A stretch of DNA of 64,000 bases from Bacteroidales bacterium (GTDB lineage Bacteria; Bacteroidota; Bacteroidia; Bacteroidales; UBA932): assembly GCA_017962375.1 (NCBI GenBank), contig JAGCVJ010000011.1, forward strand, positions 248,001 to 312,000, read 5' to 3'. Under the pieces are notes generated by a model. The model saw only the letters and a program-made list of their open reading frames with translations. It did no database searches and was not told the origin of the DNA. Position numbers and translations under genes: made by a program. Below, piece after piece: positions 1 to 64,000 of this stretch (position 1 is the first letter of the stretch; every line of letters starts with the position of its first letter).

Positions 1-465
1 AATATCCCCGTCGCCCGTGGCGGGGATAATTTTACCCATTCGGTTCCGATAAAGGATATCCAGATAGATTACCAGGAGAACTGGCCTGTCCGCCACATAA
101 GGGCTATGGAGGCGGCCTATATGAACTCTCCGTTCTACGAGTATTACATCGATGATATCTCGGCCATACTGCTGAAAAAGGAAAAATCTCTTTTTGCCCT
201 TAACCAGAAACTTACGGAACTCCTCCTCGGTTTTTGCGGAATCAAGGCTGAAATCAGCCTTACAACGGAGTTTGTCGCCGATTACGGTGAACTGGATTTC
301 AGAAGCCGCATTCACCCGAAGAGCAAGCTCCCTTCTCTGATGAAGGAATGGAAAAAGGAGAAACCCTGGTGGCAAGTGTTTGCCAGGCAGGGTTTCGTTC
401 CAAATCTCTCAATAGTTGACCTTCTGTTCAACGAGGGCCCAAATGCCATCAGTTTTCTTGTCTGA
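1..465 (+). CDS. WbqC-like family protein, 5' end outside window
   Basis: The open frame runs in from the left edge and ends at the TGA at 463-465; about 154 C-terminal residues are visible. The stretch with IPVARGGDNF, then a PIKDIQID segment, ENWPVRHIRAMEAAY and NSPFYEYYIDDI resembles the WbqC-like family (segments of the type 'SIPV...pI.di.Id...W...h...l..aY..spff.yy.d'). Family members occur in polysaccharide clusters and in Bacteroidetes chromosomes near signal peptidase genes; their biochemical role is poorly defined. It converges on the porin gene on the other strand with only 3 nt between the two stops. The ATG at 106 is internal, not the start. Family assignment is fairly sure, function is not. 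Confidence 0.72.
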   Translation, partial: NIPVARGGDNFTHSVPIKDIQIDYQENWPVRHIRAMEAAYMNSPFYEYYIDDISAILLKKEKSLFALNQKLTELLLGFCGIKAEISLTTEFVADYGELDFRSRIHPKSKLPSLMKEWKKEKPWWQVFARQGFVPNLSIVDLLFNEGPNAISFLV

Positions 466-468
466 GGC

Positions 469-2025
469 TTAGAATCTCCATCCGAAAGTTGCCAGAACCT
501 TTATATTGGATCTATTGATCTGAGCGAAATTGGTATTGCCCAGAACATAGTCTGCTATAGGCTCGGTGTCGAAGAACGGAACGGTGGCCTTCTTCAGGCT
601 GGCAGCAACTGCCAGGTCGAGATAGAATCCTCCGCCGAATGTCATTCCTATTCCAAGGCTACCGGTGTAGTTCTGGATGGCTGTGTTCATCAGGTCTTTC
701 TTAACTCCGCTGTCTGAGTACTGGAAACCGGCTCTCAGAGCCACGTTGCTTACAGGATAAACCTCAGCTCCGATTCTGAGCTTGTTGGCCATCTTGAAGT
801 TCTCTGTCATCCAGCTGTTCTCGGCGCTATAGTCTGAATAGTCTATTGAGTCGAAATCCTTGTTGTTGCGGAATCTTGCCTGAGAAACGTTTGAGCCCTC
901 GTAATCTACGCTGATGCTTCCGCCCTTGAATATGGTGGCAAAGCCAACATTGTAGTGGAACGGAGCGTTGAAGCGGTAGTCATAAACTCCCTCAGGAGAA
1001 TGCAGGGTGGCGCTGTAGCCGTCTTTAAAGGCAACGTCGGAATCCCAGTAGTACTTGTCGGTGAGAGAGTACCAGGTTGGGGTTGAAACAGATGCGCCTA
1101 CTCTAAAGTTGTAGCTAGGAGCCCAGATGAATCCGAACTTGAGGTTGATACCGCTTCCGGTTGTCTTCTGGGTGTAGTACTGGTCCATGTAGTTGAACAC
1201 GTCTCCCAGCTCTCCTGCAGAGGTGTTGTCTTCTGAATACTTCTCCTCAACTCTGTTCCATACGGTGAACATTCCCACGTTGAAGCCCAGGTAGAACTGG
1301 TCGCTCAGGTTGAAACCGAAGTTCAGGTCGTATTCGCCGATGGATCCGGTGGATTTCCTGTACAGGAGCTGGCTGGACCTGTAGCTAGGGTCATCTATAG
1401 AAGGAGTGGCAATGAAGTTGTGAGGCCCGATTGCCACGGTGTCCAGAAGGCTTGAATTCCATCCCAGAACTGCCGGCCAGTAGTAGCTGCCGTAGCTGAA
1501 CGGGTCAGGATTGGCGTTGTCGTCAAAGTCATATCCGGTATAAGGGCTGCCGTTTGCCATTGAGGCAAGATGGTTGGCGTAGCTGTCGTCAACTCCGTCA
1601 GCGCCTGCCTTGATGCTGGCGTTGAAGTTGTTGTGCTTGTTGTAGGTGAAGCCGAAAGTCAGGCTCTTCAGTCCGTATGAACGGCCTGTCTTGATGACTG
1701 CCACTCCGCCGATGTTGGCCAGTCCGAATGAACTCTTGTCCACGTTTGTTCCTACTCCCAGATAGTTAGTCTCGGTCTTTACGCTGGTAACTGCCGGAGT
1801 AAAGGCAAACTCGTTGTATTTGAACACTGCGGAAGCTGCCGGGTTGATGGCGATGGCTCCCAGGTCTCCGCCTAGGGCTGTCATGGCGTTACCCATAGCC
1901 ACGCTTCTTGCTGTGCCTTCTCTCTGGAAATCAGAAAGCTCATAGCCGGTAAACACTCCCTGGCCAAAAGCCTGGCCAAGGGCAAATGTGCATAAAACGG
2001 CTGCTGACAATAAAAATCTTCTCAT
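469..2025 (-). CDS. OmpP1/FadL-type outer membrane transport protein
   Basis: 518 residues with a Sec signal peptide (MRRFLLSAAVLCTFALGQAFG) and the N-terminal pattern of Bacteroidetes FadL/TodX-like barrels: GTARSVAMGNAMTALGGDLGAIAINPAA, where the 'ARSxAMGxAxxALGxDxxAxxxNPA' signature follows the hatch start. The rest is alternating beta-strand-like sequence rich in Tyr, Asn and Gly, ending in GWRF, a terminal aromatic residue typical of outer-membrane barrels. FadL-family members carry hydrophobic compounds across the outer membrane; the substrate cannot be read here. It lies 46 nt downstream of the lipoprotein gene on the same strand and may share its transcript. Confidence 0.85.
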   Translation of the reverse strand: MRRFLLSAAVLCTFALGQAFGQGVFTGYELSDFQREGTARSVAMGNAMTALGGDLGAIAINPAASAVFKYNEFAFTPAVTSVKTETNYLGVGTNVDKSSFGLANIGGVAVIKTGRSYGLKSLTFGFTYNKHNNFNASIKAGADGVDDSYANHLASMANGSPYTGYDFDDNANPDPFSYGSYYWPAVLGWNSSLLDTVAIGPHNFIATPSIDDPSYRSSQLLYRKSTGSIGEYDLNFGFNLSDQFYLGFNVGMFTVWNRVEEKYSEDNTSAGELGDVFNYMDQYYTQKTTGSGINLKFGFIWAPSYNFRVGASVSTPTWYSLTDKYYWDSDVAFKDGYSATLHSPEGVYDYRFNAPFHYNVGFATIFKGGSISVDYEGSNVSQARFRNNKDFDSIDYSDYSAENSWMTENFKMANKLRIGAEVYPVSNVALRAGFQYSDSGVKKDLMNTAIQNYTGSLGIGMTFGGGFYLDLAVAASLKKATVPFFDTEPIADYVLGNTNFAQINRSNIKVLATFGWRF

Positions 2026-2071
2026 AGTATTTCGTTTGATTTATTATTCGTTTTAAACTTTCCGTTTCAAA

Positions 2072-3442
2072 TTACCTTCTAGATGAAGATCCTCCTGAAC
2101 GGGAGCCGCCGGATGAATGGCTGCTGCCGCCAGAAGAACGGCTTCCGCCTGAGTATCCGCCACCGCTTGAGCGGGTGTTGCTTGAAGAGGAGTATCCTCC
2201 GCTTGAACGGCTGGAAGAAGAGTAGCTTCCGCTTGAGCGGCTAGAGCTGCTGCTTCTGCTTACACTTGAGCCGCTTCTGCCGGATGAGGAGCTTGAGCGA
2301 GACATTGACGGTCTTGAAGAGGATCCGGAAGACTGCCTGTAAACTGTTCCTCTGCTGGCTGAAGGACGGGAAGTGGAAACACTCCTGCCTGAATTAGAAG
2401 GCCTTGATGACATTCCTGCATTTCTGGAAGAAACAGAGCTTCTGCCATGAGTGTTGCCGTATCCTGGTCTGCCGGAAGTGGTGCTGCGGCTTACAGCGTT
2501 GTGGTTGCCTGAGCTGCGGCTGATGGCAGCGTTACGGCTGGAAGAGCCTCTGCTTACAGCTGCGTTGCGGTTAGGCGCTGTGCCTCTTGGTGAAACAGTG
2601 TTGCGGTTGTGGGAATTGCCTCTTGCGTTGCCCACAGTAGGGGTTCTCCTGTAAGAGCTGCCAACTTCGCGTCTGCCGGCGTTTCTCGGGGTTACGCCTC
2701 TTGCGCTGCCCATATTGTGGCCGCCGCGGTCGTTGATGCCGCCCCTGCGGGTGTAGAATCTGCCGTAGTCGTTGTGGTGGCCTGGCCTGTGCCATCCGTG
2801 GTTATACCAGCGGTGATAGCTGTAGTAAGGCCTGTAATACCATGGGTCGTGCCATCCCCAGCCCCAAGACCAGGAATAGTAGGAGTAAGGAGTATACCAC
2901 CTGTCCCAATAGTTCCAGCCGTATCCCCAAGGATCAAGCCATCCCCATCTCCAGCTCCACCAGTCGTTCCAGTAGATGGCGCTGTGGTATCCGTAGCGGT
3001 ACCTGTAATAAGGATAGTTCCAGCTGAACGGATTGTACCAAGCCAGTTCGAAAGGATCTACTACAATGTTGACAGTGTATGTAGGGCTGTCAAACTTCCT
3101 TAGACGGGCTTCGTAGCTGTCATCGTCATCTACAATGACGTATGTGGTTTCCGGATTGTATTCAACATTCACGATGCTTTCATCTCCCACGAAAATCGTG
3201 TCCTGGTAGGTGGAGTATGCGTTGCTGTTTGTGTTAAAGGAAGCAACAGTCCTCGTCTGAAGCTGCTTAACATCCTGGGGAGCCTGATAGACTTCCTGGG
3301 ATGCGCCGGGAACTGCATCGGAGGAGGCATAGTAGATGCTGTTGGTGTATCCTCCGTTGCCGTTTGCAGAGTAACTGCCTGTTCCGCAAGAAACAAGTGC
3401 CAGACTTACTGCAACTAAGATAGATAAGCTAATGTTTTTCAT
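2072..3442 (-). CDS. Surface lipoprotein with Trp/Tyr-rich middle and Ser-rich tail
   Basis: 456 residues. A lipoprotein signal (MKNISLSILVAVSLALVSCG, Cys at about 19) opens the protein. Residues about 130-230 are extremely rich in Trp and Tyr with His and Pro; from about 280 to the end it is low-complexity Ser/Arg/Gly. This resembles poorly characterised Bacteroides lipoproteins of similar composition; no catalytic domain is visible. The gene has an unusually perfect Shine-Dalgarno for this phylum (AGGAGG at 3448-3453, complement strand). The repetitive tail creates many long spurious frames on the other strand. Probable outer-membrane or surface location is inferred from the lipobox only. 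Confidence 0.8.
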   Translation of the reverse strand: MKNISLSILVAVSLALVSCGTGSYSANGNGGYTNSIYYASSDAVPGASQEVYQAPQDVKQLQTRTVASFNTNSNAYSTYQDTIFVGDESIVNVEYNPETTYVIVDDDDSYEARLRKFDSPTYTVNIVVDPFELAWYNPFSWNYPYYRYRYGYHSAIYWNDWWSWRWGWLDPWGYGWNYWDRWYTPYSYYSWSWGWGWHDPWYYRPYYSYHRWYNHGWHRPGHHNDYGRFYTRRGGINDRGGHNMGSARGVTPRNAGRREVGSSYRRTPTVGNARGNSHNRNTVSPRGTAPNRNAAVSRGSSSRNAAISRSSGNHNAVSRSTTSGRPGYGNTHGRSSVSSRNAGMSSRPSNSGRSVSTSRPSASRGTVYRQSSGSSSRPSMSRSSSSSGRSGSSVSRSSSSSRSSGSYSSSSRSSGGYSSSSNTRSSGGGYSGGSRSSGGSSHSSGGSRSGGSSSRR

Positions 3443-3447
3443 TGTTA

Positions 3448-3493
3448 CCTCCTGCGTTAAATAAATTTTGTATTTTTGTGCGGTTCAAATATA
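3448..3493 (-). promoter_or_regulatory. Start region of the Ser-rich lipoprotein gene: strong SD and -7 box
   Basis: On the minus strand AGGAGG (3453-3448) lies 5 nt before the ATG, a near-ideal Shine-Dalgarno, which is uncommon in Bacteroidetes. A TATATTTG box at 3493-3486 matches the Bacteroidetes -7 element; no good -33 TTTG is seen at the expected distance. On the plus strand TATTTTTG at 3471-3478 could serve proS. Confidence 0.5.
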
Positions 3494-3569
3494 GTCTTAT
3501 TTATTTTAAAAGAAAAAATATCAAAAACTATTCCAAAGAAGGAAGGGAAGGAGAAAAGAGGTATAGATT

Positions 3570-5048
3570 ATGGCAAAACAGATAACTTCAAGGCAGGAGA
3601 ACTACTCCCAGTGGTATAACGACCTGGTTGTAAAGGCAGGTCTGGCAGAGAATTCTGCAGTCAGAGGATGTATGGTTATAAAGCCTTACGGCTATGCGAT
3701 TTGGGAAAAGATGCAGCATCAGCTGGACAAGATGTTCAAGGAGACAGGGCACGAGAACGCCTATTTCCCTCTGTTCATCCCGAAATCTTTCCTTTCAAAG
3801 GAGGCTGAGCATGTTGAAGGCTTTGCAAAGGAGTGCGCGGTAGTTACCCACCACCGCCTTATGACAAATCCGGACGGTCCAGGCGTTGTAGTGGACCCTT
3901 CGGCTAAACTCGAGGAGGAGCTTGTGGTAAGGCCTACATCGGAGACAATCATCTGGAACACATACAAGAACTGGATCAGCTCTTATCGCGATCTGCCTAT
4001 TCTGGTAAACCAATGGGCGAATGTGGTTAGATGGGAGATGAGAACCAGGCTTTTCCTCCGCACGGCAGAGTTCCTGTGGCAGGAAGGCCACACGGCCCAC
4101 GCCACTCAGGCTGAGGCCATCGCCGAGACAGAAAAGATGGTAGGGGTTTATGCCGATTTTGCCAGAAACTACATGGCTCTGCCGGTGATTGTAGGCCACA
4201 AGACCGAGAGCGAGAGGTTTGCAGGCGCCATAGATACGCTTTGCATAGAGGCCATGATGCAGGACGGCAAGGCTCTTCAGGCCGGAACTTCACATTTCCT
4301 GGGCCAGAACTTCGCCAAGGCATTCGACGTGAAGTACCAAAGCAAAGACGGCGCCCTGGAGTATGTCTGGGCTACATCCTGGGGAGTTTCCACCAGGCTT
4401 ATGGGAGCCCTGATTATGGCTCACGGAGACGACAATGGACTGGTTCTTCCTCCTAACCTGGCTCCGATCCAGGTGGTTATGGTTCCTATCTTCAACAAGC
4501 CGGAGCAGCTGGAGGGCGTTCTGGAGAAGATGAGGGAAATCAAGGCAGGGCTGGACAAGCTGGGCATAAGCGCCAAGATAGACGACAGGGAGAATGTTCG
4601 CAGCGGCTTCAAGTTTGCCGAGTGGGAGCTCAAGGGTGTTCCTGTAAGGCTGGCCATCGGCCCTCGTGACCTTGAGAACAACACCGTGGAAGTGGCCAGA
4701 AGAGACACCCTCACCAAGGAGAGCATGAGCGCGGACGGCATCGTGGAAAACGTGAAGAACCTGCTGGACGAAATAGAGAAGAATATTTATGCCAAAGCAT
4801 TGGCTTACAGGGATGAGCACATATACAAGGTTGATACCTGGGACGATTTCAAGGCTCAGATTGAAAAGGGCGGGTTCCTGCTCTGCCACTGGGACGGCAC
4901 TGCCGAGACCGAGGCCAAGATTCAGGAGGAGACCAAGGCCACAATCCGCTGCATCCCGATTGATTCCTGCGTCTGCGAAGAAGAGGGCAAGTGCGTTTAT
5001 TCCGGCAAGCCTTCTCACCGCAGAGTGGTGTTTGCAAGAGCATATTAG
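3570..5048 (+). CDS. proS: Prolyl-tRNA synthetase (eukaryote/archaeal-like type)
   Basis: 492 residues, the usual length for the short ProRS type lacking the bacterial editing insertion. The class II core is visible: [18 protein letters not shown] near residue 32, [10 protein letters not shown] (121-130), then [20 protein letters not shown] (154-173) as the motif 2 region. The HGTP anticodon-binding domain follows from about residue 295, and the C-terminus has the Cys-containing tail ([15 protein letters not shown]) ending in the terminal Tyr typical of this type. It charges tRNA-Pro with proline in the cytoplasm. A purine-rich SD (ggaagggaaggag) precedes the ATG. The gene is followed after 40 nt by a conserved hypothetical gene. 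Confidence 0.96.
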
Positions 5049-5088
5049 TATCGCGATATAGAAATTTAGGAAACCAACAGATAGAGAT

Positions 5089-5805
5089 ATGGATAATGAC
5101 CAGCCTTTGTCGCCCAACAAGCAATTGGTTGAGGCGCTGAGCGGAAAATCGAATGTGAAAGCCCTTGTGTTTGACAGGGCTTTGGAAGTGTTCAACAACC
5201 TCAAGGAGCTTCTGGCAGAGATCAGCAACGACCTGGACGAGGCTCTGGATGAGATAAAGGATTCCGGCGTGGAGCTCAGCCGCCGTGTTAAACTTGAGTA
5301 CAGAGACAAGGGAAAGCTTGAGGCAGAAGTCAGGTTTGCAGACGACGTTCTGGTTTTCAGCCTTCTTCCGGACGTTTACCAGTTTGACGCCAAGCACTCT
5401 GTATGGAAGGCACCGTACGCCACCGCAGCTCCGTTCAACACTTACTGCGGCGTGATAACGGTTCACAACTTCCTGTACGAGTCAGTCAAGCTTAACCGCG
5501 AATGTGATCCGGGATACCTGGTTGCCAGGCTGTTCATAAACCGCGAAGGCTGCTTCTTTGTCGAAGGCAAGAACCAGCCTAGGAACAAGATAAGCCAGTT
5601 CGGTTCAGTAAAGCTGGACAAGAAGGAGATGAGAGACTTTGTGGAAAGCGCGATGCTTTATGCAATCAGCTTCGACCTTCTCGTACCTCCATTTGACAAT
5701 GTCAAGACGATAACTGTAGGCGACAAAGATTCAGACGACTACAGGATACCTACGGCTAAGCTGAACGGATTCGGCTATTCTTCAGACGATGTTCTGGGCG
5801 AATAG
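5089..5805 (+). CDS. Conserved hypothetical protein
   Basis: 238 residues, soluble, no signal peptide and no membrane segment. The first 70 residues are acidic and helical (LKELLAEISNDLDEALDEIKDSG), followed by a mixed alpha/beta region. I do not recognise a named domain. It lies between proS and a DUF3078 gene on the same strand with short gaps (40 and 21 nt), so it may be co-transcribed. Codon use is like its neighbours, so it looks like a resident gene. Confidence 0.75.
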   Translation: MDNDQPLSPNKQLVEALSGKSNVKALVFDRALEVFNNLKELLAEISNDLDEALDEIKDSGVELSRRVKLEYRDKGKLEAEVRFADDVLVFSLLPDVYQFDAKHSVWKAPYATAAPFNTYCGVITVHNFLYESVKLNRECDPGYLVARLFINREGCFFVEGKNQPRNKISQFGSVKLDKKEMRDFVESAMLYAISFDLLVPPFDNVKTITVGDKDSDDYRIPTAKLNGFGYSSDDVLGE

Positions 5806-5826
5806 GCGGCCATTTGTTTGAAACTG

Positions 5827-6861
5827 ATGAAAAGGAGAGTTAACATATTGCTGACGATTGTCTTTCTGAGCCTGTTTTCGGCTGCGGCCTTCTCTCAGGT
5901 CAAGATCGGCTTTTGGGGCGACACCATCCGCAAGAAAAAGGTGGAGCCTATCCAGAGCGGCCTCAGCAGCGAGCAGGAGCTGGTAAGGCTCATCGGCCTT
6001 AACTTTCCCACTCCGGAAATAGACTACGGAGGGCCTTCTCCAAAGTTCTGGACCATAGGCCTTAACGACGAGCTGATCTTCTCCCAGGTTTCTCTTACTC
6101 ACTGGGCAGCCGGCGGAAGCGGCTCCCTGGCTTTCAACGCCTATCTGAACGGAATGGCCAACTATGCCAAAGGCAAGATGTTCTGGGACAACAGGGCTCA
6201 GCTTGGCTACGGATTCGTGCAGAGCTTTGACGTAGGCTACCGCAAGAGCGAAGACCGCATCATACTGGACAGCAAGTGGGGCTATCAGGCATACAAGAAG
6301 ATTTACTTCTCCGCCTTCATGAACTTCAAGAGCCAGTTCTCCCCGGGCTTTGACTACAACAAGAACAACGAGGCCACAATGAAGTCCAAATTCCTGGCTC
6401 CGGGATACCTGACCGTGGGTCTTGGTATGGACTGGAAGCCGGGTAACGGCAAAGTGTTCTCGCTCAACTTTGCCCCGCTTACCGGAAGCATGGTTATTGT
6501 GGCGGCAGACAGCGCCCTCAGAGTCAAGTACGGAAACAAGTACAACCGCCCAATCCGCTGGGAGCTCGGTGCCCAGCTCAAGGCCACTTTCTCCAAGGCC
6601 CTGACCAAGGACTTCAAGGTTGCGTCTCAGCTTTCGCTGTTCTCAGACTATCTGGGAACTCCTTCCAACATTGTGGTTTATTGGGATTTGCAGGCAGACT
6701 ACACTCTCAACAAGTACTTCAAGGCATCGCTGAGGACCAACCTCATCTACGACGACAAGATCAAGATAGCCAGCAAAGAGGGGCACGAATGTCCTCGCGT
6801 GCAGTTCAAAGAGGTGTTCGGCCTGAGTTTCTCCTACACCATAGGCACTTACAAGAAATAA
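5827..6861 (+). CDS. DUF3078 family outer membrane-associated protein
   Basis: About 344 residues. A signal peptide (MKRRVNILLTIVFLSLFSAAAFSQ) supports the ATG at 5827 over the in-frame TTG at 5818. The body has the DUF3078 hallmarks: a segment like LIFSQVSLTHWAAGGSGSL, then WDNRAQLGYG, and the strand-rich C-terminal half with LAPGYLTVGLGMDWKP. The family is restricted to Bacteroidetes and is predicted to be a beta-rich envelope protein; its role is unknown. Its stop (6859-6861) directly abuts the tilS start, so translation of the two is probably coupled. Confidence 0.82.
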   Translation: MKRRVNILLTIVFLSLFSAAAFSQVKIGFWGDTIRKKKVEPIQSGLSSEQELVRLIGLNFPTPEIDYGGPSPKFWTIGLNDELIFSQVSLTHWAAGGSGSLAFNAYLNGMANYAKGKMFWDNRAQLGYGFVQSFDVGYRKSEDRIILDSKWGYQAYKKIYFSAFMNFKSQFSPGFDYNKNNEATMKSKFLAPGYLTVGLGMDWKPGNGKVFSLNFAPLTGSMVIVAADSALRVKYGNKYNRPIRWELGAQLKATFSKALTKDFKVASQLSLFSDYLGTPSNIVVYWDLQADYTLNKYFKASLRTNLIYDDKIKIASKEGHECPRVQFKEVFGLSFSYTIGTYKK

Positions 6862-8274
6862 ATGGCGGCACTTGACATCATAGGAAAAGTGCGTGCTTTC
6901 TTTTTGGAGCACCCGGTTGGCGACAACTTGCTTTTGGCGGTGAGCGGAGGAGCGGACTCTTCCGTTATGGCCCATCTGGTTCATTCTCTTTATCGCGATT
7001 CTGAAAAGAGAATAGGGGTTGCACATGTGAATTTCCACCTCAGGGGAGAGGACAGCAACTCTGACCAGGCATTTGTAAAAGATCTTTCTCAACGATACGG
7101 CTTTGAGTTCTTTACCGCTGATTTTGACACTCTTGCATACGCCAGGGAGCATAAACTCTCTGTTGAAATTGCAGCCCGAGAACTCCGTTACGGCTGGTTC
7201 CGGGAATTGGCCGAAAAGGAAGGCTTTCAAACTCTGCTTACAGCCCACAACGCTGACGACAACGCTGAAACCCTGCTTCTGAACCTTGCAAGGGGAACCG
7301 GCCGCCAGGGCCTGGGAGCCATCCGCCCGTTCGGTCTTCTGCAAGACGGGATTTGCGTGGCCCGTCCTCTTCTGAATGTGGAACGGTTTGAAATTGAGGC
7401 ATACGCAAAGGAGAACAATCTTTCATTCTGCATAGACAAAACCAACAGCCAGAGCGAGTATTCCAGAAACAAGATCCGCAATCTGGTGATGCCGTACCTT
7501 AAAGAAATCAACCCGTCCGTCATCCAGACTCTGAACAAAGACATTTCACGGTTCAAGGAGCTTAACGCTGAGGTTGACAAGCTCGTAGCCGCAAAGGTTG
7601 AATCTCTTCTTGTAAAGACGGAACGGCCAAAAGGCGGAATCGTTGATGCCCTGAGAGAAAAGTATCTGGTTTTCAGGGCTTCAGCAGAGAGGCTCCACTC
7701 AGAGGAAAACACTGGTTTCTACCTTGCCGAACTGCTGAGGATTCATAACATTCCTCTTAACGAAGATGAGCTGGAACAGATTGCAGACGGGCTTTGCACC
7801 AATAACGATTCTACGAGAGTCTTCTTTCTCAACAGCAATGCTGCAACAATTGAAAGAGGGGAGCTGAGGCTTTACAGCCTTTTTGAGGACAACATTCAGC
7901 CGGTTGAAATTACAGGCCCCGGCGTTTATTCATTCGGCCCGTTAACTATAAGAATCCAAGAGCAGGATGTTTCTTCGCTGGAGGCTTTCAGCGGCAAAGT
8001 CTCTGTGCTGGATGCTGATAAAGTGTCTTTCCCTCTCTTTTGCAGGACTATGCGGGAAGGAGACAGATTCTCTCCGTTCGGCCTGAGGGGCAGCAAGAGC
8101 GTTGCTGATTTCCTCAACTCCAGGAAAGTGGATCTGCTACTGAAGAACATTCTTCCTGTTGTCGCAAAAAAAGACGGAAGCATTGTCTGTCTTCCGTCTT
8201 TAGAAATCGATGACCGTTACAAGGTTACATCGCAGAGCAAAAAAGCGCTGATTGTGTCAGCCCAAGTCTGCTAG
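6862..8274 (+). CDS. tilS: tRNA(Ile)-lysidine synthetase
   Basis: 470 residues. The PP-loop ATPase motif SGGADS sits at residues 28-33, followed by HVNFHLRGEDSNSDQAFV and the conserved LLTAHNADDNAETLLLNLARGTG signature of TilS. The C-terminal region from about residue 380 (CRTMREGDRFSPFGLRGSKSVADFLN) is the TilS C-terminal domain. The enzyme converts the wobble cytidine of tRNA-Ile(CAU) to lysidine, letting it read AUA. It starts immediately after the DUF3078 stop codon and overlaps the convergent sppA gene by 4 nt. Confidence 0.95.
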   Translation: MAALDIIGKVRAFFLEHPVGDNLLLAVSGGADSSVMAHLVHSLYRDSEKRIGVAHVNFHLRGEDSNSDQAFVKDLSQRYGFEFFTADFDTLAYAREHKLSVEIAARELRYGWFRELAEKEGFQTLLTAHNADDNAETLLLNLARGTGRQGLGAIRPFGLLQDGICVARPLLNVERFEIEAYAKENNLSFCIDKTNSQSEYSRNKIRNLVMPYLKEINPSVIQTLNKDISRFKELNAEVDKLVAAKVESLLVKTERPKGGIVDALREKYLVFRASAERLHSEENTGFYLAELLRIHNIPLNEDELEQIADGLCTNNDSTRVFFLNSNAATIERGELRLYSLFEDNIQPVEITGPGVYSFGPLTIRIQEQDVSSLEAFSGKVSVLDADKVSFPLFCRTMREGDRFSPFGLRGSKSVADFLNSRKVDLLLKNILPVVAKKDGSIVCLPSLEIDDRYKVTSQSKKALIVSAQVC

Positions 8275-10046
8275 TAACTGAACTCGTAGTTGTAAGGCAT
8301 TCTCACGTAAGTCTTTACGCGGTTGTTTTCTTCAATGTCCTGAAGAATCTGCTCAGCCTGTGAAACATTTTTCTTGCCGAAGATTCTCTTCAGGAGGCTT
8401 TCTTCGCCGCTGCCGGAGAAGCTTTCCATCATCACTTCCATCTGAGTCTTCACTCTTGGATACTCTACAACATGATATGTAGTGGCGCCTCCCAGGCTGG
8501 CTGCATATTTGATGGCGTCTTCAATGCCGCCGATCTCGTCAACTATTCCAACCTCAACTCCCTGGGTTCCGGTCCAAACTCTTCCCTGGGCAATGGAATC
8601 TACCTGAGCTATGCTCATTTTTCTGCCGTCGGAAACGATGTTCATGAACTTGGTGTAGATCTGCTCTACGAACTTCTGGGTGTAGGCAATTTCCTCCTCA
8701 TCCATAGGACGGCTCATGTCGCCGGCAGTGGCGTGCTTGTGTGTTCCGAGCTGCACTGCATTGATTTTCAGATGCTCCTTGAGGCCCTTAGCATAGTTGA
8801 ACGCCAGGGAGAATACTCCGATGGAGCCGGTGAGAGTGGTCTTGTCTGAGAAGATGCGATTTGCCTGGGCTGAAATCCAGTATCCGCCGCTGGCTGCATA
8901 TTCGCCGAAGGAGCATACAAGAGGCTTTTCAGCGGCGAGTTTCTGGAGAGCTTCTCTCATAAGCTCGGCAGCCTGGGCGTCTCCGCCAGGAGAATTAACT
9001 CTGAATACAACTGCGTCAATTTTCTTGTCCTTGCGGATTTTTTCCACCTGGCGCACGAACTTGTTGGCGGAAATACCGCTTCCGTTCATAGCAATCTCGC
9101 CCTCAGCGTAGAGAACTGCAATTCTCTTTTCTCCCTTCATACTTTGATCCAGTGTCTTGGCATAGGTTGCAATAGGAACAACTTTCAGGTCTTCTTCTTT
9201 CTCCACGCCTACAAGGCCGCAGATCTTCTGGGTATATTCGTCTGTAGTAAGAGTCTCGTCTACCAGGTTGAGTTCCTTGGCAGATTCTGCAGTGCCTATC
9301 TTGAGCTGGTCTATAGCCTCGTTGAAAACGGCAGGGTCTATCTTGCGGCTTATGCAGATGGCTTCAGACCAGTTCTCCCAGATGGAATTGAGCATTTCCA
9401 TATTCTGCTGGCGGTTCTCAGGGCTGATGTCGTTTTTGATGTACTGCTCGGCTGCTGCCTTGAACTTGCCGTGGCGGATGAGCTGGAACTCAACTCCCAG
9501 CTTGTCCAGTGCGTCTTTGAAGAACATCATGCTGGCACCCAGTCCCTGGATCGGCATAGTGCCTTCGTTGTGTATGTAAATCTTGTCTGCAACGCTTGCA
9601 ATATAGTATCCGCCAAGCGAATAGTTGATTCCGTATGAAACTACAGGCTTTCCGCAGTCGTGGAACTTTATCAAAGCTTCCCTAAGTTCTTCAAGGTTGG
9701 CCAGTCCGCTGTTTACAGCCCCTTTGTCGGTAATCAGGATCATCGATATCTTGCTGTCCTCGGCAGCCTTCTCAATGGCTCTGATGGCGTCATAAATGCC
9801 GAGGGAAGCCTTAGGCATGCTCACGAAAGGAATGCCCAGGTCTGCTCCAACGCCCTCCTGGGTTCTTTCGCCAATGGCCTCTGAGAGGTCTATTTTCAGG
9901 ATAGAGCTGTTTTTCACGGTTGGAACCTCAGAAGTGCTTCCGGCACTCATAATGGCGCCAAGGAGCATAAAGAATAGAATCAGGTTCAGAATCAGGGCCA
10001 CAAGACATCCCAGAAGTGCGGCCAAAAAGGTTTTCCAGAAATTCAT
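8271..10046 (-). CDS. sppA: Signal peptide peptidase SppA, long (67K-type) form
   Basis: 591 residues, the length of the two-domain SppA found in Gram-negatives. A single N-terminal membrane segment (residues about 5-33) anchors it to the inner membrane facing the periplasm. The N-terminal half has the Lys-bearing SVADKIYIHNEGT segment; the C-terminal half has VFRVNSPGGDAQAAELM and the catalytic Ser motif GEYAASGGYWIS. SppA forms a tetrameric Ser/Lys-dyad protease that degrades cleaved signal peptides. The gene is divergent from the GH9 enzyme gene, with about 107 nt between the two starts. Confidence 0.94.
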   Translation of the reverse strand: MNFWKTFLAALLGCLVALILNLILFFMLLGAIMSAGSTSEVPTVKNSSILKIDLSEAIGERTQEGVGADLGIPFVSMPKASLGIYDAIRAIEKAAEDSKISMILITDKGAVNSGLANLEELREALIKFHDCGKPVVSYGINYSLGGYYIASVADKIYIHNEGTMPIQGLGASMMFFKDALDKLGVEFQLIRHGKFKAAAEQYIKNDISPENRQQNMEMLNSIWENWSEAICISRKIDPAVFNEAIDQLKIGTAESAKELNLVDETLTTDEYTQKICGLVGVEKEEDLKVVPIATYAKTLDQSMKGEKRIAVLYAEGEIAMNGSGISANKFVRQVEKIRKDKKIDAVVFRVNSPGGDAQAAELMREALQKLAAEKPLVCSFGEYAASGGYWISAQANRIFSDKTTLTGSIGVFSLAFNYAKGLKEHLKINAVQLGTHKHATAGDMSRPMDEEEIAYTQKFVEQIYTKFMNIVSDGRKMSIAQVDSIAQGRVWTGTQGVEVGIVDEIGGIEDAIKYAASLGGATTYHVVEYPRVKTQMEVMMESFSGSGEESLLKRIFGKKNVSQAEQILQDIEENNRVKTYVRMPYNYEFSY

Positions 10047-10153
10047 ATCGTGTAATTTTTAATTTTTGTCGCGATTATTCAAAATCCAAAGATAATGTAA
10101 AATTGTTATATTTGTATGATTTGGAAAACTGCAATTCTTCATCACGAAAGATT

Positions 10154-12778
10154 ATGAAAAAACTATTTATCCTGCTGGCGGTTCTGGGCTTCTCCATTTC
10201 ATCTATAGCCCAGAAACATATCAGAATCAACTATGTGGGATATCTCCCGAAGAGCGTTAAAGTAGCCGTTTATTTTGAGGAAAAAAGTCTGGACGCGCCT
10301 TTAGACAGAGATGGCCTGGATGTTCAGGTGAGTGCATCCGGACAGACTGCCTGGACAAGGCGGCCCGGAAAGGTAGAAGTGGATGTTCCGTTTATTGAGC
10401 AGGAATGGATGCCGGAAGAGTTTGTGGTTTTTGATGCCGTCACCGACCTTCCTGTTTTCACCGGCCGTGCCGGGGGTGCCGATGGCAGCAAATGGGCTGT
10501 GGAAAGTGCTTTCAGGCTTAATTTTTCCGCTCTGGAAAAGCCGGGAGGGTATTATATAAGATTCAGGGATACATATTCTCCGGTATTCAAGATAGGGGCG
10601 GATGTGTATGACGGGGCGGCAGATCTTCTGCTCAACTATATGAGGCAGCAGCAGTGCGGCTACAACCCGTTCACCGATACTCTCTGCCACCAGTTGGACG
10701 GCTACATTGTTGACCATCCTGAGAGGAACGGAGAGAGGATAGACGTGACTGGAGGCTGGCACGACGCTTCCGATTACCTTCAGTACCAGACTACAAGCGC
10801 TACGGCAACTTACCATATGATGTTTGCCTGGAAGTATATTGAGGACAAGAGCATTTTTGCTGACCGCTATCAGGCTGACGGAAGGCCCGGCGCCAACGGC
10901 GTGCCGGATATCCTGGACCAGGCCCGCTGGGGGCTTGACTGGCTTGTTAAGATGAACCCGGAAGACAGGGTGATGTTCACCCAGATCGCCGATGACAGAG
11001 ACCATATTGGATTCAAGCCGCCTCAGTATGACACTGCCGATTACGGCTGGGGAGAGGGCAACGGACGCCCGGTTTACTTCCTCACCGGCAAGCCTCAGGG
11101 AATGGGCAAGTTCGGCAAGAACCGCACAACTGGAGTTTCTTCCGCAGCCGGCAAATTCGCTTCCACCTTTGCTCTTGGAGGAGACGTTTTCTCGACGATA
11201 GACCCTGAGTTTGCCAAGAAGATTGCCGCCAAGGCAGTTCCTGCATACGAATATGCCAAGGAGGTTCCGGGCAACACCCAGACCGCCTGCTACATTTCTA
11301 GATACTTCTACGAGGAAGACACTTGGGTAGATGACGTGGAACTGGCAGCAGCTACATTATATTCAACCACAAAAAATCCTGTATATCAAGAAGAAGCAGA
11401 CTACTACGGTGAGCAGGAGCCTGTGTCTCCATGGATGGAGCTTGGCAGGGGAAGGCATTACCAGTTCTATCCGTTCATCAACCTCGGGCACTTCCTTCAG
11501 GCATCGGAAGGAGACGAGGGCCTGAAACTCAAATACACTGAATTCATGAAGGAAGGCCTTGAGGATTTGCGCAAAAGGGCAGACCTAGAGCCGTTCTGCC
11601 ACGGCATTCCATATCTGTGGTGCTCCAACAACCTGACCAGCGCCGCCGTCACCCAGGCCCAGCTTTACCGCAGGCTCACTGGAGACAGTTCCTATGTTTA
11701 TATGGAAGCGGCTTTGAGAGACTGGCTGTTCGGCTGCAACCCATGGGGTGTATCGATGATAATAGGCTATCCTAAGGGCGGATACATACCGACTCGTCCG
11801 CATTCCGCTTTCACTCTGGAAAACAGGGAGATAACAGGAGGACTGATAGACGGTCCGGTATATAACTTCATATTCGCTTCCAGAGCAGGAGGCGGACTTA
11901 GGGAACCTGATGAAACCCCAAGTCTGAACAGGGGAATTGCAGTTTACCACAACGACATCGGTGACTATGCTACCAACGAGCCAACGATGGACGGCACGGC
12001 AGGCTTGACATATTACTTTGCAACTTTGGAGCAGGAAGGCAACCGCCAGAAGAAAGAATACAATCCGTCCACGGCAAAAGCAGTAAAAGACCAGTATGGC
12101 GCCATCCGCCGAATAGATCCAACCAAGAAAGAAATCTATCTGATCTTTTCCGCAGACGATATGTTCAACGGAGGTGAGAAGATACTCAAGCAGCTCAGAA
12201 AAGAGAAGGTAAAAGGCTCCTTCTTCTTTACCGGAAATGCTCTGCGCAAGCCTGAGTTCCAGGATATTATCCGTGAGATTGTAAACGAGGGCCATTATGT
12301 GAGCGGCCATTCAGACAAGCATCTTCTGTATGCTCCGTGGGACGGCAACAGAGACTCTATGCTTATAAGCAAAGACAGCATACTTGCAGACATCCGCCTC
12401 AACGCTAAAGAACTGGAAAAGTTCGGAGTTTTTCAGAGCCAGTCAAGGTATCTGCTTCCGCCTTACGAGCACTACAACACGGAGGCTGTGAACATACTCT
12501 CCAGAGCCGGCTACATTCCAATCAACTATACTCAGGGAACAGCCACTCCTGCAGACTACACCATTCCTTCGATGAGCTCATACGTAGAGGCCCAGAAACT
12601 GATAGACCGCCTCTATGCATTTGAGGCCAAGAGCAACCTCAACGGCGCTATCATACTCATCCATCCAGGCATAGAAGAATCCCGCCCGGAAAGCGAGAGG
12701 CTCTATAACCGCCTGAGAGAAATGATAATGTACCTCAAGAAGAAAGGCTACACATTCAAGACTTTCAAAGACTTATAA
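10154..12778 (+). CDS. GH9 glycoside hydrolase fused to a polysaccharide deacetylase-like domain
   Basis: 874 residues from the ATG at 10154, chosen because it opens a clean signal peptide (MKKLFILLAVLGFSISSIAQ); the frame extends upstream but that part is not signal-like. Domains: an N-terminal Ig-like module (IRINYVGYLPKSVKVAVYF) typical of GH9 cellulases, a GH9 (alpha/alpha)6 catalytic domain with GGWHDASDY (nucleophile-activating Asp region) and NEPTMDGTAGLTYYF (proton-donor Glu region), then a NodB-like domain from about residue 655 with SADDMF in place of the usual TFDDG and the metal-binding HSDKH. Family GH9 acts on beta-1,4-glucans; the deacetylase would act on a decorated polysaccharide. 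Periplasmic or surface location. A TATATTTG box at 10107-10114 may be its promoter. Confidence 0.88.
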   Translation: MKKLFILLAVLGFSISSIAQKHIRINYVGYLPKSVKVAVYFEEKSLDAPLDRDGLDVQVSASGQTAWTRRPGKVEVDVPFIEQEWMPEEFVVFDAVTDLPVFTGRAGGADGSKWAVESAFRLNFSALEKPGGYYIRFRDTYSPVFKIGADVYDGAADLLLNYMRQQQCGYNPFTDTLCHQLDGYIVDHPERNGERIDVTGGWHDASDYLQYQTTSATATYHMMFAWKYIEDKSIFADRYQADGRPGANGVPDILDQARWGLDWLVKMNPEDRVMFTQIADDRDHIGFKPPQYDTADYGWGEGNGRPVYFLTGKPQGMGKFGKNRTTGVSSAAGKFASTFALGGDVFSTIDPEFAKKIAAKAVPAYEYAKEVPGNTQTACYISRYFYEEDTWVDDVELAAATLYSTTKNPVYQEEADYYGEQEPVSPWMELGRGRHYQFYPFINLGHFLQASEGDEGLKLKYTEFMKEGLEDLRKRADLEPFCHGIPYLWCSNNLTSAAVTQAQLYRRLTGDSSYVYMEAALRDWLFGCNPWGVSMIIGYPKGGYIPTRPHSAFTLENREITGGLIDGPVYNFIFASRAGGGLREPDETPSLNRGIAVYHNDIGDYATNEPTMDGTAGLTYYFATLEQEGNRQKKEYNPSTAKAVKDQYGAIRRIDPTKKEIYLIFSADDMFNGGEKILKQLRKEKVKGSFFFTGNALRKPEFQDIIREIVNEGHYVSGHSDKHLLYAPWDGNRDSMLISKDSILADIRLNAKELEKFGVFQSQSRYLLPPYEHYNTEAVNILSRAGYIPINYTQGTATPADYTIPSMSSYVEAQKLIDRLYAFEAKSNLNGAIILIHPGIEESRPESERLYNRLREMIMYLKKKGYTFKTFKDL

Positions 12779-12779
12779 T

Positions 12780-13625
12780 ATGTTCAAGATATCAGGAAAA
12801 AAGCAGCTCACACCGCTGATCTACTCGCTGGAAGTGGAGGCTCCCAGGATTGCCAAAAGCGCTAAGCCGGGGCAGTTCCTCATTGTCCGCCCAACGGAAA
12901 ACGGAGAGAGAGTTCCGCTTACCATCTGCGATTATGATGCAGAGAAAGGAACGGTGAGAATTGTGGTGCAGATAGCAGGAGTTTCTTCCAGCAAAATCTG
13001 CATGATGAACGAGGGAGATTTCCTCTGCGATGTAGCCGGCCCGCTTGGCAAACCATCTGAATTTATGGATATTCCATACGAGGAACTGAAGAATAAGCGC
13101 TATTTGTTTGTTGCCGGTGGAGTAGGGGCAGCTCCTGTTTATCCTCAGGCGATGTATCTGCACAAGGCAGGAGCTCACGTAGATGTGATCATAGGCGCCA
13201 GGAACAAAGACCTCATCATCATGGAAGACGAGATGAAAAAGGCCTGCACAAACCTTTACATCTGCACCGATGACGGCTCAAAAGGCGAGAAGGGAGTGGT
13301 TACTCTTCTTATGGAAAGACTGGGCAACAATTACGATATGTGCGTAGCAATCGGCCCTATGATAATGATGAAGTTTGCAACGCTGACGGCAAAGAAGTTG
13401 AACCTTCCTATTACGGTGAGTCTCAACACCTTGATGGTGGATGGAACTGGAATGTGCGGAGCCTGCAGAGTGAGTGTTGCGGGCAAGACGATGTTCGCCT
13501 GCGTGGACGGCCCTGAGTTCAACGGCTATGACGTGGACTTTGATGAGGCCATGCGCCGCCAGACTCTTTACCGCAAGCAGGAGCAAGATGCTAACGAGGC
13601 CGCCGGACTTGTACTAAAAAGATAA
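12780..13625 (+). CDS. Ferredoxin-NADP reductase-like subunit (NfnA / SudB / PyrK type)
   Basis: 281 residues. An N-terminal FAD-binding beta barrel (PGQFLIVRPTENGERVPLTI), an NAD-binding fold (YLFVAGGVGAAPVYPQA) and a C-terminal Cys cluster (GTGMCGACRVSVAGKTMFAC) match the small subunit that pairs with GltA-like flavoproteins. It starts one nt after the GH9 stop codon and ends 4 nt before the NfnB-like gene, so the pair is a tight operon. Known homologues transfer electrons between NAD(P)H and ferredoxin (transhydrogenase NfnAB) or act as sulfide dehydrogenase; which applies here cannot be decided. Confidence 0.88.
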   Translation: MFKISGKKQLTPLIYSLEVEAPRIAKSAKPGQFLIVRPTENGERVPLTICDYDAEKGTVRIVVQIAGVSSSKICMMNEGDFLCDVAGPLGKPSEFMDIPYEELKNKRYLFVAGGVGAAPVYPQAMYLHKAGAHVDVIIGARNKDLIIMEDEMKKACTNLYICTDDGSKGEKGVVTLLMERLGNNYDMCVAIGPMIMMKFATLTAKKLNLPITVSLNTLMVDGTGMCGACRVSVAGKTMFACVDGPEFNGYDVDFDEAMRRQTLYRKQEQDANEAAGLVLKR

Positions 13626-13629
13626 TTCT

Positions 13630-15024
13630 ATGGCAAACAAGATAGACAGGGTTCCGGTGAGGGAACAAGACCCTAAGGTCAGGGCAGCAAACTTTGAAGA
13701 AGTATGCTACGGCTACAATGCTGAGGAAGCTCAGCTTGAGGCTTCCAGATGCCTCAGCTGCAAGAAGCCGCGCTGCGTAGCTGCCTGTCCTGTAGGCATT
13801 AAGATTCCGGCATTCATACATCAGGTGTTTGAAAGAGACTTCAAAGCCGCGTACGATACAATTTCTGAAGACAGTTCACTGCCTGCAATCTGCGGCAGGG
13901 TTTGCCCGCAGGAAACCCAGTGCGAAGGCAGCTGCATTCTCGGAGTGAAGGGACAGCCGGTTTCAATAGGAAAACTTGAAAGATTTGTCGCCGATTATAA
14001 TCGCGAAAATTCTGAATCTGACAAAACATCTGCTTGCAAGGCAGAGTGTCAAAACAATGGAACCAAGGTGGCTGTAATCGGCAGCGGACCAGCGGGTTTG
14101 GCCTGTGCATCAGACCTTGCGAAACTTGGTTATGACGTGACGATTTTCGAGAGCCTGCACAAAGCCGGCGGAGTTCTTACATACGGAATTCCTGAGTTCA
14201 GGCTTCCAAAGAAAGCTGTTGTTGAAAAGGAGATCCAGAATCTTCTGGATATGGGCATCAAGATAGAGACAGATGTGTTTGTGGGCAGAACAGTAACCAT
14301 AGACGAGCTTATGGACAAGGAAAGCTTCAAGGCGGTGTTTGTGGGAACTGGAGCGGGGCTTCCGCTGTTTTTGGGAATTCCGGGCGAAAACCTGAACGGA
14401 GTTTTCTCTGCCAACGAATACTTGACAAGAAACAATTTGATGCAGGCTTTCAGCAAAGAGAGTGACACTCCGATTTTCCATGCAAAAAAGGTGTGCGTTG
14501 TAGGCGGCGGAAATGTTGCAATGGATGCTGCAAGAACTGCGCTAAGGCTTGGAGCTGAGGTTACCATAGTTTATCGCCGAAGCGAAAAGGAATTGCCTGC
14601 AAGAGCAGAGGAAGTGCATCACGCAAAAGAAGAGGGCATCAACTTCCAGCTGCTGACAAATCCGGTAGAAGTCCTCGGCGATGAAAACGGATGGGTAAAA
14701 GGCATAAGATGCATAAGAATGGAGCTCGGCGAACCGGACGAGAGCGGACGCCGAAGCCCGATTCCAATTCAAGGCTCTGAGTTTGACATAGAGGCTGATG
14801 CTCTGATAGTTGCGCTCGGTACGAAAATCAACCGCCTGATAGCGGACACCACTCCCGGCCTGGACACAGACCGCAAAGGCCGTTTGATTACAAGCGATAC
14901 GGCAACGAGCAGAAAAGGAGTATTCGCCGGCGGAGATGTTGTAACCGGAGCCGCCACCGTAATACTCGCGATGGGTGAGGGACGCAAGGCCGCCAAAGCC
15001 ATTCACGAATACCTGAAAGGCTAA
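13630..15024 (+). CDS. gltA: NADPH-dependent glutamate synthase-like flavoprotein (GltA/NfnB type)
   Basis: 464 residues. The N-terminal domain binds Fe-S clusters ([14 protein letters not shown] near residue 45 and [15 protein letters not shown] near 95). Two Rossmann folds follow: [10 protein letters not shown] for FAD and [20 protein letters not shown] for NADPH. Without the large glutamate synthase subunit nearby and with an NfnA-type partner just upstream, the likely role is electron bifurcation or NADPH:ferredoxin transhydrogenation rather than glutamate synthesis. That choice is inference from context; the fold is certain. Confidence 0.9.
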
Positions 15025-15059
15025 AAACTTATATCTTTGCAAGAGAAAATTTTTTGAAA

Positions 15060-16529
15060 ATGGCACAAGTGCAGAAACCAAGCATTCCCAAAGGAACAAG
15101 AGACTTTTCTCCGGAGCAGATGGCCGGAAGAAACTACATATTCGACACCGTAAGAAGCATGTTCAAGAAGTTCGGTTACAAGCCGATAGAGACTCCTTCA
15201 ATGGAGAATCTGTCCACTCTTCTGGGCAAGTACGGAGAGGAGGGCGACAAGCTCCTTTTCAAAGTGCTCAACAGCGGTGACGCTTTCTCCGGCATTTCGC
15301 CTGACGAGTTCAACAAGTTCATCATCAGGCAGAACAGTTCGAGAGAAGATGTTGAGAAATCAGGTCTGGAGGGCGGCTATCTTTACGATGACGACGAGGC
15401 CGGAATTGAGAAAGTTGTCAACAGCAATGCCCTGAGTTTAAGGGTTTGCGAGAAGGGCCTCAGGTATGACCTTACCGTTCCTTTTGCCAGATACGTGGTG
15501 CAGCACCGCAATGAAATAACCTTCCCGTTCAAGCGCTACCAGATTCAGCCGGTATGGAGGGCAGACCGTCCGCAGAAGGGCCGCTACCGTGAGTTCTACC
15601 AGTGCGATGTGGACGTGATCGGAAGCAAGAGCCTGCTCAACGAACTGGAGCTTGTTCAGATAGTGGACGAGGTGTTCGGAATCTTTGGAATCAATGTCTG
15701 CATCAAGATCAACAACCGCAAGATTCTCAGTGGATTGGCTGAGGTTATGGGCTTCCCTGAAAAGCTGGTGGAAATCACCATCGCCATGGACAAGATAGAC
15801 AAGATCGGCCTGGATGCGGTGAAGGAAGAAATGCTTGCTGGCGGAGTGGATGAAAAAGGTTTCTCAATACTGGAACCGGTACTCACTTTTAGCGGCACAA
15901 CAAGTGAGAAAATTGCTCTGATCAGCGATGTTGTAAAGGACAGCGAGACCGGCCGGACGGGCGTTGAAGAACTGAAGACTTTGTTCGGCTTGATAGAGAA
16001 AGCGGGCATTGGCCAGAAGGTGGAAATAGATCTTTCCCTGGCCCGCGGACTTAACTATTACACAGGTGCTATCTTTGAGGTAAAGGCATTGGACTTTGCC
16101 ATCGGAAGCATCTGTGGCGGAGGAAGATACGACAACCTCACCGGCATCTTCGGCCTTCCTGACGTTTCAGGCGTGGGCATATCGTTCGGAGCAGACAGAA
16201 TCTACGATGTTCTTACAGGTTTGGACAAGTTCCCGAAAGACGCAATTACCGCAACAAAGGTTCTGCTTTCAAACATGGATGAATCTTCTGTTGCATACCT
16301 TCTTCCTCTGGCAAAGACACTGAGGGAAAAAGGCATCAGCTGCGAGGTGTATCCGGACCAGAGCAAACTCAAGAAACAGTTCGAATACGCAGAGAAAAAC
16401 CATATACCGTTTTTCATTATTGCAGGAGAGAGTGAGGTGGCCGCAAATACGGTGAATGTCAAGAATTTGGAAACAGGAGAGCAGACCACTCTCCCAATGG
16501 CCGAGGCAGCGGAATTTCTGGATAAATGA
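15060..16529 (+). CDS. hisS: Histidyl-tRNA synthetase
   Basis: 489 residues from the ATG at 15060; an in-frame TTG at 15054 adds two residues and is less likely. Class II motifs: [12 protein letters not shown] at the N-terminus, [20 protein letters not shown] as motif 2, the HisRS-specific [14 protein letters not shown], and GGGRYDNL with [13 protein letters not shown] as motif 3. A C-terminal HGTP anticodon domain follows. It is longer than the E. coli enzyme (424), as in other Bacteroidetes. A TATCTTTG box at 15032-15039 lies just upstream, so it may have its own promoter and a very short leader. Confidence 0.95.
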
Positions 16530-16536
16530 AGAAAAA

Positions 16537-16567
16537 TTTGGTAATTAAGATTATTTAATTACCTTTG
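16537..16567 (+). promoter_or_regulatory. Bacteroidetes-type promoter of tRNA-fMet
   Basis: TTTG at 16537-16540, a 19-nt spacer and TACCTTTG at 16560-16567 fit the primary Bacteroidetes promoter consensus exactly. The tRNA begins 12 nt after the -7 box. Confidence 0.85.
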
Positions 16568-16578
16568 CAGCCCAATAC

Positions 16579-16652
<74 letters not shown>

Positions 16653-16658
16653 CTAGAT

Positions 16659-16692
16659 GACCGGAGAATCGTTGATTCCCCGGTCTTTTTTG
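16659..16692 (+). terminator. Intrinsic terminator after tRNA-fMet
   Basis: GACCGG (16659-16664) pairs with CCGGTC (16680-16685), and inside it GAATC (16666-16670) pairs with GATTC (16674-16678) around a GTT loop; one A/C mismatch separates the two parts. A run of six T follows. Confidence 0.88.
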
Positions 16693-17057
16693 TTTGTGTC
16701 ATTTTAGTTCATTTTGTAACATCGCCATTCTCTGGCAAAAAAATTGCTATACCTATTTATAATTATAAAACAACTCAAAAAAACATAAAAGTATCATTTT
16801 GAATATAGTACTAACTTGTATACTATCTGCATTTGGCAGCTTTTATAGGCTGAAATGACCATATTTTTCCATCGTTTCACGATAATATTTATGTTACTGA
16901 AAATCAGCATGGTGGGAAGCGTGTCAAATAAAAACTTCAAAAAATGTTGCGTTTTTGTAACAGACTAGTAATTTTTTTTCATACTTTTGCGCCGATTGTG
17001 CCGAAGTAGGTAAAGGGCACAGCACGATTGAAGAATATTTATAAAGTATAATATATT
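16693..17057 (+). promoter_or_regulatory. AT-rich region upstream of the fimbrial operon with -7 box and 5'-UTR hairpin
   Basis: A 365-nt gene-free, AT-rich stretch. TACTTTTG at 16982-16989 fits the -7 consensus; the nearest TTTG (16954-16957) is 24 nt away, slightly too far, so the -33 element is doubtful. Just after the presumed start site TGTGCC (16997-17002) pairs with GGCACA (17016-17021), a leader hairpin. No inverted repeats flanking the promoter were seen, so there is no visible sign of an invertible switch. Confidence 0.45.
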
Positions 17058-18332
17058 TTGAAAAAGCTAGTATTACTGTTAACGCTGTCCATCTGCGGAT
17101 TGGTTGTAGCCCGGGCTCAGGAAAGGACTACAGGCAATTTCAGCAGGCAGATATACTTCCAGAAAATGTATACTCTGCTGGACACTACTTATAAAGACAA
17201 TGCAAAGAACATTGCCTTTATCATCAATGAAGTAGGAAGGATTCTCGATGATCCTCAAATGGGCATTACTTCAATCTCTGTCGTATCCAGCGCATCCCCT
17301 GACGGATACCAGATACGCAATGAGATGTATTCGAATGAAAGAGCTGCCAGCATCCAGAAGGTTATCGTAGGACGCTACCCTCAGACCAAGGACTTGTTCA
17401 AAGTCAAATCTCTCGGAGTTGACTGGGAAGGAGCTATCAAGGTTGTGGAGGCTTCCGACGTAAAGTACAAGGATGAAGTTCTGAAGATACTCAGGGAATA
17501 TCCTGTAGAGGAAGAGCAGAACGGCAAGCTTGTATATCCTCGTATTGACAATCTGCGCAGGCTGCATGGCGGTATCCCTTACAAGTGGCTTACCGACAAC
17601 GCCTTCAAGGAACTCAGAAAGACTGTTGTTGTAGTTGATTTCTACAAGGAGATTCCTGCTCAGCCACAGGAGCCAGTTGTAACTCCTCCACCTGCAGCAA
17701 ATCCTCCTGCTCAGCCTGCAGAGCCTGTTGTACAGCCGGCTCCAGAACCGCTGCCGCAGCCGGTACTTGCAGTGAAGACCAACTTCCTGTATGACTTTGG
17801 CGCTACTCCTAACATTTCAGTTGAGATTCCTCTCGGAAGGAAATGGAGCGTTGCTGCTGAGTACACATTCCCTTGGTGGGTTTGGAACGACAACTCCAGG
17901 GCATGGCAGGTTCTCTACTGGGATATGAGCGCAAGACGCTGGCTCGGCAACCGCAACGTAAAGGATGTTCTTTCCGGATGGTTTGTAGGACTGACCGGTG
18001 GTGCAGGCTACTATGATGTTGAGCCTCACCGCTCTCTTCCTCACAGAGGATGGCAGGGCTGGTTCTGGACCGGAAGCATAGAAGGCGGTTACGCTTTCTG
18101 GCTCAACGACAGATGGAGCATGGAATTTTCCGTTGCCGCTGGATATCTTGGCACGGATTATTCAAAGTATAAGGGTGTGATGGGTGACGAGCACCTTGTA
18201 TGGCAGCACGACAGCCACCGCCACTATTTTGGCCCTACCAAGGCAAACGCTTCTATTGTCTACCATATATACAAAAAAGGCGACAAGGCTAAGAGAAAGC
18301 AACTTAGAGAACAAAGGAGGAACGAAAAATGA
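17058..18332 (+). CDS. OmpA-like/DUF3575 fusion protein, first gene of fimbrial operon
   Basis: 424 residues from a TTG start that opens a signal peptide (MKKLVLLLTLSICGLVVARAQ); no better start exists. Residues about 25-200 resemble an OmpA-like peptidoglycan-binding fold (ISVVSSASPDGYQIRNEM, then NERAASIQKVI). A Pro-rich linker (about 205-232) leads to a C-terminal DUF3575 domain (AVKTNFLYDFGATPNISVEI ...), which is barrel-like. DUF3575 genes regularly head fimbrial clusters in Bacteroides. It ends in an ATGA overlap with the DUF5119 gene, so the two are translationally coupled. A role in anchoring or exporting the pilus is inference. Confidence 0.82.
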   Translation: MKKLVLLLTLSICGLVVARAQERTTGNFSRQIYFQKMYTLLDTTYKDNAKNIAFIINEVGRILDDPQMGITSISVVSSASPDGYQIRNEMYSNERAASIQKVIVGRYPQTKDLFKVKSLGVDWEGAIKVVEASDVKYKDEVLKILREYPVEEEQNGKLVYPRIDNLRRLHGGIPYKWLTDNAFKELRKTVVVVDFYKEIPAQPQEPVVTPPPAANPPAQPAEPVVQPAPEPLPQPVLAVKTNFLYDFGATPNISVEIPLGRKWSVAAEYTFPWWVWNDNSRAWQVLYWDMSARRWLGNRNVKDVLSGWFVGLTGGAGYYDVEPHRSLPHRGWQGWFWTGSIEGGYAFWLNDRWSMEFSVAAGYLGTDYSKYKGVMGDEHLVWQHDSHRHYFGPTKANASIVYHIYKKGDKAKRKQLREQRRNEK

Positions 18333-19429
18333 GAATAACCAAGTATATACTTTCACTGGCTGTACTGATTGCGGCTTTTGGATGCGAGAGGCGTCCTCTG
18401 GAGTACTTCTACAAACCAGAGGCTAAGATTATCCTCAAGGTAGACTGGACAGACTTCCCTGAGGAGCCTACCGGAATGACCGTATTCCTCTTCAAGGAGG
18501 GCGAGGTAGGAAAGGCCTTCACTACTTCTGAGGTTGATCAGACTGAACTTAACATCACTGCCGGCCATTACAAGTTATTCGTAATGAACCAGTCCATGAC
18601 CGAGTTCGGTGGTATCACCTTCAAGGACATGGGTTCATTCGAGACTGCAGAGGCAGTTATCTCCAAGGTTGCTTCCAAGTGGTATGCAATCATGAAGGGA
18701 GTGATTGCTTCCCAGGAGGGTGACGAGCTGCCTGGTGTTGGCGCACAGCCTGAAGATCTGGGTATCGGTATCGCCGATGAGTTTACCATCTCAGAAGAAG
18801 AAATTAAGAACTTTGAGTACGAATATGCTAAGTGGAGAAAGGGCCACGGCAAGAAAGACGGAGACGGTGAGGCGGCAGATGATGCTCCTGTAGACAAGGA
18901 TGCTCCTGCACTTAGGACTATTTCTGCAGTTGCACACAATGTGGTTTCAAGACTTCATGTAAAGATTTATTTCCACAACATTCCTACTCTGTATTCAGTA
19001 AGAACTTCTATGGAAGGTCTTGCAGACTCTTATCTGCTTACTAAGAACACCACCTCACAGAAGGAGGTTGCACAGTTGATGGAGAAATGGGACATCCACG
19101 TAACCAGCACAGACGGAGTTGACGGTTACGTTGAAACCACAATCCACACCTTTGCCCTTCCTAATGGAGAAAAGAGCGTTACAGGAAGAAACCCTCAGCT
19201 GAATACCTTCACTGTTCAGGCTCTCCACAAAGACCTCAAGACCATCACCGAGGAGGTTTATACAGTAGGTGACAAGTTCAAGATCAGCTTCCCTGGCAAG
19301 ATCAGGATGTACATGGACCTTGAGGTTGGTCCTATCAACCTGCCTTACGATCCTAGCGGGGACGCTGGAGGATTTATCTCCTACGTAGAAGACTGGGATG
19401 ATATCATCGATGTTCCTATTCCTATTTAA
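18329..19429 (+). CDS. DUF5119 lipoprotein of the fimbrial operon
   Basis: 366 residues. A lipoprotein signal ends in AAFGC; right after it ERRPLEYFYKPEAKIILKVDW gives the DUF5119 signature. The middle is charged (KWRKGHGKKDGDGEAADDAP), an unusual acidic and basic linker. Family members sit beside fimbrillin genes and are thought to be anchor or assembly lipoproteins analogous to FimB/Mfa2, but this is by genomic context. It overlaps the preceding gene by 4 nt; an 81-nt gap separates it from the first fimbrillin. Confidence 0.82.
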   Translation: MRITKYILSLAVLIAAFGCERRPLEYFYKPEAKIILKVDWTDFPEEPTGMTVFLFKEGEVGKAFTTSEVDQTELNITAGHYKLFVMNQSMTEFGGITFKDMGSFETAEAVISKVASKWYAIMKGVIASQEGDELPGVGAQPEDLGIGIADEFTISEEEIKNFEYEYAKWRKGHGKKDGDGEAADDAPVDKDAPALRTISAVAHNVVSRLHVKIYFHNIPTLYSVRTSMEGLADSYLLTKNTTSQKEVAQLMEKWDIHVTSTDGVDGYVETTIHTFALPNGEKSVTGRNPQLNTFTVQALHKDLKTITEEVYTVGDKFKISFPGKIRMYMDLEVGPINLPYDPSGDAGGFISYVEDWDDIIDVPIPI

Positions 19430-19510
19430 TAGTAGAAACTAATTCAGGAAACTGAAAACAAATAATTAAACAACTCAAATATTTTTATTCACTTTTAAAC
19501 CAAATTTTTC

Positions 19511-20584
19511 ATGAAAAAATTTTTCTTATTGGCTGCAGCAGCTGTAGTTGCATTTGCAAGCTGCTCAAAGAACGACCAGCCTGAGCAGAGAGAGGCCGCT
19601 ATCGCTTTCTCAAGCTACACTGGACGTGCTATCACCAAGGCTGACGCTGGTTCTTTCATCGACAAGGGAACTACCGAGCTGCTTACTGGATCCAAGTTTG
19701 CTGTTTGGGCTTACGCTACAGGCGCTGACGCATTCGACGGAACCAACACTTCCAACGTTTTCATGAACAACGTTGAGGTTACCTATGCAGGTGGCGGTTA
19801 CAACGATGAGACCAAGTACTCTTACAGCCCACTGAGGTACTGGCCAAACGATGAGGCTAACAACAAGCTCTCATTCTTTGCAGTTTATCCTTTTGGCGCT
19901 ACTGGACTCACCGCTCCTTCAAACGGTTGGGGTGCTTACTCTTTCACCGCTCAGACAGATCCTGCAGACATGGTTGACTTCCTCTTCTCAGAGGTTGCTA
20001 AGGACCAGGTTTACAGCTCTACCAACAGCGGAAAGAAGGGTGTTGTAAACATGAAGTTCCACCATGCTCTTTCAATGGTTAAGTTCAAGGTTAACACCGA
20101 CGCTGACTATGCAACTGACGGAACCGTTATCACTCTTAAGAGCATAAAGGTTGCTGCTGTTAACACCAAGGGTACTTTCACCCCTGCAGTTACTTCTCCT
20201 TTCGGAGCATGGTCTGCACAGGGAACTCCTGCTGAGTTCACCGTATTCAGCGGATCTCAGGCACTCAACACCACTGCTGCTTTCCTTCCTACCGGAACTG
20301 AGGCTGACGACGCTTACCTGATGGTTCCTCAGACTCTGTCTGACGATGTAATCGTTACCGTTGTTTACACTGTTAAGACCGGTTCTGACGCAGAGATCGA
20401 GAACACAGCTACCATCGTTCTCAACACTGCTAAGGACAAGAGCGACAACGCTATCACTGAGTGGGCTATGAACCAGAACACTGTTTACACTTTCACAGTT
20501 GGTCTGAAGCCTATTAAGTTCATCGCTGAGGTTGTTGACTGGGATGCTATTACCGCAGCTGACATCACTATCCCTACTATCTAA
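19511..20584 (+). CDS. Fimbrillin family lipoprotein, probable major pilin
   Basis: 357 residues. Lipobox Cys at about 19 (VVAFASCSK), then YTGRAITKAD near residue 37: the Arg is a plausible protease site as in type V pilins, which are lipid-anchored precursors trimmed at Arg before donor-strand polymerisation. The Mfa-like domain follows with YSYSPLRYWPNDEANNKLSFF and the FHHALSMVKFKV segment. Codon use is strongly restricted (Gct, Gtt, aaC, ttC dominate), more than its neighbours, which suggests high expression. Hairpins follow it before the next gene, consistent with more transcript for this gene than for those downstream. Confidence 0.88.
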   Translation: MKKFFLLAAAAVVAFASCSKNDQPEQREAAIAFSSYTGRAITKADAGSFIDKGTTELLTGSKFAVWAYATGADAFDGTNTSNVFMNNVEVTYAGGGYNDETKYSYSPLRYWPNDEANNKLSFFAVYPFGATGLTAPSNGWGAYSFTAQTDPADMVDFLFSEVAKDQVYSSTNSGKKGVVNMKFHHALSMVKFKVNTDADYATDGTVITLKSIKVAAVNTKGTFTPAVTSPFGAWSAQGTPAEFTVFSGSQALNTTAAFLPTGTEADDAYLMVPQTLSDDVIVTVVYTVKTGSDAEIENTATIVLNTAKDKSDNAITEWAMNQNTVYTFTVGLKPIKFIAEVVDWDAITAADITIPTI

Positions 20585-20607
20585 TCTTGCATTAGACAGC
20601 TGATTTT

Positions 20608-20666
20608 AACCCGGACGGGCCTGACCGCCTTTCCGGGTTCCAGGGAACCGAAGATGAGTTCGGTTC
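20608..20666 (+). promoter_or_regulatory. Two intercistronic hairpins between the fimbrillin paralogues
   Basis: Hairpin 1: AACCCGGA (20608-20615) pairs with TCCGGGTT (20632-20639), with an inner CGG/CCG. Hairpin 2: GAACCGAA (20645-20652) pairs perfectly with TTCGGTTC (20659-20666). Neither is followed by a strong T run, so partial attenuation or RNA stabilisation fits better than full termination. Confidence 0.55.
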
Positions 20667-20705
20667 AAAACAAAGAAGAAAGAAAAAATATAAGATTTAA
20701 CAGAT

Positions 20706-21776
20706 ATGAGATTAAAAATCAGACAGATGATCAAGCTGATGTCAATAGGCTTCATGAGCCTGGCTGTCCTTTCCTGCAGCAAGGGAGACAACCAGTTAGA
20801 GTATGAGAAGCCTATGGAATTCAGCGGTTACACAGCCCGTTCCATAACAAAGGCCAATGGAAGCTTTGTTTCAGGAACAGAGTTGCCTTCAAACCAGGCA
20901 TTCGGCGTGTATGTCTACAACACCGGTTCAAATACAACATTCGACCCGGCCAGCCTTTCCACCTACGGAAAGTTCATGGAGAATGTAAAGGTTACTTATA
21001 CCGGTGGCGGAGCTGCTAATCCTGAGAAGTACACCTATAGCCCTAAGCGCTACTGGCCAAACTCTAAGGAGAGCAACCGTCTTGCTTTCTTTGCTTATTA
21101 TCCTCACGATGGAGCCGGCATCACCAAGACCGGTTTTGCTGACTTCAGCTTTACGGTTCAGGACACTCCTGCAGACCAGGTCGACTTCATGCTGGCTAAC
21201 GTTTTGGACAATCAGATGTACGGCGCTGCCGGATCTGCCCACACCAGCACGGACATAGTGGACCTGAAGTTCTACCACATGCTTACCATGATCCGTTTCA
21301 AGGGCAAGACAGATGCTCCTAGCGGCGCTACTGTAAAGGTCAATTCAATCGTTCTCGAAGGAATTTACAACAAGGGAACCCTTGCTCCGGATGTTGCAGC
21401 CGCTTCATCCGTTTGGACTGTGGATGACACCCAGACAGCTGACTATACCGTCGCCATGAAGGACATCAACCTTCCTAGCACCACGGTAGATCCGTCCGCT
21501 GAGGCCGTCCTTCTGGCTGAAGACAACCAGACATTGCTTCTTCTGCCTCAGACCATTTCTGATGTCAGCCACATCACAATTTCCTACACCATCACCACCA
21601 CCACTCCGGCAAGAACCATCACCGAGACAGTTTCCCTTCCTCTGAAGGATCTGATCGCCGAGTGGCAGAGAAACAACCAGATCGTCTACACACTGACAAT
21701 AGGTCTCCATCCTATCGAGATCAGCGCAAGTGCAGAAGACTGGCCGGTTGATGAATATATAGTTATCGTTGAGTAA
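20706..21776 (+). CDS. Fimbrillin family lipoprotein, paralogue of the preceding gene
   Basis: 356 residues. Lipobox VLSCSK, then SGYTARSITKANG, closely matching YTGRAITKA of the upstream fimbrillin. The two share long aligned stretches such as VKVTYTGGGAANPEKYTYSP / VEVTYAGGGYNDETKYSYSP, the RYWPN motif, PADQVDFM / PADMVDFL and the C-terminal NNQIVYTLTIGLHPIE / NQNTVYTFTVGLKPIK. It is a tandem duplication product and probably an alternative or minor pilus subunit. The spacing to the next gene is 12 nt. Confidence 0.87.
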   Translation: MRLKIRQMIKLMSIGFMSLAVLSCSKGDNQLEYEKPMEFSGYTARSITKANGSFVSGTELPSNQAFGVYVYNTGSNTTFDPASLSTYGKFMENVKVTYTGGGAANPEKYTYSPKRYWPNSKESNRLAFFAYYPHDGAGITKTGFADFSFTVQDTPADQVDFMLANVLDNQMYGAAGSAHTSTDIVDLKFYHMLTMIRFKGKTDAPSGATVKVNSIVLEGIYNKGTLAPDVAAASSVWTVDDTQTADYTVAMKDINLPSTTVDPSAEAVLLAEDNQTLLLLPQTISDVSHITISYTITTTTPARTITETVSLPLKDLIAEWQRNNQIVYTLTIGLHPIEISASAEDWPVDEYIVIVE

Positions 21777-21788
21777 AAAATTAAGGAT

Positions 21789-23282
21789 ATGCGTATATAT
21801 AACTTTTTTGCAGTTTTACTTCTGAGCGCCGGTCTGCTGGTTTCCTGCTCCAAAGGTTCAGGAATTGACGAACCAGTAGTTCCACAGCCACAGGAGCCAG
21901 AAACTCCTACAGCAAAACTCCCGAACATCACATTCGGCAAGCCGGCTACCAAGGCTATGCTGAACGATGCTGATCTTAAGGAAGTCGGAAGCAAGATTCA
22001 GGTCTATGACCTTCTGACCAATTATACCGGAACAACCATCGAAGGTTGGAATCCTGCTACAGACCCTTATATCAACGAAGAGATAATCTACAACGGAGTA
22101 GAGGTTTGGAAGTATGCCTCCAACGGAATCTATCCTTGGACAGCCAACGGAACCCATACGTTCTTCGGCTATCTGACTTACGACAAGAAATCAGACCTTC
22201 CAATTCCGGTAACTCCAACCCTGAGCGGTAATACCCTGTCGGTTCCGGCTATTACTTTCACTCCTGCTTCCACTCAGTTTGACTTCCTCTATTCTGATGC
22301 AGTTGTAAGGAATGCAGCCGAGAAGAATTACAGCGTGGTGCCTCTTGTTTTGAAGCACCTGTTCACGGCTTTGAGCGTGGAAGTGGAGAGCAAGACAGAC
22401 ACCAAGGTAAGGCTTCACAGCATTGATTTCGAAGGCCTGAAGAACAAGAACAGCGCAACCATCACGTTTGCCGCTCCTTCTGTGGTTGCCCTCGGAACTC
22501 CTTCTGTCAGCGGAAGTTTCTTCCCGACCATGTCTTCATATGTAGAATTGTTGGAGGATGATTCTTACGATGCTCTTACACAGCAGAAAAATCCTTCCTC
22601 AAGGACATTTTTCCTGCTTTGGCCTCAGAGCATAGATGATGTCGCTCCTACAAATCTGGAAACAGATCCTGCAAGAATCGCTGATGGATACACCCATCTT
22701 TCAACAGACTCTCTCATAGTCATCAATTATGAGATGGAGGTTGCAGGAACTTGGGAATCACATTCTACAAGGATAAAACTCCCTAAGATGGCTTGGGAGG
22801 CCGGAAAGAAGACTCACTTCATTATCCAGTTCTCCGACAAGCTTATCCAGCTTACCACCAAGGTGCTTCCTTGGGACTACAACGAGTATGACGTAGACTA
22901 CTCTGAAGGAACAGTTGTGGTTCCTACCGGACTCAAGTTCGACGCCTCCACCTGCAGCGTTTCAGGCAATGTGGCAACTGTTGTTTCCGGAAAGAACCCT
23001 GTAGGAACCTTCACCATCATGGCTCCTGTAGGCGGAACCTGGATGGTCGGCATGACTGGCGACACTGAGTACTTCACAATTAGTCCTACTTCTGGTACAA
23101 TTGATCCTCACGGATCTGAATCTGGAAGGGTTACCCTGACTGTCACTCCTAACCTCGGTCTTGCAAGACCTACCGACAAGCAGATCAGACTTAAGTTCAC
23201 AGTAACTGCAAACGGAAGAGAGATTGATGCACAGAGTGAAATCAATCGTGATGACTGGATTATATTACTCCCTAAGAACTAG
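21789..23282 (+). CDS. Fimbrillin-like lipoprotein with extra C-terminal beta domain
   Basis: 497 residues. Lipobox VSCSKG, a Pro-rich linker (PVVPQPQEPETPTAKLP), then a fimbrillin-like body (TFGKPATKAML; ASTQFDFLYSDAVVRN; LKHLFTALSVEV). From about residue 380 there is an added domain with FTISPTSGTIDPHGSESGRV, resembling BACON/Ig-like modules that bind mucin or carbohydrate. This composition fits a minor or accessory pilus subunit placed after the shaft pilins. The BACON assignment is tentative. It is followed by the next gene after 6 nt. Confidence 0.75.
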   Translation: MRIYNFFAVLLLSAGLLVSCSKGSGIDEPVVPQPQEPETPTAKLPNITFGKPATKAMLNDADLKEVGSKIQVYDLLTNYTGTTIEGWNPATDPYINEEIIYNGVEVWKYASNGIYPWTANGTHTFFGYLTYDKKSDLPIPVTPTLSGNTLSVPAITFTPASTQFDFLYSDAVVRNAAEKNYSVVPLVLKHLFTALSVEVESKTDTKVRLHSIDFEGLKNKNSATITFAAPSVVALGTPSVSGSFFPTMSSYVELLEDDSYDALTQQKNPSSRTFFLLWPQSIDDVAPTNLETDPARIADGYTHLSTDSLIVINYEMEVAGTWESHSTRIKLPKMAWEAGKKTHFIIQFSDKLIQLTTKVLPWDYNEYDVDYSEGTVVVPTGLKFDASTCSVSGNVATVVSGKNPVGTFTIMAPVGGTWMVGMTGDTEYFTISPTSGTIDPHGSESGRVTLTVTPNLGLARPTDKQIRLKFTVTANGREIDAQSEINRDDWIILLPKN

Positions 23283-23288
23283 TAAGAT

Positions 23289-25604
23289 ATGAAAAGATAT
23301 ATATTTCTGTTAGCAATCTCAGTCCTGGCCTTTGCTTCTTGTACAAAGGAGGAGAATACTCCTAAGGTTGAGGAAAAGAGCGGCATCGCCCTAGATGTTA
23401 TTTGCTCTACTCTTACTCCTTCTACCAAGGCCGGAATATCCGGAGTAAAGCCGGGAGAAGACGCTTATGATGAGAATATCATCAAGACGATAGACTACTA
23501 CTTCTATCCTGATGGACAGACCGACCAGAATTCCGTCCTTCACGGCAGGGTTTCTGTAAGCGCTCTTAACCAGTACACGGTTAACGTCAGCATCGACGAG
23601 GCAATGCTTAACACCATCCTCTTCCCGAGGCCGGTAAACACCTGCCAGGTTGCTGTTCTGGTTAACTATCCTGGCGAGCACCCATCTGCAAACACCAAGA
23701 TGGTGGACATCCAGAATCTCCCTCTTGTACTTCAGCTTACAAGTGACGGCAAGGGCAAGGACCAGACAGAGTTCGTGATGTACGGAGTTCAGGAGGTTGA
23801 GCTCATCAGCCGCAAGGCCACTCTGATTGCAAATCCTGTAGTAGACGTACACAGGGTTGCCTGCAAGATTACCTTGGACGCATACGTTACTCCTAGCACC
23901 ATAGCTCCTGTCAAACTGATTGACGGTGGTGTTGAGTACACCCTCAAACAGGAATGGCAGCCTATGATCGACCAGATGTACATCTATCTGGAGAACGGCG
24001 TAAGCAACGCTTTCGTAAGCGGCGATCCTGAGGCAGCCAAGCCTTACAACCACTTCAAGTATTCACAGAGGGAGTTCACAGGTGAGATGGCTACCCATCA
24101 GATTGTAAGGGATCAGTATTCCGACGACGATCCTCCTGTACTGATTGGAACCACTACAGTTACGGAGCAGTTCCACAAGTCATATCCGTTCTACACTTAT
24201 CCTCAGACCTGGGCTACTTCAGATCCTAAAGAGCCGTTCCTCAAGCTCGTCCTCCCTTGGACCAGAATTGCAGGTGACGACCACGAGACCAACCCAGACT
24301 GGGCTACCAAGCCTCATACATGGGGAAGCATTCAGAAGCAGTTCTACTATCGTATCATGCTTCCTCACGATGCATCAGGTTTCGTAAGCAACAACTGGTA
24401 TCACATCAACCTGGATGTAGCCATCCTGGGAAGTGACATCGACGATGCATCTGTTGATATCGAAGGAACTTACTATGTTGTTGACTGGGGTTCTGCAGAT
24501 CCTGTAGAGGCTGACATCAAGGGTTCGAGATACCTTTCAGTATCTCAGTTGAGCCACACAATGTACAATACCACTCAGCTGAAAATACCTTATGTAACAA
24601 GCAACAAGTGCTCAATCACCAACCTGAGCGTAAGGCAGTACAACTTCGTTTCAAGTTCTTATACAAACTATACTTCTCAGGCTCAAAGCGGCAACTGGGT
24701 TACTCTGGATGAGAACAACAACATTGTCATCAACCATACCCTTAACAATGACATCACAAGCAGCACATTTGATGTAGCTCCTTACGAGTACTCATTCCGC
24801 ATCAGGCATGAAGATTCTGAGGGCTCGATTTACTACAAAGACATTACCGTGCTTCAGTATCCTGCAATGTATATCGAAGAGCATCTTTCCAATGGATATG
24901 CTTTCGTGAAGGGTACAGGCAATGCCACTGCTTCAGAAACGATTCAGGACAATAATACTTCTCTGGCCGCTCAGTACAGAAACATGGGTACCATGGTTCA
25001 GCGTTCTACAGTCAACGGTTATGGTACAAACAACAACCAGCACCAGTACACAATTCACGTGACAGTGCTTCCTGAAGGTTCCACCAGCTCAATCGGTGAC
25101 CCGAGGTCTGCTACACCTAGCACCCTGAACAGCGGCATTACCGCGCTCGACAACTACAGGCCAACCGCTGACAATACTTCGGACATTATCGCTCCAGTAT
25201 TCAGAATTGCGTCTTCTTACGGAAAGACGGCACAGATGACATTCGAAGGAGCTCAGAAGAGATGCGCTGCATACCAGGAGAACGGTTATCCTGCTGGAAG
25301 ATGGAGACTTCCTACTCAGGCAGAAATTCTGTACCTGATGACTCTGTCAAATATGAACAAGATTCCTACTCTGTTCGACCCTGAGCCTGATGCTGGATAT
25401 TGGTCAGGTGACAAGTGGTTTATGATTAGGAACAATTCAGGAAACCTTGAATTTGTAAATGCAAATGGAGCCACACCGAATAATAGGCAGTACACAATCA
25501 ATGGCTCTAATTATTATGTATGGGCCCGTTGCGTATACGACGAGTGGTACTGGGGTTCTGAACAGGTAGAGCCATTGACAACTTGGGGAGGTTACAAAGA
25601 TTAA
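23289..25604 (+). CDS. Large fimbrial tip-type lipoprotein with C-terminal FISUMP/C-lectin-like domain
   Basis: 771 residues. Lipobox ASCTKE, then the PSTKAG segment and an Mfa1-like N-terminal region (TIDYYFYPDG; LFPRPVNTCQVAVLVNYP). The C-terminal part (RWRLPTQAEILYLMTLSN; GYWSGDKWFM; YYVWARCVYD) has the 'RLPTxxE...L', 'YWS...' and 'ARCVxD' marks of DUF1566/FISUMP-type, C-type-lectin-like modules seen at tips of Bacteroidales fimbriae. It would sit at the distal end and bind a ligand on a host, particle or partner cell; the ligand is unknown. Gap to the next gene is 12 nt. Confidence 0.78.
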   Translation: MKRYIFLLAISVLAFASCTKEENTPKVEEKSGIALDVICSTLTPSTKAGISGVKPGEDAYDENIIKTIDYYFYPDGQTDQNSVLHGRVSVSALNQYTVNVSIDEAMLNTILFPRPVNTCQVAVLVNYPGEHPSANTKMVDIQNLPLVLQLTSDGKGKDQTEFVMYGVQEVELISRKATLIANPVVDVHRVACKITLDAYVTPSTIAPVKLIDGGVEYTLKQEWQPMIDQMYIYLENGVSNAFVSGDPEAAKPYNHFKYSQREFTGEMATHQIVRDQYSDDDPPVLIGTTTVTEQFHKSYPFYTYPQTWATSDPKEPFLKLVLPWTRIAGDDHETNPDWATKPHTWGSIQKQFYYRIMLPHDASGFVSNNWYHINLDVAILGSDIDDASVDIEGTYYVVDWGSADPVEADIKGSRYLSVSQLSHTMYNTTQLKIPYVTSNKCSITNLSVRQYNFVSSSYTNYTSQAQSGNWVTLDENNNIVINHTLNNDITSSTFDVAPYEYSFRIRHEDSEGSIYYKDITVLQYPAMYIEEHLSNGYAFVKGTGNATASETIQDNNTSLAAQYRNMGTMVQRSTVNGYGTNNNQHQYTIHVTVLPEGSTSSIGDPRSATPSTLNSGITALDNYRPTADNTSDIIAPVFRIASSYGKTAQMTFEGAQKRCAAYQENGYPAGRWRLPTQAEILYLMTLSNMNKIPTLFDPEPDAGYWSGDKWFMIRNNSGNLEFVNANGATPNNRQYTINGSNYYVWARCVYDEWYWGSEQVEPLTTWGGYKD

Positions 25605-25616
25605 TATACTTGGAAT

Positions 25617-28283
25617 ATGAAAAAGCTTATATATATATTCTTGATTTTGCTCGGCTTCACTTCCTGCATGAAGGAAGACAAAGTTACTATGGAGCCTGAC
25701 GCAACAGACAAGGTTGATATTATCTTCGGAGTAAATCTTCCTGAACCTCTCACCAAAGTTATGGCTGACCAGCCTCAGGTCCAGAACCTCAGGGTAGCGG
25801 TATTCGGAGGATCCGGTTATCTGAAGGAGTATGTTCAGGCAGAGCCGGTACAGTTAGCTACGACAAATAATACAAGATATACCTATAAGGTGAGGCTTTC
25901 GCTGAGCGACAGTCACCTGAAGGTACATTTCATAGCCAACGGTCCAGCAACCCTGCCTTTCAGGTATGAGGATGAAGTGATGTCTACCCAGACAACTTCC
26001 GGTAACCAGGATGCTTACTGGCAGAGAATAGAACTTCCAAATGGTATCACAGCCAAGAAAGATGCTGACGGTGTCTATGAAAAGGTTAACGGAGAGTATG
26101 TGGTTTCTGACGAGACCAAGGCTCATTTCCAGGAGATTCCTCTTATCCGTAACTTCGGAAAGATTACGGTAACCAGCGAAACAGCAGATTTTGACCTGAT
26201 TTCATATGCTCTGGTAAACAAGCCAAGTGAAGGCAGCATTGCCGCATACAACAAGACTACCAGCGCTTTCGTGATGAATTACAAGGATCTGGACTTTGCT
26301 ACAATCAAGAGTACTTATCCTGGAAACATCCCGGCTGCCGCTACCATAGACAAGACCATTCCTGCAGCATCTGATTTCTCTGCAAATCCTGTCTATATGT
26401 ACGAGAGGCCTATACCTACCGAGGATGCAACATTCCTGTTGGTTTATGGAAGGTACAAGGACGGAATAAACTACTATTACAGGATAGAGCTCCAGGATGC
26501 CGACGGATATTACGCCATCTACAGGAACTTCCAGTATACCGTAAAGATCAAGGGCATACTCAGACCTGGTTCCGACACTCCTACAGATGCGGCTAACTCA
26601 GCAGGTTCCGGTGACATTTCCACTGACCAGAAGGCTGAGAACCTTACAGACGTTTCCGACGGTGTAGCCCGTATCTTCGTTGAATATACAGAGAAAACAC
26701 TTGTTGGTCAGGGAACAGTAAGCCTCAAGTTCAAGTTCCTGCCTGATGCCTCTACAGACACTCCTGCAAACAACCAGGTAACTGTAACCGTAGGTGATCC
26801 GGGTGCTTCAGGTGCCGTAATAGACGGATCCATTACAATTGCTTCTTCTGATGACGCCCAGGGCTGGAGGGAACTCACTTTCACCTCAACCACTCCTAGT
26901 GATGTTACCAAGACACAGACAATCAAGGTAACCGGTACTTATGGAAGCAATTCCAAACTCTTCAGGAACGTAACCTACAAACTGATGAGCATTCAGAATA
27001 TGCAGGTAGTCTGCGATCCTCACGACCTTCTGAAGGGCAAGGGAGAGAAAGTTGATGTCCTTATAAAGATACCTAAGGACCTTCCTCGTTCAATCTTCCC
27101 GCTCCAGCTCAAGATAGAGTCAAGCGCAAACAGTATAACTCCGGACAATGATAACCTTCCTGTTACCCCAGGCGAGTCTATCATAAATGGAACAACTTCA
27201 ACTTATCAGTTTGTCAAGACAGTGTCTTATGATGAGTACCTGGCACTCCAGGCTGCTTCAACTGATGAGTGGGTAACAATCACGACCCACTTCAAGACCA
27301 CCAAGGAATCCAGTGACTGTGATGTATATGTTGCCAACGAGTACTTCAATACTGCTCACGACAACTTCATCACATACACGATGAAGAACTTCACCAACCT
27401 GGCATTTGACAACTACACCCAGAATGCAGCTGACATGCCTGTAACATTCTCATTCCTCATGGATGGATCAGATGTGCCTGAGAAGGTTACCATCAAGCTT
27501 GTAGGTCTCAAGCCTGCCGCTGGAAGCACCTTGGTTCAGGTTGGAACCAACACTTATGAGTACACAACAACCGGTTCTTCAGGATCTATAGATTTGTTGA
27601 CATCAACAGATGACGGATACTACAGAGCTGACATCAGTGCACCTCATTACTATGATGCTTATCTGGATAACCTGCTCGAATACATCAATCCGAGATTTAC
27701 GGTTGCAAACGCTCCTGCTGGAAGGAACAAAGATGTAAGCTTCGCGTTCAGTTATGTTAACAGTGCTATACAACCTGTAACATTCACTCTGACTAACTTG
27801 AAACCACAGTCTACAGATACTCGTTTCTCTTCGTTGGGAGGTGACAAGTGGCTGTTCACTCCGAGCAATTCCAGTGAGGCCCAGACTATTACCTTCCAAA
27901 CTATAGCTTGGGACGACGTGGCTGTATCCATGAGTGGAGATTCTTACAGTGATGCTGGTCCTATTAATCTTGCTACTGCCGCAACGATGACTATTGAAGC
28001 AAACTCACTGCACTTCACTCGTACAGGTGGCGATATGAATAATCAGACATTGAGAATTTATACATCTGGTACAGCATATACAACTTCCTCAACAAGTGGA
28101 TCTGCATATAACAGACAGTTTACCATTACAAGAGCTAATCTCAACAGTAACTACACCATATACTTCAGACGTAATAATAATAACAATTACTCAGAGCCGA
28201 TAAGTGTTTACGACCTTGATGAGCATACCACTGGTGATGTTATGGAAATTGCTCTGTCAAGAACTACAGCTCCTACGTTGTAA
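25617..28283 (+). CDS. Second large fimbrial tip/adhesin-type lipoprotein (DUF4906-like)
   Basis: 888 residues. Lipobox TSCMKE, then VDIIFGVNLPEPLTKVMAD, an N-terminal region of the DUF4906/fimbrial tip type (VQNLRVAVFGGSGYLKEYV; VHFIANGP; PVYMYERP; YRIELQD; RNFQYTVKIKGI). From about residue 350 several beta-sandwich modules repeat a motif like 'FTNLAFDNYTQNAADMPVTF' and 'FTVANAPAGRNKDVSFAF', suggesting at least two related repeats of about 100 residues forming a stalk. It ends the operon and is followed by a clear terminator. Two adjacent tip-type genes in one operon imply alternative or stacked tips; this is inference. Confidence 0.72.
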   Translation: MKKLIYIFLILLGFTSCMKEDKVTMEPDATDKVDIIFGVNLPEPLTKVMADQPQVQNLRVAVFGGSGYLKEYVQAEPVQLATTNNTRYTYKVRLSLSDSHLKVHFIANGPATLPFRYEDEVMSTQTTSGNQDAYWQRIELPNGITAKKDADGVYEKVNGEYVVSDETKAHFQEIPLIRNFGKITVTSETADFDLISYALVNKPSEGSIAAYNKTTSAFVMNYKDLDFATIKSTYPGNIPAAATIDKTIPAASDFSANPVYMYERPIPTEDATFLLVYGRYKDGINYYYRIELQDADGYYAIYRNFQYTVKIKGILRPGSDTPTDAANSAGSGDISTDQKAENLTDVSDGVARIFVEYTEKTLVGQGTVSLKFKFLPDASTDTPANNQVTVTVGDPGASGAVIDGSITIASSDDAQGWRELTFTSTTPSDVTKTQTIKVTGTYGSNSKLFRNVTYKLMSIQNMQVVCDPHDLLKGKGEKVDVLIKIPKDLPRSIFPLQLKIESSANSITPDNDNLPVTPGESIINGTTSTYQFVKTVSYDEYLALQAASTDEWVTITTHFKTTKESSDCDVYVANEYFNTAHDNFITYTMKNFTNLAFDNYTQNAADMPVTFSFLMDGSDVPEKVTIKLVGLKPAAGSTLVQVGTNTYEYTTTGSSGSIDLLTSTDDGYYRADISAPHYYDAYLDNLLEYINPRFTVANAPAGRNKDVSFAFSYVNSAIQPVTFTLTNLKPQSTDTRFSSLGGDKWLFTPSNSSEAQTITFQTIAWDDVAVSMSGDSYSDAGPINLATAATMTIEANSLHFTRTGGDMNNQTLRIYTSGTAYTTSSTSGSAYNRQFTITRANLNSNYTIYFRRNNNNNYSEPISVYDLDEHTTGDVMEIALSRTTAPTL

Positions 28284-28315
28284 AGAATAGTAATAGATAA
28301 GCAATATTTGAAGGG

Positions 28316-28346
28316 GCCCCGGAGATGATTCCGGGGCTCTTTCTTT
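28316..28346 (+). terminator. Terminator of the fimbrial operon
   Basis: GCCCCGGA (28316-28323), loop GATGAT, TCCGGGGC (28330-28337), followed by a T-rich tail. The stem, the TC and TTTCTTT that follow closely resemble the terminator at 29164-29193. Confidence 0.9.
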
Positions 28347-28380
28347 TTATGGAATTGGGGTACGTAAAGTAAAAACTTTC

Positions 28381-28417
28381 GGGGCGGACAGAGTCAATTG
28401 TACGTTTTGGCTTGGTG
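28381..28417 (+). repeat. 37-bp dispersed motif, copy A
   Basis: Begins GGGGCGGACA and contains GTCAATTGTACGTTTTGGCT. It matches copy B (29195-29231) at 36 of 37 positions and copy C (58643-58679) closely. It lies after a terminator and 45 nt before the ATG of the Abi-family pseudogene. TTTC at 28377-28380, a 20-nt spacer and TACGTTTTG could be a promoter. Confidence 0.85.
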
Positions 28418-28462
28418 GTTATTATTAAAGTCGATACTTTTCGGTTGTTTTTATGGACAGTT

Positions 28463-29057
28463 ATGAGGTATAAAGACTTTGAGGAGATTGTCTCTAAGGA
28501 GAGAATGGGGCGCTACTTGTTTGCTTGTAGCAATAACACCAAGAAAGCAATGCAGTTGTATCGTTACAACTTGATCTTATCTCAGGAGATGTTCAAATTA
28601 ATAAGCTGTTTTGAAGTGTCTCTCAGGAATAAGATAGATATTATAATGACTGCATATTTATGAAGAATTGCGGAGAAACCATATTTATACTCATAGCAGA
28701 TTGTTGTCTCAGATGGAATTCGGTGTTTGGAAATATATGTTCAATAATGTCCAATATCGTTTAACTAACAGGTTGCTTTTGAGAGCCTTTCCTAATAAGC
28801 CTAGGAGTTCTATAAGATGTAGATATGACAATACCTATATATTTAACGAGTTGAGTGTTGTTAATGATATCAGAAACCGAATTGCACATCATGAGCCAGT
28901 CTGTTTCGGAACAGTAGTGGGGGTAAGTACAGCCAAAGTATTAATATGTTATGAAAAGATGATCAGACTTTTGGAATGGATGGATATAGATTCTCATTCT
29001 TTATTATATGGTTTGGATCATGTGCATAATGCATGTGAAATGATAGAGAATGTGTAG
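28463..29057 (+). pseudogene. Abi-family (Abi_2/AbiF-like) abortive infection gene, broken
   Basis: Two frames together make one Abi-like protein. The first (ATG 28463 to TGA 28663) reads MRYKDFEEIVSKERMGRYL ... MFKLISCFEVSLRNKID. The second, in another frame (about 28668-29057), continues with YTHSRLLSQMEFGVWKYMF ... YIFNELSVVNDIRNRIAHHEP ... MDIDSHSLLYGLDH. RNRIAHHEP contains the RxxxxH HEPN-type RNase motif of this family. The linker expected between the halves (roughly 30-45 residues in relatives as I recall them) is missing, so there is a small deletion plus a frameshift. Members stop phage propagation by toxic RNase-like activity. It is AT-richer than its neighbours, suggesting transfer. 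Flanked by repeat copies A and B. Confidence 0.72.
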
Positions 29058-29098
29058 AAGATTTTATCCAAGGGCATTGATTTTTTTCAAAGTATATC

Positions 29099-29193
29099 TA
29101 TATTTGCATTGTTAAGTCCCGACAGTCCCTGAGTAATCAAACTGCCGGGTTTGGTTTTGTAGGGCCTCGGATTGATTCCGAGGCTCTTTCTTT
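29099..29193 (+). ncRNA. Candidate small RNA with own promoter and terminator
   Basis: ATTG at 29076-29079, a 19-nt spacer and TATATTTG at 29099-29106 form a near-consensus promoter. The predicted transcript from about 29113 folds CCCG-CAG (29118-29125) with CTG-CGGG (29042-type pairing at 29142-29149), with one A/C mismatch, and ends in an intrinsic terminator: GCCTCGGA (29164-29171), TTGAT loop, TCCGAGGC (29177-29184), then TTTCTTT. It has no convincing open frame. It may instead be the leader or trailing end of the Abi gene region. I recognise no known RNA family. Confidence 0.42.
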
Positions 29194-29194
29194 A

Positions 29195-29231
29195 GGGGCG
29201 GACAAAGTCAATTGTACGTTTTGGCTTGGTG
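29195..29231 (+). repeat. 37-bp dispersed motif, copy B
   Basis: One mismatch to copy A (G to A at the eleventh base). It begins directly after the T tail of the terminator at 29164-29193 and ends 46 nt before the preferred start of the DUF5106 gene. Confidence 0.85.
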
Positions 29232-29277
29232 ATTGGGGAAATGATGATTAGTTTTGTTGTGTAAAAGAGTTTCTGAT

Positions 29278-30309
29278 TTGAAAGTGAAAAGGACGGTAAA
29301 GCGTATAATAGTATTGGTTGTGGCCTTTGCTTTTGGGGTCACTGGGACTTTATACGGGCAGGTTAGCACTGTTATGCCTAAGATGAGCGCGGATTCTGCA
29401 GCAGTTGTTCAGGCGGGGGCTGATAGATATGTTATGAGCTGCTGGGAAGGGTTTGACTATTCCAGATTCAGCCATTTGGATATGGATGCCGAACCTGAGA
29501 TCAGATCCAATGCAGAAAGGCTGGAGAACAAGCTTGCGGCGTATTTCTGGGTACTGAGGCTGGCTTCAGACAGCGTGGCTCATATGTCGGTGAACAAACT
29601 GATGGACAGCGTGGCTGCCTCATGCGGGAGAGGGGAGTATCCTACGGGCTATGACAAGGTGATGGAGGCTGCTGAGAGGTATTTCTATACTCCCGATTCG
29701 CCTTATTACAGCGAGAAAAGGCTGCTGCTTTTCCTCAATCACAAGATTGGGCGCACGGATATTGACGATATAGATAAGGCCAGGAGCAAGTATCTGGCAT
29801 ATATGATTAGGCGCAATCCGGTGGGTTATGCGGCGGAAAACTTCGATTATTATGATGTGGACGGTAATCTCCAGGAGTTTTGGGATTTGTTCTGGAGGTA
29901 CACAATACATATAACCAAGCCGGCTTGCAACGGTGCTGGTGACGGCACGGTGGAGTTCAAGTATGAAAAGACTTTGGCAAGCAGTCCGGTGTTGGTGGTA
30001 TTCTTTACTTCAGACTGCAGAGATTGCAGGAAGGGGATTAAAGCCTTGAAAGAGGCCGCTGTCATAAAAAATCTTGTGAAAGATAAAAAGCTGAGAGTGT
30101 TGGCAATTTGCACAGAGGGGAACTTGTCTTCCGTTTCTTCTTTGATTCCGGAAGACTGGATTGCAGGGAGCGACAGGGGCTTTATTGCAAGAAATCGTTT
30201 GTATGTTATCAGGCATACGCCGAGCGTGTACTTGATGGATGGGGAAGCAACAGTTCTGCTTAGGGACGCTTCGGTCTCCGAGGCCTTGGATTTCCTGCTT
30301 GAAAAATAA
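29278..30309 (+). CDS. DUF5106 protein with C-terminal thioredoxin-like domain
   Basis: About 343 residues. The start is uncertain: TTG at 29278 or GTG at 29284 opens a signal sequence (MKVKRTVKRIIVLVVAFAFG); a TTG at 29254 is also in frame. I chose 29278 because its distance from the upstream repeat (46 nt) matches the other repeat-gene pairs. The N-terminal half (CWEGFDYSRFSHLD; YFYTPDSPYYSEKRL; NPVGYAAENFDYYDVDGN) is DUF5106-like; the C-terminal half (VLVVFFTSDCRDCRKGIKAL ... TPSVYLMDG) is a thioredoxin fold with a CxxC motif and the cis-Pro TPS. Periplasmic thiol-disulfide role is likely. It precedes the DUF3575 locus. Confidence 0.78.
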   Translation: MKVKRTVKRIIVLVVAFAFGVTGTLYGQVSTVMPKMSADSAAVVQAGADRYVMSCWEGFDYSRFSHLDMDAEPEIRSNAERLENKLAAYFWVLRLASDSVAHMSVNKLMDSVAASCGRGEYPTGYDKVMEAAERYFYTPDSPYYSEKRLLLFLNHKIGRTDIDDIDKARSKYLAYMIRRNPVGYAAENFDYYDVDGNLQEFWDLFWRYTIHITKPACNGAGDGTVEFKYEKTLASSPVLVVFFTSDCRDCRKGIKALKEAAVIKNLVKDKKLRVLAICTEGNLSSVSSLIPEDWIAGSDRGFIARNRLYVIRHTPSVYLMDGEATVLLRDASVSEALDFLLEK

Positions 30310-30314
30310 ATTGC

Positions 30315-30322
30315 TATCTTTG
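30315..30322 (+). promoter_or_regulatory. -7 box upstream of the second DUF3575 gene
   Basis: TATCTTTG matches the Bacteroidetes -7 element and lies 36 nt before the ATG at 30359, right after the DUF5106 stop. The -33 region is weak (CTTG). Confidence 0.5.
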
Positions 30323-30358
30323 AGATTCGAGAAAAATATTAGTTTAATTATAGTCAGT

Positions 30359-30952
30359 ATGAAGATCAAGACTATTTTCGCAGCAGCGCTGCTGATGCTT
30401 GTATGCTTTGGCAACCAAGCCAAGGCGCAGAAGGCAGCCATCAAGACAAATCTGCTCTATGACGCCACGGCTACTATCAATCTGGGTCTGGAATTCGGAT
30501 TGGGAGAGAAGTGGACTATGGATTTGTCGGGTAATTTCAACCCGTTCCGTTTCCATGAAGGAAGACGCTGGAAGCATTTTATGGTTCAGCCTGAGCTCAG
30601 GTACTGGACTTGCGACCGCTTTGCGGGCAGTTTCTTTGCTGTTCATGCAATGACAGGAATGTATGACGTAGGAAACATAGATTTTCTGAAGTTCAAGGTT
30701 CTGAACGCTGATTTCGAGAAGATGAAGAACAAGCGCTACGAGGGCTGGATGGCCGGCGTAGGCGTAGGCTGGGGCTATGACTGGATTCTGTCAAAGCATC
30801 TGAATCTGGAGTTTGAGGCAGCTGTTGGCTATATGTACGCCAATCATGACAAATATCTGCCGTACAATTCTCACGTGCCTTACATCAAGAATGCAGACCG
30901 CCATTTCGTTGCTCCTACAAAGCTGGCTCTGAGTTTAGTTTATCTATTCTAG
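30359..30952 (+). CDS. DUF3575 outer-membrane protein
   Basis: 197 residues from the ATG at 30359, which opens a signal peptide (MKIKTIFAAALLMLVCFGNQAKAQ). The frame extends further upstream into the DUF5106 gene and is not translated there. AAIKTNLLYDATATINLGLE and GEKWTMDLSGNFNPF are the DUF3575 signature; the end SLVYLF has a terminal Phe as in membrane barrels. It resembles the C-terminal half of the protein at 17058-18332. It is followed after 16 nt by the DUF3868 gene, the usual partner in fimbrial loci. Confidence 0.85.
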   Translation: MKIKTIFAAALLMLVCFGNQAKAQKAAIKTNLLYDATATINLGLEFGLGEKWTMDLSGNFNPFRFHEGRRWKHFMVQPELRYWTCDRFAGSFFAVHAMTGMYDVGNIDFLKFKVLNADFEKMKNKRYEGWMAGVGVGWGYDWILSKHLNLEFEAAVGYMYANHDKYLPYNSHVPYIKNADRHFVAPTKLALSLVYLF

Positions 30953-30968
30953 TCTAATCGCGATAAAA

Positions 30969-32429
30969 ATGAAGATCATGAGAAAATATATGATATTGGC
31001 GGCTGCGGCACTGTTTTGTGTTGCAGGATACGCCCAGAAGCCTGTAAACCGTACCGGTGATGTTTTCACCAAAGGCGTAACGACTAGCAACGTGCAGCTC
31101 TATGAGCAGAACGGAGCCATGAACGTGGCTATGGATATAGACTATGCCGCAGCTTCTGTTGAGAAGAAAGAGGCCCTGGACATTGTTCCGGTGCTTACCG
31201 ATGGAGTTCATTCCGTTGAGCTTCCTGCAATTGGACTTTACGGCAGCAACCGCTACTACAAGTATGTAAGAGACAACGGAACTCCTCGTTCCGGCTCTTT
31301 CAAGCTCTACAATACGAAGAAAGCTCCTGCTAAAGAGCATTATACCGCAAAGGTTCCTTACGAGAGGTGGATGGACAACTGCCAGCTGCTTTTGAAGCAG
31401 ACCAGCCGCGGATGCTGCAACACTACTCTCGGACAGGGAATTGAGACTCTGGCTGCCATCAAGAAGGAGTTCAAGTTTGCTCCTGAGTTCGTGTTTGTAC
31501 AGCCAGTAGCCGAGGCCGTGAAAGCCAGAAGCGAGAAGGGCGAGGCCCATCTTGAATATGCTATAGGCAAGGGAGTTGTTGATCCTGACTTCAAGGACAA
31601 TGCAGCTGAGATCAAGAAGATTACAGACCTTGTAAACCAGCTCAGCAGCAATGCTTCCGAGTATAGCGTTAAGGACATTACTCTGAAGGGATATGCATCT
31701 CCGGACGGCAAGTTCTCTACCAACGAGAAGCTGGCTATGGATCGTACCGGTTCTCTGAAGGTTCTGGTAAAGCATGCCCTCAAAGACGGCAACATTCCTA
31801 TCGAAACCTCTTACGAGGCTGAGGACTGGGATGGCGTTGCCGCTTTCGTGGAGAATTCCTCTATGGACAAGAAGGCCGAGATTCTGGACATTGTCCGCGG
31901 AACCCTTGCTCCTGACCAGAAGGAGAACAAGCTGAAGGCTTCTTATCCTGCCCAGTGGAAGACTCTCAAGGACGAGTGCTTCCCGGCTCTGAGAAGGGCT
32001 ACTTACAATGTAGGCTACGAAGTGGTTCCTTACGTAGATGTTGAGCAGATAAAGAACAAAATCAAGACTAATCCTAAGGATCTTAGCCTGAACGAGTTCT
32101 TCATGGCAGCAAATTCCTGCGAGACCGGCAGCCCTGAGTTCATCTCCATCATGGAGAAGGCTCTGGAGCAGTATCCGTCCAACGAGATTGCAAAGGTAAA
32201 TGCCGCAAATGCTGCAATGAGCGCAGGCAACCTTTCAAGGGCCGGAGAGCTTCTGTCTTTGATCAGCGACGGCGGAACCAGCCAGCAGGCTCCTATGTTC
32301 ACATACGCCAAGGCTGTGTACGAGGCTCTGAGCGGAAACTTTGCAAAGGCAGCCCAGCTGTTCACCTCTATCAAGGGAAAGGTTCCTCAGGCAGCCGCAG
32401 CTCTTGAGCAGCTTGCAAAGGCAAGATAA
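30969..32429 (+). CDS. DUF3868/OmpA-like protein with C-terminal helical repeats
   Basis: 486 residues, signal peptide MRKYMILAAAALFCVAGYAQ (ATG at 30969, or 30978). The N-terminal part (NVQLYEQNGAMNVAMDIDY) matches DUF3868. Residues about 215-340 are OmpA-like (VKDITLKGYASPDGKFSTNEKL ... DRTGSLKVLV), which binds peptidoglycan. The C-terminal 110 residues form TPR-like helices (SPEFISIMEKALEQYPSNEIAKV). Together with the DUF3575 gene it forms the outer-membrane/peptidoglycan part of a fimbria-type locus, but no fimbrillin is beside it. A strong terminator follows. Confidence 0.82.
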   Translation: MKIMRKYMILAAAALFCVAGYAQKPVNRTGDVFTKGVTTSNVQLYEQNGAMNVAMDIDYAAASVEKKEALDIVPVLTDGVHSVELPAIGLYGSNRYYKYVRDNGTPRSGSFKLYNTKKAPAKEHYTAKVPYERWMDNCQLLLKQTSRGCCNTTLGQGIETLAAIKKEFKFAPEFVFVQPVAEAVKARSEKGEAHLEYAIGKGVVDPDFKDNAAEIKKITDLVNQLSSNASEYSVKDITLKGYASPDGKFSTNEKLAMDRTGSLKVLVKHALKDGNIPIETSYEAEDWDGVAAFVENSSMDKKAEILDIVRGTLAPDQKENKLKASYPAQWKTLKDECFPALRRATYNVGYEVVPYVDVEQIKNKIKTNPKDLSLNEFFMAANSCETGSPEFISIMEKALEQYPSNEIAKVNAANAAMSAGNLSRAGELLSLISDGGTSQQAPMFTYAKAVYEALSGNFAKAAQLFTSIKGKVPQAAAALEQLAKAR

Positions 32430-32452
32430 GACTTTTAGTCATGTTGAGTTGG

Positions 32453-32488
32453 GGATGGCCAAAGTTATTTTGGTCATCCTCTTTTTTT
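32453..32488 (+). terminator. Terminator after the DUF3575/DUF3868 locus
   Basis: GGATGGCCAAA (from 32453) pairs with TTTGGTCATCC (to 32479), one G-T pair, around GTTAT, then seven T. Confidence 0.9.
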
Positions 32489-32527
32489 GGGGATAACCGC
32501 GGAATTTGCTAATTTGGTGCTTGATTT

Positions 32528-34240
32528 ATGAGCAACAGGGAGAGGGCATTCTGGAGAAAAGCGGGCCGAAGCGCCTGGATATGCGCAGCCGTGCTGGCTG
32601 TGCTGGCGGGAGCGTTGTATTTGACGGTGAAGGAATACGGCCTGAATGCAAGGTTTGCCTTGTCTCCCGATGGCCCTCAGGCCGATTCAATCGCTTTATC
32701 TGTTGCTCACAGGCTCAAGTCTGATTATCTGGCAAAGGGCGGGGCGTTGAGTGCCATGGAGGGAGATTTCTCCTGTTTGCTGGCAAAGAGCATCGCCGAG
32801 CCAAAGGGCAGGGTAAATAAGGCTCTGAACTCCTTCAGCCCGGATTCCAGCCTGCTGGCAATGAAGAAACTGTGTGTCAGAGCCAGGGGGAATGAGGTCG
32901 GAATCAGTTATTTTTCATACGATTCGCTTTGTGCAGAGAGAACGTTCAAGTTTTTCAAAGACCGGTGTGTTGGAATGGTGCCCAAGGGGTTTGAAGTGAG
33001 TGAAAAGGCCGGCGGAACTTTTTGGGATAATCTTTTGTCGGGCAAGTGGGCCGGAACATTTCCTTGGAGAACATGCGTTTTAGCTGCCGCAATCCTTTTT
33101 GTGATATGGCTTCTGAGCTGTCTGTTTGCCTGGCTCAGGTGCAGGAAGATCTACGGCAAGGCAGGCTTCAGCAATATGAAGCAGGCCGGGAAGGCCGTAG
33201 GGGAGTCTATGCTTCTGGGCGGGGTGGAGGAAGTTTCTCCGTTCAGGGAGAAATACGGCAATGTCCTAAGGTGGCAGTTTCAGAGCGAGGATATTGCAAA
33301 GAGAATTGCAGAAGAGGCCGGAGGGGATATTGGCTCTATGGTTAACATTTTGGGAATCAGGGAGTCTGATATTTATTTCTTCAAGCGATGCGGTCTGCTT
33401 TCTGCTATTCTGAAATCAGGAAAGGTTAATCTTATGGAATGCGGCAGGGATATTGAGGCCTCTTCAACCGCTTATCTTTATCCCGACATATCCCGCCTGA
33501 AGGAGGAGAATTCAGCCAATATGCTTTTGATGGTGCATCCTCCGCTTTCAGAGTGCAAGGTTCCGCGTCCGTATCTGGAAAATGCATCGCTGAATGTCAT
33601 TCTCAGCCCTGCGGAAGACGGATGGCCGGAATCAAGCAAGGCATTGGTTGCTGACATTCCGAACTGCAGGGTTGTGCTTCTGGGGCTTCCTTGCGGAGCT
33701 GTGGGAATAACAGACCCGGAAATAAAAAAGCAGAGTCTTAAGGCGCAAAAAGCCGGGGCTTTTCTTCCTGCCCGGCGGCATTTCAGGTTCATAGTGCTCT
33801 TGTCTGACAGCTATACTGATGCTCTTGTGGAGAAGACCTGCAAGAACCTTTATTATTCATCTACCGGAGAGGACGTGAAGCAGGCCGAAAGCTTGCTGGA
33901 GGTTTCCACGGCGCTGCTGGACTATGTTGTCAGGCCGTTCCGCACAACATCTTCCAGGATTCTGTCAAATCTGGAGTTTTCAGCCTCTGACGCGGACGCT
34001 GTGGTAATGCTCAAGGCCGGGTGTACGGTAAGCAAAGGTTTTCTGGACAAGATTGCCTGCGCTCTGGATGCCGGTGTGGAAAGCGTGCAGTGCCGCCTGA
34101 AAGGGAAATGGCCGAAGGGGTCTTTCACGGGCTTTGCGGTTACCTGGCACAGTCTGGAAGAACTGAAATCACTTGAAGAAAAGGAGCGCAGAAAATTTTT
34201 CATGGACTATCTGGCAGATACTTCCGTTTTCTTTTCGTAA
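32528..34240 (+). CDS. Two-TM chain-length-determinant-like membrane protein with degenerate cytosolic domains
   Basis: 570 residues. Two membrane segments (about 17-36 and 178-200) enclose a periplasmic domain of about 140 residues, the Wzz/chain-length-determinant topology. The cytosolic part (about 205-570) has no intact Walker A. A stretch with VILSPAEDGWPESSKALVADIPNCRVVLLG is reminiscent of the ATPase domain of bacterial tyrosine kinases, and IVLLSDSYTDALVEKTCKNL with ADAVVMLKAGCTVSKGFLDK resembles a glycosyltransferase-2 fold in which the DxD is replaced (LKAGC). These resemblances are weak and inferential. It starts after a terminator and precedes DUF4290 by 12 nt. Confidence 0.55.
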   Translation: MSNRERAFWRKAGRSAWICAAVLAVLAGALYLTVKEYGLNARFALSPDGPQADSIALSVAHRLKSDYLAKGGALSAMEGDFSCLLAKSIAEPKGRVNKALNSFSPDSSLLAMKKLCVRARGNEVGISYFSYDSLCAERTFKFFKDRCVGMVPKGFEVSEKAGGTFWDNLLSGKWAGTFPWRTCVLAAAILFVIWLLSCLFAWLRCRKIYGKAGFSNMKQAGKAVGESMLLGGVEEVSPFREKYGNVLRWQFQSEDIAKRIAEEAGGDIGSMVNILGIRESDIYFFKRCGLLSAILKSGKVNLMECGRDIEASSTAYLYPDISRLKEENSANMLLMVHPPLSECKVPRPYLENASLNVILSPAEDGWPESSKALVADIPNCRVVLLGLPCGAVGITDPEIKKQSLKAQKAGAFLPARRHFRFIVLLSDSYTDALVEKTCKNLYYSSTGEDVKQAESLLEVSTALLDYVVRPFRTTSSRILSNLEFSASDADAVVMLKAGCTVSKGFLDKIACALDAGVESVQCRLKGKWPKGSFTGFAVTWHSLEELKSLEEKERRKFFMDYLADTSVFFS

Positions 34241-34252
34241 ATTCGCCTTGTT

Positions 34253-34900
34253 ATGGACAACAATTACAATACTACAAGGGCAAAGCTTCTGATGCCCGAA
34301 TACGGCAGGCACGTGCAAGATATGATTGAGTATGTGGTGAACATTCCTGACCGCAAGAAGCGAAACGAGCAGATTCAGGCCGTGGTTTCAGTTATGGGAA
34401 CCCTGAATCCGCAACTGAGAGACGTGGTGGATTTCCGCCACAAGCTGTGGGATCATGTGCAGATTATTTCCGACTTCAAGATTGACATAGACTCGCCTTA
34501 TCCGCTGCCTTCCAGGGAGAGCGTGCAGACTAAGCCGGATCCTATTCCGCTGAAAAAAGACAAGATACGGGCTTCCTGCTATGGCCGCAACATCCAGAAC
34601 ATGATAGACCTGATAGCAGACCGTGAGGATGACGACGTGAAAAAGCACATGATCAGGGTGATTGCCTATTACATGAAGCAGCAGTATCTGATCTGGAACA
34701 AGGATTCCGTTTCCGAGGAAACCATTTTCGAAGACATAAAGATGCTTTCAGGCGGGAAGCTGACAGTTCCTGCCGATGTGCATATAGGGGCCGGAATGGC
34801 CGATGCTTCTACCCGCAAGCCTCATATTCCGGGCAATCAGCAGCAGCCGAGGCCTCAGCAGCACAACAAGAAGCAGAAAAAGAAATGGAAGAAGAATTGA
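34253..34900 (+). CDS. DUF4290 family protein
   Basis: 215 residues. PEYGRHVQDMIEYVVNIPDR near the N-terminus and YGRNIQNMIDLIADREDD near the middle form an internal duplication typical of DUF4290, a Bacteroidetes-only family of unknown function. The C-terminus is basic (QQHNKKQKKKWKKN), possibly nucleic-acid binding. It lies 12 nt after the membrane-protein gene and 4 nt before ftsK, so the set is probably co-transcribed. Confidence 0.85.
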   Translation: MDNNYNTTRAKLLMPEYGRHVQDMIEYVVNIPDRKKRNEQIQAVVSVMGTLNPQLRDVVDFRHKLWDHVQIISDFKIDIDSPYPLPSRESVQTKPDPIPLKKDKIRASCYGRNIQNMIDLIADREDDDVKKHMIRVIAYYMKQQYLIWNKDSVSEETIFEDIKMLSGGKLTVPADVHIGAGMADASTRKPHIPGNQQQPRPQQHNKKQKKKWKKN

Positions 34901-34904
34901 TTTT

Positions 34905-37451
34905 ATGGGAAAGAGCAAGAAAAAACAAAAGGAAAACGACAGGATAATTGCAGAGGGCGAGATGGCCGCTCCCCAGAGGAAAGACGGCATCTACCTTATC
35001 TGCGGGCTTGTGGCGTTAGCCATATCGGTGTACACGTTCATCGCCCTGATTTCTTATCTGTTCACCTGGGCTCAGGACCAGAGTTCCATTATGGGAACCG
35101 ATATCTTCAGCTCCCTCTCCACGGTTGAGAACGGCGGCGGTAAGATAGGGGCCAAGTGGGCCAATCTGCTTGTGTCCAAATGGTTCGGGCTGGGCGCGTT
35201 CATAATTCCGTTCTTCTTCGGCGGCGTGGCTCTGTTCTGCCTAAAGATCAAGAAAGTTAGGCTTTTGAGGCTTTTCTTCATCACCATTTTCGGGTGCATT
35301 CTGCTTTCGGTGCTGTTCTCTTTCATCTTCTCCTTCACCAAGGTGGACAGGCTGTTCGGCACCAGCGCGGGCGGATCTTACGGTTACTATGTGAACAACT
35401 ACCTGAAGACAATGATAGGGTCTCCGGGCACGGCCGCCATTTTGATTATCGCGATAATAGGCTGGCTCATAATAATAAACAAGAGCCTTATACATAAAAT
35501 CAGCAGCGGCATTGAGACTCTGGGAGGAAAGATAGCCGGAGAGGGCGACTCTGAGGAAGAAGGAGGCGATCTGGAAGGCGAAGAAACTCCAGAGGGAGCC
35601 GAGGAAGGCGATGAGGCCACAAAGCAGGTTGAAGAGGGTACTGGAGTGCCTTCGGAAGGAGGAACCGAAGCAGTTGAGCCTTCTGACGCTGAGGTTCAGA
35701 GGATTCTGGAGCAGAGGCGCAAGGATATGGAAATCAAGGTGGTGACAGGCAAGGAAGAACAGCCTTCCCAGCCTGAGCCTGATGTTCCTGAAAGCGATGT
35801 GGAACTGGAGGTCAAGGACACTTCCGGCGCGGAAAGCAACGAGCTCCTGGGCGAATATACCGAGGAAGAGCTGCAGAAGACCTTTGATCCTCGTCTGGAA
35901 CTTCCTTACTACGAGGCTCCTACGCTGGACCTTCTGGATACCTACAAAGACAAGTGGTACGAGGTGTCCAGAGACGAGATGGAGCGTAACAAGAACAAGA
36001 TTGTGGCCACTCTGGCCAACTACAAGATAGGCGTTTCAAAGGTTTCGGCGGTAAAGGGCCCTACGGTGACTCTCTACGAAGTGGTTCCCGCTCCGGGAAT
36101 CAGGGTTTCCCAGATCAAGCGCCTGGAGGAAGACATCCAGCTTTCACTGGCAGCCAAGGGCGTGAGAGTGGTTACGCTTCCTGGAACCAACGCTGTGGGA
36201 ATTGAGGTGGCAAACGAAAAGCCGAGCGTGGTTTCCATGCTCTCCTGCCTGGAATATCTGCAGACCAAGATGAAAGAAGAGGGCAGCAAGGAAAGCGGCT
36301 ACGCCCTTCCGGTGGCAATCGGAAAGACCATTTCCGGAGAAGTGTTCACGTTCGATTTGGCCAAGACGCCGCACCTTCTGGTGGCCGGAGCTACAGGACA
36401 GGGCAAGTCTGTGGGCCTGAACGCTTTGATGTCTTCTCTGCTGTACACCAAGCATCCGTCTGAGGTGAAGTTCGTGCTTGTAGACCCTAAGAGAGTGGAG
36501 CTTTCGCTGTATTCAAGGCTGGACAAGCACTTCCTGGCCTGCCTGCCGGATACCGAAGACAAGGAAACTCCAGTTATCACCGATACCCAGAAAGTGGTTT
36601 CCACCCTCAAGTCGCTCTGCGTTGAGATGGACGAGAGATACAAGCTCCTGGAAGCTGCCAGAGTGCGCAACATCAAGGAATACAACGAGAAGTTCCTTGA
36701 AAGGAAGCTCAATCCGGGCAAGGGCCACAGGTTCCTTCCTTACATAGTTCTGGTCATCGATGAATATGCAGACCTTATAATCACCGCTGGCAAGGACGTG
36801 GAGATTCCTATCACCCGCCTGGCTCAGCTGGCACGTGCAATCGGCATCCATCTGGTAATTGCAACCCAGAGGCCTACCGCTTCCGTGATTACCGGCAACA
36901 TAAAGGCCAACTTCCCTGCAAGAATAGCCTTCTATGTGCGCTCAAGCATAGACTCCCGCACCATTCTGGACGAAAGCGGCGCCAACCAGCTGATTGGAAG
37001 GGGAGACATGCTCTACGCAACCGGCAGCGACATCACCCGCGTGCAGTGCGCCCTGATAGAAACCAAGGAGATTGACAGGGTTGCGGAATTCATTTCCAAG
37101 CAGGCCGGATACTCTACGGCACTGTATTTGCCTGAACCTCCTGATGACGAGGAGAGCTCTGCTGACGTGGGATACAAGGCGGTGCCGATAGGAGAGACCG
37201 ATCTTAGCCGCAGAGACGACTACTTTGACGACGCAGCGCGTCTGATAGTATCGGCCGGAAGCGGTTCAGCATCGTTCCTCCAGAGGAAGATGGATGTGGG
37301 ATACAACAGGGCCTCCAAGCTTATCGACCAGCTGGAAAAAGCCGGAATTGTGGGCCCTGCAGACGGAGCCAAACCTCGCCAGAGCCTGATACCTGACCTT
37401 CTCTCGCTGGACGACAAGCTGGAAGAGATCAGGAATCAATACGGACGGTGA
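34905..37451 (+). CDS. ftsK: DNA translocase FtsK/SpoIIIE
   Basis: 848 residues from the ATG at 34905; the frame extends upstream into the DUF4290 gene but MGKSKKKQKENDRI is the conventional start. Four membrane segments lie in residues about 28-230, then an acidic linker (about 230-360), and the motor: YKIGVSKVSAVKGPTVTLYE, Walker A GATGQGKSVGLN, Walker B VLVIDEYADL, and IATQRPTASVITGNIKANFP. The C-terminal winged helix (SFLQRKMDVGYNRASKLIDQ) recognises KOPS-like polar DNA motifs. It pumps chromosome termini through the division septum and activates XerCD. Its stop overlaps the next start (TGATG). Confidence 0.95.
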   Translation: MGKSKKKQKENDRIIAEGEMAAPQRKDGIYLICGLVALAISVYTFIALISYLFTWAQDQSSIMGTDIFSSLSTVENGGGKIGAKWANLLVSKWFGLGAFIIPFFFGGVALFCLKIKKVRLLRLFFITIFGCILLSVLFSFIFSFTKVDRLFGTSAGGSYGYYVNNYLKTMIGSPGTAAILIIAIIGWLIIINKSLIHKISSGIETLGGKIAGEGDSEEEGGDLEGEETPEGAEEGDEATKQVEEGTGVPSEGGTEAVEPSDAEVQRILEQRRKDMEIKVVTGKEEQPSQPEPDVPESDVELEVKDTSGAESNELLGEYTEEELQKTFDPRLELPYYEAPTLDLLDTYKDKWYEVSRDEMERNKNKIVATLANYKIGVSKVSAVKGPTVTLYEVVPAPGIRVSQIKRLEEDIQLSLAAKGVRVVTLPGTNAVGIEVANEKPSVVSMLSCLEYLQTKMKEEGSKESGYALPVAIGKTISGEVFTFDLAKTPHLLVAGATGQGKSVGLNALMSSLLYTKHPSEVKFVLVDPKRVELSLYSRLDKHFLACLPDTEDKETPVITDTQKVVSTLKSLCVEMDERYKLLEAARVRNIKEYNEKFLERKLNPGKGHRFLPYIVLVIDEYADLIITAGKDVEIPITRLAQLARAIGIHLVIATQRPTASVITGNIKANFPARIAFYVRSSIDSRTILDESGANQLIGRGDMLYATGSDITRVQCALIETKEIDRVAEFISKQAGYSTALYLPEPPDDEESSADVGYKAVPIGETDLSRRDDYFDDAARLIVSAGSGSASFLQRKMDVGYNRASKLIDQLEKAGIVGPADGAKPRQSLIPDLLSLDDKLEEIRNQYGR

Positions 37452-38095
37452 TGAAAAGATATCTTACAACAATCCTTGCTCTGTTTGCGGCAGTCTTCTC
37501 ATACGCCCAGACAGACTCTACGGCTGGAGAGAAACTTTTTCAGGAAGCTTCTGAATATGTGTTCTCCGGCAGGAAACTCGATCTGGTGATTACCAGTCTG
37601 GACAAAAAGGGCAATCCGTATTACAACGGGGGATTCTTTGTGGCACTGCCTGACCGCGGATATATGGAAATTGAGGGCGTGAGCCAGTTCCAGTACACGG
37701 AAAAGCTGGTGACTTCATATAACTACCAGACCAACGAGTACATCATCCAGCCGAGGAAAACCACTTCTTCCTCGGTTTCGGACAATCCTTTCTCCATACT
37801 GTCCAAGTCCAACAAGGGCATTTCGGTTTCCGAACCTAAGGCCGGGGATGTGAAAGGCGTTGCATGCACAAAGATATCGGTGACGCCTCAAGGCAAGGCT
37901 TATTACAAGAGAGCAGATGTATATGTTTCAGGCTCTCCTGCCAAAGTGCTCAGAATCACCATAGTGATAAAGAAAGACCAAGCATTTGTAGTTGATGTGG
38001 TGAAAGCCGGGGCTGCCGAGCCTGAGAAGGTTGGAGACTATCGCCTTCTGATTTCAGACCATCCGGGAGCCGAGAAGGTGGATCTTCGCGACTAG
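37451..38095 (+). CDS. LolA-like outer-membrane lipoprotein carrier family protein
   Basis: 214 residues with signal peptide (MKRYLTTILALFAAVFSYAQ). The body (SEYVFSGRKLDLVITSLDKK; GGFFVALPDRGYMEIEGVSQF; LVTSYNYQTNEYIIQPRK) has the half-barrel pattern of LolA-like Bacteroidetes proteins encoded after ftsK. LolA carries lipoproteins through the periplasm. The ATG overlaps the ftsK stop by one base; a GTG in frame one codon earlier is also possible. Its 3' end overlaps the convergent NUDIX gene by 4 nt. Confidence 0.75.
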   Translation: MKRYLTTILALFAAVFSYAQTDSTAGEKLFQEASEYVFSGRKLDLVITSLDKKGNPYYNGGFFVALPDRGYMEIEGVSQFQYTEKLVTSYNYQTNEYIIQPRKTTSSSVSDNPFSILSKSNKGISVSEPKAGDVKGVACTKISVTPQGKAYYKRADVYVSGSPAKVLRITIVIKKDQAFVVDVVKAGAAEPEKVGDYRLLISDHPGAEKVDLRD

Positions 38096-38712
38096 TTTTT
38101 CTTAGCCGATTCAAACACGTCTATGACGGAAGGGTAGGTGTTGGCCAGGCGGTAGTCCAGGTCTTCATCTGTAACCCATTCGCATTTCTCGATTCCCTCT
38201 TCGGTCTGAGGTTTTGAAGGGGCGTCCTTGGGGGCGAACATACGGTACCAGCTGGTTTTCTTGACTATCAGCGCTCCGTCCAGCCAGTAGGTGTGCCAGG
38301 TATCGGTGAGGAATTCTCCCAAAGTGGCTTCCACTCCGCTTTCTTCCTGAACTTCCCTCAGGGCCGTAACGGATATGTCTTCTCCCTCTTCCTGCTTTCC
38401 CTTTGGAAGATCCCACACGCCGTTGCGGTAGATCATAAGGTGCTTTCCCTCCTCGTCCTGGACAAGGCCTCCTGCGGCCTTGAGCACCTTGACGCCGGAA
38501 AGAAGCTTTTGCAGGAGTTCTTCTTCGGTCATTTCATCCGGAATTTCCAGAATCAAATGACGGAGATAGATAGAAGACTCCATCATATATGGAATCTGGG
38601 AGAAGTTATAGTCTGGAGCAGGATGCATTAGAAACCTGTCATCGGCGATGACGGGAATTTCTTCTTTCCCGCATAGAGTGAGTTTCCTGTGTTTGAAATA
38701 TATGTCAAGCAT
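38092..38712 (-). CDS. NUDIX hydrolase
   Basis: 206 residues. The Nudix box is complete: G-K-Q-E-E-G-E-D... REVQEESGV (GX5EX7REUXEEXGU) at about 104-126, preceded by MIYRNGVWDLPKGK. The N-terminal 60 residues contain no recognised domain. It hydrolyses a nucleoside-diphosphate-linked substrate; which one cannot be told. Converges with the LolA-like gene and diverges from pyrE. Confidence 0.88.
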   Translation of the reverse strand: MLDIYFKHRKLTLCGKEEIPVIADDRFLMHPAPDYNFSQIPYMMESSIYLRHLILEIPDEMTEEELLQKLLSGVKVLKAAGGLVQDEEGKHLMIYRNGVWDLPKGKQEEGEDISVTALREVQEESGVEATLGEFLTDTWHTYWLDGALIVKKTSWYRMFAPKDAPSKPQTEEGIEKCEWVTDEDLDYRLANTYPSVIDVFESAKKN

Positions 38713-38832
38713 CGTACAAAAATACGAAGATATAGCTGATCTTCAAATTTTTTGTATATTTGAAAGTTTTGATAAGTTGCTGAGAAATCGGCGGCTTGAT
38801 TTTATAGAGTTTTAGAAAGAATCGAGGAGATT

Positions 38833-39489
38833 ATGGAAAACATTGAAATAACTGTAGCGCAGCATTTGCTCAAGGCAAAAGCTGTGAAATTATCGGCAGA
38901 TAATCCTTTCACTTGGGCATCTGGTTGGAAGTCACCGATTTATTGCGACAACCGCAAGCTGCTCACATATCCAGAAGAAAGAAAATTTATTACGGAGGCT
39001 CTTGTTTCCGTAATCGGAGAGTCTTTCAAGGACGTTGACGTGATTGCCGGAGTTGCAACCGGCGCAATAGCCTGGGGAGTTATGGTGGCTGAGGCTTTGG
39101 GCAAGCCTTTCGTTTACGTTAGGCCTAAACCGAAAGACCACGGCACCCAGTCTCAGGTGGAGGGCGAGATAGAGCCTAACCAGCGCATTGTGGTGGTGGA
39201 GGACCTGGTTTCTACGGGAGCCAGCAGCCTTTCTTCCTGCGACGCTCTGCGCAAGGCCGGCTGCATAGTTCTGGGCATGGTTGCAATCTTCTCCTACAAC
39301 TTCCCTCTCTCCAGAAGAGAGTTCGAGTACAAGGATGTGGAGCTGCATACCCTTTGCCAGTACGATTCCCTGCTGGAGGAGGCTGTAAGGGAGAATTACA
39401 TCGACGAGCAGCATCTGGAAGTGCTCAGAGACTGGAGAATCAACCCTTCCATCTGGACGGGAGTGGCAAAGCCGGAAGAAAACCAGTAG
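38833..39489 (+). CDS. pyrE: Orotate phosphoribosyltransferase
   Basis: 218 residues. FTWASGWKSPIYCDNRKLL is the orotate-binding signature and VVVVEDLVSTGAS (residues 119-131) the PRPP-binding motif. It makes orotidine 5'-phosphate from orotate and PRPP in pyrimidine synthesis. TATATTTG at 38755-38762 is a likely -7 element, giving a leader of about 65 nt. The following SRPBCC and methyltransferase genes are 13 and 2 nt away, so the three form an operon. Confidence 0.95.
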   Translation: MENIEITVAQHLLKAKAVKLSADNPFTWASGWKSPIYCDNRKLLTYPEERKFITEALVSVIGESFKDVDVIAGVATGAIAWGVMVAEALGKPFVYVRPKPKDHGTQSQVEGEIEPNQRIVVVEDLVSTGASSLSSCDALRKAGCIVLGMVAIFSYNFPLSRREFEYKDVELHTLCQYDSLLEEAVRENYIDEQHLEVLRDWRINPSIWTGVAKPEENQ

Positions 39490-39502
39490 AAATTCAAGCA
39501 AT

Positions 39503-39910
39503 ATGTTAGAGACTTTCAAGAGCAAGGACGTGGAGATGAATTCTCCTTCCTGGGCCGTGTTCGCTTCGTTTTCAGACCTGACTCAGATGAAAGACAGGCT
39601 TCCAGCTGAGTATCGCGACAAAGTTACAGTTACCGCCGATACCGTTGAAGGAGACTACCAGGGCATGCATCTGGGAATGAAGGTGGCCGAAAGGATTCCA
39701 ACTTCCCGCATAGTGATGAAGCCTATGGAGGGGTTTCCGCTGGATTTCACCCTGCTTTTCGACATCGAGAACATAACCGCTGCCACAAGCAAGCTCAGGG
39801 TGAGCGTGGTGGCTGAAATGAATTTTCTTCTGAAGGCCATGCTTGGCCGCAAGATCCAGAGCATTCTGGACCAGATTACAGATCAGATAGCCGCCAGGCA
39901 GGGAAAGTAG
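39503..39910 (+). CDS. SRPBCC (START-like) family small protein
   Basis: 135 residues. The fold pattern 'SPSWAVFASFSDLTQMKDRLP ... VTADTVEG ... TLLFDIENI ... VVAEMNFLLKAMLGRKIQ' matches SRPBCC/polyketide-cyclase-like proteins, with a long C-terminal helix. Such proteins bind hydrophobic ligands; the ligand is unknown. It is often found after pyrE in Bacteroidales. The spacing is 13 nt after pyrE. Confidence 0.78.
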   Translation: MLETFKSKDVEMNSPSWAVFASFSDLTQMKDRLPAEYRDKVTVTADTVEGDYQGMHLGMKVAERIPTSRIVMKPMEGFPLDFTLLFDIENITAATSKLRVSVVAEMNFLLKAMLGRKIQSILDQITDQIAARQGK

Positions 39911-39912
39911 AT

Positions 39913-41331
39913 ATGGACTTCCGTTTGCCAGAAGAATTTGAGAGACTGCTGCATGAATCTTTGCCGGATTATGCAGCAGATGCTCTTTTTGGAGCTTTCG
40001 GTTCTTCTGCGGCCGTGTCTGTAAGGCTCAATCCGCTGAAACCTGTATCCGGCCTTAAGGTACTGGAAGGGGAGAAAGATCCTGTGCCGTGGTGCAGCGA
40101 TGCTTTTTTCCTGGGCGAAAGAAAGCAGTTCACCCTCGACCCGGCATTTCACGCCGGAGCTTATTACGTGCAGGATTCTTCCAGCATGTTTCCGCATATA
40201 ATCAAGGACTTGATTGCGGAAGCCGTGGTGAACGGGGCGGTGCTGGACCTTTGCGCCTCTCCGGGCGGAAAGTCCACCCACCTGATATCTTTGCTGAAAG
40301 ACCTTCAGCCTCTGGTTGTAGTTAATGAGGCAGTTGGGAAGAGGGTTCCGCCGCTGTGCGACAACATTGCCAAATGGGGGGCTTCCAATGTTCTGGTTAC
40401 CAACACTTCCGCCGCCACCCTTGGCAAGCTGGAAGGTTTCTTTGACGTTATTCTGGCAGATGTGCCGTGCTCGGGAGAAGGCATGTTCAGAAAGAGTGAA
40501 GACGCTGTTTCTCTATGGAGCCTGGGCAGTGTGAAAGAATGCGCTGCCCTGCAGCGGTCTATCATCAGCGACGTCTGGCCTTCGCTCAGAGAGGGCGGGC
40601 TGCTGATATATTCCACCTGCACCTACAACCATTTCGAGAACACGGACAACGTCAAATATATCGCGGAGGAACTTGGCGCTGATATAGTTAAGGACGGATG
40701 CCAGTTTGTCCCGGGCCTGGTTCCGGGGGAGGGGCAGTTCTACGCCGTCTTGAGAAAAACAGCCCCGGCTGCAAAGGCCCCCAAGAAAGAGAAGCGCTCC
40801 TCAAGCCGTTATTCATTCATAGACGGGAATATGAGCGTCTGCCGCTCCGGCCGCCAGGAAACGGTTCCTTGTGTTTTCCTCCAGGACAGAAACAGTGAAG
40901 ATATATTTCTGCTTCCTGGCAGCAAGGATCTGGCTTCAAGGATGAAGGCTGTGGCGGAGTCTCTTTCCGCTTTCGGAAACTACATCAAGATGCTTGGATG
41001 CAAAATCGGACAGGTCAAGGGGCGCAAATTAGTTCTTGACGCTGACCTGGCTCTCAATTGTGCTCTCATTGGCTCGGAAAACGCCGAAATTTCGCTTTCG
41101 ACAGCCGGGGCGGGCAAGTTGTCCTGCCGCATTCATTGCGCTGAAACAGACGCCCAAACAGCCCTGAAGTTCCTCTCCAGAGAAAACATAGCCCCGCAGC
41201 CGGAGTGGCCGCAGGGCTACATGCTTCTAAAGTATCAGAATCTGGGGCTCGGGTTTGTCAACAATCTTGGCTCTCGCTGCAACAACCTTTACCCCCTGAT
41301 GAGGCGCATCAGAACATATAATCCCACATAG
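39913..41331 (+). CDS. RsmF/NOL1-NOP2-Sun family RNA m5C methyltransferase
   Basis: 472 residues. SAM-binding AVLDLCASPGGKSTHLISL, motif IV DVPCSGEGMFRK with one catalytic Cys, and motif VI YSTCTYN with the second catalytic Cys. The C-terminal part from about 285 is the RsmF-like RNA-binding region. It methylates cytosine C5 in rRNA or tRNA; exact target not determinable. Its 3' end overlaps the convergent peptidase gene by 23 nt. Confidence 0.9.
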   Translation: MDFRLPEEFERLLHESLPDYAADALFGAFGSSAAVSVRLNPLKPVSGLKVLEGEKDPVPWCSDAFFLGERKQFTLDPAFHAGAYYVQDSSSMFPHIIKDLIAEAVVNGAVLDLCASPGGKSTHLISLLKDLQPLVVVNEAVGKRVPPLCDNIAKWGASNVLVTNTSAATLGKLEGFFDVILADVPCSGEGMFRKSEDAVSLWSLGSVKECAALQRSIISDVWPSLREGGLLIYSTCTYNHFENTDNVKYIAEELGADIVKDGCQFVPGLVPGEGQFYAVLRKTAPAAKAPKKEKRSSSRYSFIDGNMSVCRSGRQETVPCVFLQDRNSEDIFLLPGSKDLASRMKAVAESLSAFGNYIKMLGCKIGQVKGRKLVLDADLALNCALIGSENAEISLSTAGAGKLSCRIHCAETDAQTALKFLSRENIAPQPEWPQGYMLLKYQNLGLGFVNNLGSRCNNLYPLMRRIRTYNPT

Positions 41332-42721
41332 GGAGCATCTCAGGCTTCTGGTCGAGAGCCTTTATAGCCTTCTTGTCCAGGAACTTGCGGTTAATCACAA
41401 TGCGGAACATATATTCGTCGAACCACTTGTCGGTGAAGATGAGATATCCGCCCTTTCCGGCTTGAGGTCCCCAGCTGTTCTCGAATTTCCACTTGAGAGG
41501 ATTGTCATTCTCGTCAGTGTCAACAGCCACAATCAGCATTGCGTGTGAAGATCCGCTCTGACGGGTGAGGATTCTGGCTTTCTTGTCCATATCCAGGTCA
41601 ACGCCAAGAAGCTGGCCGTAGTTATAGATGCCCGGATCCATATAGCCAACGCCTCCGGTTGTGTTGCTCTGCTTGCCCACGTCGCAGGAAGCGTACATAG
41701 GCTCGCCGGCCTTGATGGAGGCTACTGCAGCCTTCTTGATATCTTCGTTAGGAAGGTTCAGGTAGGTCCAGTTGATTCCCTCTATGGTGTTGCGGTAGTT
41801 GTCTATCTCGTAAATCTTGTAATACTCGCGGGTAGGGTCGTTCATTATCATCACATAGTCCTTGGCGTTGTAGTCTGCAGGAACTATGCTCTTGTAGAAC
41901 TCCAAAGGAGTGGTCTTTACGGTCCTGACCTTGCCGTCATTGTCTCTGAACTTCCAGGTAAACTCGGTTGGAGGTTCGCCCAGGCAGATGGCCAGAATGC
42001 GGTACACGTCCTTGAGGGTTTCCATCTTCACTTTCTCGGCTTTGGTATGAGGGTCGCCGCTGAGGCCGCTGCTCATTACCTTCATAGCCTTCTCGTAAAC
42101 CTGGCGGATTTCATATCCTCCCTTGCGGAGCCTTTCGTTCACTATGCCCAGGAACTGGCCGGTTGCGTTGCTCTGCTCGGTCTCAGGCATAATTTCCGCA
42201 GGCACCACACCGTATTTCTCGCCGATGTTGTAGAACAGGTTCCACACTCCGCCGTCACCTACAGGAGACTTGAACAGCTCGTCTACAGCCCTCTCGCCGA
42301 ACGGAAGGCTGGAGGTCTTGATAACATTCTCCAGGAAGAGGTTGGCCTTTTCCAGTATGTCCCAGAAATAGCTGTAGTTGTGGGAGAAGTCAAAGTTCTT
42401 GATGTTGTATTTCTTCATCACGATTGGCCTGAGCTGGTTCATTGAGGTGAACATCCAGCATCTGCCGCTGCTCTTCTGGTCTGTGATTCCGCTCACGTCC
42501 ACGTTGTACTTGAAGAAATCATCGGTTCCCTGAACAACGGAAGGGTCGTAGGCAAGGGCCTTGATTCCCTTGTTTGCCACGATGATGTTGTGGATGCTCT
42601 TGGCGTAGGCGTCGTTGTTGAAGCTGGCCTTGAGCTCAGCGAGTTCATTCTGGCCGAGGCTCTGGGCCATCAGGCTGCCGCCCAGAAGCATCGCGATAAA
42701 TAACAGTGCGGTTTTCTTCAT
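41309..42721 (-). CDS. pepC: Peptidase C1B (aminopeptidase C / bleomycin hydrolase type)
   Basis: 470 residues, signal peptide (MKKTALLFIAMLLGGSLMAQ), so exported unlike classical cytosolic PepC. Catalytic Cys lies in QKSSGRCWMFTSMNQLR (residue about 93), His in GSSHAMLIVAVD and Asn in WKFENSWGPQAG, all present. Family members form hexameric barrels that trim peptides from the N-terminus. It is the downstream gene of a two-gene unit; 11 nt upstream is a truncated paralogue lacking the catalytic residues. The product ends in the hydrophobic LPMWDYMF. Confidence 0.92.
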   Translation of the reverse strand: MKKTALLFIAMLLGGSLMAQSLGQNELAELKASFNNDAYAKSIHNIIVANKGIKALAYDPSVVQGTDDFFKYNVDVSGITDQKSSGRCWMFTSMNQLRPIVMKKYNIKNFDFSHNYSYFWDILEKANLFLENVIKTSSLPFGERAVDELFKSPVGDGGVWNLFYNIGEKYGVVPAEIMPETEQSNATGQFLGIVNERLRKGGYEIRQVYEKAMKVMSSGLSGDPHTKAEKVKMETLKDVYRILAICLGEPPTEFTWKFRDNDGKVRTVKTTPLEFYKSIVPADYNAKDYVMIMNDPTREYYKIYEIDNYRNTIEGINWTYLNLPNEDIKKAAVASIKAGEPMYASCDVGKQSNTTGGVGYMDPGIYNYGQLLGVDLDMDKKARILTRQSGSSHAMLIVAVDTDENDNPLKWKFENSWGPQAGKGGYLIFTDKWFDEYMFRIVINRKFLDKKAIKALDQKPEMLPMWDYMF

Positions 42722-42732
42722 ATCGATAATAA

Positions 42733-43629
42733 TTAAAATTTCTTTTCCTCTATTGTTTTGTCTGTAGGAGGAACTCCGAGTTCATCGCACAGATACCTAT
42801 AAACATATACCATGGTTTCTGTTCTGGTCTTTAGCAGCAGTTCTTGAAGTAATTTGCATCTCTTGGCCAGCTCTTCCACATGTGCATAGTCATCTTTTTT
42901 GTGAGACCTGTCCGGACGGTCTATCATGAGGCTTTTTTCAGCTTCATATGTCTTGTAAAGATGGACATATTCATCGTTGAGCTTCCTGAATATGCGAGCG
43001 CCACGTGCAAGTATCGCAGATACGTTGTCAAAGAGCCCATCAGGCTTTTTCAAATATAATCCGTCCGGCATCAGCTTCTCAGGGACGCAACCATAAGTTC
43101 CTATGATATAATCAAATACGTCTTGGTTCCCGGTTTCTGAAATAGAATTGTTGAGAAGGTTGGTTGCGTATGGCTGATCTCCTGTATAGCCGGCCGTAGC
43201 CACAACTGCTTCGTTGAACAGATAGGCCTTGGCCATAAGTTCAAAGAACAGTATGTAGTTTCCGGATATCTGGGATTTCTTCTTTCCTGCAGTTCGCTTG
43301 AGCTGACCCTTCAGATTTTCAAGTCCGGTAGAGAACCATTTCCTGTCTGCGGCTACCGGTTCATGATTAGCAAGGGACTTCCGGCCTTCTTCTATCAACT
43401 CGTCTACGTTTTCGGCAAAGTAGTTCTTATCAATGGAAGCAAGGACGATCCAGTTGAAAGCGGCGGTGTCCATTACCCATTTGCATTCTTTGTAGTAGTT
43501 GAATTCCCTGAGTTCGGTAACCTTGGGATTCATGCCCGCTGCAACTTTCTTGGAGTCTTGGGCATAAGCCTTCATAGAGAAAAGTGCAGGCAGTGTTGCC
43601 ATGAGCAAAACAATTAGTGAAGTTTTCAT
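42733..43629 (-). CDS. Pseudo-protease paralogue of peptidase C1B
   Basis: 298 residues with signal peptide (MKTSLIVLLMATLPALFSMKAYAQ). It aligns by eye with the N-terminal and middle part of the adjacent C1B peptidase: FFELMAKAYLFNEAVV / FWDILEKANLFLENVI, VFDYIIGTYGCVPEKLMPDG / LFYNIGEKYGVVPAEIMPET, and TETMVYVYRYLCDELGVPPT / METLKDVYRILAICLGEPPT. At the place of the catalytic GRCWMF it has DRKWFS, so Cys is replaced by Lys, and the C-terminal half with His and Asn is absent. It may be a structural or regulatory partner of the active enzyme. Homology is visible; function is inference. Confidence 0.7.
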   Translation of the reverse strand: MKTSLIVLLMATLPALFSMKAYAQDSKKVAAGMNPKVTELREFNYYKECKWVMDTAAFNWIVLASIDKNYFAENVDELIEEGRKSLANHEPVAADRKWFSTGLENLKGQLKRTAGKKKSQISGNYILFFELMAKAYLFNEAVVATAGYTGDQPYATNLLNNSISETGNQDVFDYIIGTYGCVPEKLMPDGLYLKKPDGLFDNVSAILARGARIFRKLNDEYVHLYKTYEAEKSLMIDRPDRSHKKDDYAHVEELAKRCKLLQELLLKTRTETMVYVYRYLCDELGVPPTDKTIEEKKF

Positions 43630-43641
43630 AATTCAAAGTAC

Positions 43642-45144
43642 TTATCCGCAGTGGAAGTATTTCTTTACCATCTGGAGCATTTCCTGAGGACGGTTCTCTA
43701 TCTCCTTTCTCAGCCATCCGTCTCTGTAGGCTTCAAGCTGGGAGATGATTCCGTCTATCATGTTGGCTGAGAAAACGCCTTCCCTTTCGTAGAACTCTCT
43801 CTGCTTCTGCAGGCAGCGGGCGCTTGCCTGGCAGCTGTCAGGGAGCTGCTCAAGGCGGGCCAGCTTGTCTGCGTTCTTGGCGTCGTGGATGTTCACGTTC
43901 ACGTACTTGTCTTCTGCAACCTGCAGGGCGTCAGGCATCTCGATACCGATACGGCAGGCTACGCAAAGGGCTGCTATAAGCTGGTAAACGTCTGCGCTTC
44001 CGTCCGGAGAACGCATCTCCACGGTCTGCTTCTGGGTGGTGTCTATTCCGGAAGGTTTCTCCAGAGGGTTGGCCAGGGTGCACATGTCGCCGCCGGCGGT
44101 CCATCCCAGAGGAACCCTTACCAGAACTGAGCGGTTGCGGTCTCCCCAGCAAACGTTTGTAGGGGCCTCCTGGTGAGGAACCAGACGGAAGTAAGATGTA
44201 GGAACCTTGTTTCCGAAGGCGGTGATTGAAGGAGCCAGCACCATCATTCCGGCAATTGCCTTGCGGGCTGTATCTGACAGAACTCCGTTTTCAATCATCT
44301 GGCTCTTGCCGTCCTTTGTGATTTTCATGTGGATATGCAGTCCGCTTCCGGCCTTTCCTGATGTGATCTTTGGAGCAAATGTCACGTCAAATCCTTGCTG
44401 GTAACCCAGGTTGCGGATTATCCATTTGGCCAGAGTGAGCTGGTCTGCAGCGTCTTCCGCAGCCGTAGGCAGGAACTCTATCTCGTTCTGCTCGTAGATC
44501 TTGCCGCCGAGAGTGAAGTTTCCCACTTCTGAGTGACCGTACTTTATCTGTCCGCCGGCCTGCGCTATGTAGTGCATGCACTGGGTGCGGAACTGGTTGA
44601 ACTTGGCAAACGGGCCGCTTTCGTGATAACCTCTCTGGTCAGTGGCCGGGAAGAGGTTGTCGTCTTCTGCAATCACATAATACTCAAGCTCTCCCATTGC
44701 CTGGAACTCGCATCCTGTCTTCTCCTTGAAGATCTTGCAGGCCTTTCTGAGAGTGTGCTCAGGGGCGCTTTCCAGAGGCTGGCCGTCCTTGTTGAAGAAG
44801 GAGCAGAGCATAGTTACGGTAGGAATCTCGGCAAACGGGTCCAGGAAAGCGGTGCGGAACCTTGGCAGTACATAAAGGTCCGAGCTGGAAGCTTCGATGA
44901 ACTTGAAAAGAGAACTTCCGTCAACTCTTTCTCCGCAGGAGAGTATGGTGTTGAGATAATCCTCGTCGCTGATTACAAAATTCAGGGTCTTGAGTCTTCC
45001 GTCACCTGCAGGGTACATAAAGTTGACCATCTGTATCCCGTTGGCCTTGATATAGGCTATTATGTCTTCCTTGGTAAACTCGGAAGGTTTTTTCTGGAGA
45101 AACGCCACAATGGCGTTCGGATTCATGCTTATTACGTTATTCAT
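43642..45144 (-). CDS. glnA: Glutamine synthetase, type I
   Basis: 500 residues. GELEYYVIAEDD and the GSGLHIHMKIT metal/substrate region, NKVPTSYFRLVPHQEAPTNV, and VEMRSPDGSADVYQLIAALC are GS-I family signatures. It makes glutamine from glutamate, ammonia and ATP. No adenylylation Tyr region was clearly identified. The gene has a clear own promoter (45196-45227) and is followed after 12 nt by the pseudo-protease and pepC genes on the same strand. Confidence 0.92.
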   Translation of the reverse strand: MNNVISMNPNAIVAFLQKKPSEFTKEDIIAYIKANGIQMVNFMYPAGDGRLKTLNFVISDEDYLNTILSCGERVDGSSLFKFIEASSSDLYVLPRFRTAFLDPFAEIPTVTMLCSFFNKDGQPLESAPEHTLRKACKIFKEKTGCEFQAMGELEYYVIAEDDNLFPATDQRGYHESGPFAKFNQFRTQCMHYIAQAGGQIKYGHSEVGNFTLGGKIYEQNEIEFLPTAAEDAADQLTLAKWIIRNLGYQQGFDVTFAPKITSGKAGSGLHIHMKITKDGKSQMIENGVLSDTARKAIAGMMVLAPSITAFGNKVPTSYFRLVPHQEAPTNVCWGDRNRSVLVRVPLGWTAGGDMCTLANPLEKPSGIDTTQKQTVEMRSPDGSADVYQLIAALCVACRIGIEMPDALQVAEDKYVNVNIHDAKNADKLARLEQLPDSCQASARCLQKQREFYEREGVFSANMIDGIISQLEAYRDGWLRKEIENRPQEMLQMVKKYFHCG

Positions 45145-45195
45145 AAAACTATCGTTGAAATTTAAAAATCAAATTAAATTTGCGTATAAAGTTTT

Positions 45196-45227
45196 CAAAG
45201 ATAAGTTTTTATTCCCGATTTCCCAAA
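45196..45227 (-). promoter_or_regulatory. Promoter of glnA
   Basis: On the minus strand TTTG (45227-45224), a 20-nt spacer, then TATCTTTG (45203-45196): a full Bacteroidetes promoter. Leader of about 45 nt before the glnA ATG. Confidence 0.82.
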
Positions 45228-45231
45228 TAAA

Positions 45232-45253
45232 AAAGCCTCCCGGCGGAGGCTTT
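45232..45253 (-). terminator. Original terminator of the nqr operon, now displaced by the integrated element
   Basis: AAAGCCTCC (45232-45240), CGGC loop, GGAGGCTTT (45245-45253). On the minus strand the stem is followed by six or more T. It sits about 30 nt beyond the remnant of the original nqrF stop at 45276-45278, so before insertion it ended the nqr transcript. Confidence 0.75.
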
Positions 45254-45284
45254 CTTAATCTTGCAACGCTTTGGCTAAGCGCCG

Positions 45285-45298
45285 AAGTTGTCGTACAT
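45285..45298. repeat. Left attachment core
   Basis: AAGTTGTCGTACAT, identical to 50054-50067. Identity extends with single mismatches to the left (CTAAGCGCCG here, CTATGCTCCA at the right copy), because both encode the same end of NqrF (Asp-Asn-Phe-Gly-Ala-stop on the complement). Confidence 0.88.
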
Positions 45299-45358
45299 TA
45301 GTTTGGTATATTTTTGTAAATTATTGATACTCAGTTAAAAAGCCCCGTAAGGATTTTT

Positions 45359-45382
45359 GCTAACTGACAAACGACTGACAAA
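45359..45382. repeat. Left arm-type integrase sites
   Basis: GCTAACTGACAAA (45359-45371) and ACTGACAAA (45374-45382) are directly repeated. The same 9-mer recurs twice near the right end, and GCTAACTGACAAA appears there inverted (49844-49856). This is the layout of arm-binding sites for a tyrosine integrase. Confidence 0.68.
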
Positions 45383-45461
45383 AACGGCCTTTTATCGTTC
45401 CTCTTGGGGCAAGTTTGGCTAATTCAAATTTGGTTTTGCAATACAAATATACAAAATATTC

Positions 45462-45800
45462 TCATTCAGTCCCATTAGCCTTTCTAATGTAATAAACGAC
45501 TTGCTCTAATAATTCCGTTGGAACAAGACTTAAATCGAGTTCCGGCTGTACTTCTTTCCGATTCAAATCTGCTCTTATGTCTCCAGTTATAGCCTGTTGT
45601 TTGGGTAGAACATATTGTAGTAGTTTCTCGTAAAAGTTTAGACGGGTTTTTGAATCTGCTTTTTTTAAGTCCTGTTGTACTTGTCTCCGATTCTTCTGTA
45701 AAATGTCGTTTATCCATTCCCGTAGGTCAGAAGTAACTTTGTTGGGGCTTCCTTTTGGCCTCCCATACGGGTTGCCGGTTTTACCTTTTATTTGTGCCAT
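45462..45800 (-). CDS. Small basic protein with GRPKGSPNK motif
   Basis: 112 residues. Starts MAQIKGKTGNPYGRPKGSPNK, the N-terminal motif of DUF5681-type and some terminase-small-subunit-like phage proteins; AT-hook-like GRPKGSP suggests DNA binding. The rest is helical (WINDILQKNRRQVQQDLKKAD) with an acidic C-terminal part. Last gene at the left end of the element, 33 nt after the replication protein gene. Role unknown. Confidence 0.62.
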   Translation of the reverse strand: MAQIKGKTGNPYGRPKGSPNKVTSDLREWINDILQKNRRQVQQDLKKADSKTRLNFYEKLLQYVLPKQQAITGDIRADLNRKEVQPELDLSLVPTELLEQVVYYIRKANGTE

Positions 45801-45833
45801 AATTGTCGATAAATATGTTTTTCAATGTTGTTT

Positions 45834-46751
45834 TCATTGGGCTAAACAAGTTTCTATAATTCTGTCTCGAAGTTCAGATAATAGCCCGTTCCCTGATTTG
45901 TATTGCTCGTTATAGAAGTTTGCAACCTCTTTTTTGAGCCTGTGTGCATTTGTGTTGCCTCTCTGTGTTTCCCTAAGCCACTCGCTGAGGTCGTTTGCAT
46001 TTACTCCAAATCTCTTTTGCAATACGAAAATGTATTGTAATAAAGTTTCCGTTTTCCCTTTTCCCTGTCTTATGGCTGAGGCCGTTTTGAAAAGGCTCTC
46101 AAAATACTTTCTCCATTGCTCCAATAGCCGTTTATAAACATTTTTGTTGCTGAGGTCTGATAATGTTCTTGTCGGTAGATAAGGCTTTATAGCCCCGTTT
46201 TTCAACTTCATTTCATAGCGTAATAGATTGTTTAGCCCTGTCGGTATATGTTCGTTTCTATGTTCCATTTCTAAAAGTTTATCATAAAATACGAGTTCTC
46301 GCTGCTCTGCTTTTTGTTTGTAGTAAAGAGTTGTTTTTCTTACAAGTTCTTTACTGAATCTTGGTAAATATCCGCTTGAGTTCAGTTGTTTAATGTACGC
46401 TGTCGGTTCATTTTCCATAACAAAAGCACTTCCAAACTCAAGCCTCTTAACTATCATTTTATCGGGAGTTATTCTAAATGTTCTGCAGAGTTTATTAATA
46501 GCGTCCTGTAAATCGTTCCAGTCCATAGTATTAAAATTGCTCCCTGTAAAAAACCTTGTTAGGCTTCCTGATATATTCAACCCTCGCTGAGTTATCGAAA
46601 CATTTAGCCCTCCGTACGAGCCTTTTTCGTAAACTTTAGTGCCGTCTGAATCAAATCCAGTAACCTTGTTTTGCAAATTCTCTGAGAGTTCATAAATAAC
46701 GGCTTCTGTTTCCCAGTCGGATAATATTCCCAATGCTATTCCGTCTATCAT
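45834..46751 (-). CDS. Phage/plasmid replication protein, gene II/X-like
   Basis: 305 residues. The pattern GLNVSITQRGLNISGSLTRF, FTGSNFNTMDWNDLQDAINK, and VKRLEFGSAFVM matches my recollection of the replication initiator family of filamentous phage gene II and related Bacteroidetes plasmid and phage proteins (Phage_CRI). The mid-region VFYDKLLEMEHRNEHIP and LLRYEMKLK is also typical. Such proteins nick a double-strand origin to start rolling-circle replication. It is preceded by a 170-nt gap containing a long inverted repeat that could be the origin. Assignment is by motif memory, moderate confidence. Confidence 0.55.
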   Translation of the reverse strand: MIDGIALGILSDWETEAVIYELSENLQNKVTGFDSDGTKVYEKGSYGGLNVSITQRGLNISGSLTRFFTGSNFNTMDWNDLQDAINKLCRTFRITPDKMIVKRLEFGSAFVMENEPTAYIKQLNSSGYLPRFSKELVRKTTLYYKQKAEQRELVFYDKLLEMEHRNEHIPTGLNNLLRYEMKLKNGAIKPYLPTRTLSDLSNKNVYKRLLEQWRKYFESLFKTASAIRQGKGKTETLLQYIFVLQKRFGVNANDLSEWLRETQRGNTNAHRLKKEVANFYNEQYKSGNGLLSELRDRIIETCLAQ

Positions 46752-46774
46752 AATGTAGTCTTGTTAGTTGTAAT

Positions 46775-46909
46775 AATGCCCGTTTTTTGCCGTTTAGCAT
46801 CTCAGTAGAGTCACTATATATTCAAACCTAACTCGTCAATAATGAAGTGTTTTTTACATTGTTATATAAGCCTGAAAATATAATTATGTTAAATAGAAAA
46901 ACGGGCATT
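46775..46909. repeat. 13-bp inverted repeat flanking the gap upstream of the replication gene
   Basis: AATGCCCGTTTTT (46775-46787) and AAAAACGGGCATT (46897-46909) are perfect reverse complements, 109 nt apart, in the gene-free stretch 46752-46921. It may be a replication origin, a regulator site pair, or a terminator for the 187-residue gene on one arm. Confidence 0.6.
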
Positions 46910-46921
46910 CCTTACATTTGG

Positions 46922-47485
46922 TTATTGAGTTAATTGAACACAGATTCCCTCCTGTTTCAATCGTTCTATTTCTGCATCGATTAAACCCAATGCAACAGCC
47001 TTACAATAGTCCTTTGCCCTTAGCCTTTCGTTTCTGATAATAGCAAAGTATATGACAGACGGAACATATAGCAAACAATCTTCATTTGCGTTGGTGTAGG
47101 CCACATATGCCCCAAACTTGAATAAATAAGCGTCTGCTCTGTGTGGGTGCATATAATTAAGTTTCCCGTCTTTACTTCGTTCCGACTGGCTTGCCTCCCC
47201 GTAGGCTGATATTTCCTGTAATTTCCACCCATCTTTAGTTAGCCACCTCAGCCCAGTTATATTCAGCCCTCCGACTCCCTGAAGATTAATAGCCGGAGCA
47301 TCGGGCTTATTGCTTCCTCTGTTGGGCTTATAGTAAAGATACCTCCTGCCTTTTCTCCCCCGATACTCTAATAATGGGCTGCTCCCTAAATATTTTTCAA
47401 GTATATAAGTAGGGGTTTTCTTTTCTGTTCCTGCTTCCAATACCCATTTTGAAATGAAAGCCAAATTTGAATATCTGCCAATCAT
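46922..47485 (-). CDS. Hypothetical protein of the integrated element
   Basis: 187 residues, not recognised. Basic and aromatic-rich (YRGRKGRRYLYYKPNRGSN), no signal peptide; the C-terminal segment YLFKFGAYVAYTNANED, then RAKDYCKAVALGLIDAEIERL, is helical. It starts 2 nt after the excisionase-like gene stop, so the two are translationally coupled. It might assist excision or replication by position, but there is no direct evidence. Confidence 0.6.
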   Translation of the reverse strand: MIGRYSNLAFISKWVLEAGTEKKTPTYILEKYLGSSPLLEYRGRKGRRYLYYKPNRGSNKPDAPAINLQGVGGLNITGLRWLTKDGWKLQEISAYGEASQSERSKDGKLNYMHPHRADAYLFKFGAYVAYTNANEDCLLYVPSVIYFAIIRNERLRAKDYCKAVALGLIDAEIERLKQEGICVQLTQ

Positions 47486-47487
47486 AA

Positions 47488-47769
47488 TTAAACCCTCCTA
47501 AAACTTATAGCCTTTGCTTCAAGTTCTGCATCTGTTGCAATACGATTTTGCAAAAGCCATTGTTCAACTTCGTTCTTGTCGAAATAGATTCCCTTTCCAC
47601 TTGGTTTATAGTGTGGTATTTTGTGCTTACAAGTGAGTTTGTATAGATAACTTCTGCTGAGGCCTGTAAGTATTGCCACATCTGAAAGCGTCAAGACTCG
47701 TTTAGTAGATAGAATAGAGTTTCGTTCTATCCTGTTTAATTGTTCCTGTATTGTGGAAAAATCTTCCAT
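47488..47769 (-). CDS. Excisionase-like helix-turn-helix protein
   Basis: 93 residues from the ATG at 47769, chosen over an upstream start at 47847 because MEDFSTIQEQLNRIERN is typical of Bacteroidetes Xis-like proteins. KRVLTLSDVAILTGLSRSYLYKLTCKHKIPHYKP is the winged-HTH (HTH_17/MerR-like) module, followed by GKGIYFDKNEVEQWLLQN. Such proteins direct the integrase toward excision. It is upstream of and coupled to the 187-residue gene. Confidence 0.8.
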   Translation of the reverse strand: MEDFSTIQEQLNRIERNSILSTKRVLTLSDVAILTGLSRSYLYKLTCKHKIPHYKPSGKGIYFDKNEVEQWLLQNRIATDAELEAKAISFRRV

Positions 47770-47884
47770 AACAATAAAATTTAGATTGTGGCCTTTTCGT
47801 GTAGGTTGGACGCTACACGATACTTTGCCAATACAAACAACCTCCAACTATGTTGTTTGCAAGAACAAAAGAAGATAATACGAG

Positions 47885-47920
47885 AAAAAAAAAACGGATA
47901 TGTTAATGAACATACCCGTT
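47885..47920 (-). terminator. Intrinsic terminator after the integrase operon
   Basis: On the minus strand AACGGGTATGTT, CATT loop, AACATATCCGTT, followed by ten T (47894-47885). It closes the integrase plus 237-residue-protein transcript and isolates it from the excisionase gene. Confidence 0.85.
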
Positions 47921-47960
47921 AATAATTGTCTAAGTTTTGAGTTACATCTGTTTGCTATTG

Positions 47961-48674
47961 TTAAGTATTAAGTCCTAATAACTTTTTATACTCGGTTTCT
48001 TTTTTGAGTTTATCCCAATTCTTAACTTTTTGTGCATAAGAAACGGCTAAATTCTTAATTCCCCAAAAAGGTTCAAAGATTTTCCAAACCTTTGTCTCTA
48101 AACAAAGTTCTTTGGCTAACACTAAAGCCAAAACAGCCTTTTCTCGATTTGTTTTCATTGTAGGTTGGTACAGAGACGAATCTAATAAGCCTACCTCAAC
48201 GGCTTTTGAGAATAAACGCTTAGCGTCTTCTGAAGCAAGGTCAGGAAAAGCAACTTTTAGATAATCGTTGTTAGTTGTTGCTATCATTCGTTTTAGTTTA
48301 TTGTAGATTTTTTCACGCTTAGCCTCCCGTTCTTGTATATACACAATTCTTTTTTCGTATTGCTCTATGGTTTCTCCACGAAAGTCTAATTGTAACGGGT
48401 TTTTGTTAATATATCGTAATTCCAAAAACAACTCCCTGATTTTGTCTCTTCTCTTTACAATGTCAATATAGTTTTTTGCTTCGTCAATCGTTTTAATATC
48501 CGGCCAATCCGGTGTGAAAAGAGAATCAACAAAGGCCGTAATTTCATAAATACTATAGTTGCTGTCAATGCTTTTTAACTTCTCTCTGACAGAAGCAATT
48601 AGTTTTTCTTTATTGTTGTTAGTGTATGCCTTGTAGTCTTCGTAGTCCTCAATATTGATTAGATTTCTTTCCAT
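47961..48674 (-). CDS. Hypothetical protein downstream of integrase
   Basis: 237 residues, not recognised. Highly charged and helical, no signal or membrane segment; resembles small cytosolic cargo proteins of Bacteroidetes elements (segment MKTNREKAVLALVLAKELCLETKVWKIFEPFWGIKNLA near the end, resembling uncharacterised proteins encoded beside integrases). It starts one nt after the integrase stop, so it is co-translated with it. A role in element maintenance or defence cannot be told from sequence. Confidence 0.6.
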   Translation of the reverse strand: MERNLINIEDYEDYKAYTNNNKEKLIASVREKLKSIDSNYSIYEITAFVDSLFTPDWPDIKTIDEAKNYIDIVKRRDKIRELFLELRYINKNPLQLDFRGETIEQYEKRIVYIQEREAKREKIYNKLKRMIATTNNDYLKVAFPDLASEDAKRLFSKAVEVGLLDSSLYQPTMKTNREKAVLALVLAKELCLETKVWKIFEPFWGIKNLAVSYAQKVKNWDKLKKETEYKKLLGLNT

Positions 48675-48675
48675 A

Positions 48676-49833
48676 TTATTTAATGCTCGGTATTAGATTA
48701 ACTGCCTTTCTCTTTGTCTCTGCCACTACCTTAGCGTAGATTTGAGTAGTGTTAATATTCTTGTGGCCTAAGAGTTCCTTTATTGTATATACATCTGCCC
48801 CGTAGGATAGGGCAAGAGTTGCAAATGTATGTCTTGCAGTATGGAAAGATATATGTTTCTCAAGTCCGGCTCTTTTACTCCAGTCTTGCAGAATATCCCA
48901 TACAATATCCACCCTTGCAAGATTGAATACAAGGCCGTTTTCAGGGGCTTTCTTTGGCTTGGTGGGTAGATACTCCAACGCAAAGACGGATAGCGGAACA
49001 AAGGCCGTTTCTTTGGTTTTCTGCATTGTTTTAACAACCTCCTTGCTCCCGTCCGGTAGCGTCTTTATGTCCTCCCACTTAAGCGTAACTATATCGGAAT
49101 ACCTCAGCCCCGTATAGCAAGAGAACAAAAAGGCGTTTTGTGTTTCCTTGTAGCGTTTTGTAGTGCCTCCGTATATTCTCGCTTTTGTATGTTGTAAGGT
49201 CTTTAATTCCTCAATAGTAAGGAATACTCTTTTGCTCTGTTCCTGTTTCGGGCGTTGTTTAGCGTCAAGCCTCCGGCTTGGGTTGTCCTTTATATATCCC
49301 TCTTTTACGGCTCGGTTTAAGGCAATAGCCACAACATCGTAATACAGGCTTTGACTATTGGCTGAAAGGGGCTTGCCGTATTTGTTCAAAGCCGTTTTAA
49401 GGTGTTCTATATATCCCTCTAAATATGCCTTGTCTATCTTGTTTAGCGGTCTGTCTCCGTAGGTCTTTACTTGTTTGATAGTGTTTCTTATTGAGGACTG
49501 GTAAGCCGTACTGCCTTGTTTTTGAAAACGCTCTCTTTCCTGTTGCAGCCAGTCGCTGAGGTATATTTTGCCCCTGCCTATTGGTCTAAAGCCCGTAGTT
49601 CCATTTTGTAGTTCGGTTATCCGTTGGGCTTTGACTGCTTGGGCAAGTCTTAGGGTTTCCTTGTTCCTGCCCTTGTCTGTGCTTTCGTGTTCGGGTATAA
49701 GATAAAGTTTAAGATACTCCCTTACACGCTTTCCGTTTAGGTTGTAGTCTAAATAAAGTGAAATATTCCCGTCTTTGATTTTCTGTTGTCTCAGTTTAAC
49801 GGGTTCTTTGGCCTTGTAGATTCGCTTTGCCAT
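48676..49833 (-). CDS. int: Tyrosine recombinase / integrase
   Basis: 385 residues. N-terminal arm-binding-type domain (KLRQQKIKDGNISLYLDYNL), core-binding SAM-like domain (about 100-190), then the catalytic domain with the Arg in FSCYTGLRYSDIVTLKWEDI, His-x-x-Arg in SFHTARHTFATLALSYGAD, His in LLGHKNINTTQIYAKV and the terminal Tyr in the same segment. All five key residues are seen. It is the Bacteroidetes ICE/phage-type integrase and lies next to the right end, as usual. Its promoter overlaps arm sites. Confidence 0.95.
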   Translation of the reverse strand: MAKRIYKAKEPVKLRQQKIKDGNISLYLDYNLNGKRVREYLKLYLIPEHESTDKGRNKETLRLAQAVKAQRITELQNGTTGFRPIGRGKIYLSDWLQQERERFQKQGSTAYQSSIRNTIKQVKTYGDRPLNKIDKAYLEGYIEHLKTALNKYGKPLSANSQSLYYDVVAIALNRAVKEGYIKDNPSRRLDAKQRPKQEQSKRVFLTIEELKTLQHTKARIYGGTTKRYKETQNAFLFSCYTGLRYSDIVTLKWEDIKTLPDGSKEVVKTMQKTKETAFVPLSVFALEYLPTKPKKAPENGLVFNLARVDIVWDILQDWSKRAGLEKHISFHTARHTFATLALSYGADVYTIKELLGHKNINTTQIYAKVVAETKRKAVNLIPSIK

Positions 49834-49843
49834 AGTCTTTTTA

Positions 49844-49903
49844 TTTGTCAGTTAGCACCGACAAATATACAACTTTAATGCAAACTGACAAAATACTGAC
49901 AAA
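49844..49903. repeat. Right arm-type integrase sites
   Basis: TTTGTCAGTTAGC (49844-49856, inverted relative to the left 13-mer), then ACTGACAAA at 49884-49892 and 49895-49903, directly repeated and spaced 11 nt apart like the left pair (15 nt start to start there). Confidence 0.65.
49862..49892 (-). promoter_or_regulatory. Integrase promoter overlapping an arm site
   Basis: On the minus strand TTTG (49892-49889), a 19-nt spacer, TATATTTG (49869-49862). The -33 TTTG is part of the ACTGACAAA arm site at 49884-49892, so integrase bound there should block its own promoter. Confidence 0.65.
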
Positions 49904-49970
49904 ATATTGTCCGTTATTTATCCGTCAAAAAGAAAACAACCTCAGCAAAGGTCAGAATAAGTAAAACAAG

Positions 49971-49995
49971 AAAGCCCCTCAAATAGAGGGGCTTT
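49971..49995 (-). terminator. Element-borne terminator serving the nqr operon
   Basis: AAAGCCCCTC (49971-49980), AAATA, GAGGGGCTTT (49986-49995). It lies 48 nt past the nqrF stop on the minus strand, so it replaces the original terminator now at 45232-45253. It is nearly symmetrical and could work both ways. Confidence 0.8.
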
Positions 49996-50043
49996 CCTTA
50001 ACTATTAGTTGGAGTTTGTTTTCTCTTGTTTTACCCTGAGAAA

Positions 50044-51285
50044 CTATGCTCCAAAGTTGTCGTACATGATGTTGTCCGGCTGAACGCCCAGGTTGTCCAG
50101 CATGTTGACAGCAGCGCTGGTCATCATAGGAGGGCCGCAGAGGTAGTATTCGATGTCCTCAGGAGCAGGATGGTTCTTCAGGTAGTTGTCAAACAGAACC
50201 TGGTGGATGAAGCCGGTAGGGCCTGTCCAGTTGTCCTCAGGCAGAGCGTCTGAAAGGGCCACGTTGTAGGAGAAGTTCGGGTTCTCCCTTGCAATCTCTG
50301 CAAAGTCTTCGTCGTAGAACATCTCTCTGCGTGAGCGGGCACCGTACCAGAAGCTGACCTTTCTCTTGGTGTGCAAGGTCTTGAACAGGTGGAAGATGTG
50401 GCTTCTCATAGGGGCCATTCCGGCACCACCGCCGATAAATACGATCTCGTTGTCGGTATCCTTGATGAAGAATTCTCCGTAAGGGCCGCTGATGGTGATC
50501 TTGTCTCCTGGCTTGAGGGAGTAGATGTAAGAAGAGCAGATGCCCGGATTTACCGGAACCCACTGCTTCTTTGCCCTGTCGAACGGAGGAGTTGCAATAC
50601 GCACGTTCAGCATGATGATGTTGCCCTCTGCAGGGTGGTTGGCCATTGAGTAGGCTCTGAAGGTTGGGGTAGGGTTGACCATCTTCAGGCCGAAGATTCC
50701 CATCTTCTCCCAGTCTCCGCGATACTCAGGCTCAACCTCTATGTTCTTGTAGTCCACCTCGCAGGCAGGAACGTCTATCTGGATGTAGCCGCCGCTGCGG
50801 AAGTTTACGTTCTCGCCCTCAGGCAGCTTGACAACAAACTCCTTGATGAATGTGGCCACGTTGTGGTTGCTTACCACTGTGCACTCCCACTTCTTCACTC
50901 CGAGAACTTCCGGAGGAAGCAGAATGCCCAGGTTCTCCTTTACCTTCACCTGGCAGCCGAGCCTCCAGTTGGAGAGCTGCTCCTTGCGGGAAAAGAAGCC
51001 CACCTCGGTAGGGAGGATGGTTCCGCCTCCGGTAACTACCTGGCACTTGCACATGCCGCAGTTGCCTTTTCCGCCGCAGGCAGAAGGCAGGAATATCTTG
51101 TTGTCGGCCAGGGTGGAAAGCAGAGTTCCGCCGGTTGCCACCTCAAGCTGTTTTTCGCCGTTGTTGATGTCAATGGTGACATTTCCTGAAGGAAGGAGCT
51201 TGGCCTTTGCAAAAAGCAGAAGGGCTACAAGCAGAAGGGTGATGATCAGGAATACGATTATTGAAGTCAAAATTACTGTACTCAT
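50044..51285 (-). CDS. nqrF: Na+-translocating NADH:quinone reductase subunit F
   Basis: 413 residues. One N-terminal membrane helix (about 5-25), a 2Fe-2S ferredoxin domain ([12 protein letters not shown] near residue 70, with C-x5-C-x2-C), an FAD-binding domain ([12 protein letters not shown]) and an NADH-binding domain ([15 protein letters not shown]). It oxidises NADH and passes electrons into the Nqr complex. The last codons (GGA GCA TAG) and terminator come from the integrated element; the encoded end (MYDNFGA) is the same as that of the displaced original. A strong SD (aggaggaga) precedes the start. Confidence 0.96.
50054..50067. repeat. Right attachment core within nqrF
   Basis: AAGTTGTCGTACAT at the end of the nqrF coding sequence; matches 45285-45298 exactly. 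It encodes the Met-Tyr-Asp-Asn-Phe region on the complement. Confidence 0.88.
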
Positions 51286-51296
51286 ACTCTCTCCTC

Positions 51297-51911
51297 CTAG
51301 ATGTTAATGCCCATAAAGCCCATGAAGGCGATAGCCATAAGGCCGGCGATTATGAATGTAATGCCCAGTCCCTGAAGAGGTTTAGGCACTTTTGAATAAG
51401 CTATCTTCTCTCTGATTGCCGCAATGGAGACTATGGCAAGGAACCAGCCTACGCCGCTTCCCAGTCCGTAGCAAGTTGCAATACCCAGGCTCGGGAAAGC
51501 TCTCTGCTGCATGAACAGCGAGGCGCCCAGGATGGCGCAGTTCACTGCAATCAGCGGAAGGAAGATTCCGAGCGAGGAGTACAGAGAAGGAGAATATTTC
51601 TCAACCACCATCTCCACCAGCTGAACGAACGATGCGATAACGGCTATGAAAATGATGAAGCTGAGGAAGCTCAGGTCTACGTTTGCCAGGTCAGGAGATA
51701 TCCACTTGAGGGCTCCCGGGCTCAGCAAGTATTTGTTCAGCAGATAGTTGATAGGAAGGGTTATGCCCAGCACGAATATTACGGCAATACCCAGTCCTAT
51801 GGCTGTCTTCACGTTCTTTGACACTGCCAGGAAAGAACACATTCCCAGGAAGTAGGCAAAGATCATGTTGTCTACGAAGATGCTCTTTACGAAAATGTTC
51901 AATGCTTCCAT
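51297..51911 (-). CDS. nqrE: Na+-translocating NADH:quinone reductase subunit E
   Basis: 204 residues, six predicted membrane helices. [20 protein letters not shown] carries the conserved first-helix Cys, and [12 protein letters not shown] the second half Cys; in the known complex these bind an intramembrane iron centre together with NqrD. It forms the Na+ channel region. It is 11 nt upstream of nqrF and 12 nt after nqrD. Confidence 0.95.
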
Positions 51912-51923
51912 AGTGGTATGTGT

Positions 51924-52541
51924 TTATTTCTTGTCGTCATCTTTCTGATAGCTTCTCTGAATCCAGATAAGGCATCCGATAAGTATCAAAGCCATAGGCG
52001 GCATTATGAACAGTCCGTTGTTCATGTAGCCGGCCTCGTACCAGCTCTGCGGAATAATCTGCGCACCGAAGATGGTGCCGCTTCCGATGAGCTCTCTGAA
52101 GAACGCCACTATCACCAGTATCAGGCCGTAGCCCAGTCCGTTTGCCAGACCGTCAACCAGAGAAGGCAGAGGTTTCTCGGTGAGTCCGAAGGCCTCGATT
52201 CTTCCCATGATGATACAGTTGGTGATAATCAGGCCCACGTAAACCGAGAGCTGCTTGCTCACGTCGTAAACGTAGGCTTTCAGAAATTCTGAAATCAGAA
52301 TCACGAACATGGCAACCACAACAAGCTGCACGATGATTCTGATACGGTTAGGAATAGTCTTTCTTATCAGCGAGATAAGGAAGCTCGAAAGTCCTGTCAC
52401 AAGGGTAACGGAAATTCCCATCACGATTGCGGGTTCCAGCTTGACAGTTACCGCAAGGGCAGAACAGATACCAAGCACCAGCACCGTGATTGGGTTGGCC
52501 TTGATTATTGGTGTCGTGAATATTTTCTTGTCCATTGCCAT
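51924..52541 (-). CDS. nqrD: Na+-translocating NADH:quinone reductase subunit D
   Basis: 205 residues, six predicted membrane helices. VLGICSALAVTVKLEPAIVM holds the conserved Cys in helix 1 and GLIITNCIIMGRIEAFG the second; NqrD and NqrE are inverted homologues sharing an iron centre. It is 2 nt from nqrC, so the genes are translationally coupled. Confidence 0.95.
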   Translation of the reverse strand: MAMDKKIFTTPIIKANPITVLVLGICSALAVTVKLEPAIVMGISVTLVTGLSSFLISLIRKTIPNRIRIIVQLVVVAMFVILISEFLKAYVYDVSKQLSVYVGLIITNCIIMGRIEAFGLTEKPLPSLVDGLANGLGYGLILVIVAFFRELIGSGTIFGAQIIPQSWYEAGYMNNGLFIMPPMALILIGCLIWIQRSYQKDDDKK

Positions 52542-52543
52542 AA

Positions 52544-53374
52544 CTATTCGGTTTTAGGATTTTCCTCAGCGACCGGTTCAGGAGCGGCTCCTGAAACAAT
52601 CTTCTGAAGGTAAGGCTTGTAGTAATTCATCCAGTTGGAGATCATTGTCTGTACCGCCTTGGAAGTGATGGTGGCTCCGCTGATGGCGTTGATTTCGTTG
52701 GCCTTGGCGTTGGCGTTGCCGCCTTTGACAACGGTGATAGGAATAATCTCTCCGTTTTCGAGGATTACCTTGTCGGTAAACTGGGAGCGGAACTTGCCGG
52801 TGACAATCTCTCCTCCCAGGCCAGGAGTCTCGCTGGAGTGGTCGAACAGGGCTCCGGCAATCTTGCCGTCTTCCTTAACTGCAATGTATGTCCAGATAGG
52901 GCCCCAGAGGCCTGAACCGTAGCCGGAAAGAATGTAGTTCTTGCTTCCGTCCGGATTGTTGCAGATGAACACAGGGAGCTTCAGGTCTTTTGCAAGAGCC
53001 TCTTTGGCAGCCTGGTCCTGGGTGCCGTCTATTTTTCTCATTATGTCGTACTGGTCCGCGGCAGCAACCCTGAAGGCGTCGCAGTCTCCGATTTTATCGG
53101 TGAAGCTTTCCACAATTTCTCCTTCATTGTTAACTATCTGGGCCTCGGCGATGTACTTGTCAAACTCGTCCTGCACGTATTTGTTCCTGTCGGATACGGT
53201 CTTGGCATCGGCAGCCAGGCCGGCGCAGTTGAGAATGTTCATCTGCTTCTCAACCTTGATGTTGGTCTGCTGGCGATTCTTAAGACCCATTGAAACAACA
53301 GCCAGGATAGTAGCCACGATGGCCACCAGGGCAATCGTGTAAAAAACTGTGTATGTATTTTTGTTAGTATCCAT
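52544..53374 (-). CDS. nqrC: Na+-translocating NADH:quinone reductase subunit C
   Basis: 276 residues starting at the ATG at 53374 (MDTNKNTYTVFYTIALVAIV); a longer frame upstream lacks signal-like sequence. One N-terminal membrane helix and a periplasmic FMN domain. INAISGATITSKAVQ holds the Thr to which FMN is covalently bound (S-G-A-T). In Nqr it relays electrons between NqrB and the iron centre. Confidence 0.94.
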   Translation of the reverse strand: MDTNKNTYTVFYTIALVAIVATILAVVSMGLKNRQQTNIKVEKQMNILNCAGLAADAKTVSDRNKYVQDEFDKYIAEAQIVNNEGEIVESFTDKIGDCDAFRVAAADQYDIMRKIDGTQDQAAKEALAKDLKLPVFICNNPDGSKNYILSGYGSGLWGPIWTYIAVKEDGKIAGALFDHSSETPGLGGEIVTGKFRSQFTDKVILENGEIIPITVVKGGNANAKANEINAISGATITSKAVQTMISNWMNYYKPYLQKIVSGAAPEPVAEENPKTE

Positions 53375-53385
53375 ATCGCTATTGT

Positions 53386-54546
53386 TTATTTGGCTACAGC
53401 TCTCTTTTCTCTCCTGCGGATGTTCTTTCTGACAACGCACCAGTCAATCAGCGGCGCCATTGTATTCATCAGCAGGATAGCGAGCATCATGCCCTCTCTG
53501 TATCCAGGGTTGAACAATCTTAATATCACGCACATGGCTCCGATCAAGAAGCCGTAAATCCACTTGCCGGTCTCGGTCTGGGCTGAAGAAACAGGGTCTG
53601 TAGCCATGAACACGGCACCGAACGCGAATCCGCCCATCACCAGATGGTTGACTGCAGGGTAGGCTGCAAAGGTGCCAGGCTCAGCCAGGCCGTTTGCCAA
53701 GAATCCTACTGCCAGAGCTCCGGCAACGCAGGAAACCATAACCTTCCAGCTTGCAACGCCGGTCCATATAAGAAGGATGGCGCCCAGAAGGATGGCAATT
53801 GTTGAAGTTTCGCCCACTGAACCAGGAATGTTTCCTATGAACATCTGCAGGAAGTCAGGCGCTCCGGAAACGCCGTCTGCAACCTGTGCCAGAGGAGTGG
53901 CTCCGGAGAATCCGTCAATTATCTGGTCTGCATGCTTGCCCAGTCCGCCAACCCATACGGAATCGCCCGTTATGGTTGAAGGATAGGCGAAGAACACGAA
54001 GGCTCTTGCCAGAAGGGCAGGGTTCCAGATGTTCATTCCGGTTCCGCCGAAGATTTCCTTTCCGAAGATTACGGCAAATGCAACTGCAAGAGCCAGAACC
54101 CACAGAGGAACGTCTATTGGCATGATCAGCGGGATGATGAATCCCGTTACCAGATATCCCTCGTTTACCTCGTGGCCCCTTACCTGGGCAAAGGCGAACT
54201 CAATTCCAAGTCCAACAATGTAGGAAACCAGGATGAGAGGAAGTATGCGGTAGAAACCGTACCATACTTTCATCCAGAATCCCCACTGAAGGCCGAATGC
54301 CATAGAGTGCTGGTCTCCCGTGTTCCACATTCCGAAGCAGAATGCAGGCATCAGGGCCATCACAACTACAATCATCACTCTCTTGATGTCCACGGCGTCC
54401 TTGATGTGAACCCTTCCTGAAGTTGTGGTTGCAGGAACGGCGGCAAAGGTCTCGAACGCGTCAAAGGTAGAGTGGAGCCAGCCGAGCTTTCCTCCCTTGG
54501 AGAATGTCGGCTTCATCTTGTCTATCGTCTTTAATATCCAATTCAT
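53386..54546 (-). CDS. nqrB: Na+-translocating NADH:quinone reductase subunit B
   Basis: 386 residues, about ten membrane helices. IIDGFSGATPLAQV holds the Thr for the second covalently bound FMN; GGTGMNIWNPALLARAF and the EVNEGYLVTGFIIPLIMPID loop are typical. NqrB holds riboflavin and FMN and carries Na+. It lies between nqrA and nqrC with 4 and 11 nt gaps. Confidence 0.95.
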   Translation of the reverse strand: MNWILKTIDKMKPTFSKGGKLGWLHSTFDAFETFAAVPATTTSGRVHIKDAVDIKRVMIVVVMALMPAFCFGMWNTGDQHSMAFGLQWGFWMKVWYGFYRILPLILVSYIVGLGIEFAFAQVRGHEVNEGYLVTGFIIPLIMPIDVPLWVLALAVAFAVIFGKEIFGGTGMNIWNPALLARAFVFFAYPSTITGDSVWVGGLGKHADQIIDGFSGATPLAQVADGVSGAPDFLQMFIGNIPGSVGETSTIAILLGAILLIWTGVASWKVMVSCVAGALAVGFLANGLAEPGTFAAYPAVNHLVMGGFAFGAVFMATDPVSSAQTETGKWIYGFLIGAMCVILRLFNPGYREGMMLAILLMNTMAPLIDWCVVRKNIRRREKRAVAK

Positions 54547-54550
54547 AACC

Positions 54551-55930
54551 TTATGCCATTTCTTTGAGCATCAAGTCAATGCCCTGGTCTATAATCTTCT
54601 GTATCTCGATCTTTGAAGGATCTACATACTCGCACAGGGCAAAGTCTTCGCCGATTACTTCATAAATGCCGAACTGTTCCATCTTCTCGATATCCTCAGC
54701 CAGTATGGCCTTCAGCAGATAAACAGGATAGATGTCCATCGGAAGCACCTTGCCATAGACATCGGAGACGATGAAAGCTCTCTCTCCGCCGTTGACGTTG
54801 GTGTCCGCGCTGTACTGTTTCTTAGGGCAGAGCCAGGAGAAATAGCTCTTGCTCATGGAGAATTTCTTCATCCTGAAAGGCTTGGCCCATCCGAAGATTT
54901 CCCTGTAATTGCCTTCTGCGAGGAAGGTTACGCTGTCGTCGTAGAAGCCCAGGCTTCCGTTTTCTCCCACGTTCTCGCCGTTGAGAGGGTTGCCGCTTAC
55001 ATATCTTACACCGGTTGGCTGGCCGTAGAGCTCTTCAGTGTCAACCGCTCCGGCTATTGCCTTCAGGTCTTTTACTGCCGTTCCCGGAACGCATTTTACA
55101 TATCCCGGGTTTACGGCTCTAGGGCCTGTGACTGCAACAAGTCTGGTAACATCGTAGATGCCCTTGGACAGCAGCTTGCCCATGGCGGCAAGAATGTGCG
55201 GCTGAACCGTCCAGACAATTTCTCCCTTGCCGATAGGGCAGAGGTGATTGATCTGGACTCCCGGGTTTCCTGCAGGATGCGGCCCCTTGAACATTGTCTT
55301 CTCCACGTTTCTGAGGAGGTTCAGCGGGGAACCGTTTCCATTTTCGGCGTTCAGGTTGACGTAAACCTTTCCGCTGGTGAATTTTGCAAGCGCGTCAACT
55401 GCAATCTGGATGGCGTCGGCCTCGTTCTTCATTGTGAAGTTGACGTCAGCGGCCAGAGGAGCCGAGTTGAATGCAGAGATCACGATTGCCTTAGGCGTGT
55501 CTTCAGGATTGGCTATAATCCCGTACGGGCGCTGGATGATTCCGGCCCATAATCCGCTCTCGAGCAGAACTTTCTGAATCTCCTGCCGGCTGGCCTTGGA
55601 AACGCTCAGCGGTTCAAACTGAACATACTGGGTTTCCTTGTCCGCGGCAATCTCCACGGCCAGAAGCTTCCTCTTTTCGCCTCTGACAATGGCTTTTACC
55701 TTGCCGCTAACCGGGGAGGAGAATCCTATCTGCGGCCTTTTCTTGTCCTGGAACAGGAACTGGCCCGCCTTTACGGCGTCGCCCTCTGCTACAAGAAGCT
55801 TAGGAACCATATTCCTGAAGTCAGAAGGCTTTACAGATACAACTTCCGGCACGAGAGTCTGCAAGACTTTCTTCTGGGCCTCTCCTTTGAGGTGGAGGTC
55901 CAAACCTTTGTGAAGTCTTATAGTCTCCAT
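54551..55930 (-). CDS. nqrA: Na+-translocating NADH:quinone reductase subunit A
   Basis: 459 residues, soluble. Starts METIRLHKGLDLHLKGEAQK, the NqrA N-terminus, with GFSSPVSGKVKAIVRGEKRK as the lipoyl-like barrel and a C-terminal SLBB-like fold. It binds ubiquinone/menaquinone at the cytoplasmic side. First gene of the operon; TATATTTG at 55993-55986 (minus) is a likely -7 box, giving a leader of about 50 nt. Confidence 0.94.
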   Translation of the reverse strand: METIRLHKGLDLHLKGEAQKKVLQTLVPEVVSVKPSDFRNMVPKLLVAEGDAVKAGQFLFQDKKRPQIGFSSPVSGKVKAIVRGEKRKLLAVEIAADKETQYVQFEPLSVSKASRQEIQKVLLESGLWAGIIQRPYGIIANPEDTPKAIVISAFNSAPLAADVNFTMKNEADAIQIAVDALAKFTSGKVYVNLNAENGNGSPLNLLRNVEKTMFKGPHPAGNPGVQINHLCPIGKGEIVWTVQPHILAAMGKLLSKGIYDVTRLVAVTGPRAVNPGYVKCVPGTAVKDLKAIAGAVDTEELYGQPTGVRYVSGNPLNGENVGENGSLGFYDDSVTFLAEGNYREIFGWAKPFRMKKFSMSKSYFSWLCPKKQYSADTNVNGGERAFIVSDVYGKVLPMDIYPVYLLKAILAEDIEKMEQFGIYEVIGEDFALCEYVDPSKIEIQKIIDQGIDLMLKEMA

Positions 55931-55985
55931 ATCTGTCAGTGATTATTATTTTTAATTGTTGATGTCAATAAAATACAATAACAAG

Positions 55986-55993
55986 CAAATATA
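55986..55993 (-). promoter_or_regulatory. -7 box of the nqrABCDEF operon
   Basis: TATATTTG on the minus strand, about 56 nt before the nqrA ATG. No clear TTTG at -33. Confidence 0.5.
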
Positions 55994-56058
55994 CTCAAAA
56001 AAAGGCATATAACCACCTCTTTTTCATCGCGACAAAATTTCTATATTTACATCTTGTT

Positions 56059-58470
56059 ATGGAAAATGAAGGGAATAAAATTCTGGAAGGGTTGAACGAT
56101 GCCCAAAAGGCTGCTGTAATGTGCCTTACGGGGCCTTCTCTGATTGTGGCGGGAGCCGGGAGCGGAAAAACCAAGGTGCTGACCTGCAAAATTGCCAACA
56201 TACTTTCTCACGGATACAAGCCTTACAGCGTTCTGGCGCTGACTTTCACCAATAAGGCGGCAAGGGAAATGAAGCAGAGGATATCCGTTATGGTTGGAGA
56301 CCGTGCCGCCAGAATGATCTACATGGGGACATTCCACTCCATCTTTTTGAGGTTTCTCAGGCAGTATGCCCAGCTGCTGGGCTTTCCTCCGGGCTTTACC
56401 ATCTACGACAAGGACGACAGCAAATCTCTGGTAAAAAGGATAATAAAGGAAATGCTGCTGGATGACAAGATCTACAAGCCAAACGAGATAGCCGGCCGCA
56501 TTTCGGAATGCAAGAACAATTTCATCACCCCGGAAGAGTATGAGAACCATCCGGAGCTGGTGGAGTCTGACAAGCGTACTCGCCGGCCTCAGATCAGCTT
56601 GATATACAGGACATACCAGATCCGCTGCAAAGAGCAGGGAGTAATGGATTTTGACGACATTCTGCTGAATACCTACCGTCTGCTTGCCCATTTTCCAGAC
56701 GCTTTTGCCCAGATCAGGTCCAAGTTCCAGTTCATTCTGGTTGACGAGTACCAGGATACCAATTATCTCCAGTATGTCATACTCAGGGCCCTGGCCCAGG
56801 ACCACCAGAACATAACCGTGGTTGGAGACGACGCCCAGAGCATCTACGCCTTCCGCGGCGCCAGAATCGAGAATATCCTGAATTTCCAGAAAGATTATCC
56901 CGATGCCAAGGTCTTCCGCCTGGAGCGGAACTACCGCTCTACCCAGACCATAGTCAACGCCGCCAACTCGGTGATCAGCAAGAACAAAGGCCGCATAACG
57001 AAAGAATGCTACTCCAAGAGGGACGTTGGCCAGAAGATAGAGCTTCTGCCGGCTTACACCGAGCAGGAGGAGGCCCTTCTGGTAGCTTCTTCCATTATGA
57101 GCCAGAAATATCAGGCAAAAGGCAATTATCGCGATTTTGCCGTACTCTACAGGACTAACGCCCAAAGCCGCGCCATTGAGGAGGCTCTCAGGAAGAAGAA
57201 CATTCCTTATAAGATTTATGCCGGCCACTCCTTCTATGACCGGACTGAGATTAGGAGGATGATAGCCTATTTGCGCCTGATAACCAACCCTCTGGATGAC
57301 GAGTCATTCAAGCGCACCGTCAACTATCCTTCAAGAGGAATCGGCGCCACCACCATGGAGAGGGTGATAGCAGTGTCGGCGGAGAATCACACGAGTCTGA
57401 GCGAGGCTGTGATGACATTCTCCGCAGAACAGTTCCAGATCCGCCAGGCTGTCCTGGATAAGCTCCGCGACTTTGCCTCCAAGATGGAGCTTCTGCGTTC
57501 CAAGGTCCAGACTGAAGACGCCTATCAGATAGCCACCCAGATGGATGCTCTTTTTGCCATCACCGCCACTCTGAAAACCGACACTTCCCTGGACGGCCAG
57601 ACCATTCTGGAGAATGTGCTCGAGTTTTTTGACAGCATAAAAGAGTTTGTGGATGAGGGAGTTGAAGAGTTTAAACAATATGGAGAAGAAGGGGAATACG
57701 GCCCTGATGCGGTAACTCTGGATCTCTTCTTGCAGAACATTGCCCTTGTGGCCGATACAGATTCTGCCCAGGAAAGCTCAGAGACAAGCCATCCGATAAG
57801 CAGTGAAGAGCCTCAGGAAGATGACAGGGTATCGCTGATGACAGTCCATTCCTCCAAAGGCCTGGAGTTCCCTTATGTCTATATAGTGGGCTTGGAGGAG
57901 AATCTCTTTCCAAGCGGAGGGCTTGTGGGCAATCCTGAGAAGGAGATCGAGGAAGAGCGAAGGCTCTTCTACGTGGCTGTGACAAGGGCTGAGAATGCCG
58001 TCCGGCTTTCTTTTGCAAGGTCCCGCTTCCGCTGGGGCAGCTACGAAAACAATCTGCCTAGCCGTTTCATAAAGGAAATCGACCGCCAGTATATCCAGAA
58101 TCCTCTGGACGAGGACACTCCGGTTCACACCACCGCCGGCTTCGGCCCTTCCGTATGGACAGGCCAGCCGCACCGCCCTCTCCCTACGCGCCCTCAGTCT
58201 CCTTCAAGGCCTGCGCCAGGCCCTTCACCTGCTCCGCAGCGTCCTCAATTCACTCCGCAGTCATCGCTGAGGCCTAAAAACGAGAACTTTGTAGCAGACG
58301 CTCCAACCAGGATGAAAGAAGGAATGACAGTTGAACATGAGAGGTTCGGAATGGGCAAGATTATCACCATGAGCGGCAACGCGGGAGATCTGAAGGCCGT
58401 TGTAGACTTTGATGATTTCGGCCGCAAGACCCTTCTTCTGAAGTTTGCCAAGATGAGAATTGTCCGTTGA
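56059..58470 (+). CDS. uvrD: ATP-dependent DNA helicase UvrD/PcrA
   Basis: 803 residues. Walker A VAGAGSGKTKVLTCKI, motif Ib ALTFTNKAAREMKQRI, Walker B FILVDEYQDTN, GDDAQSIYAFRGA, motif V-VI SKGLEFPYVYIVGLEE and FYVAVTRAENAVRLS. Pro-rich linker (about 715-745), then a C-terminal tudor-like region (GMTVEHERFGMGKI) as in PcrA, which binds RNA polymerase. It unwinds DNA 3' to 5' in repair and replication restart. TATATTTA at 56042-56049 leaves almost no leader. Confidence 0.95.
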   Translation: MENEGNKILEGLNDAQKAAVMCLTGPSLIVAGAGSGKTKVLTCKIANILSHGYKPYSVLALTFTNKAAREMKQRISVMVGDRAARMIYMGTFHSIFLRFLRQYAQLLGFPPGFTIYDKDDSKSLVKRIIKEMLLDDKIYKPNEIAGRISECKNNFITPEEYENHPELVESDKRTRRPQISLIYRTYQIRCKEQGVMDFDDILLNTYRLLAHFPDAFAQIRSKFQFILVDEYQDTNYLQYVILRALAQDHQNITVVGDDAQSIYAFRGARIENILNFQKDYPDAKVFRLERNYRSTQTIVNAANSVISKNKGRITKECYSKRDVGQKIELLPAYTEQEEALLVASSIMSQKYQAKGNYRDFAVLYRTNAQSRAIEEALRKKNIPYKIYAGHSFYDRTEIRRMIAYLRLITNPLDDESFKRTVNYPSRGIGATTMERVIAVSAENHTSLSEAVMTFSAEQFQIRQAVLDKLRDFASKMELLRSKVQTEDAYQIATQMDALFAITATLKTDTSLDGQTILENVLEFFDSIKEFVDEGVEEFKQYGEEGEYGPDAVTLDLFLQNIALVADTDSAQESSETSHPISSEEPQEDDRVSLMTVHSSKGLEFPYVYIVGLEENLFPSGGLVGNPEKEIEEERRLFYVAVTRAENAVRLSFARSRFRWGSYENNLPSRFIKEIDRQYIQNPLDEDTPVHTTAGFGPSVWTGQPHRPLPTRPQSPSRPAPGPSPAPQRPQFTPQSSLRPKNENFVADAPTRMKEGMTVEHERFGMGKIITMSGNAGDLKAVVDFDDFGRKTLLLKFAKMRIVR

Positions 58471-58501
58471 AAAACTTTTTTCAAACTTTTTGGCAAAATA
58501 A

Positions 58502-58532
58502 TTTGCCGTTGGCAGGGAATTTGCTATAATTG
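58502..58532 (+). promoter_or_regulatory. Promoter of the small RNA candidate
   Basis: TTTG (58502-58505), a 19-nt spacer, TATAATTG (58525-58532): both boxes fit the Bacteroidetes consensus apart from one base in the -7 element. Confidence 0.7.
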
Positions 58533-58538
58533 CACTGT

Positions 58539-58617
58539 TTTTCATAGTTTAAGTTTAGGTTAAGCCAAGGCTTCGGCCTTGCAAGGGAGTCCACCGGTCT
58601 GGTGGACTCTTCTTTTT
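58539..58617 (+). ncRNA. Candidate small RNA of about 79 nt
   Basis: It follows a good promoter, has no plausible open frame, and ends in an intrinsic terminator. Hairpin 1: CAAGGC, TTCG, GCCTTG (58566-58581), a UUCG tetraloop. Terminator: GAGTCCACC (58587-58595), GGTCT, GGTGGACTC (58601-58609), then TTCTTTTT. It lies between uvrD and repeat copy C. I recognise no known family. Alternatively it could be a 3' trailing unit of uvrD. Confidence 0.55.
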
Positions 58618-58642
58618 ACCCTGCATAAACGTAAAAATTTTG

Positions 58643-58679
58643 GGGGCGGACAGCGTCAATTGTACGTTTTGGCTAGGCG
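58643..58679 (+). repeat. 37-bp dispersed motif, copy C
   Basis: Same core as copies A and B (GTCAATTGTACGTTTTGGCT). It lies after the small RNA terminator and 49 nt before the ATG at 58729. The preceding stretch GTAAAAATTTT (58631-58641) resembles GTAAAAACTTT before copy A, so the conserved region is longer than 37 bp for A and C. Downstream, TTGCAC (58702-58707) can pair with GTGCAA (58719-58724), a hairpin just before the ATG. Confidence 0.82.
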
Positions 58680-58728
58680 GACAACCATATCCCGCGTTAT
58701 CTTGCACGTGACATAAAAGTGCAAAGCT

Positions 58729-59955
58729 ATGAAGGGACAATCAAAACTTGAGTTCAGAGGCTGTCTGCCCGAACTCTCCAGAGCATGTTTAATTCTTGCT
58801 ATTCTGTTTTATCTCTCGGCCAATGCCGTTTCCTGCATCAAACCGCTGGAAAAGAGCGAGGACGAGAAAAAAGACAATCCTGCAGATCCGGCGGATTCCA
58901 CCAAAGGGCTGGCGGCTCTCAGTTTCTTTCTTGACCGGGCCTCCTATGACAGCTGTCTTGTTATAGGAGAGTCTGTAGATACGTCGGCAACCAGTCTTAA
59001 TGCCTATGCAAATCCTCTTGATTCCAACAATTACCGCCTGACGATAACCACCGCAGGAGGGGTGGCTGTTTATGACAGCAGTTATATCGGCAGGCCGGAG
59101 GTGTTCTACGTGAAGGCAGGCACGTATAAGATCAGGGTTACTTCCAGAGATTTCACCGAGCCGGACATTTACCCGCTTTTTGGCCAGGAGCTCAGCGTAA
59201 AGGCCAAGAAAGACAGTACCTTGAGAGTGGAAATAGTGTCGCGCCAGATGACAGGCGGCATGCGTTTCAGCTTTACTTACGGTTTCACCAGCTGGTTCAA
59301 GGGAACCGGCATTTATCTCAAGCGCGACACCGTTTCTGTAAAGTACGGCTACGGGACAAGGCATTACCTGTATTTCTACCCGGGGGAAATATCTGTGATT
59401 TACAAGAACAAAGACGGGCATTCCTCCTACACCCCGCCAGACAAGCCGGGCTATGTGGATACGGTGCTTTTCAAGCGCAAGCTAAAGGCTAACGAGCTGG
59501 TTACCATAGCGTTGGACTATGACCTTACAAAGGTGGCCAAAGACGGCTTCACTTTCAGCACAGACACGTTCAGGGTTAGGAAAGACGAGTATTTCAACCT
59601 GGGCGGCATAGCGCCTTACGGCTGCAATTCAGTCTGGTATGCCCAGACTCACATCGGCGACACCATCAACCTGTTCGGGTACATTGTTGGCGGAGACGTT
59701 TCCAGCACCTCTTTCAAGAAAGAGAAACCTTTCACCTCCAAGACCAATATCGTGATAGGGGCGCAGGAGTGGCAGGCTCTCAGGGAGAAGACAATAGGGG
59801 TGGAACTGCCCAACGGAGACATCAGAAAGAAGCTCAACCTTGTGGACCATCCTGAGAACCTGAAGAAACCAATCGTGATACACGGAGTTATCTGCGACAG
59901 CTATTTCGGCTACCCTGGCCTGAAGAATGTTTCCTGGTACATTTTGCTGAAATGA
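58729..59955 (+). CDS. DUF4493-type lipoprotein with C-terminal DUF6359-like domain
   Basis: 408 residues. Long N-region then ACLILAILFYLSANAVSCI: lipobox AVSC, Cys at about 36. NNYRLTITTAGGVAVYDSSYI and GRPEVFYVKAGTYKIRVTS are the DUF4493 pattern. From about residue 292 YFNLGGIAPY, INLFGYIVGGD, TNIVIGAQE and PIVIHGVICDSYFGYPGLKN resemble the OB-fold-like DUF6359 seen in Bacteroidales surface lipoproteins. Function unknown; probably surface exposed. It is preceded by repeat copy C. Confidence 0.8.
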   Translation: MKGQSKLEFRGCLPELSRACLILAILFYLSANAVSCIKPLEKSEDEKKDNPADPADSTKGLAALSFFLDRASYDSCLVIGESVDTSATSLNAYANPLDSNNYRLTITTAGGVAVYDSSYIGRPEVFYVKAGTYKIRVTSRDFTEPDIYPLFGQELSVKAKKDSTLRVEIVSRQMTGGMRFSFTYGFTSWFKGTGIYLKRDTVSVKYGYGTRHYLYFYPGEISVIYKNKDGHSSYTPPDKPGYVDTVLFKRKLKANELVTIALDYDLTKVAKDGFTFSTDTFRVRKDEYFNLGGIAPYGCNSVWYAQTHIGDTINLFGYIVGGDVSSTSFKKEKPFTSKTNIVIGAQEWQALREKTIGVELPNGDIRKKLNLVDHPENLKKPIVIHGVICDSYFGYPGLKNVSWYILLK

Positions 59956-60124
59956 AACTTATAAGTTCAGCAGGGAGTATATAGAGAACCAGGACTAGGA
60001 ACAGCACTGCAACAGTGATTGGCCAAATCACTGCAAGGTGTTGCTTCATGTCGCAAATGATGAAAATGCGATACACGAAGATGTAAATCAGAGTCGATAG
60101 TATTATAGTCAGCAATTTTTCCAT
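59888..60124 (-). CDS. Small membrane protein, uncertain
   Basis: 78 residues with two predicted helices (MEKLLTIILSTLIYIFVYRI and WPITVAVLFLVLVLYILPAE). Its 3' third overlaps the DUF4493 gene end on the other strand and reads basic and low complexity, so the true end is doubtful. The hydrophobic pattern looks real rather than random, but no homology is recognised. Confidence 0.35.
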   Translation of the reverse strand: MEKLLTIILSTLIYIFVYRIFIICDMKQHLAVIWPITVAVLFLVLVLYILPAELISFISAKCTRKHSSGQGSRNSCRR

Positions 60125-60178
60125 TCTGGTTATATATACTGCTGACTTTCCGATTTATTGCATCGGATTTGTGTTTTT

Positions 60179-60427
60179 CTAGAATCTGCGGCGGTAGAAG
60201 AGGCGGGTCAGGAAGGAGAGGCCGGTGCTGAGGAGTGTGCTGAAGAGCATGGTCTTCACCATGCTTTTCTGCTGCGCTTTCTGCTGGGCCTGGATCTGCT
60301 GCTGGTAGTCAACAGCAGTGTTCTGCTGAGGCGCAGGAGTGGCTTTTAAAGGTGCTCCGCAATGAGGGCAGCTTGCTGCCTGGTCGGAAATCTGCTTTCC
60401 GCATTCTCTGCAATTGATGAGTGCCAT
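60179..60427 (-). CDS. Zinc-ribbon membrane protein
   Basis: 82 residues. INCRECGKQISDQAASCPHCGAP is a CxxC-x-CxxC zinc ribbon, then a Gln-rich linker (QQQIQAQQKAQQ) and a C-terminal amphipathic or membrane helix (MVKTMLFSTLLSTGLSFLTRL) ending basic. Common small Bacteroidetes protein type; role unknown. Confidence 0.78.
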   Translation of the reverse strand: MALINCRECGKQISDQAASCPHCGAPLKATPAPQQNTAVDYQQQIQAQQKAQQKSMVKTMLFSTLLSTGLSFLTRLFYRRRF

Positions 60428-60454
60428 ATCGTTGAGTTTTATTTAGTATTGCTT

Positions 60455-60799
60455 CTAAAACGGGAATCCGGTTGTCTTGAGAAGATAGTCGCTGAGCCTT
60501 TCTGCCTTCTGGTCAATGGCTTTCATCCTGTCCGAGATCCTTTCCCTTTCAATTGGGTCAGGTGTCTTGGTAACCTGGATGAGGAGGGCGTCGTACTCCT
60601 TTTTGAGCTCTCGCATTTCTTTTCTGGCCTGCTCAATTTTTTCCGCCTCGCTATTTGAGGTCTTTTGGGCTTTTTCTGTTTTCTTGCTGTTTTCTATGGC
60701 AGGACGGCTTTCGGCTTTTTCAGCCTTTTCAGCCTTTTTGCTGCCGCAGGAGGCTAGAATAAGAGCCGCTGCACATAATATTGATATAGTTTTTTTCAT
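60455..60799 (-). CDS. Small coiled-coil lipoprotein
   Basis: 114 residues from the ATG at 60799. Signal MKKTISILCAAALILASCGSK with lipobox LASC, followed by charged repeats (KKAEKAEKAES) and a predicted coiled coil (EKIEQARKEMRELKKEYDALLIQV). Periplasmic, probably membrane anchored. Located 27 nt downstream of no gene on its strand other than the zinc-ribbon protein, with which it may share a transcript. Confidence 0.75.
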   Translation of the reverse strand: MKKTISILCAAALILASCGSKKAEKAEKAESRPAIENSKKTEKAQKTSNSEAEKIEQARKEMRELKKEYDALLIQVTKTPDPIERERISDRMKAIDQKAERLSDYLLKTTGFPF

Positions 60800-60859
60800 A
60801 GGATGCTTTTTGCTTGTATGCAAATTTAACAAAATGAATTGATTGAAAAATAGATTAAT

Positions 60860-60867
60860 TATCTTTG
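60860..60867 (+). promoter_or_regulatory. -7 box of the hexapeptide acyltransferase gene
   Basis: TATCTTTG ends 7 nt before the ATG at 60875, so the mRNA is predicted to be leaderless or nearly so. The -33 region is weak (ATTG near 60837-60840). Confidence 0.55.
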
Positions 60868-60874
60868 TATTGTT

Positions 60875-61468
60875 ATGGAAGAAAAGTTTTTTGCTCACCC
60901 TACGGCAGTGATTGACGAGGGCTGCACCATTGGAGCCGGAACCAAGATCTGGCATTTCTCGCATATTATGGAAGGGGCCGTCATCGGCGAAAAGTGCAAT
61001 ATTGGCCAGAACGTGGTGATATCCCCGGGTGTAACACTAGGACGGAACTGCAAGGTGCAGAACAACGTATCTGTCTATACCGGAGTGGTTTGTGCAGATG
61101 ACGTTTTCCTGGGGCCGAGCTGTGTGTTCACAAATGTGGTCAACCCGAGAAGCGCAGTCAGCCGCAAAGACTCTTACCGCAAGACATTGGTGGGCAAGGG
61201 AGCCACAATAGGAGCCAACGCCACTATCGTGTGCGGCCATGACATTGGCGAATACGCCTTCATTGGCGCCGGAGCTGTAATTACAAAGGATGTGCTACCA
61301 TACGCTCTGGTAGTGGGAAATCCGGCACGCCAGATAGGCTGGATGAGCGAGCATGGCTGCCGCCTGCTATTCAAGAAAAACAAAGAAGGCGAGCGTGTTG
61401 CACAGTGTCCGGAAAGTGGCCAGAAGTACAAGCTCTACAACAATACGGTTTACAAGCTAGAGGAGTAG
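60875..61468 (+). CDS. Hexapeptide-repeat N-acetyltransferase (WbpD/WlbB type)
   Basis: 197 residues. Left-handed beta-helix repeats ([IV]-G-x4): [52 protein letters not shown], then the family-specific [19 protein letters not shown] and [21 protein letters not shown] with a His. It resembles WbpD/WlbB, which acetylates a UDP-3-amino sugar in O-antigen synthesis. The exact sugar is not determinable. It stands alone here, not in a polysaccharide cluster, and overlaps the convergent LysR gene by 12 nt. Confidence 0.85.
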
Positions 61469-62389
61469 TTTCTTTTGGGCCCATCCTCTGGAAAAGGCCA
61501 TTATCCTGGCAAATGTTTCATCTTCAGCAATCCTGCCTTTGGCCGGATACAGCCCGTAATGCCTTCTGGCAGGAGGAGTGTTTTCCATTTCCGTCAGCGA
61601 TATGGCCTTTAGCGTACCATTGGCAAGAAGTTCGGCTATCTGGCTTTTCCAGAGGAAACAAACCAGCGGAGAGGAGGCACCGGACGGGCCTTTGCCGTAT
61701 TCTGTCAGGAATTTTATGGCGGAAACAGGATCTTTCATGGTGGCGGCAACCGTAAGAGTCTGAGGGTTTAGCCCGGAGGCCGACATCTTGCCCGCAATGT
61801 CTGCCGAGGTTTCAGGATCTCCCTCGTAATAAAGCAGTTTAGTGTCGGCAATGTCGTAGTAACTGTCTTCTTTTATCCTTGACGGTGTTACTGCCAGAAG
61901 AGTATCGGTGAAGAAACCGTTCTGTTCATCTGACCTCCAGTTTATCCCGATAGCGGCATCTAAATCTTGGCTTTCAGTTTCCTTTGGGGCCACACCCGCT
62001 TTGGGCAGGTCTATGATCTTGTGGCCTATGGCGCTTCCGGGCGAGAGCCTGCACCAGGATGCCGCCAGTTCAGGGAAGATTCCGTAGTAGATGGCTTTTG
62101 GGATGCCTATTGTGAAAGAGCCGGCAACCACATTTGACAGCAGGGAGGCTTCCTGCTGCATTTCTTCGTACAGGGAGATGATCTTTTCCGCCCTTTCCAG
62201 AAGCAATTCTCCACTGTAGGTCAGGCAGAATCCTTTGCCCTGCCTGGAGAACAGCTTCACTTTCAGCTCCTCTTCAAGCAGCTTGATGTGCGTGCTCACA
62301 GAGGGCTGGGTTATCCCCAGCTCCTGAGCGGAGCGGCTGTAGTTGAGGGTGCGGGCTGCCGTCACAAAAACTTTCAGTCTGAAATCCAT
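61457..62389 (-). CDS. LysR-family transcriptional regulator
   Basis: 310 residues. N-terminal winged [42 protein letters not shown], with the recognition-helix region QPSVSTHIK. The C-terminal substrate-binding domain (about 90-300) is present and of normal length. Its effector is unknown. It is divergent from the XRE-cupin gene, whose promoter region it may control. Confidence 0.9.
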
Positions 62390-62514
62390 ATAGGCGAATA
62401 TTATTTTCCGGAACCAAACGCCAAGTTACAAAATATTCTGTTCTGAAAGTCGGATGGCGTTATGTGATTATAATATGTTATTTTAAAATATTGCTCTGGA
62501 CATTGATAAATCTG

Positions 62515-62530
62515 CGATTTTTGCAAATCG
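62515..62530. promoter_or_regulatory. Palindrome in the LysR/XRE divergent region
   Basis: CGATTT (62515-62520), TTGC, AAATCG (62525-62530), a perfect 6-4-6 inverted repeat overlapping a TTTG (62520-62523) that lies 22 nt before a TAAAATTG box (62546-62553). Candidate operator for one of the two adjacent regulators. Confidence 0.4.
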
Positions 62531-62576
62531 TTGACAAATTTTTATTAAAATTGCTCCGTTTTTTAAGTAAAGTGAA

Positions 62577-63152
62577 ATGAACAGAGTTGACACGAAAATT
62601 GGCAACCGTATTAAATCGGCCCGAGAGGCAAAGAAATTGACGGTGGAAGATCTTAAAAAAGAAACAGGATTAAGCAAATCTTATCTTAAAGAGATTGAAA
62701 ATGACGATGATACGCCAAATCTTGGCAATGTGTCTAAAATATCAAAAGTACTGGGAATCAGAACGGGTACGTTTCTAGACGGGGAAGAGGATCTTTCTCC
62801 GGTGGTTTCTTCTTTGAAATCCAGGCGCAGGGTCAACGGAATTAGGGGCAGAAGCGCTGGCAGAGACCACATGCACTTCTTTTCTCTTTCATCGCAGAAG
62901 AAAAACAGGCAGATGGACGCTACGGTGGTAGTGCTGGACCCTGCCGGGGGCAAGAAATTCTATAAATCTCACGAAGGGGAGGAGTTCCTGCTTGTGCTCG
63001 ACGGCAAGCTTGAGGTTGGATACGGAAAGCAGGTGTATGTTCTCAAGCCGGGGAAGAGCATATATTATGATTCCATAGTTCCTCATCACCTTGCCTCTGC
63101 TCTCAAGAAGAAACCTTGCAAAATTCTTGCGGTAACATATTTCCCGGCATAG
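62577..63152 (+). CDS. XRE-family regulator with C-terminal cupin domain
   Basis: 191 residues. HTH (about 8-62): IGNRIKSAREAKKLTVEDLKKETGLSKSYLKEIEN. The C-terminal cupin (about 110-188): EGEEFLLVLDGKLEVGYG, then LKPGKSIYYDSIVPHHLASA. XRE-cupin proteins sense small metabolites; here an acyl-CoA synthetase gene follows after 24 nt, so a fatty or aryl acid response is plausible. Inference from context. Confidence 0.85.
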   Translation: MNRVDTKIGNRIKSAREAKKLTVEDLKKETGLSKSYLKEIENDDDTPNLGNVSKISKVLGIRTGTFLDGEEDLSPVVSSLKSRRRVNGIRGRSAGRDHMHFFSLSSQKKNRQMDATVVVLDPAGGKKFYKSHEGEEFLLVLDGKLEVGYGKQVYVLKPGKSIYYDSIVPHHLASALKKKPCKILAVTYFPA

Positions 63153-63176
63153 CCAAGACAAATTCCGATTTCTGAC

Positions 63177-64000
63177 ATGGTAAAGAAAATCAAAGAGATA
63201 CGAGATAATGCATCCCGTAAGGTGTCGGATATACTTGCTGATATCCAGAGCCGCCTCAGAAGAAAGAACCGCGAATTGCCGCTTTCGGAGCGGACAATAG
63301 GCCAGTGGCTGGAAAAGTGGGCTGAGGAGTGCCCGGACAAGGAGGCTATCGTCTATTCCGACAGGGATCTCAGGTTCACTTATTCCCAGTTTAACCGCCG
63401 AGTGGACACCTTGGCGAAAGGCTTTATAGGGATAGGGGTGTCAAAAGGCACTCACGTGGGTATTTGGGCTACAAATGTGCCTGACTGGCTGACTGTTATG
63501 TACGCCTGCGCCAAGATTGGGGCGGTTTGCGTTACGGTAAACACGAATTATCAGCAGAGCGAGCTTGAATATCTGTGCAAAGATGCCGACCTTCAGACCT
63601 TTTGCATCATAGACCGCGACAGAGACACCGATTTTCTGGGCATGACTTACAAGATGCTCCCCGAGTTGAGGGAGTGCGAGAGGGGAAAGCTCCAGAGCAG
63701 CCGTTTCCCTTGCCTGAAGAACGTAGTTTTCATAGGCCAGGAGAAGTACCGAGGCATGTACAACACCCAGGAGCTTCTGATTCTCGGCGAAAATACTGAC
63801 GACACTGATCTTGAGAGGCTTAAGTCTCAAGTTACTTGTCACGATGTGGTCAATATGCAGTACACTTCCGGCACAACAGGCTTTCCCAAGGGCGTGATGC
63901 TTACTCATTACAACATAACCAACAACGGATTTTTGACTGGTGAGCACATGCTCTTCTCTTCTTCTGACAAGCTTTGCTGCTGCGTTCCGCTGTTTCACTG
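63177..64000 (+). CDS. AMP-binding acyl-CoA synthetase, 3' end outside window
   Basis: ATG at 63177 (MVKKIKEIRDNASRKV), about 274 residues visible, frame open to the right edge. An adenylate-forming N-terminal domain (ANVPDWLTVMYACAKIGAVCVTVN) and the core A3 motif QYTSGTTGFPKGVMLTHYN (about 229-247), the ATP/AMP-binding P-loop. Likely a long-chain or aryl acyl-CoA ligase. It begins 24 nt after the XRE-cupin stop, so regulator and enzyme are probably one operon. Confidence 0.85.
   Translation, partial: MVKKIKEIRDNASRKVSDILADIQSRLRRKNRELPLSERTIGQWLEKWAEECPDKEAIVYSDRDLRFTYSQFNRRVDTLAKGFIGIGVSKGTHVGIWATNVPDWLTVMYACAKIGAVCVTVNTNYQQSELEYLCKDADLQTFCIIDRDRDTDFLGMTYKMLPELRECERGKLQSSRFPCLKNVVFIGQEKYRGMYNTQELLILGENTDDTDLERLKSQVTCHDVVNMQYTSGTTGFPKGVMLTHYNITNNGFLTGEHMLFSSSDKLCCCVPLFH

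What the first reader, a model, noticed from the sequence alone, without database searches (positions are those of the whole stretch)
45285..50067. Compact integrative element that targets the last codons of nqrF and repairs the gene
Seen: 14-bp direct repeats bound a 4.77-kb insertion with a tyrosine integrase. The left junction holds the old end of nqrF (complement of Gly-Ala-stop, codons GGC GCT TAG) and the right junction a replaced end with synonymous codons (GGA GCA TAG). Both read Asp-Asn-Phe-Gly-Ala-stop. Tyrosine integrases often use tRNA ends and rebuild them; using a conserved protein-coding 3' end of a respiratory enzyme is an analogue. Nqr is important for energy conservation, so disruption would be selected against. 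Novelty of nqrF as a site is my inference; I cannot search for prior reports.
Basis: partly seen in the sequence, partly recalled or inferred. Interest (0 to 1): 0.75.

Follow-up and report, generated by a model that had tools for sequence, protein, structure and literature searches.

The report
Integrative element at the nqrF end
A 4.77-kb DNA element in a Bacteroidales bacterium sits inside the last codons of the respiratory gene nqrF and carries a replacement for them, so that the enzyme's protein sequence is unchanged; it was likely inserted by its own integrase, a known kind of trick at a target gene for which our searches found no earlier report.

Summary
A 14-bp direct repeat (ATGTACGACAACTT in nqrF sense) at 45285-45298 and 50054-50067 bounds a 4769-bp insertion. 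Two closely related genomes have the empty site, with the displaced nqrF end (TTC GGC GCT or GCC TAG) running into the old terminator and glutamine synthetase; the element supplies TTT GGA GCA TAG plus its own terminator. Another genome carries a 73%-identical integrase at the same place.

The element has six genes: tyrosine integrase, unknown, excisionase-like HTH, unknown, rolling-circle replication initiator (PF05144; pT181-type predicted fold), DUF5681. Related Rep elements in the same family often use tRNA 3' ends (9 of 17 examined). The window's integrase belongs instead to a clade whose mapped members (14 of 26) sit at ends of conserved protein genes: ychF 3', lepA 5', obgE 5', nqrF 3'. 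Rep and integrase trees disagree, so integration modules were probably swapped between backbones.

Using conserved protein-gene ends and rebuilding them is well known (guaA, trmE, rpsI; 43.4% of islands in one census lie in coding sequence). nqrF as site, and this target series, look new: my paper searches found none. Excision, transfer and circular form are untested. Verdict: new member of a known kind.

The parts
45285..45298 (-). attachment core, left copy (start of the displaced old end of nqrF)
   Evidence: exact 14-bp direct repeat with 50054-50067; continues as in the empty site of G026
45275..45284 (-). displaced old nqrF end after the core (C GGC GCT TAG)
   Evidence: matches the G026 empty site base for base
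45228..45257 (-). old nqrF terminator hairpin, now separated from nqrF by the element
   Evidence: inverted repeat I16, terminator-like scan hit 45232-45253, scored on the plus strand; the like hairpin follows nqrF directly in G016 and G026
45299..50053 (.). integrated element between the two core copies (unit of 4769 bp with one core)
45363..45382 (+). two ACTGACAAA repeats, 11 bp apart: candidate integrase arm-type sites, left end
   Evidence: 5 exact copies in 64 kb against 0.66 expected, 0 of 100 shuffles with 5; all five lie at the element's two ends. The 10-base form with one mismatch gives 6 against 5.6 expected, so the signal rests on the exact 9-mer and its clustering
45462..45800 (-). 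DUF5681 protein, 112 aa
   Evidence: Pfam PF18932, 28.3 bits, cut-off 27.5
45834..46751 (-). rolling-circle replication initiator (Rep), 305 aa
46922..47485 (-). conserved protein of unknown function, 187 aa
   Evidence: no family hit; 7 homologues at 55-62% besides itself; relatives next to rep in 4 of 20 related loci
47488..47769 (-). excisionase-like helix-turn-helix protein, 93 aa
   Evidence: HTH_17 44.8 bits, cut-off 27; TIGR01764 39.5 bits, cut-off 28.8
47961..48674 (-). protein of unknown function, 237 aa
   Evidence: no family over cut-off; weak relatives between int and xis in 3 of 20 related loci
48676..49833 (-). tyrosine integrase, 385 aa, with arm-binding, SAM-like core-binding and catalytic domains
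   Evidence: PF17293, PF13102, PF00589 all over cut-off; 73% identical relative at the same site in G031
49844..49903 (.). three ACTGACAAA copies (49844-49852 minus; 49884-49892 and 49895-49903 plus): candidate arm-type sites, right end
   Evidence: 26-bp repeat D6 88% identical to the left end
49968..49998 (-). terminator hairpin supplied by the element, between restored nqrF stop and int
   Evidence: 13-pair stem with T-rich tail; by reading, hairpin-like sequences lie in the same place in ychF and lepA elements
50054..50067 (-). attachment core, right copy, inside nqrF (codons Met-Tyr-Asp-Asn and TT of Phe)
50044..51285 (-). nqrF, 413 aa, with element-supplied last bases (TT)T GGA GCA TAG
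   Evidence: TIGR01941 644.9 bits, cut-off 295; F411 aligns with V. cholerae F406

Best explanation
This is a 4769-bp integrative element lying between two copies of a 14-bp core at the 3' end of nqrF; its own tyrosine integrase likely recombined that core with the identical stretch in nqrF and in doing so would have replaced the gene's last 10 bases (third base of Phe411, Gly412, Ala413 and stop) by synonymous ones. Shown: the repeats, the empty site in two relatives, the unchanged protein end, the genes, and a related integrase at the same site in another genome. Inferred: the excisionase-like HTH protein helps excision; ACTGACAAA repeats are the integrase's arm sites; the element-borne terminator separates nqrF transcription from int; after excision the Rep protein nicks the circle and copies it by rolling circle, and may also act as the relaxase when a helper conjugates it. 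The likely reason for the repair is that the C-terminal Phe (Phe406 in Vibrio cholerae) sits at the flavin and affects NADH binding, so an altered end would probably disturb the sodium pump; this has not been tested here.
For: Exact repeat and the two nqrF ends. Empty sites in G026 and G016; the window's left flank matches G026 at 232 of the first 250 bases from the core, and glutamine synthetase follows at +134. In 40 nqrF loci of 39 genomes (34 of this genus, 5 of the family; 343 bases to 17.5 kb downstream of nqrF seen) only G031 has a relative of this integrase; a 41st locus, G006, has none in 5.2 kb. G031's new end, GGTGCATAGTTTCTCAGGGTAAA, is nearly that of the window. Integrase domains, excisionase-like protein, Rep family and fold, clustered candidate arm sites. 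The backbone int-xis-rep recurs: Rep in 21 of 398 genomes of the family, this one included; 9 of 17 elements examined have repeats overlapping tRNA 3' ends, spacing 4.6-6.7 kb. Same synonymous displaced end at ychF in L157: CACTTCCTCTTTAACGTTTGA near int against CATTTCCTCTTCAATGTATAA 7.7 kb beyond the int start, both His-Phe-Leu-Phe-Asn-Val-stop. Phe406: PMC10643135 and PMC10739449, passages.
Against: No circular form seen: the expected junction gave 0 matches in viral contigs, a weak test. No strain of the same species with and without the element was available; the empty sites are in other genomes of the genus, one per species. No conjugation coupling gene TraG (TIGR03783) in this 87%-complete genome, and over cut-off in only 3 of 39 genus members, so no helper is shown. 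The nqrF element is rare: 2 genomes. The window's Rep is distant from the Reps of the tRNA elements (26% at best). G031's element beyond int is cut off by its contig end, G031 is not among the 21 genomes with a Rep match, and the 187-aa protein was not found in it. On the reason for repair: in PMC10643135 the F406A variant bound NADH productively, so loss of this residue need not abolish function.
Confidence: 0.85

Rival explanations
1. The element is a satellite of a filamentous or other phage: the G2P-like Rep makes single strands that a helper phage packages, and conjugation plays no part.
For: Rep falls in PF05144, described as the N-terminal part of the replication protein G2P (that G2P is of filamentous phages is recalled); no canonical mobilization gene matched.
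Against: No coat, Zot or assembly gene matched in the six proteins; Zot (PF05707) at E 4e-4 in 1 of 39 genus members and not in this genome; no Rep match in 50,697 phage records or, with close-relative patterns, in viral contigs. The predicted Rep fold is closest to plasmid pT181-type RepDE.
Confidence: 0.15
2. The insertion is real but dead: an old, immobile remnant whose genes no longer work.
For: Rare at nqrF (2 genomes); no circular junction found.
Against: All six reading frames are open; the integrase has all three domains and keeps the stretches TGLRYSD, RHTFATL, LGHKN and IYAK shared with its 73% relative (that these hold the catalytic residues is recalled); core copies are still identical.
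Confidence: 0.12
3. The arrangement is an assembly or binning artefact that joins an element to the nqr operon.
For: The genome is a draft in 18 contigs, 87% complete.
Against: Both flanks continue as the empty site of relatives predicts; the contig is 354 kb; another genome has the same kind of junction.
Confidence: 0.02

Closest known systems
Tyrosine-integrase genomic islands and IMEs at 3' ends of housekeeping protein genes (guaA islands, SGI1 at trmE, IMESag-rpsI, IMEs at rplL and rpmE)
   Same: Integrase module at one end, short direct repeat that holds the gene's end, unchanged or nearly unchanged protein, some with a rolling-circle Rep_Trans protein (PMC5704250, passages and table rows)
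   Different: nqrF is not among the table rows I saw; host is Bacteroidales; no canonical relaxase matched
Bacteroidota IMEs NBU1, NBU2, MTnPi4
   Same: Integrative elements of Bacteroidota with tyrosine integrases (PMC5704250, passages)
   Different: NBU1 and MTnPi4 use tRNA-Leu 3' ends and NBU1/NBU2 encode MobP relaxases; this element has a PF05144 Rep instead
MobT/Rep_Trans elements (ICEBs1, Tn916, streptococcal IMEs)
   Same: Rolling-circle initiator related to plasmid Rep_Trans proteins, which there serves for both replication and transfer (PMC5704250, passages)
   Different: No conjugation genes matched here; PF05144 family, dual role untested
The Rep elements of this bacterial family at tRNA-Arg(ccg) and tRNA-Leu 3' ends (L135, L136, L137, L139, L142, L143, L144, L146, L149) and at lepA 5' (L138, L145)
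   Same: Order int - xis - rep, similar size; in 6 of the 9 tRNA users a paired arm-like repeat recurs at both ends
   Different: The tRNA users have integrases of another clade (100/100)

Membership tests
Site-specific integrative element restoring a protein-gene 3' end | element-coded integrase next to one junction | tested here: met
Site-specific integrative element restoring a protein-gene 3' end | direct repeat made of the target gene's end at both junctions | tested here: met
Site-specific integrative element restoring a protein-gene 3' end | empty site in relatives | tested here: met
   G026 and G016
Site-specific integrative element restoring a protein-gene 3' end | same target used by a related integrase elsewhere | tested here: met
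   G031, 73% identity, (one case)
Site-specific integrative element restoring a protein-gene 3' end | excision to a circle and re-integration | not testable with these tools
   needs cells or reads; the junction pattern gave 0 hits in viral contigs
Integrative and mobilizable element (IME) | relaxase or mobilization protein | tested here: inconclusive
   no canonical relaxase matched; Rep of a fold whose relatives serve as relaxase in other elements (PMC5704250, passages)
Integrative and mobilizable element (IME) | transfer with a helper conjugative element | not testable with these tools
   no TraG in this genome, over cut-off in 3 of 39 of the genus
PF05144 rolling-circle initiators | profile match over the curated cut-off | tested here: met
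   39.3 bits, cut-off 21.7
pT181-type / Rep_trans initiators | fold of RepDE | tested here: met
pT181-type / Rep_trans initiators | nicking activity through a catalytic Tyr | not testable with these tools
   Tyr156 in FYDK is invariant in 10 aligned rows; its role is my guess
Filamentous phage or its satellite | coat and assembly (Zot) genes (a satellite may lack them) | tested here: not met
   none matched in the six proteins

The most novel reading that the evidence does not exclude
One integrase clade of Bacteroidales has repeatedly moved to new targets at the ends of conserved, functionally critical protein genes (nqrF 3', ychF 3', lepA 5', obgE 5'), and these integration modules jump between unrelated backbones, including minimal 5-kb rolling-circle elements; at 5' sites the element even gives the GTPase gene a new start and probably a new promoter, so such elements could control host energy metabolism and ribosome GTPases by excising.
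Probability: 0.3. Interest if true: 0.6.

Novelty: new member of a known kind. Interest (0 to 1): 0.42.

Why it matters
It adds a respiratory sodium-pump gene to the list of landing sites and shows, through matched empty and filled sites, how an element can cut into the conserved end of an enzyme without changing the protein. The integrase clade with four mapped protein-gene targets is a natural series for asking how tyrosine integrases change target, and its members could become tools for site-specific insertion in Bacteroidales.

Tried and rejected
Looked for more nqrF insertions. Family sample of 398 genomes: 70 genomes with integrase relatives at E <= 1e-40; of the 30 integrase loci fetched there, only the window and G031 have nqrF within the 1.5-kb flanks (at most 4 candidates per genome were scored). 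Order sample of 393 genomes: 17 with matches at E <= 1e-70, this one included; none of the 20 non-window loci lies at nqrF. Viral contigs: Rep gave no relative, int gave 5 distant loci without nqrF, the two nqrF integrases together gave none, two junction patterns gave 0. Genome contigs gave 6 loci, of which only L032 (= G031) has nqrF. Rep had no match in plasmid or phage records. What lies between nqrF and glutamine synthetase in other genus members (L041-L043, L046, L049, L050) reads as lipoprotein-like or unidentified frames, with no second strict core. Defence cargo: only weak HTH hits in PADLOC for the excisionase-like protein. The 187-aa protein's model had pLDDT 65 and was not searched.

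Unresolved, and against a clean story: targets of 5 of 17 Rep elements (L140, L147, L150, L152, L154). In the 26-row integrase group 14 rows are mapped and 12 are not (L159, L160, L164, L165, L168, L169, L171, L172, L173, L174, and the Rep elements L140 and L147): that the clade uses protein genes rests on its mapped members only. For L158 (ychF) no second gene end was found in 23.8 kb beyond int, and in L156 the ychF end next to int reads HFLLFKG instead of HFLFNV, so repair there is not exact. The obgE tblastn hits to the start peptide are short and weak alone (E 0.01-0.3). Rows for the trees were my choice: the 37-row integrase tree holds 20 of the stretches, 15 Rep elements and the two nqrF integrases; L151 and L154 were left out, and L144, L150 and L152 as well in the 13-row comparison. 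Mageeney 2020 on gene-integrity sites is not held, so its target lists were not checked; nor was the TIGER database itself.
Full report
WHAT IS THERE. In the window, nqrF (50044-51285, minus strand; TIGR01941 644.9 bits against a cut-off of 295) is followed by a 4769-bp unit bounded by two exact copies of ATGTACGACAACTT (nqrF sense), at 45285-45298 and 50054-50067. In nqrF sense the right junction reads ATG TAC GAC AAC TTT GGA GCA TAG TTTCTCAGGG and the left junction ATG TAC GAC AAC TTC GGC GCT TAG CCAAAGCG. So the core covers Met407 to Asn410 and two bases of Phe411; the element supplies the third base of Phe411, Gly412, Ala413 and the stop. Both ends code for the same peptide.

EMPTY AND FILLED SITES. 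Of 100 genomes searched for nqrF (this one and 99 relatives), 95 had a match at E <= 0.001, some of them only to remote flavoproteins. I fetched 40 nqrF loci from 39 relatives (34 of this genus, 5 of the family), and later one more, G006. Of the other genus members G004 had no match, and G012 and G037 have contigs that end at or shortly after nqrF. G026 and G016, whose NqrF is 99% identical, carry the uninterrupted site followed by a like terminator hairpin and by glutamine synthetase at +134. G026 has the very bases GGCGCTTAG of the window's displaced end; G016 differs by one synonymous base. From the core onward the window's left flank and G026 agree in 232 of 250 bases, and the 300 bases before the core agree in 271. 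Of the 41 loci one, G031 (record JAFYZX010000027.1, a Bacteroidales MAG from water buffalo omasum), has a relative of the integrase behind nqrF; it is 73% identical, starts 213 bases after the aligned end of nqrF, and sits behind a new end GGTGCATAGTTTCTCAGGGTAAA almost equal to the window's. Its contig stops 69 bases after the matched end of int. The exact core occurs in 9 of the 40 nqrF loci and with at most one mismatch in 18 of 40, so the site is common in close kin and fades with distance.

THE WIDER FAMILY. Rep relatives occur in 21 of 398 genomes of the bacterial family, this one included. In the 20 other loci, xis-like genes lie beside rep in 19 and an integrase was found in 17, one of them weak and distant (L151). 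Of 17 elements examined for repeats, window included, 9 have a repeat overlapping the 3' end of tRNA-Arg(ccg) or a tRNA-Leu gene, 2 lie at the 5' end of lepA (L138 with a 23-bp repeat; L145 with a displaced MNSIRNFCIIAH start), 1 is the nqrF case, and 5 were not resolved; a further Rep element, L141, borders lepA but its integrase is not on the contig.

THE INTEGRASE CLADE. In a tree of 37 integrases that I picked, the window and G031 pair at 100/100 inside a 26-row group (100/100) that excludes an 11-row group: the 9 integrases mapped to tRNA genes and 2 unmapped ones of Rep elements. Mapped members of the 26-row group, 14 in all: two at nqrF 3'; four at the 3' end of ychF, of which three show a second, displaced end 7.6-7.7 kb beyond the int start; two at lepA 5'; and six of a seven-row subgroup at obgE 5' (an ObgE-like start such as MPDSNFIDYVKL before int, against MPNTDFVDYVKLH in this genome's ObgE; weak tblastn hits in 5 of 7, the sixth, L170, by reading, L172 none). 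For G121 an intact obgE lies about 22.6 kb from int, computed from the coordinates of L176. The other 12 rows are unmapped. The ychF element L155 has different cargo; the Rep profile found no Rep in it.

MODULE EXCHANGE. On 13 elements with both genes, the five whose integrases belong to the 26-row clade form one group in the integrase tree (100/100), but holding their Reps together is rejected (log-likelihood 149 lower, p-AU 5e-62), and so is holding the nqrF and two lepA Reps together (p-AU 0.003; the window's Rep is a long branch, so this second test is weaker). In a wider tree of 26 Reps the lepA Reps lie among Reps of tRNA elements (82/98), apart from the window's Rep, which groups with P0002-P0006 (96/86). 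The simplest reading is that integration modules have moved between Rep backbones.

WHY REPAIR MATTERS. Phe411 of this NqrF aligns with Phe406 of V. cholerae. Passages of PMC10643135 call F406 important for binding of NADH and show it between nicotinamide and flavin in the isolated subunit, from where it must move for hydride transfer; the F406A variant bound NADH productively. PMC10739449 (passages) speaks of a critical role in NAD+ release and names the matching Phe421 in Prevotella bryantii. So the cut falls at a functionally studied residue; that an unrepaired end would be selected against is an inference, and the F406A result shows that loss of the side chain does not stop NADH binding.

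WHAT IS KNOWN. The review PMC5704250 (passages and table rows) states that most IMEs with a single tyrosine recombinase use sites such as 3' ends of tRNA and housekeeping protein genes, more rarely 5' ends, without disrupting them, and lists guaA, rplL, rpmE, rpmG, rpsI, trmE and yicC. PMC4701971 (passages) reports the same for streptococcal ICEs, including rbgA, ftsK and ebfC 5' ends, and frequent module exchange. PMC12424338 (whole text) counts 43.4% of 1.75 million islands in protein-coding sequence. So the kind is known. Searches for nqrF with integrase and attachment site (0 papers), nqrF with genomic island (5 papers, of which one, on Chlamydia suis, was read in passages and concerns vector integration and homologous recombination near nqrF), nqr with Bacteroidales elements (3 papers listed, none holding nqr), ychF (15 of 108 papers listed, none of the 15 holding ychF), lepA (5 papers, listing only) and obgE (0) gave no earlier report of these targets; most subscription papers and the TIGER table itself were not searched.

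VERDICT. The finding is real and correctly read; it is a new target and a compact backbone within a known kind. The most interesting extension is the target-switching integrase clade. Excision, replication mode, transfer and helper are untested; no TraG in this genome and Zot in 1 of 39 genus members leave the route open.

Noticed in passing
L138 (G413), int at 5166, lepA from 10357; L145 (G404); L141 (G233): Rep elements at the 5' end of lepA: in L138 lepA now starts MLQTHIRNFCIIAH while an old start (MKHIRNFCIIAK) stays behind at the far side, so lepA's first codons and upstream region are replaced.
   Followed up: partly
L161, L162, L163, L166, L167, L170, L176: A subgroup of related integrases sits after an ObgE-like start peptide, pointing to obgE 5' ends as a target; in G121 intact obgE is about 22.6 kb away.
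   Followed up: partly
L155-L158: Elements with related integrases at the 3' end of ychF leave displaced HFLFNV ends in three of four, the same pattern as nqrF; in L156 the ychF end beside int is altered to HFLLFKG.
   Followed up: partly
L090, L099, L102, L198, L201, L202, L210: Several loci have two tyrosine integrase genes of this family in tandem, as PMC5704250 reports for Prevotella MTnPi1-3.
   Followed up: no
L146 and L150: Two genomes (G178, G399) carry Rep elements with identical integrase sequences, suggesting recent movement.
   Followed up: no
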